Assembly (NCBI GenBank): GCA_913775315.1
Contig: CAJYIX010000015.1
Location: 1 to 44,746, forward strand
Length of the DNA: 44,746 bases
Direction of reading: 5' to 3'
DNA from: an uncultured Sphingomonas sp.
GTDB lineage: Bacteria; Pseudomonadota; Alphaproteobacteria; Sphingomonadales; Sphingomonadaceae
Below the pieces are notes generated by a model. It made no database searches and had not been told where the DNA came from. It saw nothing but the letters and a program-made list of their open reading frames with translations. Within the stretch, counting starts at the first letter, position 1; every line of letters starts with the position of its first letter. Of this stretch, positions 1-44,746 are shown in pieces. The position numbers and the translations under genes were made by a program.

Positions 1-54
1 CACCACAACCAGCCGGGGTTCGCCGAAGTCTTCGACGGCCTGCGCGGACGCTGA
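1..54 (+). CDS. motA: MotA C-terminus (flagellar stator), 5' end outside window
   Basis: Only the last 17 codons are visible, ending at a TGA four bases before the motB start. The tail (…QPGFAEVFDGLRGR) resembles the PSF/PGF-x-E-x-x-x-x-LRG ending of alphaproteobacterial MotA proteins. Gene order motA-motB is near-universal, and MotA is the proton-channel partner of MotB in the inner-membrane stator. The identification rests mainly on the neighbour, because too little of the protein is present to show its four membrane segments. Confidence 0.6.
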   Translation, partial: HHNQPGFAEVFDGLRGR

Positions 55-58
55 TCCC

Positions 59-1069
59 ATGGCGCGCGCTCCGCACGGCAACAACCAGCCGCCCCCCGTC
101 ATCATCGTCAAGAAGATTATCGCCGAGGGCCATGGCGGCCATCACGGCGGGGCGTGGAAGGTCGCCTATGCCGATTTCGTGACGGCGATGATGGCGTTCT
201 TCCTCCTCATGTGGCTCCTGGGCGCGACCAACGAGAAGCAGCGAAAGGCGCTGGCCGATTATTTCGCGCCGACGCTGATCGACCTGAAGCAGAACTCGGC
301 CGGCTCGAACGGCATGTTCGGCGGCGCGAGCATCACCGATCCCGACAACTACCCCAATCGCGCGGGCCAGACGGGCACGCGGTCGATGACGATCCCGGTC
401 GCCGCCGATGGCGGGCAGAGCGTCGGATCGGGCGACAGGGGGACGCTCAAGAACCAGTCAGCGATGATGGCGGAGGATCGCAAGAACTTCAGCCGGATGC
501 GCGCGACGCTTCAGGCCAAGATGAAGCAGGACGGGCGGATGGCGAAGCTCGCCAAGCATGTCCGCTTCGTCCAGACGCGCGACGGGATGCGCATCGACTT
601 GGTCGACGACGCCAAATATTCGATGTTCGACCTCGGCACGACGGTGCTGGTGCCGGAGGCCGACCAGCTCATCGGCCTCATTGCCGAGAGCATTTCGGGG
701 ATGGAGAACCCGATCATGATCCGCGGCCATACCGATTCGCTCGGCTACGACGATCCGCTGCGCATGAACAACTGGATCCTGTCGAGCGGCCGGGCCGAGG
801 CGACGCGCCGCCGCCTGGCGCGCGGCGGCGTGGGCGAAGGGCGGTTCGAGCGGATCGAGGGCGTGGCCGATCGCCAGCCGATGATCTTCGAGAATCCGGG
901 CGACCCGCGCAACCGGCGCGTGGCAATCACGCTCCTCTATCGCCGGACGGGCTTCGGCGAGGATGCGCCCGCCGGGCCGATCAAGGCGCTGGATCCGCGG
1001 CTCGGTCAGAAGAGCTTGCGAAGCTCCAGCCGTACCGACCGGCCGATGGGGTCGAGCAAGGCGGGCTGA
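59..1069 (+). CDS. motB: Flagellar motor stator protein MotB
   Basis: MotB anchors the MotA/MotB proton-driven stator to peptidoglycan. The 336-residue protein has a short cytoplasmic N-terminus and one membrane helix at about residues 37-54 (YADFVTAMMAFFLLMWLL). D39 is in the position of the essential proton-binding Asp (D32 of E. coli MotB). A variable plug/linker follows, and then an OmpA-like peptidoglycan-binding domain at about 190-300 (IMIRGHTDS…NNWILSSGRAEATRR…DPRNRRVAITLLYR). The start lies four bases after the motA stop, so the two are very likely one transcript. The final ~20 codons overlap the 3' end of the convergent TonB receptor gene by 64 bases. No other flagellar gene is in the window. 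Confidence 0.95.
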   Translation: MARAPHGNNQPPPVIIVKKIIAEGHGGHHGGAWKVAYADFVTAMMAFFLLMWLLGATNEKQRKALADYFAPTLIDLKQNSAGSNGMFGGASITDPDNYPNRAGQTGTRSMTIPVAADGGQSVGSGDRGTLKNQSAMMAEDRKNFSRMRATLQAKMKQDGRMAKLAKHVRFVQTRDGMRIDLVDDAKYSMFDLGTTVLVPEADQLIGLIAESISGMENPIMIRGHTDSLGYDDPLRMNNWILSSGRAEATRRRLARGGVGEGRFERIEGVADRQPMIFENPGDPRNRRVAITLLYRRTGFGEDAPAGPIKALDPRLGQKSLRSSSRTDRPMGSSKAG

Positions 1070-3735
1070 AGCCCCGGCGGCGTCACGCCCGTCCCGTCGG
1101 TCACGCGAATTCGCTGGTCGAGCAGGTTGTCGAGCCTGAGCGACACGCGCGCGCCGCGCAGCCATTCGGTTTTTCGCGCCACCTGACCCAGATCGGCGAA
1201 CGCGCGCAGGTTGAGCGTGAAAAGACTGCCGAAGCGCAGGTCGTCCGCTGCGCTCAAGCCCTCGACGCGGGTCGGCGACTGCCAGTCGGCATTGACGCGC
1301 AGGCCGAGGCCGTCCTTCGTGAAGCCGCTGCGCAGCTCGATCTGATGCCGCGGCTGTCCCCCGCGCCCGCCGATCGCATCGCCGCCGAGCAGGTCGAGTT
1401 CGGGCAGACCGTCGCGGATCAGCACGCGATCCTGAAGCCGGACGGTGTGGAACATCGCGAACTGGAAGCGCCCGCCGCCGCCGAACCCGCCGCCGCCCCG
1501 GCCGCCACCGCCACCGCCACCGCCGCCGCCGAAGCCGCGTCCGCCGCCTTCGCCGCGTGCGCCCTCGCCGCGTTCGGGGCGCGGGCCTTCGCCATCGGGG
1601 CGCGGGCGGCGCTGGCCCGCGCGATCGCCGAAAGCCTGGCGCAGGACCGCGCGCGGGTCCTCGCCCGCCTCCCGGGCTGCGCGGATGCGGCGCTGGAGCG
1701 TGCCGGTGACGGGCAGCGACAGGTTAAAGCCCCAGCGGAACTGCGACCGTTCGGTCCGCGCGAAGTTGATCGGGCGGGTGTCGATCTGCACCAGCCGCCC
1801 GCCGTCGCCGCGCACGAAGCGGTCGGGGAACGCCGCCTGGATCGCGGCGGTCGCGGCGGGGAAGCTGGCGATCGCGTCGTCGATCGTATTGGACGTGTAG
1901 TCGGCGCGCAGGTCGAGATCGAGCGCGGCAACCGGGCGATAGCTCGCACCGAGCTTCAGCGCATCGCGCCGGTCGGAGCGGAGGCCGGGATTGCCCCCCT
2001 CGATCGCCGTCACATCGACCGTCTGCCCGAGCACATAGTCGAAGGTGCGAACGTTCGGCGTCAGCAGGTACGGCGCGCCCAGTTGCTGCGGCGTCGGTGC
2101 CCCATCCTCATGCGTGCGCGAGGCGATGATGCGAAGCCGCGGGGTGGGCGACCAGTTGGCGCCATAACCCAGCGTCGTCAGCGTGCCGAAGTCCGACAAT
2201 TGCTCGACCGCGCCGTTGAGATTGAGCGTGAGGTCGCCGAGCGCACCTAGCACGTCGCGCCGCCGGCTGGCGATCGGCAGATCAAGATTGACCTGCGCAT
2301 TGGCGCTCCGCCGGGTGATATCGCTCGCCGTCGCGCCCGCCAGCCTTTGCGCGCGCGAATCGAGGTCGCGGCTGCCGAGCCCGACGCGCAAGGTCGCCGC
2401 CGCGTCGCCCGCGGGCAGCTTGAATAGATCGCCATTGGCGACGCCGTTGAGGTCGGCGGTATTGCTGACCGACCGCGCGGTATCGGGCGCGGCGAGCGCC
2501 AGCGACGGCAGCGGGGCGAACGGGTTAAGCGTGCCGGCGGTGATGCCCGCCCGATACGCGCCGAGGTCGAGACGGCGTTCGGTTTCGGTGTCGCTCGCCG
2601 AATAGCTGTACGCGCCGGTCAGCGTCCAGCGCCACTTGCCCGCCTCGCCATTCGCGCTGAACCCGGCATCGGCGCCGCGCGTCCGCGTCTCGCGCGTGAG
2701 CGCCCCGAGCGCGCCGTCGTAGCGCAATACGCGAACGTCGCTGTCCAACGGGTTGAACGGGCTCGCGCCCGGCAGCGTCACGTCGACGACGGGCAGGCCG
2801 ACCAGCGCCTGGCTGTCGCTGAGGTTGAAGCCGAGGTTCGCGGTCGCGGCGACGTCGCCGAGGATCGTGCGCGAATAGACCGCATTGCCCTCGACACTTC
2901 GGGTGCGCGGGCGAAGCGTGCGGAAGGAGGCGAGGTCGGTAGTGCCGGGCTGGTTGGCGCCCGCGGCAAAATCGGCGAGCGTCGGGTTGGCGGACGGCAC
3001 CGGCGCGGCGGTGACGGGCTGACCGGCAAGCGCCGACAGCGCCGGATCGACCTCGCCCCCCGGCCGGATGCCGAGGATGTTGCCGGTCAGCGAGGTGGGC
3101 AGGCCGGACGGGTTCGGCACCAGATCGCGCTCCGCCTCGGTCAGCGCGCTTTCGGCGGATACGCCGAGCTTGACGTTCAGCCGGCCGTCGCGGCGGACGC
3201 GCACATAGTTGACGTCCGCCCCGCCAGCCACGCTGCCGCCCGCGGTCGGGCCGCCGCCCTCGATCTGCGTCGTGATCGCGCGGAAGCGGCGGCGCAGGAC
3301 GATGTTCACCACACGGCTGTCGGCGGGGTAGCCGTATTTCAGCGCGACTTCCTCCGGCAGGATCTCGACCCGCGCGATCGCCTCGGTCGGAATGTCGCGG
3401 ATTTCGCGAAGGCTCGAGATGCGCCGTCCTTCGAGCAGCACGACCGGCGCCTCGCCGCCGCGCCCCCGCCCGCTGCCCGTCTGGGGCGAAAGCTCGGTCA
3501 GGAGCTCGGCGATGCTGTTGACGCCGTAGGCGCGGACATCGGCGGGGGTCAGCGTCTGTTCGGGGGTGATGTCGCCCCGCACCGATCCGCGCGGACGCTG
3601 GCCGGTGACGACGATCTCGCCGGTGTCGGCCGCCTCCGCCTCGTCCGCGGCGGGATCGGCGGCGGTGGCGGCGCTCTGCGTCTGCGCGATGGCGGGCGCG
3701 GCAAAGGCGATGAGGGGCAGGGCAAGGATACGCAT
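1006..3735 (-). CDS. TonB-dependent outer-membrane receptor with glycine-rich insertion
   Basis: An outer-membrane beta-barrel transporter powered by TonB/ExbBD; the substrate is unknown. The 909-residue protein has a signal peptide (RILALPLIAFAAPAIAQ), then the EIVVTGQRPRG segment common at the N-terminus of sphingomonad receptors. A plug domain follows (about 60-150: SIAELLTELSP, VVLLEGRRISSLREI, VEILPEEVALKYGYPADSRVVNIVLRR), then the barrel ending in a terminal Phe. At about residues 690-755 an RPRPDGEGPRPERGEG-type stretch leads into a nearly pure glycine/arginine tract. The ATG at 3735 is preceded by GGAG at good spacing; a GTG two codons upstream (3741) is the alternative. The gene converges on motB, overlapping it by 64 bases. 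Confidence 0.88.
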   Translation of the reverse strand: MRILALPLIAFAAPAIAQTQSAATAADPAADEAEAADTGEIVVTGQRPRGSVRGDITPEQTLTPADVRAYGVNSIAELLTELSPQTGSGRGRGGEAPVVLLEGRRISSLREIRDIPTEAIARVEILPEEVALKYGYPADSRVVNIVLRRRFRAITTQIEGGGPTAGGSVAGGADVNYVRVRRDGRLNVKLGVSAESALTEAERDLVPNPSGLPTSLTGNILGIRPGGEVDPALSALAGQPVTAAPVPSANPTLADFAAGANQPGTTDLASFRTLRPRTRSVEGNAVYSRTILGDVAATANLGFNLSDSQALVGLPVVDVTLPGASPFNPLDSDVRVLRYDGALGALTRETRTRGADAGFSANGEAGKWRWTLTGAYSYSASDTETERRLDLGAYRAGITAGTLNPFAPLPSLALAAPDTARSVSNTADLNGVANGDLFKLPAGDAAATLRVGLGSRDLDSRAQRLAGATASDITRRSANAQVNLDLPIASRRRDVLGALGDLTLNLNGAVEQLSDFGTLTTLGYGANWSPTPRLRIIASRTHEDGAPTPQQLGAPYLLTPNVRTFDYVLGQTVDVTAIEGGNPGLRSDRRDALKLGASYRPVAALDLDLRADYTSNTIDDAIASFPAATAAIQAAFPDRFVRGDGGRLVQIDTRPINFARTERSQFRWGFNLSLPVTGTLQRRIRAAREAGEDPRAVLRQAFGDRAGQRRPRPDGEGPRPERGEGARGEGGGRGFGGGGGGGGGGRGGGGFGGGGRFQFAMFHTVRLQDRVLIRDGLPELDLLGGDAIGGRGGQPRHQIELRSGFTKDGLGLRVNADWQSPTRVEGLSAADDLRFGSLFTLNLRAFADLGQVARKTEWLRGARVSLRLDNLLDQRIRVTDGTGVTPPGLQPALLDPIGRSVRLELRKLF

Positions 3736-3817
3736 GGTCACTCCGGCGAACGCTTCACCGGCGACTAGGCCCCGCTTGTCGCAGAACTATGTCAGGGTTC
3801 GTCGGACGCGCCGCTTC

Positions 3818-4381
3818 TCACAGGCTCCGGACGAGGCGGACGGCGAGGCCGAGCCAAGGCGGATCGGCGATTACGATCTGGCGCGCGCCATGGCCCGTGG
3901 GCAGCAGGTGGAGCTTCCCCCCGTCGCGGTCGATCAGTCGGCCGAACGCGAAGCGGCCCGCCGGGCGCGGGACCAGCACGTCGCGGTTGAGCGCGCGGGC
4001 GAAGCGGTCGGGGGCCAGCCGCTCGCACCAGATTTCGTCGCCCGTCCGATAGTCACCGATGCCGGAGACGACGCGGACGGCGATCAGGCCGGGGGCGAGG
4101 GCGGGCGGGACGACATGCTCGGGCCGCTGCGGCGCGCGGGCACCCTCGCTGCCCAAGAGCGCCGCGACGGCCAGGTCGGGCCGTTCGGGCAGGCGGACGA
4201 GGGCCGATGCCTCGACGCCCAGCGCGGCGGCGATGCGGTTGAGCCAGCCGACCGAGACGGTGCGCGTCCCCGTCTCGAGCCGGCCGATCGTCTGCGCCGT
4301 GGTCGGCGGCTCGCAGGCGCGCGCCACGTCGTCGAGGGTCATGCCGCGCGCGCGGCGCACTTCGCGAATAGCGGTAATCAT
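3818..4381 (-). CDS. XRE-family regulator with degenerate S24 (LexA-like) C-terminal domain
   Basis: A predicted DNA-binding repressor of 187 residues. Residues ~3-65 form a Cro/C1-type helix-turn-helix (AIREVRRARGMTLDDVARAC, then TIGRLETGTRTVSVGWLNRI and AAALGV). The C-terminal ~95 residues resemble the S24 dimerisation/peptidase fold (IAVRVVSGIGDYRTGDEIWC … LLPTGHG). The S24 catalytic serine of the usual G-x-S-M motif is not visible and the usual Lys region reads FGRLI, so self-cleavage is unlikely. The ATG has an AAGGGA ribosome binding site. The gene is divergent from the DUF6456 gene, with an 86-base shared upstream region. Its targets are unknown; autoregulation is plausible but not shown. 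Confidence 0.8.
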   Translation of the reverse strand: MITAIREVRRARGMTLDDVARACEPPTTAQTIGRLETGTRTVSVGWLNRIAAALGVEASALVRLPERPDLAVAALLGSEGARAPQRPEHVVPPALAPGLIAVRVVSGIGDYRTGDEIWCERLAPDRFARALNRDVLVPRPAGRFAFGRLIDRDGGKLHLLPTGHGARQIVIADPPWLGLAVRLVRSL

Positions 4382-4467
4382 GGCAATTCCCTTAACCGGA
4401 TGGGTTCGCCGTCTGTCCTACAATCGCGCCGCTGTGGCAAGCGGCGGCTTCAGTGACGGGAGGCAGG

Positions 4468-4938
4468 ATGCGCGAACTGGCGGAGCGGGGATTCGAGGAC
4501 GGGCGGCTGACGGGCCGGGCGCCGACGCGCGGGCGGCGGGCGGTGACGGTGAACCTTGCCGAATCGCCGCTCGGCTGGCTCGCCGCGCGCGGGCTGTTGA
4601 GTGCGCGACAGGTCGAGGCTGGGGAGCGGCTGCGCACGGACTACGAACGCGCGCAGATGGCGCAGTCGCTGACGATGCGCTGGGATGCCGCGCCGACCGG
4701 GCGGCACGCGCGGAGCGAAGCGCTCGATCCCACGAGCGCGCAGATCGCGGCCAAGCGCCGCTTCGATGCGGCGATCGCGGGGGTGGGGCCGGGGCTGTCC
4801 GACATGTTCTGGCGCGTCGTCTGTGCCTGCGAAGGCGTGCCAGCGGCGGAGCGGGCGCTCGGCTGGCCGGCGCGGGCGGGGCGGGTGGTGCTGGGCCTCG
4901 CGCTGGACCGGCTGGCGGATCATTACGCGCTGGGCTGA
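4468..4938 (+). CDS. DUF6456 domain-containing protein
   Basis: A 156-residue soluble protein with the AESPLGWLAARGLLSARQV … AGERLRTDYERAQMAQSLT signature that I recognise as DUF6456, a family common in alphaproteobacteria and without an established function. The C-terminal half (DMFWRVVCACEGVPAAERAL) is helical, and its layout (short helices, Arg-rich N-terminus) would suit a DNA-binding protein, but that is inference. The ATG at 4468 is chosen because GGAGG lies five bases upstream; a GTG at 4453 would include that ribosome binding site in the coding region. It is divergent from the XRE regulator, which may control it. Confidence 0.8.
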   Translation: MRELAERGFEDGRLTGRAPTRGRRAVTVNLAESPLGWLAARGLLSARQVEAGERLRTDYERAQMAQSLTMRWDAAPTGRHARSEALDPTSAQIAAKRRFDAAIAGVGPGLSDMFWRVVCACEGVPAAERALGWPARAGRVVLGLALDRLADHYALG

Positions 4939-4960
4939 GCGGGTGAGTCTTTTGTTCGGC

Positions 4961-7441
4961 TCACGCCGAGGGGCCGGTGCCGCTAGCCTGCTCGGCAGGC
5001 GTCTTCAGGAACCGCGTATAGGCCCAACTGATCGCGATCAGCGTGACGCCGATGCCGAGGAACGAGACGACGCGCAGGATGCCGTCGAGCGCGATGTCGA
5101 TCGTGAACACCTTGAGCGCGACGATCATCGTAAGGCCAAGCCCGGCGAAGCGCAGGTCGCGCGCGCCGCCGATCAGGCCGCGCCACAGCCAGACGAGGCC
5201 GAGCGCGAGCATCGCGGCCGAATAGCCCCAATTCTCGCCCGTCCCGACCGGGCCGGTCAGGATGCTGCCGTGCGCGCCCTGTCGCACCGTGGCGAGCGCG
5301 GCGACGAGCATCAGCGTGAGCGCGGGGATGCGCCAGCGTCGCTCGCCCCAGGTCCAGAGGATCGCGGCCGCGACCGCGGGAAGAAGGACTGCGGCGTTGA
5401 GGAGCGGGATCGGGCCGACCGCTTGCGGCGCGAACACCGGTGAGAGCAAGAAAAGGTCGAACCAGACGATCCGTGCGATGGCGACGATCGCGAGGGCGCG
5501 TGCAGCCATCGGGGCGCGGCTCGCCAGCGCACGGCCGGCGGCGAGGGCGGCCAGCGTGATGACCGCCCGCTCGATAAAGCCCCACGCGACGAACGCATCG
5601 GCGCTGGCGATGGCGAGCGGCTGCTTGATCAGCGCATAGGCCGTCGCGCCGGCGAGCACGGTCGCCACGATCGCGGCGGGGCGGCGCGAGTGCCCATAGC
5701 CTTCGGCGGTGCGCAGCGGCACGAGTGCGGCGAACGCGAGCGGGAGCAGGTGCGTGAGGATCGCGGCAACCGGCGGCAGCGCGGGGTAGGTGAGTTCCTC
5801 GCCGGGGAGCGAGCGGGCCAGTGCCTCGACCAGCGCGCCAACCTCGCGATGCGCGGCGATTAGGCCGAGCGCGAGCGGGACGACCGCCGCGCCGGCCAGC
5901 GAACGCGCGCGGAGGCGGCGGGCGGCCTCGGCCACGGCGACGATCGCCACGGCGAGCGCGAGGGTCGCGGCCTCCTCGCCGAACAGCGCCATCGCGCCGA
6001 GCACGATTGCCCCGGCCGCGGCCAGCACCCCGCCAACCAGCCCCGCATCGCGCCCCTCGATCCGGTCGCGGTGGCGCCATGCCAGCCAGCCGGCGGCGGC
6101 GGCGATGACGAGGTCGAACGGTGCCCAGGCGGCGCGCGGCAGCAGTTGCGGTGTGCCGAGTTGCAGGACGGCGAGCGGCCCGATGAGTCCCGCGATCGCC
6201 AGCAGCGCCCAGTCGCGATGCACTCGCGATCGCGCCAGGCCCGCGCCGCCCACGACCAAGGTGGCGACGATCGCGGCGATTCCCGTTGTTGCCCGCGCCG
6301 GGGCGATCGCGAACAGCGCGAGCAGCAGTACCGCGGCGACGAGCGGCGCGGGCGACAGTGCAGGTTCACGCCACGCCAGCGCGACCGCGGCGGCAGCGAG
6401 AACGAGGTAGAAGGCCCAGCCGAGCGGGGAGAAGTCGAGGGTCGGGGCAAGCGCGAACAACTGGATCAGGCCGAGCGCCAGCGGCGCGACGCGAAGTGGC
6501 TGCGCCCGGGTGCCGCTGGCCGGCAGGGCGAGTGCAGCGCCGATCGAGAGGAGGACGACGAACCCGCCGACGATGGGCCGGTCGCCCGCCTCCAGCATCA
6601 CCGCGAGGAAAGCGGTCCACCCGAACCCGGCCGCCGCGCTCGCCAGTGCCAGCCAGCCCCAGCCGCGCCGCACCGACAGGACGAACAGGCCCGCCAGCAG
6701 CAGCGCCAGATAGACGAGCAGCGGCGCGGTCCCTGCCGCGTCGTAGCCAGCGACCAGCGGCGCGAGGAAGCCGCCGGTAAGCGCCATGATCGCGGTCGGC
6801 GGCCCCTGCCTGAGCGACAGCGCGAGGCCCGCGCCGGTGATCGCCAGCAAGAGCACGAACGCGGGCAGCGGTGCGACGAGATGATAGAGCGCGGCCGCCA
6901 GATAGAGCGTCGCATAGAGGCTGGCGACGCCCGCGCCCGCCAGCGCCTGACCGATGCGCGGGTCGTCGCGCGTCGCGGGCAGGCGCCGCGCCGCCTCACT
7001 CGCGGCGATCAGGACGACGGCGAGCAGACAGGCGAGCAGCGTACGCGCGCCCGGCCCGAACCACCCTGCGTCGATTGCCGCGCGGACGAGGAAGAAGCCG
7101 GCGAGCACCAGCGCGGCGCCGCCGATCCAGACCGGCAGCCGCCCGCCGATCAGGCTTTCGCGATCGAAGCCGTGTGGCGCCGGGGCGGGTTCGGTCTTGG
7201 CGGGCGGCGGTTCGTCCGCTTCGCGCGCGACGACAGGGGGTGGGGCGAAGGGGGGCGGGCGGCGGCGGACGACGACCTCGAGATCGGCCTCGCGCGGGGC
7301 GAAATCCTTGGGCTCCGGCGCGGCCGTCCGGATATGGAGTGCCCGAAGCTCGCCCTCGGCACGGATCAGGCGGCGGCGCAGGTCGGCGACGACGAGGCCC
7401 AGCCCGATGACGGCGATCAGCAGCAACAGCTCCAACGACAC
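4961..7441 (-). CDS. DUF2339 family polytopic membrane protein
   Basis: A very hydrophobic protein of about 826 residues. An N-terminal membrane helix (ELLLLIAVIGLGLVVADLRR) is followed by a charged, proline-rich cytoplasmic stretch (RRRPPPFAPPPVVAREADEP), then more than 20 predicted membrane segments starting at LIGGRLPVWIGGAALVLAGF. This layout, including the 'IGGRLPVWIGG' entry into the membrane domain, is typical of DUF2339 proteins. Their role is unknown, with envelope functions suggested only by topology. The start is uncertain: GTG at 7441 is used here, a TTG at 7435 has GGAG seven bases upstream, and a TTG at 7477 would add 12 Arg-rich residues. It converges on the DUF6456 gene with a 22-base gap. 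Confidence 0.82.
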   Translation of the reverse strand: MSLELLLLIAVIGLGLVVADLRRRLIRAEGELRALHIRTAAPEPKDFAPREADLEVVVRRRPPPFAPPPVVAREADEPPPAKTEPAPAPHGFDRESLIGGRLPVWIGGAALVLAGFFLVRAAIDAGWFGPGARTLLACLLAVVLIAASEAARRLPATRDDPRIGQALAGAGVASLYATLYLAAALYHLVAPLPAFVLLLAITGAGLALSLRQGPPTAIMALTGGFLAPLVAGYDAAGTAPLLVYLALLLAGLFVLSVRRGWGWLALASAAAGFGWTAFLAVMLEAGDRPIVGGFVVLLSIGAALALPASGTRAQPLRVAPLALGLIQLFALAPTLDFSPLGWAFYLVLAAAAVALAWREPALSPAPLVAAVLLLALFAIAPARATTGIAAIVATLVVGGAGLARSRVHRDWALLAIAGLIGPLAVLQLGTPQLLPRAAWAPFDLVIAAAAGWLAWRHRDRIEGRDAGLVGGVLAAAGAIVLGAMALFGEEAATLALAVAIVAVAEAARRLRARSLAGAAVVPLALGLIAAHREVGALVEALARSLPGEELTYPALPPVAAILTHLLPLAFAALVPLRTAEGYGHSRRPAAIVATVLAGATAYALIKQPLAIASADAFVAWGFIERAVITLAALAAGRALASRAPMAARALAIVAIARIVWFDLFLLSPVFAPQAVGPIPLLNAAVLLPAVAAAILWTWGERRWRIPALTLMLVAALATVRQGAHGSILTGPVGTGENWGYSAAMLALGLVWLWRGLIGGARDLRFAGLGLTMIVALKVFTIDIALDGILRVVSFLGIGVTLIAISWAYTRFLKTPAEQASGTGPSA

Positions 7442-7557
7442 GCTCCGACCCACGCGCGCGGTGCGCGCCGAGCGCAAGGCATAGCGGGCGTGCGGCGAAA
7501 GTCGAACCCTTCGCGGCCGTTCGGCGGGGGAGGCAACGCTTTACCCCACCCTCGAAA

Positions 7558-7658
7558 TACCCCGACGAAGGCCGGGGTCCAGTCGGCATGGCTTCTCGGT
7601 GAAGCGCTGCACGCTGCGACGACCGTTTCGCAACTGGACCCCCGCCTTCGCCGGGGTA
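7558..7658. repeat. REP-like inverted repeat pair between DUF2339 and the DapF-like gene
   Basis: Two 26-base arms (7558-7583 and 7633-7658) are reverse complements at 24 of 26 positions and flank a 49-base spacer. Each arm is itself a small palindrome (CCCCG…CGGGG around GAAGGC). The layout, in the 297-base gap between divergent genes, is that of dispersed REP/BIME-type elements seen in sphingomonads. Nothing else was recognised in this gap. Confidence 0.75.
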
Positions 7659-7738
7659 CGGAACGGAAAAGCCGGGCTTCTGCGCCCGCAACCATCCGGC
7701 CGCTGGCATCCCGGGGCGAGGACGCCTAGGTCGCGCCC

Positions 7739-8689
7739 ATGCGCTTCGACTTCATTCACTGCCACGGCTCGGGCAACGACTTCCCGCTCATCGACGCTCG
7801 CGCGCTGTCACTGTCCGACGCCGAGTGGGCGGCGGTCGCCCGCGCGCTTGCGGATCGGGCGGGGCCGATCGGCGGCGACGGGCTGCTGCTGCTCGTCCCC
7901 GGCCGCGGCGAGACGGCGTTCGGGCAGCGGATGTTCAATCCCGACGGCAGCGAGGCGGAGACTTGTCTCAACGGCCTGCGCTGCGTCGCACGCGCGGGGT
8001 TCGAGGCCACTGGGCTCGACCACGCGCTGGTCGGCCTGCCGAAGAGCGACGCGCTCGCCGCGCGCGTGCCCGACATTGCACCGGGCGTCGTCACGATCGA
8101 GACGCGCGTGACCTCGATCGACGATTCGCCCGCTGGTGTTGGCCTCATGACCGGCGACGCGCCCTTCGTCGATGCGGTGATCCCCGGCCTGCCGAACGAT
8201 CGGCGCTTCAACGCGTTGGCGATGCCCAACCCGCATTTCGTCGCCTTCGTCGAGACGATCGACGAGGCCGAACTGGTCGCGCTGGGCGATTGGTGCGAGG
8301 CGGCGCCCGCGCTGATCCCCGGCCGTGCCAATGTAAGCTTCGTGACGGCCGGGCCGGCGGGGCTTTACGTCCGCACCTATGAACGCGGGGTCGGGCTGAC
8401 CGACAGCTGCGGCAGCGCGATGGCTGCATCGACCGTGGCGGCGGCGCGCACCGGGCGGATCGGCTGGGGCGAGGACGTGGTCGTGCGCAACCGCGGCGGC
8501 ATGGTCCGCGCGCGGACCGAGCGCGGGGCGGACGGGATCGAGGCTGTCGCGATCGCGGGCAACGCCACCTTCACCCATGAAGGTGGCGCGGAAGTCGATC
8601 TGGCGAGCGGTCGCCTGATCGACGTCGAAACGACCCGGCGGCGAAGCGACGAAATCGACGCTTGGGCCTCGCTGATCGCCGCGTTGTAA
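7739..8689 (+). CDS. DapF-like epimerase/racemase with altered first active-site motif
   Basis: A 316-residue member of the diaminopimelate-epimerase fold, a PLP-independent two-cysteine racemase. Visible signatures: GSGNDF (residues 10-15), the first catalytic-Cys motif NPDGSEAETCLNGLRC (C76), MPNPHFVAF, and the second motif ERGVGLTDSCGSAMA (C224). Both catalytic cysteines are present, but the usual DGS…CGNG reads CLNG, and the protein is longer than typical DapF (about 275). Canonical function would convert LL- to meso-diaminopimelate for lysine and peptidoglycan. Other DapF-fold enzymes, such as the CntK histidine racemase, act on different amino acids. No lysine gene is adjacent, so this may be a paralogue rather than the housekeeping dapF. 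Confidence 0.75.
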   Translation: MRFDFIHCHGSGNDFPLIDARALSLSDAEWAAVARALADRAGPIGGDGLLLLVPGRGETAFGQRMFNPDGSEAETCLNGLRCVARAGFEATGLDHALVGLPKSDALAARVPDIAPGVVTIETRVTSIDDSPAGVGLMTGDAPFVDAVIPGLPNDRRFNALAMPNPHFVAFVETIDEAELVALGDWCEAAPALIPGRANVSFVTAGPAGLYVRTYERGVGLTDSCGSAMAASTVAAARTGRIGWGEDVVVRNRGGMVRARTERGADGIEAVAIAGNATFTHEGGAEVDLASGRLIDVETTRRRSDEIDAWASLIAAL

Positions 8690-8725
8690 AAAGGTCCGTT
8701 AACCTCGCGCTGCTAGCCATTGGGC

Positions 8726-10519
8726 ATGGCGCGTAGCGATGTTCGTTCATTGACGGGAACCGGCCCCCTGCTGCTGTTCGGCGCGGGCTATGCCGCGGCG
8801 ATCGGCGTGTCGCTGCTGACCCGATTCGGCGGCGGCGTCGCCTGCATGTGGCTCGCGATGGGCGTGCTCTCGCCCTATCTGGCGAAGGTGCCGGTGCGCG
8901 AGTGGTGGCGTGTCGCGATCGTCGCGATCGGCGTCAGTGCGACGCTGACAGCCGTCGCGGGCCTGGGCCCCGTCGCCGCCATTCCGCTCGCGCCGCTCAA
9001 CTTCATCGAGGCGGCGATCCTCGCGCTGCTGCTGCGGCGGTTCGCCCCCGTCGACGACGGCGCGTTGCGCAGCATCGGGCAGGTCGCGGTGGTGATCGGC
9101 GGCGGGGTACTGGCGGCCGGACTGACGGCGTTCCCGGCATCGTTCGTCGCCGCGCATGTGACTCAGACGGGCTTCTGGCACAACTGGACCAACTGGACGA
9201 CGGGCCATGCGCTCGGGACGATCGCGCTGGCGCCGATCGGATTGCTGCTGCTGAGCGGCGATCTCGGTCAATGGTGGACGGGTGCGACCCGGGGCGAGCG
9301 GGTCGAGGCGGGCATTCATGCCGCGTTCGTGACATTGGTGTCGGCCGGGACCTTTGCGCAGTCGGTGCTGCCGCTGTCGTTCCTGCCGATCCTGCCGGTC
9401 ACGCTCGCGACGTTCCGGCTGGGGCGGATCGGGGCGGCGGTGGCGACGCTGATCCTGTCGATGATCGCGATCTTCTTCTCGCTGCGCGGGGTGGGGCCGG
9501 TGACGCTGATGCCGCCGGATCCGTCGCTGCGTATCCATCTCGTCCAGTTCTATCTGGCCACCGTCGTCATCACGGTGCTGCCCGCCGCCGCCGATCTGCG
9601 CCGTCGCAAGGACGTGCTGCGCCGGCTCGCGGCAAGCGAGGCGCGCTATCGGCTGGTGACGGAGAATGCGTCTGACGTCGTCATGACGCTCGACGCCGAC
9701 GGGCGCATCCGGTTCGTCTCGCCCTCGATCGAGGGGCTGGGCGACTACCGCGTCGCCGCGTTGCTCGGATCGCCGGCGGGCAACCTCCTGGCGCCCGAGC
9801 ATCGGCCCGCGGCGGCGCGCGCGCACCTCGACGCGCTGCGCGATCCCGGCACCTCACAGGTGGTCGAGGTCGAGACCCGGCCCGATGCCGAGGGCGCCCA
9901 GCGCTGGATCGAGATGCGGATGCGCGCGATTGAGGGCGGGCCGGCGGGCACGACGATCGAACTCGTCTGCGCGATCCGCGACATTTCGAAGCGCAAGTCG
10001 GTGGAGGCCGAGTTGCAGCGCGCCGCGCGCACCGACCCGCTCACCGGCCTCGCCAATCGGCGGCTGTTCAACGATGCCCTGGACCTCGTGCTCGAGCGCG
10101 TGGCGCGCGACGAGCGGGCGAAGGCGTGCATCGCGATCTTCGACATCGATCACTTCAAGCGGGTCAACGATGCCTTCGGCCATGACGCGGGTGACCGCGT
10201 GCTCGCCCGCTTCGCGCAGATCGCCCAAGGGGTGACGCGCGCGAAGGACCTCGTCGCGCGGCTGGGCGGCGAGGAGTTCGGCCTCGTCCTGCCGGGCGCG
10301 GGCCGCGAGGAGGCGCAGGCGATCTGCGAGCGGCTGCGCGCCGAGTTCGCGGGCGCCGCGCTGGTGCTTGAGGACGGCAGCCATGTATGGACGACCGTCA
10401 GCGCGGGCATCGCCGCGATCGGCGGCGACGACAGCCGTGCCGACGTAATGCGCATCGCCGATGCCGCGCTTTATGCCGCCAAGCGAGCGGGCCGTGACCG
10501 GCTGGTGCTGGCGGCTTGA
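8726..10519 (+). CDS. Membrane diguanylate cyclase (MASE1-PAS-GGDEF)
   Basis: Makes the second messenger cyclic di-GMP from two GTP. The 597-residue protein begins with a MASE1-type sensor of about eight membrane segments (residues ~10-290). A PAS domain follows (~305-425: RYRLVTENASDVVMTLDADG, then the PAC-like IELVCAIRDISKRK), then a GGDEF domain (~430-597: TDPLTGLANRR, IFDIDHFKRVNDAFGHDAGD). The active site is GGEEF at 514-518, so it is expected to be catalytic. RAKD at 505-508 is correctly placed as the inhibitory I-site, implying product feedback. ATG at 8726 is preferred over a TTG two codons upstream. A link to the nearby motAB motility genes is plausible but unproven. Confidence 0.92.
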   Translation: MARSDVRSLTGTGPLLLFGAGYAAAIGVSLLTRFGGGVACMWLAMGVLSPYLAKVPVREWWRVAIVAIGVSATLTAVAGLGPVAAIPLAPLNFIEAAILALLLRRFAPVDDGALRSIGQVAVVIGGGVLAAGLTAFPASFVAAHVTQTGFWHNWTNWTTGHALGTIALAPIGLLLLSGDLGQWWTGATRGERVEAGIHAAFVTLVSAGTFAQSVLPLSFLPILPVTLATFRLGRIGAAVATLILSMIAIFFSLRGVGPVTLMPPDPSLRIHLVQFYLATVVITVLPAAADLRRRKDVLRRLAASEARYRLVTENASDVVMTLDADGRIRFVSPSIEGLGDYRVAALLGSPAGNLLAPEHRPAAARAHLDALRDPGTSQVVEVETRPDAEGAQRWIEMRMRAIEGGPAGTTIELVCAIRDISKRKSVEAELQRAARTDPLTGLANRRLFNDALDLVLERVARDERAKACIAIFDIDHFKRVNDAFGHDAGDRVLARFAQIAQGVTRAKDLVARLGGEEFGLVLPGAGREEAQAICERLRAEFAGAALVLEDGSHVWTTVSAGIAAIGGDDSRADVMRIADAALYAAKRAGRDRLVLAA

Positions 10520-10547
10520 CCGGAATGGCAGGCGCCCGAACGACTTG

Positions 10548-10575
10548 CGGCGGCACACCCAGGGGTGCGCCGCCG
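10548..10575. terminator. Hairpin between convergent genes, possible terminator
   Basis: Thirteen-base arms (10548-10560 and 10563-10575) pair with one mismatch around a tiny loop in the gap between the convergent cyclase and Sel1 genes. It is very GC-rich and lacks a clear U tract on either strand, so intrinsic termination is only likely, not certain. Confidence 0.45.
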
Positions 10576-10610
10576 CGATCCGGTCGAGGCCGGGAAGGTC
10601 GGTTGGTGGA

Positions 10611-10901
10611 TTAGTTGGCGCGGCCGGTCTGGAGCCAGGCGCGTGCTGCCTTTTGTGCGGCGGCGATTTCGGCCGCACTCATCTCGTCGGCCACTTCGGC
10701 GCGGCAGGCCTGGGCGGCGCTGCTGCCCGACATGGCGGCGAGGTTGAACCACTTATGCGCTTCGATCAGGTCGACGACCGCGCCCTGCGCGCCGCTCGCA
10801 TAGACCATGCCGAGGTCGTAGAGCGCGTCGGCATCGCCGCGCGCGGCTTCGCGCATCCTGCTCTCGATCAGGAACTGCGCGCTCTTGAGACTATTGCCCA
10901 T
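10611..10901 (-). CDS. Small Sel1-like repeat protein
   Basis: A 96-residue helical protein with the tetratricopeptide-like Sel1 pattern (ALYDLGMVYASG … DLIEAHKWFNLAAMSGSSAA) at about residues 25-60, followed by a helical tail (SAAEIAAAQKAARAWL) that matches the usual ending of small sphingomonad Sel1 proteins. Sel1 repeats mediate protein-protein contacts; no partner can be named. There is no signal peptide, so it is probably cytoplasmic. It lies downstream of panC on the same strand, 83 bases away. A small inverted repeat (10918-10936, TTGCCC/GGGCAA) sits between them. Confidence 0.8.
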   Translation of the reverse strand: MGNSLKSAQFLIESRMREAARGDADALYDLGMVYASGAQGAVVDLIEAHKWFNLAAMSGSSAAQACRAEVADEMSAAEIAAAQKAARAWLQTGRAN

Positions 10902-10984
10902 GTCGCATTCACCCCTTTTGCCCCCTTTTCGGGCAAGGTCAGGATGCGATGCGAAGGCCCAACAAATGGTTAACGCCGCTCATA

Positions 10985-11827
10985 CTATCGGGTGATGACC
11001 GGAATGTTGTCGATGAGGCGGGTCGAGCCGATCTTCGCGGCGGCCAGCAGGCGCATCGGCCGGCCGGGTTCGATCGCTTCGGACAGCGTATCGGCATCGA
11101 CCAGCGTCACGTAATCCACCGTGAAGCCCGCCGCCGTGAGCGAAGTGCGCGCCTGTGCCAGCGCGGCCGCCGGATCGCCGCCCTTCCCGATCGCCCCGGC
11201 CGCCACACCGAGCGCACGCGGCAGCGCGATCGCGGCGGCGCGATCCTCGGGCGCGAGATAGAGGTTGCGCGAGGAGAGGGCGAGGCCGTCGTCGTCGCGC
11301 TGCGTCGGGACGCCGACGATCTCGATCCCCATGTCGAGGTCGGCGACCATTCGGCGGATCACCGCGAGCTGCTGGAAATCCTTTTCGCCGAACAGCGCGA
11401 TGTCGGCGCGCACTTGGTTGAAGAGCTTGGTGACGACCGTCGCCACGCCATCGAAATGGCCGGGCCGCGCCGCGCCGTCGAGGCCGTCGCTGACGCCGGA
11501 CACTGAGACTGTGGTCGAAAAGCCCGCCGGATACATCGCCCCCACCGGCGGCAGCCAGAGCAGGTCGACGCCAGCCTCCGCCAGCATCCGGCTGTCCGCC
11601 TGCTCGCGGCGCGGATAGCGGTGGAGGTCCTCGCCCGCCCCGAACTGCATCGGATTGACGAAGATCGACACCGCGACTCGGGGCGCACGTCGACGCGCTT
11701 CCGCCACCAGCGCCATGTGGCCGGCGTGGAGCGCGCCCATCGTCGGCACGAGCGCGATCCGCTCCCCCGCCGATTTCCACGAGTCGATGAGGGCGCCGAG
11801 CGCAGCCTTGTCACGGATGGTTTGCAC
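10985..11827 (-). CDS. panC: Pantoate--beta-alanine ligase
   Basis: Condenses pantoate with beta-alanine, using ATP, to give pantothenate for coenzyme A; cytoplasmic. The 280-residue length is normal. Clear signatures are VPTMGALHAGHMAL with HAGH at 34-37 (the nucleotide-binding HxGH of this fold), SIFVNPMQFGAGEDLHRYPR, GHFDGVATVVTKLFNQVRAD, FGEKDFQQLAVIRRMV and the SSRNLYL loop near residue 188. The gene is divergent from mipZ. No panB or panD is in the window, so pathway genes are scattered. Confidence 0.97.
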   Translation of the reverse strand: MQTIRDKAALGALIDSWKSAGERIALVPTMGALHAGHMALVAEARRRAPRVAVSIFVNPMQFGAGEDLHRYPRREQADSRMLAEAGVDLLWLPPVGAMYPAGFSTTVSVSGVSDGLDGAARPGHFDGVATVVTKLFNQVRADIALFGEKDFQQLAVIRRMVADLDMGIEIVGVPTQRDDDGLALSSRNLYLAPEDRAAAIALPRALGVAAGAIGKGGDPAAALAQARTSLTAAGFTVDYVTLVDADTLSEAIEPGRPMRLLAAAKIGSTRLIDNIPVITR

Positions 11828-11909
11828 GGCCGGTCCCTTGCGATAATGACCCTTGGGGCGCGCGTTCTATGTGGGGGGACGTGGCCGATCAACAGGGGAA
11901 GTACGCGTC

Positions 11910-12707
11910 TTGGCCAGCCACGCCGACGGCTTGCACGTCATTGTCTTTGCCAACGAAAAGGGGGGCACGGGCAAGTCCACCACCGCGGTCCACGTCGCCA
12001 TCGCGCTCGCCGCGAAGGGTGCGCGCGTGGCCGCGCTCGACCTCGACCATCGCCAGCGGACGCTGGGGCGCTATCTCGACAACCGCGCCGCGACGATGAA
12101 GCGGATGGGCCGCGACCTGCCGATGCCGCGCCACGCGACGCATGATGGGGAAAGCCACGACCGCTTCAACGAACTGCTCGGCGAATTGAGCGTCGGCGCT
12201 GACTTCCTTGTCATCGACACGCCCGGCCGCGACGATCCGTTCGCGCGGATCGCGGTCACCAACGCCGACACGCTCGTCACCCCCATGAACGACAGCTTCG
12301 TCGATTTCGACCTGATCGGGCAGGTCGATCCCGACGATTTCAAGGTGACGCGGCCGAGCTTCTATTCCGAGCTCATCTGGGAATCGCGCAAGAAGCGGGC
12401 GCGCGCCGACGGGGCGACGATCGACTGGGTGGTCCTTCGCAACCGGCTCCAGCATATCGAGGCGCGCAACATGCGCCGCGTGTCGGAGGCGATCCAGCAG
12501 CTGTCGCGCCGCGTCGGGTTCCGCGTCGTCCCCGGCCTGTCCGAGCGCGTCATCTATCGCGAGCTGTTCCCGCAGGGTCTGACGATGCTCGATTCGCGCG
12601 AGTTCGGCGAGATGGCGCTGAGCCACGTCGCCGCGCGGCAGGAACTGCGCGAGATGATGGCCGGCCTCGCCCTGCCGGATACCGCCGCGCTGCCCGTCTC
12701 GGCCTGA
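11910..12707 (+). CDS. mipZ: MipZ-type division-plane positioning ATPase (ParA family)
   Basis: In Caulobacter, MipZ forms a gradient from the ParB-marked poles and inhibits FtsZ assembly, placing division at midcell. The 265-residue product has a deviant Walker A (KGGTGKST, residues 17-24), the DLDHRQRTLGRYLDNR segment diagnostic of MipZ over ordinary ParA, FLVIDTPGRDDP as Walker B, and WVVLRNRLQHIEARN. The start is set at TTG 11910 because the resulting N-terminus (MASHADGLHVIVFANEKGG) aligns with known MipZ starts and AGGGGA lies upstream; an upstream TTG at 11853 would add 19 residues. The stop overlaps the next gene's ATG (TGATG). The gene is divergent from panC. Confidence 0.93.
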   Translation: MASHADGLHVIVFANEKGGTGKSTTAVHVAIALAAKGARVAALDLDHRQRTLGRYLDNRAATMKRMGRDLPMPRHATHDGESHDRFNELLGELSVGADFLVIDTPGRDDPFARIAVTNADTLVTPMNDSFVDFDLIGQVDPDDFKVTRPSFYSELIWESRKKRARADGATIDWVVLRNRLQHIEARNMRRVSEAIQQLSRRVGFRVVPGLSERVIYRELFPQGLTMLDSREFGEMALSHVAARQELREMMAGLALPDTAALPVSA

Positions 12708-12964
12708 TGGGCAAGCTTCTTTTCGCACTCGCTCTCATGGCGGCGATCTGGTGGCTGTTGAAGAAGGGCAAGCCGCCCCGCCGCCCCACCTTGTCGGAGG
12801 CGGAGGCACGGGCGGTGCTCGGCGTCGATGCCGGCGCGGACGCTGAGGCGATCCGTGCGGCGCACCGCCGGCTGGTGACCGCGGTGCATCCCGACAAGGG
12901 CGGTTCGGCCGACCTCACCCGGCGCATCAATGCTGCACGGGACGTCCTGCTTCGTACGCGCTGA
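12707..12964 (+). CDS. Small membrane-anchored J-domain protein
   Basis: An 85-residue protein with one N-terminal membrane helix (about 4-17: LLFALALMAAIWWL), a short basic linker (KKGKPPRRP) and a compact J-domain-like module carrying the HPD signature (VTAVHPDKGGSADLTRRINA). J domains stimulate DnaK-type ATPases. This one resembles the C-terminal J module of TIM14/Pam18-like and DjlA-like membrane proteins, although it is very short. The ATG overlaps the mipZ stop by one base, so translation is likely coupled. Which Hsp70 it serves is unknown; the inner membrane with the J domain facing the cytoplasm is the expected location. Confidence 0.85.
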   Translation: MGKLLFALALMAAIWWLLKKGKPPRRPTLSEAEARAVLGVDAGADAEAIRAAHRRLVTAVHPDKGGSADLTRRINAARDVLLRTR

Positions 12965-12973
12965 ACGATTTTT

Positions 12974-13004
12974 GTTGCACCTGCGAAAGAATGCAACTTT
13001 CGCA
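12974..13004. promoter_or_regulatory. Overlapping inverted repeats upstream of the phosphomannomutase gene
   Basis: Two interleaved dyads are present: TGCGAAAG (12982-12989) with CTTTCGCA (12997-13004), and GTTGCA (12974-12979) with TGCAAC (12992-12997). They cannot form at the same time in RNA. This could be an operator or a switchable 5' leader 45 bases before the next start codon. No T tract follows, so a simple terminator is less likely. Confidence 0.45.
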
Positions 13005-13049
13005 ACCTACGAGGATTATCGGCGCTACGCCTGAATCTGGGGGACCGAC

Positions 13050-14432
13050 ATGACGCATAACTTCGACCCGACCTCGCTGCGCGAATACGACATCCGCGGG
13101 ATCGTCGGAAAGACGCTGCACCCCGCCGATGCGGAGGCGATCGGGCGCGGGTTCGGTACCCGCGTGCGCCGCGCGGGCGGAACGCGCGTCGTCGTCGGGC
13201 GCGACGGGCGGATGAGCTCGATCGACATGGAAACCGCGCTGGTCGCGGGCCTGACCGCCGCTGGCGTCGACGTCGTCCGCATCGGCCTCGGCCCCACGCC
13301 GATGCTCTACTACGCCGAAGCGACGCTAGAGGTGGATGGCGGCATCCAGATAACCGGCAGCCATAATCCCGCCGATTACAACGGTTTCAAGATGGTGTTG
13401 CAGCACAAGCCGTTTTTCGGCGCCGACATTCAGGATATCGGCAAGCTGGCGGCCGAGGGCGACTGGGAAGAGGGCGAAGGCACGGTCAGCGACCACGACA
13501 TCGTCGACGATTATGTCGGCCGGCTGATGGCGGGTTATTCGGGCGGCACGTACAAGATCGGCTGGGACGCGGGCAACGGCGCCGCCGGCCCGATCATCGA
13601 GAAGCTGGTGCAACTCATTCCGGGTGAGCATCACACGGTCTACACCGATGTGGACGGCAATTTTCCCAATCATCATCCCGATCCCACCGAGGAAAAGAAC
13701 CTCGTCGATCTGAAGGCGCTCGTCGCCGAGAAGCAGCTCGATTTCGGACTGGCCTTCGACGGCGACGGCGACCGGATCGGCGCGATCGACGGTCAGGGCC
13801 GGGTGATCTGGGGCGACCAGCTTCTGTCCATTCTGGCTGAACCCGTGCTGCGCGAAGTGCCCGGCGCGACGATCATCGCCGATGTGAAGGCGAGCCAGGC
13901 GCTGTACGACCGAATCGCCGAGCTTGGCGGCCACCCCTTGATGTGGAAGACCGGCCACAGCCTCATCAAGACCAAGATGAAGGAAACCGGCTCGCCGCTC
14001 GCCGGCGAGATGTCGGGGCACATCTTCTTCGCGCACAACTATTACGGCTTCGACGATGCGCTCTATGCCGCGATCCAGCTGATCCGTTCGGCGCACGTCA
14101 TCGGCAAGTCGATCACCGAGCTGCGCGGCGAGATGCCGGCGATGGTCAACACGCCCGAGATGCGCTTTCAGGTGGACGAGAGCCGCAAGTTCGCGGTCGT
14201 CACCGAAGTGCTGGAGCGGCTGAAGAACGAGGGTGCCGAGGTCAACGACACCGACGGTGCGCGCGTGAACACGCCCGACGGCTGGTGGCTGCTGCGCGCC
14301 TCGAACACGCAGGACGTGCTGGTCGCTCGCGCCGAGGCGAAGGATCAGGCGGGGCTCGACCGGCTGATGGGCATGATCGACGCGCAACTCGCGGCAAGCG
14401 GGCTGGAGCGCGGGCCGCAGGCGGGTCACTGA
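13050..14432 (+). CDS. Phosphomannomutase/phosphoglucomutase (PMM/PGM)
   Basis: Interconverts hexose 1- and 6-phosphates (mannose and glucose), feeding nucleotide sugars for exopolysaccharide, LPS and glycosylation. The 460-residue alpha-D-phosphohexomutase has all four expected landmarks: the phosphoserine loop [11 protein letters not shown] with S104, the Mg-binding DGDGDR at 237-242, the sugar-binding GEMSGHIFF, and the C-terminal phosphate-binding segment ending [15 protein letters not shown]. The ATG at 13050 follows a GGGGGA ribosome binding site. It resembles the bifunctional AlgC/PgmG type used for sphingan synthesis, but substrate preference cannot be read from sequence. A hairpin follows the stop codon. 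Confidence 0.93.
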
Positions 14433-14444
14433 CGAACTGAGATC

Positions 14445-14471
14445 GGAGCGTCGATCGCCCGTCGACGCTCC
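14445..14471 (+). terminator. Hairpin downstream of the phosphohexomutase gene
   Basis: A perfect 10-base stem (GGAGCGTCGA with TCGACGCTCC) around a 7-base loop starts 12 bases after the stop codon. The following sequence is only modestly T-rich (CTTTT at 14481), so it is a probable but not classical intrinsic terminator. Confidence 0.6.
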
Positions 14472-14512
14472 CGTCCCTCGCTTTTCCAAGCGCGGATCGC
14501 CACATAGGCGTC

Positions 14513-15277
14513 ATGCCCCCGAAGCCGCAGCCCAGCATCATTCGTGTCATCGATCTCGAGACCACCGGCAACGCGCCGCCCGCGCATGCGGTAGTCGAGA
14601 TCGGCTGGCAGGACGTGGCGCTGGGCGAGGACGGTCGCTGGGAGTTGATGGGCGAGGGCGGCGCGCGGTTCGTCAATCCGGGCCGTCCGATCCCCGCGAT
14701 CACGCAGGCGGTGCACCACATCCTCGAGGAACAGGTCGAGGGCGAACCCTATTTCCACGACCTCGCGCGCCCGATCCTCGACCCGTGGCCGCGCCGGGTG
14801 GCGCTCGCCGCGCACCGGGCGAGTTTCGAGCAGCAATTCTGCACCGCGTCGCTGACGCGCGGCGCCGACTGGATCTGCACGTGGAAGTGCGCGCTCCGGC
14901 TCTGGCCCGATTCCCCAAGCTTTTCCAACCAGTCGCTCCGTTACTGGCGCAAGCCCGAAGGCTTGGTCCACGAGCGCGGACTGCCCGCGCACCGGGCGTT
15001 TCCCGACAGCTATGTCACCGCGCATCACCTGCGCGACATGCTGAACGAAGCGAGTGTCGAGCAGCTCGTCCAATGGTCGAAGGAGCCGGGCCTGCTGCCG
15101 CGCGTCCGCTACGGCCCCGACCGCGGCAAGGAATGGCGTGAGATCGACAATGAATCGCTCGCGAAGTTCCTGACCGATCGCGACGAGGACGTGCGCTTCA
15201 CCGCGCAGACCGAACTGACCCGGCGACGCGGCGGCGGCGCGGTGGGGCGCGACGCGGCGGATTGGCTGCTGCTTTAG
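14513..15277 (+). CDS. ExoX-like 3'-5' exonuclease (DnaQ/RNase T superfamily)
   Basis: A predicted DEDD-type exonuclease of 254 residues. The N-terminal motif VIDLETTG gives D14 and E16. The second motif is AAHRASFEQQF, and the third is AHRAFPDSYVTAHHL with H160 and D165. Similarity to E. coli exonuclease X extends beyond the motifs: WICTWKCALRLWPDSPSFSN parallels its WICTMKLARRLWPG region, and a C-terminal RYGPDRGKEWREID matches its FGKYRGKAVSDV segment. ExoX degrades DNA from 3' ends and acts in mismatch repair. The usual NASFD of motif II is RASFE here (E106). The neighbours give no pathway clue. Confidence 0.83.
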   Translation: MPPKPQPSIIRVIDLETTGNAPPAHAVVEIGWQDVALGEDGRWELMGEGGARFVNPGRPIPAITQAVHHILEEQVEGEPYFHDLARPILDPWPRRVALAAHRASFEQQFCTASLTRGADWICTWKCALRLWPDSPSFSNQSLRYWRKPEGLVHERGLPAHRAFPDSYVTAHHLRDMLNEASVEQLVQWSKEPGLLPRVRYGPDRGKEWREIDNESLAKFLTDRDEDVRFTAQTELTRRRGGGAVGRDAADWLLL

Positions 15278-15303
15278 ATCATTGAAGTTGGACAATCTGT
15301 CCT

Positions 15304-15789
15304 ATGGCGCCGGCCGGTAGCCGCACCGATATGTTGGCTATGGCCGAACCCCGATATCCGCTGCCCGCAGACGATGCCGCCAAATGGCGATGGATCCTCT
15401 CGACCGGCTGGCGTGGACGCTGTCCGCGGTGCGGGGAGGGGCACATGTTCTCCTCCTGGCTCAAAGTGGCGGCGCGGTGCGACGTCTGCGATCTCGACTA
15501 CCGCTTTGCAGCGCCGGATGACGGGCCGGCGTTCTTTTCGCTGTGCATCATCGCTTTCCCGCTAGCCTTCGTAATCGTCTGGATTGAGGTCGCGTTCAAT
15601 CCGCCCTGGTGGGTGCATCTGTTCACGTCTGTGCCGATCATGCTGTTCGGCTGCCTCCTGCCACTCAGGCCGATCAAGGGCTGGCTGGTCGCCTCACAGT
15701 ACGTCAACCGTGCGCAGGAAGCCGGAACGCAAGGTCTATGGGCGCGGATGCACGGCAGTGACGAGACACGCAGCGAGTTTGACCAGTAG
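15304..15789 (+). CDS. DUF983 domain-containing membrane protein
   Basis: A protein of up to 161 residues with a zinc-ribbon-like pair of CxxC motifs (CPRCGEGHMF at ~40-49 and CDVCDLDY at ~59-66), then a DDGPAFFSL signature and two membrane helices (CIIAFPLAFVIVWIEVAF and LFTSVPIMLFGCLLPL), ending in a short polar tail. This is the DUF983 architecture. In some alphaproteobacteria such genes lie near cytochrome oxidase assembly genes, but not here, so no function is assigned. ATG codons at 15331 and 15340 are alternative starts. Its base composition looks somewhat less GC-rich than its neighbours. Confidence 0.85.
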   Translation: MAPAGSRTDMLAMAEPRYPLPADDAAKWRWILSTGWRGRCPRCGEGHMFSSWLKVAARCDVCDLDYRFAAPDDGPAFFSLCIIAFPLAFVIVWIEVAFNPPWWVHLFTSVPIMLFGCLLPLRPIKGWLVASQYVNRAQEAGTQGLWARMHGSDETRSEFDQ

Positions 15790-15873
15790 CGGCGGATCGT
15801 CCCAGGCTTGCGATGGCAAGCGCCGCTGCTACCATCGTTGCCGACGCAACTTCTTTTCGGGACTTTTGACCCC

Positions 15874-17508
15874 ATGCGCATGACCTTTGCCGCCGTTCTC
15901 GGCGCCGGACTGCTCTCGACCTCGGCGCTGGCGCAGACCGCGGCGGATTTCTCCGCCGATCGGGTGAAGGCTGATGTGACGTGGCTCTCGGACGACGCGC
16001 GGCAGGGACGCGACGCGGGCAAGCCCGGTTATGACGCCGCGGCGAAGTACGTCGCCGACCGCTTCGCCGCGCTTGGCCTGACGCCGGCCAACAACGGGCA
16101 GTGGTATCAGCAGGTGCCCTTCGTCACCGTCACCGCCGATCCCAGGGCGCCGCGCCAGCTGACGATCGGCGGCAAGGTCTTCCCGCACAAGATCGACGCG
16201 ATGGCGACGCTCTACGGCTCCGGCAAGGTGCCGGTCGAGACGCAGACGGTGTTCGTCGGTCGCGGCGTGGTCGATCAGGCGCGCGGGCTGGACGACTATG
16301 CGGGCGTCGATGTGAAGGGCAAGACGGTGGTGATGTTCTACGGCGTGCCCAAGGGCCTGCCGAGCGACGTCGCCGCCGCGCTCAACAACCGCAAGGCCAA
16401 GATCGCGGAGGAACATGGCGCGGTGGGCGTCATCACCGTGCTCGATAGCGAGACCGCCAAGCGCTTCCCGTGGAAGGAAATCGCCGACCACGGCGACGAG
16501 CCCTATATGAGCTGGGCCACCGAGGACGGCCAACCCTATCGCACCGCCGCCGGGGTCAAAGCATCGGGCCTCGTCCGCGGTGCCGCCGCCGAGGCGCTGT
16601 TCGCAGGGGCGCCGCAGAGCTATGCGCAGACGCTGGCCGCGATCGACAAGGGCGGCAAGGTCAAGGCATTCGCGCTCAAGCCCACGGTGAAGTTCGAGGC
16701 GACCTCGACCGCGGAACGCTTCACCAGCCCCAATGTCGTCGCGATGATCCCCGGCAGCGATCCGGCGCTGAAGGGCGAGGCGGTGCTGCTGATGGCGCAT
16801 CTCGACCATGTGGGCGTCGATCCGAAGGCCAAGGGTGAGGACAAGATCTTCAACGGTGCGATGGACAATGCCGCGGGTGTCGCGACGATGCTGGAGGCGG
16901 CACGCGCCTTTACCAAGGCCAATCCCAAGCCCCGGCGCACCGTCATCTTCGCGGCGGTGACGGCGGAGGAGGACGGGCTGCTCGGCTCGCAATATCTCGC
17001 CAAGCACCCGCTGCCCGGTGCCAAGGTGACGAGCGTCGTCAACCTCGACATGCCGGTGCTGCTCTACGACTTTACCGACGTGGTCGCGTTCGGGGCCGAG
17101 CATTCGACGATGGGGCCGATCGTCGCGAAGGCGACCGGCGACATGGGTATCAAGCTGTCGCCCGATCCGATGCCGGAGGAGAACCTGTTCACCCGCTCGG
17201 ACCATTATCGTTTCGTGACGGAGGGGGTGCCGTCGGTGTTCCTCGTCACCGGCTTCGCCAATGGCGGGGAAAAGGCATTCAAGGACTTCCTGGCGACGCA
17301 CTACCACAAGCCGAGCGACCAGGTGACGCTTCCGTTCAACTGGAATGCGGGCGCCAAGTTCGCGCGGGTGAACTACAACATCGCCCGCGCGCTGGCCGAC
17401 GCGCCCGAAGCACCGCGCTGGTACAAGGATTCGAGCTTCGGCCAGCTCTTCGCGCCGACCGCACCGAAGGCGGATCGCCCGGCGGGGCAGGCAGCACCGG
17501 CGCAGTAA
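15874..17508 (+). CDS. Exported M28-family zinc metallopeptidase
   Basis: A secreted aminopeptidase-like enzyme of 544 residues. The signal peptide is MRMTFAAVLGAGLLSTSALA; the ATG at 15874 places it correctly, whereas an upstream in-frame codon at 15808 would bury it. A protease-associated (PA) type insert covers about 130-250. The M28 catalytic core follows, with zinc-ligand motifs MAHLDHVGV (H309), NGAMDNAAGV, TAEEDGLLGSQYL, NLDMPVLLYD and FTRSDHYRF. It probably cleaves N-terminal residues from peptides in the periplasm or outside the cell. It is convergent with a TonB receptor and shares its terminator. Confidence 0.93.
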   Translation: MRMTFAAVLGAGLLSTSALAQTAADFSADRVKADVTWLSDDARQGRDAGKPGYDAAAKYVADRFAALGLTPANNGQWYQQVPFVTVTADPRAPRQLTIGGKVFPHKIDAMATLYGSGKVPVETQTVFVGRGVVDQARGLDDYAGVDVKGKTVVMFYGVPKGLPSDVAAALNNRKAKIAEEHGAVGVITVLDSETAKRFPWKEIADHGDEPYMSWATEDGQPYRTAAGVKASGLVRGAAAEALFAGAPQSYAQTLAAIDKGGKVKAFALKPTVKFEATSTAERFTSPNVVAMIPGSDPALKGEAVLLMAHLDHVGVDPKAKGEDKIFNGAMDNAAGVATMLEAARAFTKANPKPRRTVIFAAVTAEEDGLLGSQYLAKHPLPGAKVTSVVNLDMPVLLYDFTDVVAFGAEHSTMGPIVAKATGDMGIKLSPDPMPEENLFTRSDHYRFVTEGVPSVFLVTGFANGGEKAFKDFLATHYHKPSDQVTLPFNWNAGAKFARVNYNIARALADAPEAPRWYKDSSFGQLFAPTAPKADRPAGQAAPAQ

Positions 17509-17517
17509 TCGGTGATC

Positions 17518-17543
17518 GGCACCCCGGTTATTGCCGGGGTGCC
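17518..17543. terminator. Bidirectional intrinsic terminator
   Basis: A perfect 10-base stem (GGCACCCCGG with CCGGGGTGCC) and a TTATTG loop lie exactly between the convergent M28 peptidase and TonB receptor genes, ten bases from each stop. On the plus strand it is followed by GAAAAC, so no long U tract is present, but stem quality and position support termination in both directions. Confidence 0.8.
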
Positions 17544-17553
17544 GAAAACGACT

Positions 17554-19851
17554 TCAGAACCCCGTCTTCAGCGTCACGAAGAACTGCTGCGGCGCGCCGG
17601 CGAGTAGCGTCTGGTTGTCGCCGCGATTGCCGAAGCCGTTGGAGCCGATGGTCGCGACGTACCGCTCGTTGAACAGGTTGGTAGCGTTGCCCTGCACCTC
17701 GAACCCGCGATCGCCGTTTAGCCGGACGCGCACGCCGATCGAGGCATCGACCAGCACGCGGCCGTCGACATACTGGTCGTTCTCGTACGTGAAGTAGCGG
17801 CGCGACATGTAGTTGGCGCCTACCCGGCCGAAGAACAGCTCGCCGTCATAGGTGACCTCGCCCTTCACCAGATGCTTCGGCGTATCGACGACCTGCTTGT
17901 CGGCGGTGCGCGCGATCAGCGCGCCCGCACGGTTGAATACGTCGTCCTGATAGGTCGAGTCGGTGTAGCTGTACGACGCGAACGCACCGAACCCCATCGG
18001 CAGCTTCACTTCCGCCGCCGCCTCGAACCCGAGTGATCGGACCGAGCCGACATTCTGGAGGATCGCCGGATTGCCCTGGATCCCCGCGCCCACCGACTGC
18101 GCGATCAGGCGGTTGCGGAAATCGACGAGATAGCCGGCAAGGCTGAGGTTGAACCCGCGCCCGCGCAGCCGACCGCCGACCTCGTATGTGTCCGATTCCT
18201 CCGGCTTCAGGCCGCCCAGATTGTCGAACCCGACCTGCGTCGTCGCGAACGGCCCGGTCGTGGCTGACGCGGTGAAGGCGCGCTTCACCTGCGTGAACCC
18301 GCCGAACAGCTCGGCATTGTCGTCGAGCGCTAGGGCGACGCCCGCGTGCGGCTGGAACCAGTCGCGCACCTTGATCCGCCCGGCGGCAAAGCCGCCGCGG
18401 ACGTTCGGATCGGCCTCGTTCGTGACCTCGAACCCTTTCCAGCCGAGATTGACCGTGAGCGCGCCGAGCGTGACCTTGTCGCGGACGTAATATTGCACCG
18501 TCTCGGTCGTGTAGTCGAAGTCCCATTGCGTCGCGAACGGTAGCGCCTGGAAATCGAGGCTGTCGCGCGTCGGATAGAGCCGGCTCGACAGCGCGTAGAA
18601 GCGCCGCGCCTGGCGGAAGTCGTTGCGCTCGTACCAGCCGCCGACCGTCAACTCGTTGAAGGCGAGATCGCCCGTCACCGATCCGAACACGCCCTTTCGC
18701 TTGATGTCGTATTCGGTGGTACGGATCGAGATCGGCATACCGGTGGGCGCGGAGAACACATAGGGGGTGTACCAGACGCCCTGACCGCGATTGTTATGGT
18801 AATAGCCCGTCAGCGTGTAGCGGAGCGGCGCGTCGCCGGTGCTGCGGATCCCGACCGATGCGAGATAATCGACGCGAAGCCCCGCGGCATCGTAATAGGC
18901 GTCGTCGATCGTCGCGAACGGCGCGGGATAGGTCGTCCCCGCCGCCGGATTGAACCGCGGCTGGCCGGTGTCGCCGCGATTGGCGGCGATGTCGGCAAGG
19001 CGGATGGCAAGGGGATAGTCGCCCGAGATATTGTCCCAGTCATAGCCCAGCCGCCCGATCATCTCGAGCGACAGGTCCTGATAGTCGTTTTCGCGCCGGT
19101 CGGAGAAGTTGAAGGTGCCGAACAGTTCGGCATTGGGCGCGATGGGCGCGACCGCCTTGAAATTGGCCTGGTGCTGGCGCTGCGCCCCCACGCCCTTCCA
19201 CTTGTCCATGTCGAGATAGCCGTAGGAGAAGTATGCGCGCGGACCGTTGTCGCCGAGCGATCCGGTGTCGAACCGGAAGAAGCCGCGGACGGTGTTCTCG
19301 CTGCCATAGGTGCCGTTGGCGGTGACGAGCGGCGTGTCGCTGGGATCGCGCGAGAAGAACTCGATCGTCCCGCCGAGGTTGTTCGTCGCCTGCGTCCCGA
19401 TCGCGCCCGCGCCCTGCGACACCTGCGTCAAGCCGATATTCTCGGACGAGATCGCGCGGCTGATATGGAGCCCGTTGGTGTTGCCATAGCTGCCGTCGCC
19501 CAGCGGAATGCCGTCGAGCGTAAAGCCGATCTGGTTCTGGTTGAACCCGCGGATCGACACGCGCTGCGACCATTCGTACGCGCCGAACGGGTCGGCCGCC
19601 TGGAAATTGACGCTCGGCAGCTTCTCGATCGCCTTGAGCGGGCTGGTGCCCGGCGTCAGCAGCGCGAAGTCGCGTTCCGAGAGCTGCTGGACCTGCCGCG
19701 TCTCGCCCTTGCCGATGATGATGATGTCGTCTTGCGGTTCCGTTGTCGGATCCTCGGCCGTGGACGGCGCGGCGGGGACGCGATCGTCGGCATGGGCGAC
19801 GACGGGCAGTGCGAATATGGTGCCGGCAAGCAAGGCAGCGCAACGCTTCAT
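17554..19851 (-). CDS. TonB-dependent outer-membrane receptor
   Basis: A 765-residue outer-membrane active transporter. It has a signal peptide (CAALLAGTIFALPVVAHA), a short region with EPQDDIIIIGKGETRQ, and a plug domain with SIRGFNQNQIGFTLDGIPLG and TNNLGGTIEFFSRDP. The 22-strand barrel that follows is rich in alternating aromatic residues, with the typical TYEVGGRLRGRGFNLSLAGY repeat-like strands and a C-terminal …FFVTLKTGF ending in Phe. The substrate is unknown; there is no siderophore or sugar gene nearby. The ATG at 19851 starts a convincing signal peptide. The 186-base gap upstream is shared with the divergent clpB. Confidence 0.92.
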   Translation of the reverse strand: MKRCAALLAGTIFALPVVAHADDRVPAAPSTAEDPTTEPQDDIIIIGKGETRQVQQLSERDFALLTPGTSPLKAIEKLPSVNFQAADPFGAYEWSQRVSIRGFNQNQIGFTLDGIPLGDGSYGNTNGLHISRAISSENIGLTQVSQGAGAIGTQATNNLGGTIEFFSRDPSDTPLVTANGTYGSENTVRGFFRFDTGSLGDNGPRAYFSYGYLDMDKWKGVGAQRQHQANFKAVAPIAPNAELFGTFNFSDRRENDYQDLSLEMIGRLGYDWDNISGDYPLAIRLADIAANRGDTGQPRFNPAAGTTYPAPFATIDDAYYDAAGLRVDYLASVGIRSTGDAPLRYTLTGYYHNNRGQGVWYTPYVFSAPTGMPISIRTTEYDIKRKGVFGSVTGDLAFNELTVGGWYERNDFRQARRFYALSSRLYPTRDSLDFQALPFATQWDFDYTTETVQYYVRDKVTLGALTVNLGWKGFEVTNEADPNVRGGFAAGRIKVRDWFQPHAGVALALDDNAELFGGFTQVKRAFTASATTGPFATTQVGFDNLGGLKPEESDTYEVGGRLRGRGFNLSLAGYLVDFRNRLIAQSVGAGIQGNPAILQNVGSVRSLGFEAAAEVKLPMGFGAFASYSYTDSTYQDDVFNRAGALIARTADKQVVDTPKHLVKGEVTYDGELFFGRVGANYMSRRYFTYENDQYVDGRVLVDASIGVRVRLNGDRGFEVQGNATNLFNERYVATIGSNGFGNRGDNQTLLAGAPQQFFVTLKTGF

Positions 19852-19982
19852 GATGGTTTCCCCCGCACCCGCCGCTACGATGGCGGTCGGGTTCGACGGG
19901 CGGCGCTAGCGCCTGTGCATGTCATGGTGGTGCCGAAGCGATGACGCGCGCATGACCGAACGAAGATCGAAGTGTGACATGG

Positions 19983-20010
19983 CTTGTGTTGCCCAAACGC
20001 AACACTATCT
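19983..20010 (+). promoter_or_regulatory. Candidate heat-shock (RpoH-type) promoter of clpB with an internal dyad
   Basis: CTTG at 19983-19986, then 17 bases, then ACTATCT, resembles the alphaproteobacterial sigma-32 pattern (CTTG, 17-18 bases, CYTATNT). The spacer contains a perfect inverted repeat, GTGTTG (19986-19991) and CAACAC (20000-20005), that could bind a regulator. It lies 28 bases before the clpB start codon. It is not a CIRCE element. Confidence 0.5.
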
Positions 20011-20037
20011 CGATGCCATCATCCGACAGGGGACCAT

Positions 20038-22615
<2,578 letters not shown>

Positions 22616-22617
<2 letters not shown>

Positions 22618-22653
22618 AAAAAGGGAGGCGGGCGTTCAGGGCGCCCGCCTCCC
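22616..22653 (-). terminator. Intrinsic terminator of the large TonB receptor gene
   Basis: A perfect 12-base stem (arms 22623-22634 and 22642-22653) with a 7-base loop is followed, reading the minus strand, by seven T residues (complement of the A run 22616-22622). It terminates the receptor transcript and may also stop clpB read-through, although on the plus strand there is no U tract. The A run overlaps the clpB stop codon. Confidence 0.9.
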
Positions 22654-22674
22654 ACGTCAAGGGTTACGCAACGA

Positions 22675-25600
22675 TCAGAACTTGGCGTTGAAGCCCGCCC
22701 GGAACGACCGACCATAGATGCCGATACCACCCTGGACCGGGTTGTACTGGTACGCACCATAGGTCTCGGTATCGATCGGCGGCAGACGGTCGAACAGGTT
22801 CTGCACGTTGATCGAGAAGGTGAAGTTCTCCGCCACCTTGAACTGGGTGTTCAGGTCGAAGGTGATGTAGCTCTTCACGTTGCACGGATCACCGGGCTGG
22901 TAACCGGTCGTCAGACCGCAGTCCTTGTAGCCGGTGCCCTGGTCCTGCGCCGACAGGTTGTACCCGTCGAAATAGTAGGCGGTACCGGTCAGAAGGATCG
23001 AACCGAAGTCCAGCGTCGTCTGCCAGCTGCCATGCCATTCCGGCGTGCCCGACCCGGCGGTCAGGTTGAAGTTGCCGAGCGTGCCCTGATAGACTTCGGT
23101 GCCGCCGCCGGGGAAGTCGGTGGCGAGCGTCAGCAGGAGGCTGGCTTCCGCCGACGAGCTCACGGCAACGCCGCCAACCTCGAAATTGGCGCGCGCGCCA
23201 AAGTCGATGCCCTCGGCCCGGATCGTGTTCGCATTGATGAGCTGCGACTGGACGAAGGCGACGCGCGGACGGGCGTTCGGGAAGTTGATGTCCGGTGCGT
23301 CGGCGATGACGGTGTAACCCACGGGGATCGGCTGGTTGGTATAGTAGGCCTGCAGCGCCGGAGCGTTCGACGGCTGGGTGATCGCGCCCGTCTTGCGGAT
23401 GTTGAAATAGTCCGCCGAGAACGAGAGCTGACGGATCGGCTCGAACGTCACCGAGGCGGTGAAGCTACGCGACTTCTCCGGCTCGAGATCGGGGCTGGCC
23501 AACGTCGTCTGACCGTAGGAGCCCGCGCGGATATAGGCGGGGCACTGCGAGAAGGTCGCCGTGGTGCAGCCATATTGCGCGAGATAGGTGTCGTTGAACA
23601 GCGCCGCCGAGTTGGTGACGAAGCCCGTGGTCGGCAGTGCGTTGGCCTCGCCGAAGGACGGGATCCGGAACCCGCGCGAGAAGGTGCCGCGGATCGTCAG
23701 CTGCCGGACGGGACGCAGGATCGCGCCGAACTTCGGCGAGAAATTGTCCTGTCCCGACGAGTAGCTGTCGTAGCGGCCCGAGGCGCGCAGCTCGAGCTGA
23801 TCGAAGATCGGGGCCGAAGCCTCGAAATAAGCCGACTTGACCGTACGATTGCCGACGGTGCCGAACGCGTTCTGAGCAAAATAGCGCTGCGTCGGGCCGT
23901 TGGTGTCGTCGTTGGCCGAGGGCGCGTCGACCGCCTCGTAATAGACCGAGCCGCCGACGCCGAGCTGCGCCATGCCGCCGGGCAGCTGGAACAGCTTGAA
24001 CCCGAGCGTGCCCTGGATCTGGTACAGATCCGACGACGCATCGGAGATGTTGTCCGGACGGACATAGGCGTCGACGTCGGGCGTGTTCAGTTCCGGATTG
24101 ACGAAGTTGAACGAACCATCGGCAATCGCATTCAGCGTGTTCTGAATGCGGTAGAAGCCGCGGAAGGTACGACGCAGGTCGCTGTGCATCGCGGTGCCGG
24201 CCACGTCGAAGTTGATCCGGTCGGTGATGTCGCCGCTGACGCCGAAGGCCGCGCGATAGGTACGGTTGCGCGTCTCGTTATAAGTCGGCGTGTTGTAGTC
24301 GCGACCGATCAGCAGCGCCGCCTGGCCCGCTGCCGCGAACGGATTGTTCGGGTTGAGGCGCGCACCCGGGGTGTTCACGTTACAGCCGCCCGGCACCTGA
24401 TAGGTGCCGCCGATGAGCACCGCGTTCTGGCCGTTGAGCGGGCAGACATAAACCGGCAGCGCCAGGTTCGACGAACCCGGGGCGACCGCGCCCGCCGCCG
24501 TGGCGGTCGAGAATTGCGGGAACAGGATGCCCGTGTTCGCGGTCGCGCGGAGACCCGTGGGCAGGCCCGAATAGCCCGAACGCGTCTGTAGGAAGTTGGC
24601 CTCGAAATAGCCCTCGATCGAATCGCCGATATCGGCGGTCACTCGGGCCGAGCCGCCGAAACGCTCGATCTGCGGGCTGATGACGCTGTAGCGCTGGACA
24701 GTATCGATCTGGCAGACCTGGTTCGGCGCGGTCGCGTTGGTGGCGACGGCACGATCGGCGGCGGTCAGCGTGTAGAGCTGCCCGCCGACGCAGGCCGACA
24801 GGTTCTGGTACTGGGTGCCGGCGACGCCGGTGTTGGCGCCCGTTGCGCTCAGGTTTGCCGGGCGGACGAGGAAGTTCGCCGCGGTGTCGAGGCCGCCATA
24901 GACATAGCCGGTTCCCGCCGCATTGAGCGAGAAGCCGTTCTGACGGTTGTCGGGGCCGCAATCAGCCGGTGCGGTTGAACCCTGAAGGCAGATACCGCGT
25001 TCGTCCGAGCTGTTGAACGGATAGGGGCGCTGACGATTGTAGAGCGCTTCCGAGCGGATATAGAAGCCACTGATGTAGCCGCCAATCCCCTTGGAGGCCA
25101 GATCGCCGAAGCCCAGCGTGCCGGTCAGGCGATAGTTCGACCCGTCGCCGCGTTCGCTGATGCCGGCCTGCGCCGACAGGTTGAGGCCCTTGGCCTCCTT
25201 CTTCGTGATGATGTTGACCACGCCCGCGATCGCATCGGCACCGTAGGAAGCCGAGGCGCCGTCGCGCAGCACTTCGATGCGGTCGATGATGTCGTCGGGG
25301 ATGGTGTTGAGGTCGACGAAATTGCGGCTGCCGTCATCCGCGAGCGGATAGTACGCGGCGCGCAGGCCGTCGAACAGCACCAGCGACGAGTTGGTCGACA
25401 GGCCGCGCAGCGAGATCGCCGACGCGCCCGCCGCGAAGGCGCCGTTGGCGGTGAAGGAGTTGGTGAGCGCCGGGCCGTTGTTCGATGCGAGCGTCTGAAG
25501 CGCTTCCTGAACCGTCAGGACGCCGCGACGCTCGAGCGTGTCGGCGGTCAGCGTCGTGACCGGCGAGGGCGTGCGCGTGTCGGAGCGAAGGATCGAGCCA

Positions 25601-25797
25601 GTGACGACGATCTCCTGCCCGCCGCCGGTGTCCTCGGTGGTCTCGGGCAGCTGCTGCTGCGTCGTGGTGGTCGTGGTGGTCGAGGTGTCCTGCGCATAGG
25701 CGGGCACGGCGATGACGCCAGCGCCCAGGAGCGCGAGCGCCGGCAGGGCGGCACCGCCGCGGAGCGACCGACGATTGTCGAAGTTTCTGGTTTTCAC
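22675..25797 (-). CDS. Large TonB-dependent outer-membrane receptor
   Basis: A 1040-residue receptor of the large type common in sphingomonads and xanthomonads. It has a long signal region ([20 protein letters not shown] then AYAQ), a Thr/Gln-rich linker ([20 protein letters not shown]) and an [19 protein letters not shown] box. The plug carries [20 protein letters not shown] and [20 protein letters not shown]. The barrel is large, with long extracellular loops bearing cysteine pairs ([30 protein letters not shown]), and ends in AGFNAKF. The start is GTG at 25797 with GAGGGA upstream; the frame stays open to 25902, but that extension lacks signal-peptide character. The substrate is unknown. 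It ends at a strong terminator convergent with clpB. Confidence 0.92.
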
Positions 25798-25897
25798 GAT
25801 TGTTCCCTCACCTGTGTCCCATCGATGCCGTGGCATCACCCCATTGGGACGTGTCGCGCACGTGCGATCGTGCGCACGACACGCTTGACCACAATTG

Positions 25898-25911
25898 GTC
25901 ACGTTTGTGAC
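25898..25911 (-). promoter_or_regulatory. Palindrome upstream of the large TonB receptor
   Basis: GTCAC-GTTT-GTGAC is a perfect inverted repeat about 100 bases upstream of the receptor start. It adjoins a second dyad, GACCA-CAAT-TGGTC (25887-25900). It could be an operator or part of the promoter; the regulator is unknown. No Fur-box-like sequence was seen. Confidence 0.35.
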
Positions 25912-26039
25912 ATGAACTGTAAAGGTCGTTGCGCCGGAAACTGACTTTTTATCAGAAACATGTGTCGTCCGGGCAACAGAACAGCAACAGGACGGGCATT
26001 TTGCAGCAACGTTACCGAAAACAACGCCGACCGTTTAAC

Positions 26040-27305
26040 TTAAGGCAGGATCAGCCCCGCCAGCGCCGCCGACATGAGGTTGGCGAGGCTGCCCGCCAGC
26101 AGCGCCCGCACGCCCAGCCGCGCGATCATCGGCCGCTGATTGGGCGCCAGGCTGCCCGTCGCGGCCATCTGGATCGCGATCGAGCTGAAATTCGCAAATC
26201 CGCACAGCGCAAACGTGATGATCGCATGCGTCCGCCCGCTCAGCGCGTCGTTCATCTTGCCTAGTTCGATGAAGGCGACGAACTCGTTGAGGACGAGCTT
26301 GGTCCCGAACAGGCCGCCCGCGCGCCCCGCCTCGTCCCAAGGGATGTTGAGGAGGAACATCACCGGCTGAAAGACGCTGCCGATCAGCATCTGGAAGCTG
26401 AGTTCCGGGTGCCCGAACCAGCCGCCGACGACCCCGAGCAGGCCGTTGGCCATCGCCACCAGCGCGACGAAGGCGAGCACCATCGCGCCCACCGCGACGG
26501 CGATCTTGACGCCGGTCTGCGCGCCCATCGCCGCGGCCATGATGATGTTGGCGGCGCGCTCGTCCTCCGGATCGGGTTCGGCGACGGCGAGGACGGCGGC
26601 TTCCTCTACGCCCTCGGCCTGGAGCACGGGCTCGGGCGCGACGTCGGGCATGATGATCTTGGCCATCAGGATGCCGCCGGGCGCGGCCATGAAGCTGGCG
26701 GCGAGCAGATAGGGCAGCGACTGGGGTCCCAGGAACGAGGCATAGGCTGCGAGGATCGTGCCCGCGACGCCCGCCATGCCGACCGACATCACCGCGAAGA
26801 GCTGGCTGGGCGTCAGGCTCGCGAGATAGGGGCGGATGACGAGCGGCGATTCGGACTGGCCGACGAAGATGTTGGCCGCCGAGCATAGCGACTCGACCTT
26901 GCTGATGCCGACCACCTTCTCGATCGCGCCGCCGACCCAGCGGATCACGAACTGCATGATCCTGAGGTGATAGAGCACCGAGACGAGGCTGGCGAAGAAG
27001 ATGATGACGGGTAGGGCGGAGATGGCGAAGCTCTGCCCGCCCATGGTCGGGCTGGCGAGTGGGCCGAAGATGAAGTCGGTGCCCGCCTTGGCATAGCCGA
27101 GCAGCGCGGTGACGCCGGTCGCCATCGTCCGGATCGCCGCCTGCCCTGCGGGCACGTAGAGCACGAGGAACGCGATGCCCGCCTGCAGCGCGAACGCCGC
27201 GCCGACGACGCGCAGCCGGATCGCCCGGCGATTGGTCGACAACGCGACCGCAAGGCCAAGGATGACGGCGATACCGGCTAGGCCGATCAAGAAACGGGTA
27301 AGCAA
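26040..27305 (-). CDS. Concentrative nucleoside transporter (CNT/NupC family)
   Basis: An inner-membrane nucleoside symporter of about 421 residues. CNT-family landmarks are visible: [58 protein letters not shown], the core [15 protein letters not shown] and [20 protein letters not shown], and the last gate region with [20 protein letters not shown] and [21 protein letters not shown] charged loop at about 255-285 ([20 protein letters not shown]…) splits the membrane core. The start is TTG at 27305, preceded by GGAAAG at good spacing and directly followed by the first helix ([20 protein letters not shown]). The frame is open further upstream, but that region is Arg/Pro-rich and antisense to the next gene. 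Confidence 0.92.
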
Positions 27306-27448
27306 GATGATGGGCTTTCCATGGCAGGCCGATCGCGGCCCGGACGCATGGCCGTGCGAGGTGGCACAGCGCGGGCTTCGTTTCCAGTGGGTATGTGCGG
27401 GCGGGGCTGGCCCTTTCCCCGGCGGGCACCTTCCGCTAACCGCCGCCG

Positions 27449-28099
27449 ATGGACTCCGCCACGCCCGCGCCGATCTCCCGCTCGCTCTTCGCGCTCGCCA
27501 TCTTCTATGGCGGCATGGTCTGCATCGCCGGCGTGCTCGGCAACAAGCAGGTGGCGCTCGGGCCACTCGCGGTGGAGGCGGGGATCTTCGCCTTCCTGCT
27601 GCTGGTCGTCGTGTCGTCGTCGGTCGCCGAGCTGCACGGGCGCGCGGTCGCCAATCGGCTGGTATTGATCGGCTTCGTGCCGCTGCTCGTGTCGATGGCG
27701 CTGTCGTGGATCGTCGTCCAGCTCCCCTCGGCACCCAGCATGGAGCCTGCACGGATCGAGGCGTTCACGCTGATGATGAGCAGCACGTGGCGCATCTGGG
27801 CGGGCGGCATCGCCGCCTATGGCCTGTCGCAGATCCTGAACGTCACGATCTTCGACGCGCTGAAGCGGCAGGGGGGCAAACTCCTGTGGCTGCGCGCAGG
27901 GATTTCGAGCGTGCTGAGCCAGGTGCTCGACACCTTCATCTTCGTCACCGTCGCCTTTTACGGCGTGTTCCCGATCGGCCAGCTGATCGTCGGACAGATG
28001 ATCGCCAAGGTGACGCTTTCGATCGTGCTCGTCCCCGCGCTGATCTACGTCTTCGTCGGGCTGGGCCGAAAGCTCGACAGCAAGGAGGCGCTGGCATGA
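27449..28099 (+). CDS. Queuosine precursor transporter (YhhQ/VUT family)
   Basis: An inner-membrane permease of 216 residues with about six helices. In E. coli, YhhQ imports the queuosine precursor preQ0/preQ1 for tRNA modification. Supporting features are [20 protein letters not shown] in the first helix region, [40 protein letters not shown] and the hallmark [14 protein letters not shown] with [19 protein letters not shown] near the end. The stop codon overlaps the argB start (ATGA), so the two are probably translationally coupled although functionally unrelated. Substrate assignment follows the family. Confidence 0.88.
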
Positions 28100-28995
28100 C
28101 CGACTATCGCCCGCCCGCCGCACTGCTCGCCAAGGCGGAGACGCTGACCGAGGCGCTGCCCTACCTGCAGCGCTATGCCGGCAAGACGTTCGTCATCAAG
28201 TACGGCGGCCATGCGATGGGCGACGCCGAACTCGCGCGCGACTTTGCCGAGGACGTGGTCTTGCTGAAGGCGGTGGGCATCAATCCCGTCGTCGTCCATG
28301 GCGGCGGGCCGCAGATCGGCGCGATGCTGAAGCGGCTGGGGGTCGAATCGCAGTTCGTCGGCGGCCTGCGCGTCACCGACGCCGCCACCGCCGAGGTCGC
28401 GGAAATGGTGCTGGCGGGCAAGATCAACAAGGAAATCGTCGCCTGGATCGACGCCGCCGGCGGCCGCGCGATCGGCATCTCGGGCAAGGACGCGCGCCTT
28501 GTCGTCGCCGAAAAGGTCCGGCGGACCGAGCCCGACCGCAATTCGGGGATCGAACGGCACGTCGACCTGGGCTTCGTCGGCGATCCGGTGGCGGTCGATC
28601 CCTCGATCCTGACGATGCTGGCGAGCCAGAACGTCATTCCCGTCGTGGCGCCGGTGGCGCTGGGGGTGGACGGCCACACCTACAACATCAACGCCGACAC
28701 GATGGCCGGCGCGATCGCGGGTGCGCTGGGCGCGGCGCGGTTCTTCCTGCTGACCGACGTGGCCGGCGTGCTCGACAAGGCGGGCGAGCTTCAGAGCGAC
28801 CTCGACCCCGCTCGCATTGCCGAGCTGACGGCGGACGGCACGATCTCCGGCGGCATGATCCCCAAGGTCGAGACGTGCGTCGCCGCGGTCGAGGCGGGGG
28901 TGGACGCCGCCGTCATCCTCGACGGGCGCGTGCCGCACGCGATGCTGCTGGAGATCTTCACTCGGCAGGGCGTGGGGACGCTGGTGCGGCGTTAG
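28096..28995 (+). CDS. argB: Acetylglutamate kinase
   Basis: Phosphorylates N-acetylglutamate, the second step of arginine synthesis; cytoplasmic. The 299-residue amino-acid kinase shows the substrate and nucleotide motifs [46 protein letters not shown], the [19 protein letters not shown] segment and [18 protein letters not shown]. An N-terminal helix ([20 protein letters not shown]) of the kind found in arginine-inhibited hexameric enzymes suggests feedback inhibition by arginine; this is inference from the family. The start has an AAGGAGG ribosome binding site inside the upstream gene and overlaps its stop by four bases. Confidence 0.97.
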
Positions 28996-29006
28996 TCGGC
29001 GGAGCC

Positions 29007-29486
29007 TCAGTTTAAGATTTGCACGTCCTGCCCAACCGCTTTCCACCGGGAGGCGGACAGGTCAATCCGACAGCTCGACCAGAGTACGACGCTCGCGCGC
29101 TCCATTGCGCGAAAGGCGGGCGGGAACAGCGACTGAGGCAGCTCGCTTCCTGCGCCGGTGAACTCGTGCACGATCCGGGTCTGCGACTTTACGGCGCCGA
29201 TGCGCAGCGTAACCCACGCCCGTCCGTCACCCGACTGGTGGTAAGCATATTGCGCCACCGCGGTCCCGTTTGGGAAGTCGTTTCCGTCGCTGACATAATC
29301 CCAGCGTTCGATCTTGCCGAAGGCTCTTCGCAATGCGCGATCGACGCATGCACGGTCGACAGGTGAGGAAACTTCCCTTACCGCGCGAACCCCGCGTTCA
29401 GGCTCGCATCCGGCCAGCAGTAATAGGCCGATGATCGGGGCTGCAGTCCGTGCATATACCGAGGATCTACGCCGCGCGCCGGTCAA
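29007..29486 (-). CDS. Putative lipoprotein of unknown family
   Basis: A protein of about 159 residues that I do not recognise. The N-terminus is basic, followed by a hydrophobic stretch ending in a lipobox (PIIGLLLLAGC|EPERG), so it is predicted to be acylated and envelope-anchored. Two further cysteines (RACVDRALRRAF and WSSCRIDLSA) could form a disulfide in the mature domain. The start is uncertain: a TTG at 29486 overlaps the phzF stop (TTGA), while ATG at 29519 would lengthen the signal region by 11 residues. It is the last gene of the pdxH-CDF-phzF cluster. Its base composition looks less GC-rich than its neighbours, suggesting a younger or faster-evolving gene. Confidence 0.65.
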   Translation of the reverse strand: MTGARRRSSVYARTAAPIIGLLLLAGCEPERGVRAVREVSSPVDRACVDRALRRAFGKIERWDYVSDGNDFPNGTAVAQYAYHQSGDGRAWVTLRIGAVKSQTRIVHEFTGAGSELPQSLFPPAFRAMERASVVLWSSCRIDLSASRWKAVGQDVQILN

Positions 29487-30271
29487 AGCCGGAACACGCC
29501 CTCGATCACCGTCACGCATTGCCCGCGCAGGATCACGCGGTCACCGGCCAGCTCGCAATCGACAAGGCCGCCGCGCGCGCTCGCCTGAAATGCGGTGAAG
29601 CGGGGGCGGCCTAGCCGCGCCGTCCAATACGGGGTGAGGACGCTGTGCGCGGAGCCCGTCACCAGGTCCTCGTCGATCCCCGCGGCGGGGGCGAAGACGC
29701 GGCTGACCACATCCGTGTCGCTGCCGGGGGCGGTGACGATGTTGAGCGTGTCGCCGATCGCGGCGAGCGCGCGATAGTCGGGGGCCAGCGCGCGCACCGT
29801 CGCCTCGTCCGCCAGCACGACGAGGTCGTAGCCATTGGGATGGTGCAGCACCTCGCCCTCGGTCACGCCCAGCGCGCCAAGCAGCCCCGGCACCTCGGCG
29901 GGGGCGGGCGGATAGGCGGGGAGCGCCATTGCATAGCCGTCCCCCTCGCGCGCCACCTCGAGGATGCCGGCGCGGCGGGTGCGGAATGTCACGCGTTCGC
30001 CGCCGTCACGGCTCAGCAGGTAATGCCCGCTCGCCAGCGTCGCATGACCGCACAGCGCGACCTCGACCGCGGGGGTGAACCAGCGGAGTTCGTAATCCGC
30101 CGCCCCGCTCGCATCGCGCAGAACGAACGCGGTTTCGGCGAGATTGTTTTCAGCCGCGATCGCCTGCAGCACCGCGTCGTCCAGCCAGAAGTCGAGCGGC
30201 ATCACCGCCGCCGGATTGCCCGCGAACGGGCGATCGGCGAACGCATCGATCTGGGCGAAGGGGAGTTTCAC
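29483..30271 (-). CDS. PhzF-family isomerase/epimerase-like protein
   Basis: A cytoplasmic DapF-fold protein of 262 residues related to PhzF, which isomerises a phenazine intermediate, but most relatives have unknown substrates. Signatures: QIDAFADRPFAGNPAAV, the catalytic-Glu motif NNLAETAFV with E46, RWFTPAVEVALCGHATLASG, and EDLVTGSAHSVLTPYW, which matches the usual EDPVTGSAHC region. No phenazine genes are present, so phenazine synthesis should not be inferred. The GTG start overlaps the stop of the upstream cation-efflux gene (GTGA), indicating coupling. Confidence 0.9.
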   Translation of the reverse strand: MKLPFAQIDAFADRPFAGNPAAVMPLDFWLDDAVLQAIAAENNLAETAFVLRDASGAADYELRWFTPAVEVALCGHATLASGHYLLSRDGGERVTFRTRRAGILEVAREGDGYAMALPAYPPAPAEVPGLLGALGVTEGEVLHHPNGYDLVVLADEATVRALAPDYRALAAIGDTLNIVTAPGSDTDVVSRVFAPAAGIDEDLVTGSAHSVLTPYWTARLGRPRFTAFQASARGGLVDCELAGDRVILRGQCVTVIEGVFRL

Positions 30272-31221
30272 GCGCGCTTCCTGAACCAGTGGGGGGTCAC
30301 GTCCTCCTCCACCAAGGGATCGTCGGTGTCGCTATGCCCCTCGGGATCGAGGTGGATGAGCACCTCGACCTTCGGGAACGCCTTGTGAAGCGCCATTTCG
30401 ACGGCCTCGACCACGTCGTGCGCCTCGGCCACGGTGATGTCGCGGTCGACGTTCATGTGGAACTGGGCGAAGTCGCGAGTGCCCGAGCGGCGGGTGCGGA
30501 AATCGTGGATGCCGCGCACGTCGGGGTTGGCGACCGCGACCGCGATATAACGCTGGCGGTCGTCCTCGGGCCATTCCTTGTCCATCAGCTGGTCGATCGC
30601 CTGTGCAGACGCCTTGAACGCGCCGAAGCCCAGCCAGCCGGCGATGGCGATGCCGAACAGCGGATCGACCCCCGGCAGCCCGACATAGCGGTCGAGCACC
30701 AGCGCGGCGATGACCGACAGGTTGAGCAGCACGTCACCCTGATAATGAAGGCTGTCGGCCTGAACCGCGACCGATCCCGTCGCGGCGATGATCCGCTTCT
30801 GATAGGTGACGAGCATGATCGTCGCGACGATCGCCGCGCCCGAGACGGCGATGCCGAGTTCGGCATCGGCGACCGGCGCCCGATCGCCGAGCGCGCTGAT
30901 CCCGCGCCAGCCGATCGCCAGCGCCGAGGCGGTGACGAGCGCCACCTGGAACAATGCCGCTAGCGCCTCCGCCTTGCCATGGCCGAACCGGTGGTCGTGA
31001 TCGGCGGGCGTCGCCGCCAGCCGCACGCCGTAGAGCGTGACGAGCGAGGCGAGCAGGTCGAGGCCGGAATCGGCAAGGCTGCCCAGCAGTGCGACCGAAC
31101 TGGTCGTGAGCGCGGCATAGCCCTTGAGGCAGATGAGGAAGATCGCGGTCGCGACACTGGCCAGCGCCGCGCGTGCGGCGACGCTGTTGAGGAGGATGCG
31201 GCGCTTTTCGGTCTCGGTCAC
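30268..31221 (-). CDS. Cation diffusion facilitator (FieF-like) metal efflux protein
   Basis: An inner-membrane proton/divalent-metal antiporter of 317 residues with six helices and a cytoplasmic domain. The metal site of the FieF/YiiP type is visible: D51 and D55 in SLADSGLDLLAS and H159 and D163 in ADSLHYQGDVLLNLSV (a DD-HD set usually linked to zinc, iron or cadmium). HDHRFGHGKAEAL marks the loop after helix 2. The C-terminal domain (IHDFRTRRSGTRDFAQFHMN … AHDVVEAVEMAL) binds further metal in relatives. The GTG start at 31221 overlaps the pdxH stop (GTGA). Export of Zn, Fe or similar is inferred from the family. Confidence 0.92.
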   Translation of the reverse strand: MTETEKRRILLNSVAARAALASVATAIFLICLKGYAALTTSSVALLGSLADSGLDLLASLVTLYGVRLAATPADHDHRFGHGKAEALAALFQVALVTASALAIGWRGISALGDRAPVADAELGIAVSGAAIVATIMLVTYQKRIIAATGSVAVQADSLHYQGDVLLNLSVIAALVLDRYVGLPGVDPLFGIAIAGWLGFGAFKASAQAIDQLMDKEWPEDDRQRYIAVAVANPDVRGIHDFRTRRSGTRDFAQFHMNVDRDITVAEAHDVVEAVEMALHKAFPKVEVLIHLDPEGHSDTDDPLVEEDVTPHWFRKRA

Positions 31222-31799
31222 GGGAAGAGCATGCCTTCGGTCCAGCCGCTGTCGGTGCGGGTAAAGACGCGCCGCTCGTGCAGACGATGCGCGCGGTCCT
31301 GCCAAAATTCGATGATGCGCGGGGTGACGCGATAGCCGCCCCAGTGCGGCGGGCGCGGCACGTCGCCGCCCTCGAACCGCGCCTTTATTTCCTCGAACCG
31401 CGCCTCGAACGTCGCGCGCGTGTCGAGGGGGCGCGACTGGTCGCTGGCCCAGGCACCGAGCTGCGAATCACGGCTGCGCGTCGCGAAATAGGTGTCGCTT
31501 TCGGCATCGGTGGCGAGCGCGACGGACCCTTCGATACGGATCTGGCGGCGCAGCGACTTCCAGTGGAAGAGGAGCGCGACGTTGCGGTTCTCGGCCAGCT
31601 CGCCCGCCTTGCGGCTCTCGCGGTTGGTGTAGAAGACGAAGCCGTCGGGGCCGTGCCCCTTGAGCAGCACCATGCGCACCGATGGACGCCCGTCGGCATC
31701 AGCGGTGGCGAGCGCCATCGCGTTCGAATCGTTGATCTCGTGTTCGCGCGCTTCGGCGAACCAGGTGTCGAACAGCTTGAAGGGGTCTTCTCCGGCCAT
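31218..31799 (-). CDS. pdxH: Pyridoxamine 5'-phosphate oxidase
   Basis: An FMN enzyme that oxidises pyridoxine/pyridoxamine phosphate to pyridoxal phosphate (vitamin B6 synthesis and salvage). It has about 193 residues from ATG 31799. Landmarks: DPFKLFDTWFAEAREHEIND, NAMALATADADGRPSVRMVL, GFVFYTNRESRKAGELAENR, FHWKSLRRQIRIEG and the C-terminal FWQDRAHRLHERRVF. The reading frame is open upstream to 31874 but without a good start. It heads a minus-strand cluster in which each gene overlaps the next by four bases, and it is divergent from ku. Confidence 0.95.
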   Translation of the reverse strand: MAGEDPFKLFDTWFAEAREHEINDSNAMALATADADGRPSVRMVLLKGHGPDGFVFYTNRESRKAGELAENRNVALLFHWKSLRRQIRIEGSVALATDAESDTYFATRSRDSQLGAWASDQSRPLDTRATFEARFEEIKARFEGGDVPRPPHWGGYRVTPRIIEFWQDRAHRLHERRVFTRTDSGWTEGMLFP

Positions 31800-31888
31800 C
31801 CCGGCGACATAATGCCGCGCCCGTTGGGTGTCGAGGAACGAGTCCCCGCCTGATGCTTTGAATCGGCTCCGCAACGAGGGGAATGGCG

Positions 31889-32788
31889 ATGGCCGCGCGC
31901 GCCTATTGGCAGGGACAGATCCGGCTCGCTTTGGTGTCGATCCCGGTCGAGATCTATTCGGCGACGAGGAGCGGCGCGAGCGTCAGCTTTCGCCAGATCC
32001 ACGAACCGACCGGCAAGCCCGTCCATTACGAAAAGGTCGTGACCGGCGTCGGCCCCGTCGATGCCGAGGAGATCATGAAGGGGTACGAGGTCGAGAAGGG
32101 CAATTACGTGCTGCTCGACCCCGAAGAGATCGAGGCGGTGAAGCTCGAATCGAAGAAGACGCTGGAGCTCACCCAGTTCGTCGATGCCGACGAGATCGAC
32201 GTCCTCTATTACGAAAAGCCCTATTTCGTCGTCCCCGCCGACGACCTGGCCGAAGAAGCATTCATCGTGCTGCGCGAGGCGCTGCGCCGGACGAAGAAGC
32301 TGGGGCTGGGGCAACTGGCGATGCGCGGGCGCGAATATGTCGTGAGCCTCAAGCCCTGCGGTCGCGGCATGGTGCTGGAAACGCTGCGCTACGCCGACGA
32401 GGTACACAAGGCGCAGGGCTATTTCCGCGACATTCCCGACGACGAGCCCGATGCCGACCTCCTCGACCTGGCCGAAACGCTGATCGGCAAGAAGGCAGGG
32501 AAGTTCGATCCCAAGATCTTCCACGACCGCTACGTCGATGCGCTCAAGGGGCTGATCGAGCGCAAGAAGAAGGCGAAGGGCGGCGGCCGGATCATCGAGG
32601 ATGACGGCAGCGCGCCCGAGCGGCGCGGGTCGAACGTCGTCGACCTGATGGCCGCGCTGAAGAAGAGTCTCGAGAAGCCGGGCGAGGGCGGGGCGAAGAA
32701 GCCGGCGGCGAAGAAGGCGCCGGCGAAGAAGGCACCGGCGGCGAAGGCGACGCCCGCGCGCAAGCCGGCGGCAAGGAAGCGGGCGTGA
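31889..32788 (+). CDS. ku: Ku homologue, non-homologous end joining
   Basis: Binds DNA double-strand ends as a homodimer and recruits LigD, encoded just downstream. The 299-residue protein begins with the bacterial Ku signature (RAYWQGQIRLALVSIPVEIY) and contains FRQIHEPTGKPVHYEKVVTG, KGYEVEKGNYVLLDPEEIEA, IDVLYYEKPYFVVPAD and LKPCGRGMVLETLRYADEV. A C-terminal tail (~263-299) made of AKK/APAKK repeats is typical of bacterial Ku and helps DNA bridging. ATG at 31889 is preferred because GAGGGG lies seven bases upstream; ATG at 31883 is too close to it. Confidence 0.97.
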   Translation: MAARAYWQGQIRLALVSIPVEIYSATRSGASVSFRQIHEPTGKPVHYEKVVTGVGPVDAEEIMKGYEVEKGNYVLLDPEEIEAVKLESKKTLELTQFVDADEIDVLYYEKPYFVVPADDLAEEAFIVLREALRRTKKLGLGQLAMRGREYVVSLKPCGRGMVLETLRYADEVHKAQGYFRDIPDDEPDADLLDLAETLIGKKAGKFDPKIFHDRYVDALKGLIERKKKAKGGGRIIEDDGSAPERRGSNVVDLMAALKKSLEKPGEGGAKKPAAKKAPAKKAPAAKATPARKPAARKRA

Positions 32789-32794
32789 GCGACC

Positions 32795-32982
32795 GTCATC
32801 CCAGCGAAAGCTGGGATCGCTGGCCGCGAGGGCGGCGTGCGTGGATGGCGACCCCAGCCTTCGCTGAGGTGACGGTTTCTTCTCTTCGTCACCCCGGACC
32901 TGTTCCGGGGTCTACCGATCCGCAAGCGCCGCGGCCGGCTAGCTGCGCGGCGCGGTGGACTTCGGAACAAGTCCGGGGTGAC
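32795..32982. repeat. Composite of two inverted-repeat pairs between ku and ligD
   Basis: Pair one: 24-base arms at 32795-32818 and 32850-32873 (GTCATCCCAGCGAAAGCTGG type). Pair two: 29-base arms at 32888-32916 and 32954-32982 (GTCACCCCGGACCTGTTCCG type). Each arm has its own internal dyad, and the arms of each pair are largely reverse complements. They fill nearly the whole 217-base gap and resemble REP-type elements of two sequence families in tandem. No protein-coding signal was seen in the gap. Confidence 0.8.
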
Positions 32983-33005
32983 ATTAGGAGTGACGGGAGG
33001 CGTTA

Positions 33006-35411
33006 GTGGCAAAAATCCCGGACCCGCTCGCCGCCTACAACGCGAAGCGCGACTTCACGCGCACCGCCGAACCCGCGGGCACGCTCGCGCCCGGCCACGG
33101 CAACAGCTTCGTCGTCCAGAAACACGACGCCACGCGCCTTCATTGGGACTTCCGCCTGGAAATCGACGGCGTGCTGAAAAGCTGGGCGGTGACGCGCGGC
33201 CCCAGCCTCGATCCTGCCGAGAAGCGGCTTGCAGTGCGGACCGAGGACCACCCGCTTGGCTATGCGACCTTCGAGGGGACCATCCCCGCCGAGGCATATG
33301 GCGGCGGCACGGTGATGCTGTGGGACCGCGGCACCTGGGCGCCGATCGCGGGCAAGTCGGCCAAGGACCTCGACAAGGGTCATCTCCACTTCGTCCTCGA
33401 CGGCGAGCGGATGAAGGGCGAGTGGCTGCTGATCCGGCTGAAGCCGCGCGGGCGGGAGACGCGCGAGAACTGGCTCTTGCGCAAGATCGACGATGCGCAT
33501 GCGGGCGGTGCCGATACGCTGGTCGAAACCGCGCTGACCAGCGTCGACACCGGCCGGACGATGGACGAGATCGCGGAGGGCAAGCGACCGACGCGCAAGG
33601 CCGCTCGGCCGCGAAAGGGCACCCGCCCGAAGGCGCAGGACGTGCAACTGGCGACGCTGGTTGATGCGGTGCCGGCGGGCAATGGCTGGCTGCACGAGGT
33701 CAAGTATGACGGCTATCGCGCGCTGGTCGCGGTGGGCGGCAGAGGGAGCCGAGTGTTCACGCGCTCCGGCCTCGACTGGACGGACAGGTTCCCCGGCGTC
33801 GCCGAGGCCGCGGGCGCGATCGACGGCCCTGCGCTGATCGACGGCGAGATCGTCGCGATGAAGGACGGCAAGCCCGATTTTTCGACGCTTCAGGACGCGA
33901 TTTCGAACGGCGGCGAGATGGTGTTCTTCGCCTTCGATCTTTTGGAGGCGGGCGAGGACCTGCGATCCCTGCCGCTGGTCGAGCGCAAGCAGCGACTCGC
34001 GGCGTTGCTGCCGGCGGGCGAACCGCGCCTCCAGTTCGCCGAGCATGTCGTGGGCGCGGGCGAGAAGCTGTTCGACGCGATGTGCGCCGAGGGGCTGGAG
34101 GGCATCGTCTCGAAGCGGATCGACGCCCCCTATCGCGCGGGTCGAACCAGGGCGTGGCTCAAGGTCAAATGCACGCACCGGCAGGAATTCGTGATCGTCG
34201 GCTGGCTGCCGTCGAGCGCGAAGGGGCGCGGCCTGCGCTCGCTGCTCCTCGGACTCAACGAGGGCGGCAAGCTGCGCTATGCGGGCAAGGTCGGCACGGG
34301 GTTCGATGCCGACACGCAAGCGATGCTGGTGGGCAGGCTGGAGAAGCTGGTCCGCAAGACCGCGCCGGTCGAGGTGCCGCGCGCCGCGGCCAAGGGCGCG
34401 ATGTGGGTGCGGCCGACGCTGGTCGCCGAAGTCGCGTTCGCCGAGTTCACCGCCGAGAATGTCGTCCGGCATGCCAGCTTCATCGGCCTGCGCGGCGACA
34501 AGCCCGCCAAGGCGGTCGTCGCGGAAAAGCCCGCCGCCCTGCCGCCCGTCTCGACCGTGAAGATCAGCAGCCGCGACCGCGTGGTGTTTCCGGGCGACGG
34601 CATCACCAAGGGCGAGCTCGCCGACTATTACGCGGCGATGGCGGGGGTGATGTTGCCCTGGCTCGGCCGGCGCCCAATCAGCCTGGTCCGCTGTCCGCAG
34701 GGGCGGGCGAAGCAATGCTTCTTCCAGAAGCACGACGCGGGCAGCTTCGGCGAACAGGTGCGTCACGTCGACATCCGCGAGAAGGACGGCGGCACCGAAC
34801 CCTATCTCTATGTCGAGGATGCCGAGGGCATGCTCGCCTGCGTCCAGATGGGGACGATCGAGTTCCACGGCTGGGGCGCGCGGATCGAGGATGTGGAGCG
34901 GCCCGATCGCCTCGTCTTCGACCTCGACCCCGACGAGGGGCTGGATTTCACCGACGTTAAGCGCGCGGCCGAGCATATCAAGAGCGTCCTTGCCGACATG
35001 GGGCTCACCAGCTTTCCGATGCTGTCTGGGGGCAAGGGCGTGCACGTCATCGTGCCGCTGGCTCCGCACGCCGAATGGCCCGCGGTCAAGTCGTTCGCCG
35101 ACCGCTTCGCCCGCGCGCTCGCCGCCGATGATCCCGACCGCTTCGTCGCGACCGCGACCAAGGCGAAGCGCAAGGGCCGCATCTTCATCGACTGGCTGCG
35201 CAACCAGCGGGGGGCCACCGCGGTGCTCCCCTATGTGGTGCGCGCGCGCCCCGGCGCGCCCGTGGCGGCGCCGGTCGCGTGGAGCGAGTTCAAGGCGATC
35301 GATACCGCCGCGCGCTGGACGCTGAAGGACACCAACGAATTGATCGAGCGGACCGGAAGCCGCTTGCTGAAGGGGTGGGGGATCGCCGATCAGGTGCTGC
35401 CCGAAATCTGA
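33006..35411 (+). CDS. ligD: ATP-dependent DNA ligase D (phosphoesterase-ligase-polymerase)
   Basis: The multifunctional end-processing ligase of bacterial NHEJ, 801 residues, in the order phosphoesterase, ligase, polymerase as in Pseudomonas LigD. The phosphoesterase domain (~10-165) has VVQKHDATRLHWDFRLEIDG with H40, H46 and D48, and H82 in TEDHPLGYATFEG. The ligase domain (~205-500) has the adenylated lysine K233 in KYDGYRALV and later LIDGEIVAM, EGIVSKR and WLKVKC. The polymerase/primase domain (~510-801) has VFDLDPDEGLDF with metal-binding D639 and D641 and SGGKGVHVIVPL. The GTG start at 33006 has GGGAGG upstream. Expression with ku is likely, but the intervening repeats could modulate it. 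Confidence 0.97.
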   Translation: MAKIPDPLAAYNAKRDFTRTAEPAGTLAPGHGNSFVVQKHDATRLHWDFRLEIDGVLKSWAVTRGPSLDPAEKRLAVRTEDHPLGYATFEGTIPAEAYGGGTVMLWDRGTWAPIAGKSAKDLDKGHLHFVLDGERMKGEWLLIRLKPRGRETRENWLLRKIDDAHAGGADTLVETALTSVDTGRTMDEIAEGKRPTRKAARPRKGTRPKAQDVQLATLVDAVPAGNGWLHEVKYDGYRALVAVGGRGSRVFTRSGLDWTDRFPGVAEAAGAIDGPALIDGEIVAMKDGKPDFSTLQDAISNGGEMVFFAFDLLEAGEDLRSLPLVERKQRLAALLPAGEPRLQFAEHVVGAGEKLFDAMCAEGLEGIVSKRIDAPYRAGRTRAWLKVKCTHRQEFVIVGWLPSSAKGRGLRSLLLGLNEGGKLRYAGKVGTGFDADTQAMLVGRLEKLVRKTAPVEVPRAAAKGAMWVRPTLVAEVAFAEFTAENVVRHASFIGLRGDKPAKAVVAEKPAALPPVSTVKISSRDRVVFPGDGITKGELADYYAAMAGVMLPWLGRRPISLVRCPQGRAKQCFFQKHDAGSFGEQVRHVDIREKDGGTEPYLYVEDAEGMLACVQMGTIEFHGWGARIEDVERPDRLVFDLDPDEGLDFTDVKRAAEHIKSVLADMGLTSFPMLSGGKGVHVIVPLAPHAEWPAVKSFADRFARALAADDPDRFVATATKAKRKGRIFIDWLRNQRGATAVLPYVVRARPGAPVAAPVAWSEFKAIDTAARWTLKDTNELIERTGSRLLKGWGIADQVLPEI

Positions 35412-35422
35412 GGGGAGCGGAC

Positions 35423-35887
35423 GTGGCGAAGCGAAACGACTTCACGGCGGCGATCGAATGGACCGGCAATCACGGCACGGGCACCAGCGGCTACCGCGCC
35501 TATGACCGAACGTGGAGCGTGACGACGCCGGGCAAGCCCGTCATCCATTGCTCCAACGACCCCGCGCTCGGCGGCGATCCGGGGCTGCACAATCCGGAGG
35601 ATATGCTGCTGTCGGCGCTGTCGGCGTGCCACATGCTGTGGTTCCTGCACCTCGCCAGCGATGCGGGGATCACCGTCACCGGCTATCGCGACGAGCCGCT
35701 GGGAATCGGCGAGAGCGAGGCGTCGGGGGCGGGGCGCTTTACCGCCGCGGTGCTGCGCCCGACGATCACGCTGGCCGATCCGCGCGATGCGGACCGCGCC
35801 GATTGGCTCCATGGCGAGATCCACAAGGTCTGCTTCATCGCGCGGTCGGTCGCCTTTCCGGTGAGCGTCGAGGCGAGCTACGACTGA
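35423..35887 (+). CDS. OsmC family peroxiredoxin-like protein
   Basis: A cytoplasmic thiol peroxidase-like protein of 154 residues, expected to detoxify organic peroxides. The two conserved cysteines are seen: C69 in LLSALSACHMLWFLHLAS and C137 in HKVCFIARSVAFPV, with the family's NPEDMLLSALSACHM motif. A third cysteine (C43) is not conserved in the family. GTG at 35423 is chosen for its GGGGAGCGG ribosome binding site 11 bases after the ligD stop; the frame is open upstream, but that lies inside ligD. Co-transcription with ku-ligD would group DNA repair and oxidant defence. Its 3' end overlaps the convergent HAD gene by 10 bases. Confidence 0.9.
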   Translation: MAKRNDFTAAIEWTGNHGTGTSGYRAYDRTWSVTTPGKPVIHCSNDPALGGDPGLHNPEDMLLSALSACHMLWFLHLASDAGITVTGYRDEPLGIGESEASGAGRFTAAVLRPTITLADPRDADRADWLHGEIHKVCFIARSVAFPVSVEASYD

Positions 35888-36528
35888 CCCAGCAGCAGCC
35901 GCACCACCGCATCCGGGCTCTCGAAGCCGAAATCGGGGCCGACCGCCGCCAGTGCCTCGCGGTGGGCATAGCCCCAGTGGACCGCGCCCGATCGGATGCC
36001 GCAACGCTGCGCCGCCTCGATATCGCGCGTCTCGTCGCCGATCGCGAGCGCCTGTGCGGCGCTCACCCCCGCGGCCTTCAGCACCCGGCGGAACCGCGGC
36101 GCCTTGCCATAGAGCGAGGAGGCGCATTCCCAGATCGCGAACCGGCGCGCGTTATCGGGGCCGAGGATGCGGCGCGCGTTGATTTCCGCATTCGAGCTGA
36201 CCAGCGCGAGCTGCACCCCCGCCGCGTCCAGCCGCGCGAGCATCTCGGTCACGCCGTCGAACAGATGAACCTCGTGCGTGTGCAGCGCAAAGAGCGTGCG
36301 GACATAGCGGGCGATGAACGGCAGCTTCCACGCCGGGATGCGCAGGTGGCGAATGACATCGCGCGTCGGCAGGCCGCGCAACCGTTCGACCTCTCCCGCC
36401 TCCACCGTGCGGAAGCGGTATCGCTGGGCAAGGTGATCGACGATGCCGAGGAACCAGTGCCCGCTGTCGGAAAGCGTTCCGTCGAAGTCGAAGATGACGA
36501 GGCGGATCGGGGGCGAAGGCGGCAGCAC
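35878..36528 (-). CDS. HAD-superfamily phosphatase (phosphoglycolate phosphatase-like)
   Basis: A predicted small-molecule phosphatase of 216 residues. Motif I VIFDFDGTLSDSG carries the nucleophile D14 and acid/base D16; motif II is LALVSSNAE; motif III Lys is in LYGKAPRFRRVL; motif IV is IGDETRDIEAA. The helical cap (about 20-85) places it in the Gph-like subgroup. The substrate is not predictable. The start is a GTG at 36528 with a weak ribosome binding site; there is no better start downstream before motif I. It converges on the OsmC gene. Confidence 0.9.
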   Translation of the reverse strand: MLPPSPPIRLVIFDFDGTLSDSGHWFLGIVDHLAQRYRFRTVEAGEVERLRGLPTRDVIRHLRIPAWKLPFIARYVRTLFALHTHEVHLFDGVTEMLARLDAAGVQLALVSSNAEINARRILGPDNARRFAIWECASSLYGKAPRFRRVLKAAGVSAAQALAIGDETRDIEAAQRCGIRSGAVHWGYAHREALAAVGPDFGFESPDAVVRLLLGQS

Positions 36529-36592
36529 GGGCGGGATGATTGGCCGAGGGGCGGCGCGCTGGCAAGCCGTCCGGCACGGGCCGGAAACTCAA

Positions 36593-36652
36593 GCTTCGTA
36601 AAATCGAAGCGTGATTACAAGACTTGTTCTGCGGCCCCGCATGACTCATGTA
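36593..36652 (+). promoter_or_regulatory. Dyads and possible promoter upstream of the micro-ORF
   Basis: This region holds an inverted repeat, GCTTCG-TAAAAT-CGAAGC (36593-36610), and a perfect 11-base palindrome, CATGA-C-TCATG (36640-36650). A weak promoter-like pair also fits: TTGTTC at 36624 and CATGTA at 36647, 17 bases apart. The palindrome overlaps the proposed -10. All are candidates from inspection only. Confidence 0.3.
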
Positions 36653-36690
36653 TCGGGGGTGGCAGACGCCACACTCGTTCTTCAACCAGC

Positions 36691-36705
36691 GAAAGGAGGT
36701 GATCC
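36691..36705 (+). promoter_or_regulatory. Maximal Shine-Dalgarno sequence
   Basis: GAAAGGAGGTGATCC is, over all 15 bases, the reverse complement of the usual alphaproteobacterial 16S rRNA 3' tail (GGATCACCTCCTTTC). GGAGG is spaced seven bases from the ATG at 36707. No other start in the window has anything near this complementarity. Confidence 0.85.
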
Positions 36706-36706
36706 G

Positions 36707-36763
36707 ATGTCTCATGGTTCAGCAGTGAGGTCGGTTCAGTTCGTTCGGGAGACGCGCCGCTAA
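36707..36763 (+). CDS. 18-residue micro-ORF with extreme ribosome binding site
   Basis: Encodes MSHGSAVRSVQFVRETRR, ending in TAA. It has four Arg residues, no membrane segment and no recognised family. The case for translation is the 15-base Shine-Dalgarno match at ideal spacing, an ATG, and a downstream strong terminator that closes a self-contained unit of roughly 300 bases. It could be a functional microprotein, a leader peptide controlling the FMN reductase behind the terminator, or a ribosome-loading element in a regulatory RNA. The 112 bases between its stop and the terminator stem contain further small hairpins (for example GGGGGA/TTCCCC near 36780-36796) and nothing else recognisable. 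Confidence 0.6.
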   Translation: MSHGSAVRSVQFVRETRR

Positions 36764-36874
36764 GCCTGCGCGGTGAGGGCGGGGGATATTCTTCCCCAAT
36801 CAACGCCTTCGCCCAATCAGGCGCGCGGCCCGCATGGTCTCCCGCGTCGGAACATCCGGCCGCTGACCATGTCG

Positions 36875-36920
36875 GAGGCTGCCGGGCCCTTGGGAAAGGG
36901 TCCGGCAGCCTCTTTCATTT
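36875..36920 (+). terminator. Strong intrinsic terminator upstream of the FMN reductase
   Basis: A 16-base stem (arms 36875-36890 and 36897-36912, one G-U pair) with a TGGGAA loop is followed by TTTCATTT. It ends 15 bases before the next start codon. It either closes the micro-ORF transcript or acts as an attenuator for the gene behind it. Confidence 0.85.
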
Positions 36921-36935
36921 CTGGAGAACGCCGCG

Positions 36936-37523
36936 ATGGCGAAGCTGCTGGTTTTCTATGGCTCCTACCGGCGGGACCGGATGGGCATCCGGTTGGCCGA
37001 CTATCTGGTCGCCGGGTTCGCCGCGCGCCGGCACGATGTCGAGCTGATCGACGCGAGGGCGGTCGGGCTGCCGATGCTCGACCGGATGTACAAGGAATAT
37101 GCAAAGGGCGAGGCGCCCGCGGCCATGCAGGCGCTGGCGGACAGGATCGCCGCCGCCGACGGCTTCGTATTCGTGACCGGCGAATATAATTGGGGGATGC
37201 AGCCGGGGCTCAAGAACCTGACCGACCATTTCCTCGAGGAATGGTATTGGCGGCCCGCGGCGATCGCCAGCTATTCGGCCGGGCGCCTCGGCGGCGCGCG
37301 GGCGGCGACCGCGTGGCACGGGACGCTGTCGGAGATGGGCATGGTCGTCACGTCGAGCACGATCGGCGTGGGGCAGATCGGCGGCGCGCTCGATGCCGAT
37401 GCGCAGCCGACCGGCGAGGGCGGGGCGGCACTCGAGCGGAGCTTCCCGCGATTTGCCGCCGACCTCGAATGGTGGGTCGAGGCGGCGATGGCGCAGCGGG
37501 CGAAGGTCGCGCCGCCTTACTGA
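36936..37523 (+). CDS. NAD(P)H-dependent FMN reductase family protein
   Basis: A cytoplasmic flavodoxin-like reductase of 195 residues, expected to reduce FMN or quinone-like substrates with NAD(P)H. Motifs: the FMN phosphate loop LVFYGSYRRDRMGIRLADYL near the N-terminus and VTGEYNWGMQPGLKNLTDHF, the family's EYN-x(4)-PGLKN signature, at ~87-105. Then come SYSAGRLGGARAATAWHGTL and a helical end. The ATG has a GGAGAA ribosome binding site at spacing 8. It is directly preceded by a strong terminator, so it must have its own promoter within that unit or be expressed by read-through. The last seven bases overlap the convergent gamma-glutamyltransferase gene. Confidence 0.9.
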   Translation: MAKLLVFYGSYRRDRMGIRLADYLVAGFAARRHDVELIDARAVGLPMLDRMYKEYAKGEAPAAMQALADRIAAADGFVFVTGEYNWGMQPGLKNLTDHFLEEWYWRPAAIASYSAGRLGGARAATAWHGTLSEMGMVVTSSTIGVGQIGGALDADAQPTGEGGAALERSFPRFAADLEWWVEAAMAQRAKVAPPY

Positions 37524-39226
37524 GCGGCCTCCACCAGCACACGCCCCTCGCGCCGCGGGTCGTAGCCGCCGTCGATCCGGCCATCGCGCACGATCACCGC
37601 ATGGACACCCGAATCCTCGCCCTGGCCTGGCTTGACCGTCATGCCCCGTGCCGCGAGCCCCTCGACCACGCCGGGGGCGAACCTGCCCACCTCGCCGCTG
37701 ATCGACCTGCCCCGCGCGACGAGGTTGGGGAGCGCCAGCGCCTCCTGCATCGGCAGCTTCCACCAGACGGCGGCGACCAGCGACTTGCCGACATAGGGCA
37801 GGATCGCGTTGCCGCCCGCCGACCCGATCGCCCCGGCGAAGCGGCCCTGACCGTCGAGCAGGATCATCGGCGTCATCGACGACCGCGGCCGCTTGCCCGG
37901 CGCGACGGCATTGGCGGCGGGGGCCCCGTCGCTTTCGGTGGGCGAGAAGCTGAAATCGGTGAGTTGGTTGTTGAGGAAGAAGCCGTCGACCATCCGGCCG
38001 GTGCCGAAGATCGATTCGACGGTCGTCGTCATGGAGACGACGTTGCCCGCCGCATCGCCGACGATGAAATGGGTGGTGCCCGCCGGCTCCTTCGTCGCAT
38101 CGGCGCCGCGCGCGGGCGCGCCGGCCGGGTTGCCGAACGTCGGTTCGCCCGCGCGGGCACCGATCAGTCTGGCGCGGGCGTCGAGATAGGCGGGGTCGAG
38201 CAGCCCCCGGACCGGCACGCGCACGAACCCCGGATCGCCGACATAGCGGTCGCGGTCGGCGAACATGACCCGGCTCGCTTCGGCAAAGGTGAACCACGCC
38301 TGCGGATCGGTCGGGCCGCGGCGTGCGATGTCGGTGCGTTCGAGGAGCTTGAGCAGCATCAGCATGCCGACTCCCGACGACGGCGGCGGGGGGACGCAGG
38401 CGCGATAGCCGGCCCAGGCGTCGCACAGCGCCTCGCGTTCGACGGGCCGGTAGGCGGCGAGGTCGGCGAGGGTCATCGTCCCTTCGAGCGGGGCGGCGCG
38501 CGTCTTCTGCACGATCCGCGCGGCGGTCTGCCCCTTGTAGAGCGCGTCGGGTCCCTGCGCGGCCAGGCGCGTCAGGAACTCGGCATAGGCCGGATTCCTG
38601 AGCCGGTCGCCGGGACCGACGAGCCCGCCGCCGGGCTTTCCGAAATAGGCGCGGGCGTCGACGCTCTGAAGCTGGGGATAGCTGCCGGCGAGAAACCGGC
38701 CGAGGCGCGGCGACACGACGAAGCCCTCCCGCGCCGTCCGCTCCGCATCGCCGAACAACCCGGACCAGCGCAGGCGACCATGCTCCCGATGGGCAAGGCC
38801 GAGCATCGCGACCGCGCCCGGCACGCCGGTCGCCCGGCCGGACACGACGGCGCGGGCGAAGGGCAGCGGCTTGCCGTCGCTACCGATGAACATCGACGGC
38901 GTCGCGCCCGCCGGCGCGACCTCCCGCCCGTCATAGACTCGCACCTTCCCGGTGGCGGCGTCGAGATAGGTCATGAACGCGCCGCCGCCGATCCCTGAGC
39001 TCTGCGGTTCGACCAGCGACAGCATCGCTTGCACCGCCACCGCCGCATCGACCGCGCTGCCGCCCTTGCGCAGCACCGCCATCCCCGCCTCCGCCGCCAG
39101 CGGATTGGCGGCGACGACGAACATTTCGCGCGCGGAGGCTGCCATTGCCGGTGCCGGTGTCGCGGCGCGCGGGGCGGGGGCGCAGGCCGACAGCGCGGCG
39201 GCGGCGATCAGGGCGGCGATGCGCAT
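37517..39226 (-). CDS. ggt: Gamma-glutamyltransferase (possible lipoprotein)
   Basis: Transfers or hydrolyses the gamma-glutamyl group of glutathione in the periplasm. It is made as a proenzyme that self-cleaves before a Thr nucleophile. The 569-residue protein has AANPLAAEAGMAVLRKGGSA, EPQSSGIGGGAFMTYLD, the processing site AGTTHFIVGDAAGNVVSMTT with T384 as predicted nucleophile, and GSAGGNAILPYV near the end. The N-terminus (MRIAALIAAAALSACAPAP) contains a lipobox-like LSAC, so it may be lipid-anchored. ATG at 39226 is chosen for the signal sequence; the frame stays open to 40711, antisense to the acyl-CoA synthetase, which is not credible coding. The symbol reflects the enzyme family. Confidence 0.93.
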   Translation of the reverse strand: MRIAALIAAAALSACAPAPRAATPAPAMAASAREMFVVAANPLAAEAGMAVLRKGGSAVDAAVAVQAMLSLVEPQSSGIGGGAFMTYLDAATGKVRVYDGREVAPAGATPSMFIGSDGKPLPFARAVVSGRATGVPGAVAMLGLAHREHGRLRWSGLFGDAERTAREGFVVSPRLGRFLAGSYPQLQSVDARAYFGKPGGGLVGPGDRLRNPAYAEFLTRLAAQGPDALYKGQTAARIVQKTRAAPLEGTMTLADLAAYRPVEREALCDAWAGYRACVPPPPSSGVGMLMLLKLLERTDIARRGPTDPQAWFTFAEASRVMFADRDRYVGDPGFVRVPVRGLLDPAYLDARARLIGARAGEPTFGNPAGAPARGADATKEPAGTTHFIVGDAAGNVVSMTTTVESIFGTGRMVDGFFLNNQLTDFSFSPTESDGAPAANAVAPGKRPRSSMTPMILLDGQGRFAGAIGSAGGNAILPYVGKSLVAAVWWKLPMQEALALPNLVARGRSISGEVGRFAPGVVEGLAARGMTVKPGQGEDSGVHAVIVRDGRIDGGYDPRREGRVLVEAAQ

Positions 39227-39382
39227 CCAGGAGGCTCCAGAACCGTTGATCCCCGGCGATAGCCGAGCATGGGCACGTGTCCAACCGTCGGAGGGTTTGC
39301 CCCGGCGAACGATCGCACTAGAAGGCTCGGCCAAGCCATAGCGCGCGCCGCGTTGCGCGGGCGGGCAGGAGAAGGACAGCGG

Positions 39383-41179
39383 ATGGCGCGCAAGCTCGAA
39401 CAGTTTCCCAACCTCGTCACGATGTTCTTCGTGCGTGCCGCGGAGCGCGGCGACCGCCCCTTCCTGTGGGCGAAGATCAATGGGAAATGGGTGTCGACCA
39501 GCTGGACCGAGGCCGCGCGGCAGGTCGCGGCGCTGGCGACCGCGCTGAAAAAGCTGGGGCTGGAGCGCGGCGACCGGGTGATGCTGGTGAGCGAGAACCG
39601 GCCCGAATGGTGCATCAGCGATCTTGCCATCATGGCCGCGGGCTGCGTCACGGTGCCGACCTACACCACCAATACCGAGCGCGATCACCAGCACATCATC
39701 GAGAATTCGGGCGCGCGTGCGATCATCGTGTCGAATGCGCGGCTGGCGAAGACGCTGCTCCCCGCGGCGATCCGCACGGGTACCGCGCAGATCGTGATCG
39801 GCATCGACGAACTGCGCGGCGGGCAGCAGGGCGCGCTCGAATATCACCAGTATCGGGCGCTCATCGCCGCGCATCCCACCGAACCGGATACGGTCGCTGC
39901 GCAGGCGTTCTTCAAGCGCGAGGACCTGGCCTGCATCATCTACACCAGCGGCACCGGCGGCTCCCCGCGCGGGGTGATGCAGCATCACGGGGCGATCCTG
40001 CACAACGTCAACGGCTGTTGCACCGTCATTTCGGAGGATTTCGGCTGGGAGGAGGAAGTGTTCCTGTCCTTCCTGCCGCTCAGCCATGCCTATGAGCATA
40101 CCGGCGGGCAGCACTTCCCGATCGGGCTGGGTGCCGAAATCTACTACAGCGAGGGCCTCGACAAGCTGGCGTCCAACATCGAGGAGACGCGGCCGACGAT
40201 CATGGTCGTCGTCCCCCGCCTGTTCGAGGTGCTGCGCCAGCGGATATCCAAGGGAATCGAGAAGCAGGGCAAGGTGCCGAACTGGCTGCTCGATCGCGCG
40301 GTGGCGATCGAGGGCCGGCGCGCGGCCAGCGGGCGGACGGCGATCACGGACATGCCCGCCAGCCTGGCCGTCTCGCGGCTCCTGAAGCCCAAGATCGCCA
40401 AGCGGTTCGGTGGGCGGATGAAGGCGATGGTGTCGGGCGGCGCGCCGCTCAACCCGGAGGTCGGCAATTTCTTCCAGGCATTGGGCCTCACCTTCCTGCA
40501 AGGCTACGGCCAGACCGAGGCGGCGCCCGTCATCTCGTGCAACCGCCCCTCGGCGGGGCTCAAAATGGACACGGTCGGCCCCCCGCTCGCCGATACCGAG
40601 GTGCGGATCGCCGAGGACGGCGAGATCCTCGTCCGCGGCGAACTCGTCATGCATGGCTATTGGCGCAACGAGGCGGAGACCGCGCGGGTGCTGAAGGACG
40701 GTTGGCTGCACACCGGCGATATCGGCCTCATTGACGACAAGGGCCGCATCAAGATCACCGACCGCAAGAAGGACATCATCGTCAACGACAAGGGCGACAA
40801 CGTCGCACCCCAGAAGATCGAGGGGATGCTGACGCTCCAGTCCGAGATCGTGCAGGCGATGGTGTATGGCGACCGCAAGCCGTACATGGTCGCGGTGCTG
40901 GTCCCCGACCCGGAATGGACGCAGGAATTCTGCGCAAAGGGCGGGGCAAGCTGCGATTTCGCCGCCTTGTCGCGCAATCCCGACTATCGCGCGGCGCTAT
41001 CGGCGGCGGTGGAGCGGGTGAACAAGGACCTGTCGCAGATCGAGCGCGTGCGCCGCTTCATCATCGCCGACGCCCCCTTCGCGATCGAGAACGAGCAGCT
41101 CACACCCAGTCTGAAGATCCGCCGCCATGTGCTGAAGGCGACCTATGGTGAGCGGCTGGACGCGCTTTACAAGGGGTGA
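39383..41179 (+). CDS. AMP-dependent long-chain acyl-CoA synthetase
   Basis: Activates fatty acids to acyl-CoA through an acyl-AMP intermediate. The 598-residue ANL-superfamily enzyme has the P-loop-like motif [81 protein letters not shown] and [20 protein letters not shown]. The C-terminal domain ends with [12 protein letters not shown], whose Lys is the likely adenylation residue. The usual GxPKG of the first motif reads GSPRG. The start at 39383 follows AGGAGAAGG and matches the family N-terminus; an upstream ATG at 39269 adds unrelated residues. It may act with the PHA-related gene downstream in acyl metabolism, as inference. Confidence 0.94.
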
Positions 41180-41240
41180 CGGGTTCGAACGTGCGGGGCG
41201 CTGCCTCCCCTTTACCGCGCGGCTGTGGCATGGGCGGCGC

Positions 41241-41666
41241 ATGACCAGCCTGCGCCCCTTCCACCTCGCCTTTCCCGTCCACGACCTTGGCGCCGCACGC
41301 GCCTTCTACGGCGACGTGCTGGGGTGCCGCGAGGGGCGGTCGAGCGACCGTTGGATCGACTTCGACTTTCGGGGGCATCAGATCGTCGCGCATCTCGATC
41401 CGGCGGCGCGGCCCGCGGGGACGACGAACCCCATCGACGGTCACGACGTACCCGTCCCGCATTTCGGGATCGTCCTGACGATGCCCGACTGGCACGCGCT
41501 GGCGGCACGGGTGGAGGCGGCGGGTATCGCCTTCGGCATCGCGCCGCATATCCGCTTCGAGGGGCAGCCGGGCGAGCAGGCGACGATGTTCTTTCGTGAT
41601 CCCAGCGGCAACGCGCTGGAGTTCAAGGCGTTTGCCGACGACGCGCAACTGTTTGCCACGGAGTAG
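41241..41666 (+). CDS. VOC-family (glyoxalase/dioxygenase-fold) protein
   Basis: A cytoplasmic 141-residue protein of the vicinal-oxygen-chelate fold with paired beta-alpha-beta modules. Visible features: [20 protein letters not shown] with a possible metal-ligand His, [40 protein letters not shown] and [16 protein letters not shown] with the typical C-terminal Glu ligand. Members range from glyoxalase I to ring-cleavage enzymes and resistance proteins; the exact reaction cannot be told. ATG at 41241 gives the family-standard N-terminus. Confidence 0.88.
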
Positions 41667-41670
41667 GATG

Positions 41671-41976
41671 ATGAGCGAACCCGTAACCGTCGAGGTGCCC
41701 CACAACCTCTCCAACGACGACCTGCACACCCGCATCGATCGCGGCATCGGCAAGCTCGGCTCGATGATCCCCGGCGGCGAGGTGTGCGAGCATCACTGGG
41801 AGAACGACCGGCAGATGACCTTCACACTACAGGCGATGGGCCAGCGCGTCGGCGCGAAGATCGAGCTGCTCGAGGGGAGGGTGCGCGCCGAACTCGCGCT
41901 GCCGCCGATGCTTGCAATGTTCGCGGGCAAGATCAAGGCGAAGCTGGCCGAGACGGCGCCGACGCTTTTGAAGTAA
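41671..41976 (+). CDS. Polyhydroxyalkanoic acid system family protein
   Basis: A 101-residue protein matching the small family annotated as PHA-system (granule-associated region) proteins: TVEVPHNLSNDDLHTRIDRG, GEVCEHHWENDRQMTFTLQA and the C-terminal PPMLAMFAGKIKAKLAETAP. The actual role is not well established, and many carriers lack adjacent PHA genes, as here. The start follows the VOC stop by four bases; ATG codons at 41668 and 41671 are both possible, with GGAG upstream. It is probably co-transcribed with the VOC gene. Confidence 0.85.
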   Translation: MSEPVTVEVPHNLSNDDLHTRIDRGIGKLGSMIPGGEVCEHHWENDRQMTFTLQAMGQRVGAKIELLEGRVRAELALPPMLAMFAGKIKAKLAETAPTLLK

Positions 41977-42034
41977 CGCGCGGGGAACCGGTACGAAATC
42001 GGACGGTTATGCGATCATCGAGGGAGATGGTCGC

Positions 42035-42283
42035 ATGATCCGCACGCTTCGCCTGCTCATGATGGTCGCGCTGCCGGGCGTCATTCTCGGCGTGCCGGCG
42101 GGTTATGCCTTGGGCGCGTTCGCGACGGGCGAGACGCTTTATAGCTATAATTCGGGCACGATGCTGCCGGAGGAGGGCGCGAACCTGCGCTCGGCCGACA
42201 ATGCAGATGCGGTCCAGCCCGCCGCCGTCGCCTATGCGCAGCACGACCGTTATGCCGATGCGGCGGCGCACTGGATCAACTGA
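42035..42283 (+). CDS. Small exported or membrane-anchored protein, unknown
   Basis: An 82-residue protein that I do not recognise. A basic start (MIRTLRLL) and hydrophobic stretch (MMVALPGVILGVPAGYALGA) form either an uncleaved anchor or a signal peptide. The remaining ~50 residues are polar, acidic and Ala/Tyr-rich (ETLYSYNSGTMLPEEGANLR … QHDRYADAAAHWIN). A GAGGGAGA ribosome binding site and ATG support translation. It lies between the PHA-system gene and the methionine sulfoxide reductase on the same strand. Confidence 0.65.
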   Translation: MIRTLRLLMMVALPGVILGVPAGYALGAFATGETLYSYNSGTMLPEEGANLRSADNADAVQPAAVAYAQHDRYADAAAHWIN

Positions 42284-42322
42284 CGCTTCCGTATGGCATC
42301 GCCCGCGCCTATCTGGCGGGGC

Positions 42323-42808
42323 ATGTACAGTTTCGACATCGCCGCCGGCAGCAAGGCCGAGCTTTACCGCGACCTCCACGCCGCGCTCGACGCGCTGACC
42401 GCGGGCGAGCCCGACGCGATCGCCAACATGGCCAACGCCGCCGCGCTGATCGGCCAGTATCTGCCCGATCTCAACTGGTCGGGCTTCTATCGCATGGTCG
42501 GCAGCGAGCTCGTGCTCGGGCCGTTTCAGGGCAAGGCGGCGTGCATCCGCATCCCGCTGGGCAGGGGCGTGTGCGGCACGGCGGCCGAAACCCGCGAGAC
42601 GCAGCTGGTTGAGGACGTTCATGCCTTTCCCGGCCATATCGCCTGCGACGCCGCCAGTCGGTCGGAGCTGGTCGTGCCGATTGTTGTCGAAGGGCGGCTG
42701 ATCGGCGTGCTCGATCTGGACAGCCCCGAGCCCGCGCGGTTCGATGCGGAGGATGCTGCAGGGTGCGAGGCGCTGATGTCGTTGCTCGGCCCGCGGATCG
42801 CCGCCTGA
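42323..42808 (+). CDS. msrC: Free-methionine-(R)-sulfoxide reductase (GAF domain)
   Basis: Reduces free methionine R-sulfoxide, part of oxidant repair; cytoplasmic. A 161-residue single GAF domain closely resembling E. coli YebR/MsrC: NWSGFYRMVGSELVLGPFQG, KAACIRIPLGRGVCGTAAET, EDVHAFPGHIACDAASRSEL and LIGVLDLDSPEPARFD. The three redox cysteines are present at C74, C84 and C108, matching C84, C94 and C118 of the E. coli enzyme with a constant offset. ATG at 42323 gives a family-like N-terminus; an ATG at 42293 would add ten residues. Confidence 0.94.
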   Translation: MYSFDIAAGSKAELYRDLHAALDALTAGEPDAIANMANAAALIGQYLPDLNWSGFYRMVGSELVLGPFQGKAACIRIPLGRGVCGTAAETRETQLVEDVHAFPGHIACDAASRSELVVPIVVEGRLIGVLDLDSPEPARFDAEDAAGCEALMSLLGPRIAA

Positions 42809-42941
42809 CCTGACCCGCAGCGGGACAGTTCGCCGCGGCCCGCGGATTCGCGACTCGTTTCGCGATCGGTTAAGAAACCATGAACCATCTGCGCCGTTCA
42901 GCGCAGGAACATGGCTTTTTAACAGGGAGGCCGCGGGGCCG

Positions 42942-44096
42942 ATGCGAACGATGCTGATCCTGGCGCTGGCGGCGACGACCGCCGCCACGCCGCTTTCGAT
43001 GGCCGAGGCGCAGGTCGCCGTCCGCGGCGGGCATATGGGCGGCGGGATGCAGCGCCCGATGATGCGCCCCGGCGGCAACTGGCAGCGGCCGATGGTCCGC
43101 CCCGGCGGGTGGCAGCATCGGCCGATGGTGCGCCCCGGCGGATGGCAGCGACCGGGCGGCCAGTGGGCCGGCGGCGGGCACTGGAACAACGGCAAGCGCT
43201 GGGGCTACCGCTTCAACAACCGCTGGGTCGGCGGCTGGCGCGCGCCGGGTGGCTGGGGCGCCTATCGCCAGGCGTATCGCGGCTGGACGCTGCCGCAATA
43301 CTGGATCGCACCCAGCTTCTTCATCTCCGATTTCGGCGCCTATGGCCTGTCGGCACCGCAGCCGGGCTATGGCTGGTATCGCTATTACGACGACGCGGTG
43401 ATGATCGACAATTACGGGCGCGTCTATGACAGCGTGCGCGGGGTCGATTGGGATCGCGGCGGCGATGCCTATTACGATTATGACGAGGATTACCGCTCCG
43501 ACCTGTACGATCAGGGCTATTACGACCGCGATTATGCGGAGCGCGGCGATCGCGGGCCGCGTCGTGATAACGGCGTGGGCGGAGCCGTGATCGGCGGCGC
43601 AGCGGGTGCGGTCGCGGGGGCGGCGATCGCCGGGCGCGGCAATCGCCTGCCCGGCGCGCTGATCGGCGGCGGGGTCGGCGCGGTCGCCGGCGCGGTCATC
43701 GACCGGGCCGAGGACGATCGCCGCGGTCCGCCGCCGCCCGGCTATGACGGCCGCGGCGCGCCCTATGCCCCCCCGCGCGAGGTGGTGCAGGCGGTGCCGG
43801 GCGACGACGGCTATTACGAAGACCGCGGCTATGACGAGCGTGAAGTCCGTACCGTGCGTCATCACGGCGGCGGCTACACGACCTATGCGCCGGGCGGCAC
43901 GACGGTGACGACGACCGGCGGCGGCTATGTCGCGGGCGGCTGGTATTATCCGCCGGCACAGACGACGGTGGTGACGGTAAATTCCGTGCCCGTCACGACG
44001 ACGACCGTGACGGAGGAATACGTCACCTATCGCGCCCCCGCTCGGAAAGTGGTGAGGCGCAAGTGGCACGCGACCAAGCGCTGCTACTGCCGGTAA
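42942..44096 (+). CDS. RcnB-like/glycine-zipper envelope protein
   Basis: A predicted periplasmic or outer-membrane-associated protein of 384 residues. The signal peptide (RTMLILALAATTAATPLSMA) is followed by short repeats of the RPM-VRPGG-WQ type (about 36-70). An RcnB-like module (about 80-145: YRGWTLPQYWIAPSFFISDF, then GYGWYRYYDDAVMI) is next, then a Tyr/Asp-rich stretch. Two glycine-zipper segments follow (about 210-230 AVIGGAAGAVAGAAIAGRG and 238-252 ALIGGGVGAVAGAVI). The tail has Gly/Thr-rich sequence and a basic Cys-containing end. RcnB in E. coli is a periplasmic factor in nickel/cobalt homeostasis; the role here is open. The gene ends at a clear terminator. Confidence 0.8.
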   Translation: MRTMLILALAATTAATPLSMAEAQVAVRGGHMGGGMQRPMMRPGGNWQRPMVRPGGWQHRPMVRPGGWQRPGGQWAGGGHWNNGKRWGYRFNNRWVGGWRAPGGWGAYRQAYRGWTLPQYWIAPSFFISDFGAYGLSAPQPGYGWYRYYDDAVMIDNYGRVYDSVRGVDWDRGGDAYYDYDEDYRSDLYDQGYYDRDYAERGDRGPRRDNGVGGAVIGGAAGAVAGAAIAGRGNRLPGALIGGGVGAVAGAVIDRAEDDRRGPPPPGYDGRGAPYAPPREVVQAVPGDDGYYEDRGYDEREVRTVRHHGGGYTTYAPGGTTVTTTGGGYVAGGWYYPPAQTTVVTVNSVPVTTTTVTEEYVTYRAPARKVVRRKWHATKRCYCR

Positions 44097-44103
44097 GCCT
44101 AGG

Positions 44104-44127
44104 ACACCCCCGCTGCGGCGGGGGTGT
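44104..44127 (+). terminator. Intrinsic terminator after the RcnB-like gene
   Basis: A perfect 10-base stem (ACACCCCCGC with GCGGGGGTGT) and a 4-base loop are followed by TTCGTTTC, eight bases after the stop codon. It also lies between convergent genes. Confidence 0.85.
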
Positions 44128-44133
44128 TTCGTT

Positions 44134-44732
44134 TCAGGCGGTGAGCGCCGCCAGCAGCCGAGCCTCCAGCCACGCCTTGTCCTCGGACCGGTGGAAACTA
44201 TGGCTGTCGGTATCGAGGATATCGAGCGAGGTCCGCTCGCGAAGGGTCGCATAGGCGGGCGTCTTCCACGCCTCGGTAAAGGCGATGGCGGTGTTGTCGC
44301 GGCTCGCGATCAGGATGGTCGCGGGTTTGTCCGAAAGCCCCGCAGCGACCTTCGCTGCCAGCCCCTCGGGGGCTGCCGCCTCGCCGCCGCTGATCTTCGC
44401 AAGGCCGCCTGCCAGTTTCTTCAGATTGACCCCACCGGTCAGCAATCGCGCCCAGGCGCGCGGATCGCGCAGCCGCTCGGCATAGCGCGCGCGGATGGCC
44501 GAGGCGGGGGGAAGGGCGTCGGCGGCCGGCTCGATCACCCAGGGGTTGGCGAGGACGAGCGCGTCGATCCCGCTCGTGTCGTGCAGCGCCAGCGCGCTCG
44601 CCGCATCGCAATTGCCGAACGCGACGATCCGGGTGAGGGCCGGGACCGCCGTGCGAAATGCGGCGACCGCAGCGGCGATGTCGGGGCCGCTTTCCTCGAA
44701 GCCGCGATTGGCGCCGGTCGAATCGCCGATCC
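44134..44732 (-). CDS. Exosortase A system-associated hydrolase 1 (partial, 5' end missing)
   Basis: The C-terminal ~199 residues of an alpha/beta-hydrolase-like protein; the N-terminus lies beyond the right edge. Readable upstream part: GDSTGANRGFEESGPDIAAA, AVPALTRIVAFGNCDAASAL and DALVLANPWVIEPAADALPP. The end is DILDTDSHSFHRSEDKAWLE with a late His. This pattern matches the hydrolases encoded with XrtA/EpsH exosortase and PEP-CTERM sorting genes, which suggests an exopolysaccharide/exosortase locus further right. The usual GxSxG nucleophile elbow reads AFGNCDAASA, with Cys at the nucleophile position. The sequence before the GIGDS-like region is distorted by the adapter bases. Confidence 0.8.
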
Positions 44733-44746
44733 AGATCGGAAGAGCG
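44733..44746. other. Probable Illumina adapter remnant at contig end
   Basis: The last 14 bases, AGATCGGAAGAGCG, equal the start of the standard Illumina TruSeq-type adapter. Translated into the hydrolase frame they give residues unlike the RG-(I/M)-GDS motif expected there, so they are probably not genomic. Confidence 0.85.

Follow-up and report, generated by a model that had tools for sequence, protein, structure and literature searches.

A structured RNA of the CC2171 kind, possibly gated by ribosomes, as a tentative reading of a micro-ORF locus in an uncultured Sphingomonas

Closest described systems and layout of the locus

The closest described relative of the locus analyzed here is CC2171 (Rfam RF01867), a Caulobacter sRNA which in the available text of the literature was found by name only, in papers on Rfam 15 and on Mesorhizobium huakuii. 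Its Rfam structure draws neither a reading frame nor SD-mimic pairing, and in it the Shine-Dalgarno (SD) sequence has no pairing beyond a 2-bp hairpin. A table in the M. huakuii paper lists a 215-nt stretch annotated RF01867, read from the footnote as an RNA-seq product, and expression of a CC2171 relative in that organism is taken here from this table footnote. Other systems share single properties with the locus. The extended Shine-Dalgarno motifs of S. aureus (PMC13009471) also pair with 16S rRNA beyond the canonical core, though in that study the extension is two extra base pairs, seen by cryo-EM on ordinary mRNA, whereas here about 14-15 bases are involved and the gene is sRNA-like and stands alone. 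Dual-function sRNAs and leader RNAs, for example rnTrpL of S. meliloti as far as its available description goes, likewise combine an sRNA with a short frame. Unlike RNAs of that kind, the element described here has a conserved frame but not a conserved peptide, and no downstream gene is common to its loci. Another parallel is presumably the pseudoknot of the rpsO (S15) mRNA and its 30S entrapment, where we take an SD-bound 30S likewise to meet a structure that blocks entry of the start codon; unlike that system, there is no protein ligand and no ribosomal protein gene at this locus. In the accessible portions of the literature on 30S decoys, extended SD sequences and sequestering RNAs (the original description of CC2171 was outside this scope), no RNA was described that stands alone and matches the 16S tail over its full length, and the letters GGAGGUGAUCC led in them to a match on YbeY and not on such an RNA design.

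The window, meaning the whole stretch of 44,746 nucleotides of an uncultured Sphingomonas sp. that was analyzed, contains at 36593-36920 a unit that a preliminary description had presented as a self-contained micro-ORF with a 15-base anti-16S ribosome binding site, an upstream dyad and a terminator about 112 bases after the stop. Reading the window directly, GAAAGGAGGTGATCC occupies 36691-36705, followed by G at 36706 and ATG at 36707. The 14-mer AAAGGAGGTGATCC (36692-36705, + strand) is therefore separated by a single base from the ATG of the 18-codon frame, which encodes MSHGSAVRSVQFVRETRR and ends in TAA at 36761-36763. The dyad, GCTTCG/CGAAGC at 36593-36610, lies upstream of the frame, and the terminator is also present, with a stem that we count as 17 bp (36875-36891 pairs with 36896-36912, with one G-U and a loop of 4) where 16 had been given. 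It starts about 112 bases 3' of the frame stop, and the T tract on its 3' side is weak (TTTCATTT). The window RNA is more stable than its shuffles (z -7.7). We propose that the unit may best be read as a structured sRNA gated by ribosome binding and not as a microprotein gene. Its features, all on the + strand, are as follows.

36623..36648, +, promoter-like box CTTG-N16-GACTCA, the likely -35/-10 region of the unit (pattern compared with shuffled upstream regions)
36683..36907, +, alignment with Rfam RF01867 (CC2171) over the whole model at a score under the threshold: 39.2 bits (gathering score 75), E 4.2e-7 on 291 bases
36691..36705, +, Shine-Dalgarno complementary to the 16S 3' tail over 15 bases (sequence; 16S tail of two same-genus genomes)
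36707..36763, +, 18-codon frame and stop; frame conserved, peptide sequence not (element comparison)
36713..36723, +, 5' strand of P2, a proposed long-range helix, CAUGGuUCAGC (covariation in other orders; absent from the window minimum-energy fold)
36729..36734, +, 5' strand of P3, a proposed helix, GGUCGG (alignment fold)
36746..36753, +, 5' arm of the inner hairpin, CGGGAGAC, within the frame (covarying pairs in the alignment fold; window fold too)
36837..36844, +, 3' arm of the inner hairpin, GUCUCCCG (alignment fold and window fold)
36856..36861, +, 3' strand of proposed P3, CCGGCC (alignment fold)
36862..36871, +, 3' strand of proposed P2, GCUGACCAUG, adjoining the 5' side of the terminator (alignment fold)
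36875..36912, +, intrinsic-terminator-like hairpin of 17 bp (sequence and window fold)

The default Rfam scan of the window gave no match. At a permissive threshold RF01867 aligned over its entire model (1-159 of 159) without reaching the gathering score. The 5' block CGAAAGGAGGUGAUCC..UGUCUCAU is the same as that of RF01867 save for two spacer/start positions, and the two RNAs are alike in the full-length alignment, in this shared block around AAAGGAGGUGAUCC...UGUCUCAU and, tentatively, in a closing helix beside the terminator. That closing helix is aligned in the window and is complementary and invariant in the alignment, while the single-sequence fold disfavors it by 6.3 kcal/mol. The differences are a score of 39.2 bits against the cut-off of 75 and a sphingomonad helix (CAUGGuUCAGC/GCUGACCAUG) and inner hairpin unlike those of CC2171. 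The inner part is mostly unaligned in the window, with the pairs of the RF01867 inner hairpins marked non-standard. The unit would thus be best called a divergent relative of CC2171 and not a formal member. The family itself is wider than the Rfam cut-off: an RF01867 search that detected Caulobacter vibrioides as a control matched 61 of 289 class genomes at E<=1e-3, only 9 of which pass the cut-off, and 54 of 61 genus genomes, with 1 passing.

Two types of relative occur within the genus. In 15 of the 61 genus genomes (L046, L223-L236) the top match is a canonical CC2171-type copy that spans about 150 bases and scores 59-77 bits, and the window carries the other type; one genome (G091) has both. 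Canonical copies have a relaxed SD (AAAGGAGGTGGTCG-ATG, GAAGGAGGTGATCG-ATG and similar) where the window has a perfect match. In the class search (G366, G136, G373) and the genus search (G796), some genomes have two to four RF01867 matches, either paralogues or weak extra matches.

Complementarity to the 16S tail and distribution of the motif

Natural SD matches are usually short. The 16S tail GGCTGGATCACCTCCTTTC then TAAGG, with the usual 16S end 5' of the tail, was found in two same-genus genomes among the 31 searched (the organism's own and 30 relatives), and the 16S end GGATCACCTCCTTTC of these two is complementary to all 15 bases of GAAAGGAGGTGATCC, which confirms the anti-16S SD of the preliminary description. 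The other 29 of the 31 genomes gave no match for the tail pattern. In the organism's own genome a pattern search of both strands did not find the tail, and a search of its assembly did not find a 16S gene, a weak negative since the same search missed 16S in 5 of 14 control genomes.

The 14-mer occurs once in its own genome, even with up to 1 mismatch allowed. Together with the spacer and ATG it was present as a single copy in 73 of 99 family genomes, which answers the earlier proposal to search sphingomonad genomes for motif plus frame, and a reversed control pattern had no match in the same 99. Motif plus ATG or GTG was present in 59 of 385 class genomes. In a sample spanning the phylum, with rows sorted by kinship, it was present in 45 of 86 alphaproteobacterial genomes (its own included) and 0 of 213 other Pseudomonadota. 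A longer pattern matched at least 120 stretches in named genomes. Among the 80 titles listed for these, those that give a genus or order belong to what we take to be Sphingomonadales, Rhizobiales, Caulobacterales, Rhodospirillales and Acetobacteraceae, and two are unspecified Proteobacteria bins. ATG was demanded by the family pattern, and ATG or GTG by the class, named-genome and phylum patterns.

To lessen this bias, the scan of the 385 class genomes with AAAGGAGGTGATCCNNNG placed no constraint on the first two start-codon bases. It gave 63 matches in 63 genomes, which are related and hence not independent matches, and all 63 read [AGT]TG (59 ATG/GTG and 4 TTG). Interchange of ATG, GTG and TTG at the start position is what selection for initiation predicts.

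Two trivial origins of the motif were rejected. Chance does not account for a single copy in its own genome, presence in 73/99 family genomes, 63/63 start codons and 0/213 occurrences outside Alphaproteobacteria. An antisense 16S fragment would read AGCC after GATCC where the window reads GATG, and the Rfam scan showed no rRNA match. A third idea is that the SD block acts as a sponge, titrating sRNAs with an anti-Shine-Dalgarno motif of the kind that SisA-D in Caulobacter are said to carry. An sRNA bearing CCUCC could pair with the block, but the match runs past CCUCC on both sides exactly along 16S and a sponge has no need of a start codon and frame, so that this explanation appears very improbable.

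Altogether 211 loci with the motif were reduced to 191 distinct elements, 186 of them long enough for a frame test. The 83 members of the sphingomonad type are defined by TCTCATGG after the start codon. Of 82 sphingomonad-type elements, 51 have a box of the form CTTG-N16-20-GA[ATC][TC]CA upstream, compared with 6 of 1640 shuffled upstream regions, and the position of the box and of the terminator in the window predicts a transcript that would start near 36660 and end at about 36915. One sphingomonad group (L002-L005 and similar) has a longer leader, the box ending 70-79 bases before the SD in 28 of the 51 box-bearing elements, compared with 43 bases in the window. The inverted repeat at 36593-36610, flanked by the divergent HAD gene on one side and the promoter-like box on the other, is a possible operator.

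The neighbors of the unit in the window are a HAD hydrolase gene on the opposite strand and an FMN reductase gene at 36936. Across the 191 loci no neighbor gene was common class-wide: the largest cluster of shared neighbor ORFs contained 21 loci downstream and 48 upstream, and these clusters are rough because the ORF caller picks mirror frames in GC-rich DNA. The preliminary description had also considered a leader, and the hairpin between the frame and the reductase gene could be that of a transcription attenuator for the latter. However, a largest downstream cluster of 21/191 and a strong hairpin intervening before the gene argue against a leader of a downstream gene, and we consider it extremely unlikely.

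Selection on start and frame, and the structure of the RNA

In 173 of the 186 distinct elements a ribosome in frame would meet its first stop at codon 15-27, compared with 32 and 58 in frames +1 and +2. The same holds for elements without TCTCATGG (94/103 versus 12 and 21 in the other frames), after related elements were thinned out (47/56 versus 10 and 7) and when only the non-sphingomonad elements left by this thinning are counted (39/47 versus 8 and 6, against a fraction of 0.23 in shuffles). Additionally, in all 43 aligned non-sphingomonad rows the length from the start codon to an internal mimic of the 16S tail (see below) is equal modulo 3, gap runs being only 3 (56) or 6 (9).

The peptide gives a different picture. 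In 33 independent pairs of the TCTCATGG type, substitutions after codon 6 were distributed 41/45/36 on codon positions 1/2/3, with 20 synonymous versus 74 non-synonymous codon changes, and 18 pairs of other elements gave 48/48/46 and 32 versus 79. This test is not clean, as RNA pairings inside the frame also constrain bases, but neither set of pairs (33 and 18) had a codon-position or synonymous bias and hence neither gave a sign of purifying selection on the peptide. It seems from these comparisons that translation of the short frame matters and its product does not. A kept start, stop and frame without a sign of selection on the peptide suggest that ribosome binding itself is probably what matters.

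These counts bear directly on the possibility of a small mRNA that encodes a functional microprotein, 18-26 residues in length. Such a gene would account for the ideal ribosome binding site and for the kept start, stop and frame, an N-terminal MSH is common (though one search pattern selected for MSH), and 33% of 54 new sORFs in S. meliloti ribosome profiling sit on annotated sRNAs. However, synonymous and codon-position bias are lacking, the residues in common fall on bases belonging to P2 or the mimic, and the peptide diverges between sphingomonads and other orders beyond its first residues. A microprotein is for these reasons quite unlikely, and a selected sequence for the abundant one suggested earlier finds no support in the flat codon positions.

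In five loci (L066, L132, L159, L171 and L084) the same SD block precedes frames of 56-59 residues that by eye resemble secreted proteins with a signal peptide. The first four are counted among the 83 sphingomonad-type members and are long frames of the Azospirillum kind, L132, L159 and L171 being titled Azospirillum. Pfam had no match for the three of these frames that were tested. The SD block has perhaps been taken over in these loci as the ribosome binding site of a longer gene.

The helix P2 is formed by the bases just 3' of the start codon and those just 5' of the terminator. Many other-order elements have CAUUGUC/GACAAUG at this place, alongside CAUCGC/GCGAUG, CAUUGCC/GGCAAUG and further variants, where sphingomonads have the helix given above. 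Only elements with a visible partner strand were considered, a filter that favors P2 and was passed by 75 sphingomonad-type and 59 other elements. Of these, 73 and 43 were aligned, the 2 and 16 left out being near-duplicates and divergent forms (L051-L054, L083 and L201 among the 16). In the 43-row alignment P2 is paired in 97.3% of cells and 3 of its 7 pairs are changed on both sides. The whole named structure has 20 double-sided cells versus 4.8 in shuffles, with 0 of 500 as high, and when the partner strand is slid by 1 to 3 columns pairing falls from 87.4% to 27-45%. Not all of the five whole-structure measures exceeded shuffles: further pair types did not (19 versus 17.1; 66/500), and another was borderline (12/500). 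Duplex scores of P2 do not discriminate from mononucleotide shuffles either (mean 20.9 versus 18.0, with 7% of elements above the shuffles' 99th percentile), because shuffles may choose any place, and the case for P2 is carried by its place beside the terminator and by covariation.

P2 is almost invariant in the 73-row sphingomonad alignment, where the row filter demanded a CCATG-like 3' strand and covariation was thus not obtainable. In the inner hairpin of the sphingomonads, double-sided changes occur at nine pairs, and at five of these they are seen in 18-35 of the 73 sequences. The minimum-energy fold of the window (-136.0 kcal/mol) keeps the inner hairpin and terminator but not P2, and forcing P2 gives -129.7 kcal/mol, 6.3 kcal/mol worse, at a pair probability of about 0.0003. 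Such energies ignore ribosomes, folding during transcription and tertiary contacts; P2 is disfavored in the window nonetheless. Taken together, a closing helix P2 would be supported by covariation outside sphingomonads and by invariance within them. The preliminary description had proposed that compensatory changes in stems would support an RNA and synonymous changes in codons a peptide: the former were found in P2 of other orders and in the inner hairpin of sphingomonads, and the latter showed no excess.

A second pairing concerns the frame itself. About half of the other-order elements carry within it CTGGATC-NTC-GCCTCC or a close variant. This segment looks like the 16S end CTGGATCACCTCC and complements the element's own SD. 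A GG[AG][TC][CT] core stands at in-frame places 47/50/53/56 in 53 of 103 elements, compared with 3-9 once these places are displaced by 1 or 2 bases. With the full 5-base core allowed at any place, the mimic was found in 67/103 versus 24% of shuffles; a looser rule found it in 95/103, but shuffles pass that rule at 65%. The base after GATCC is Watson-Crick to the mimic in 53 of 95 elements (permuted mean 34.5, maximum 48 in 5000 permutations), with A-U, G-C, U-A and C-G all occurring, and the next base is not convincing (59 of the 95 versus 51.6, maximum 62). Double-sided changes at two SD-mimic pairs depend on doubtfully aligned rows (L037, L041, L046). Against dinucleotide shuffles, the SD-mimic duplex outside the sphingomonad type has a z of about -1.5, with 46% of 78 and 48% of 25 elements beating 95% of shuffles, whereas within the sphingomonad type the mean z is -0.46 and 4% of 83 do so. 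In many sphingomonads a CACTTCC 5' of the P2 3' strand could serve as mimic; the window has ACATCC, which pairs poorly. The SD-mimic helix would either cross P2 or be incompatible with it.

Ribosome-linked readings of the element

The preferred explanation is a stand-alone gene for a structured sRNA of the CC2171 kind, present across Alphaproteobacteria, whose activity would be gated by ribosomes; we put its probability at roughly 0.46, somewhat short of even odds. The SD, whose match to the 16S tail is seen in the sequence, would cover the unpaired tail, with the start codon one base 3' and then the short frame. The first codons would form one strand of P2, closed by the bases just before the terminator, so that a 30S initiating translation would have to open this helix. 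A ribosome reading 15-27 codons would clear the 5' half of the RNA and be released before reaching the 3' strand and terminator. Translation may in this way toggle the RNA between closed and open forms, freeing the 3' strand for pairing with other RNAs, or may set the lifetime of the RNA. In about half of the non-sphingomonad copies the internal mimic of the 16S tail could be freed too, and the peptide would be a by-product. Against this reading, Schrader et al. 2014 (PMC4117421) describe Caulobacter ncRNA regions as mostly untranslated, two earlier ncRNAs being translated. The earlier proposal that the unusual 16S complementarity belongs to an RNA or leader engaging the 30S subunit is supported by conservation, and of the options given there direct interaction of an RNA with the 30S fits best.

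Two other readings also give the ribosome the central part. One is a decoy or trap, in which an abundant RNA holds idle 30S through a 14-15 bp duplex ending one base before the start codon, and initiation stalls. Complementarity that spans the whole tail and recurs across the class is what a trap would show, an SD fully paired to within one base of the start codon could well impede normal initiation, and as 75.4% of Caulobacter genes have no SD (PMC4117421), an RNA with such an extended SD would presumably meet little competition. However, a pure trap could do without a stop at a defined position and without a conserved frame, and the second copy type in the genus has the relaxed SD described above. 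We regard a trap as rather unlikely.

The other is a sensor of free 30S, drawn from the way in which one RNA combines an SD that matches the 16S tail from end to end with, in many lineages, a copy of the tail itself. The mimic and the real 16S tail would compete for the same bases, so that free 30S would open the RNA; translation of the peptide-indifferent frame would then hold it open, and the freed anti-Shine-Dalgarno segment could repress other messages. Such a sensor is doubtful, a shade more so than the trap; if it were real, gene expression throughout Alphaproteobacteria would be coupled through it to the supply of ribosomes. The count of mimics with a full core and the energy of P2 in the window make both the sensor and the ribosome-gated sRNA less likely, and the trap and the microprotein slightly more likely.

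The data presented here describe a single-copy RNA that keeps a full match to the 16S tail across orders and in which start and frame are selected and the peptide shows no sign of selection. This suggests that ribosome engagement is the function of the element. On this reading CC2171, a little-studied Rfam entry, would become a testable regulator linked to 30S availability.
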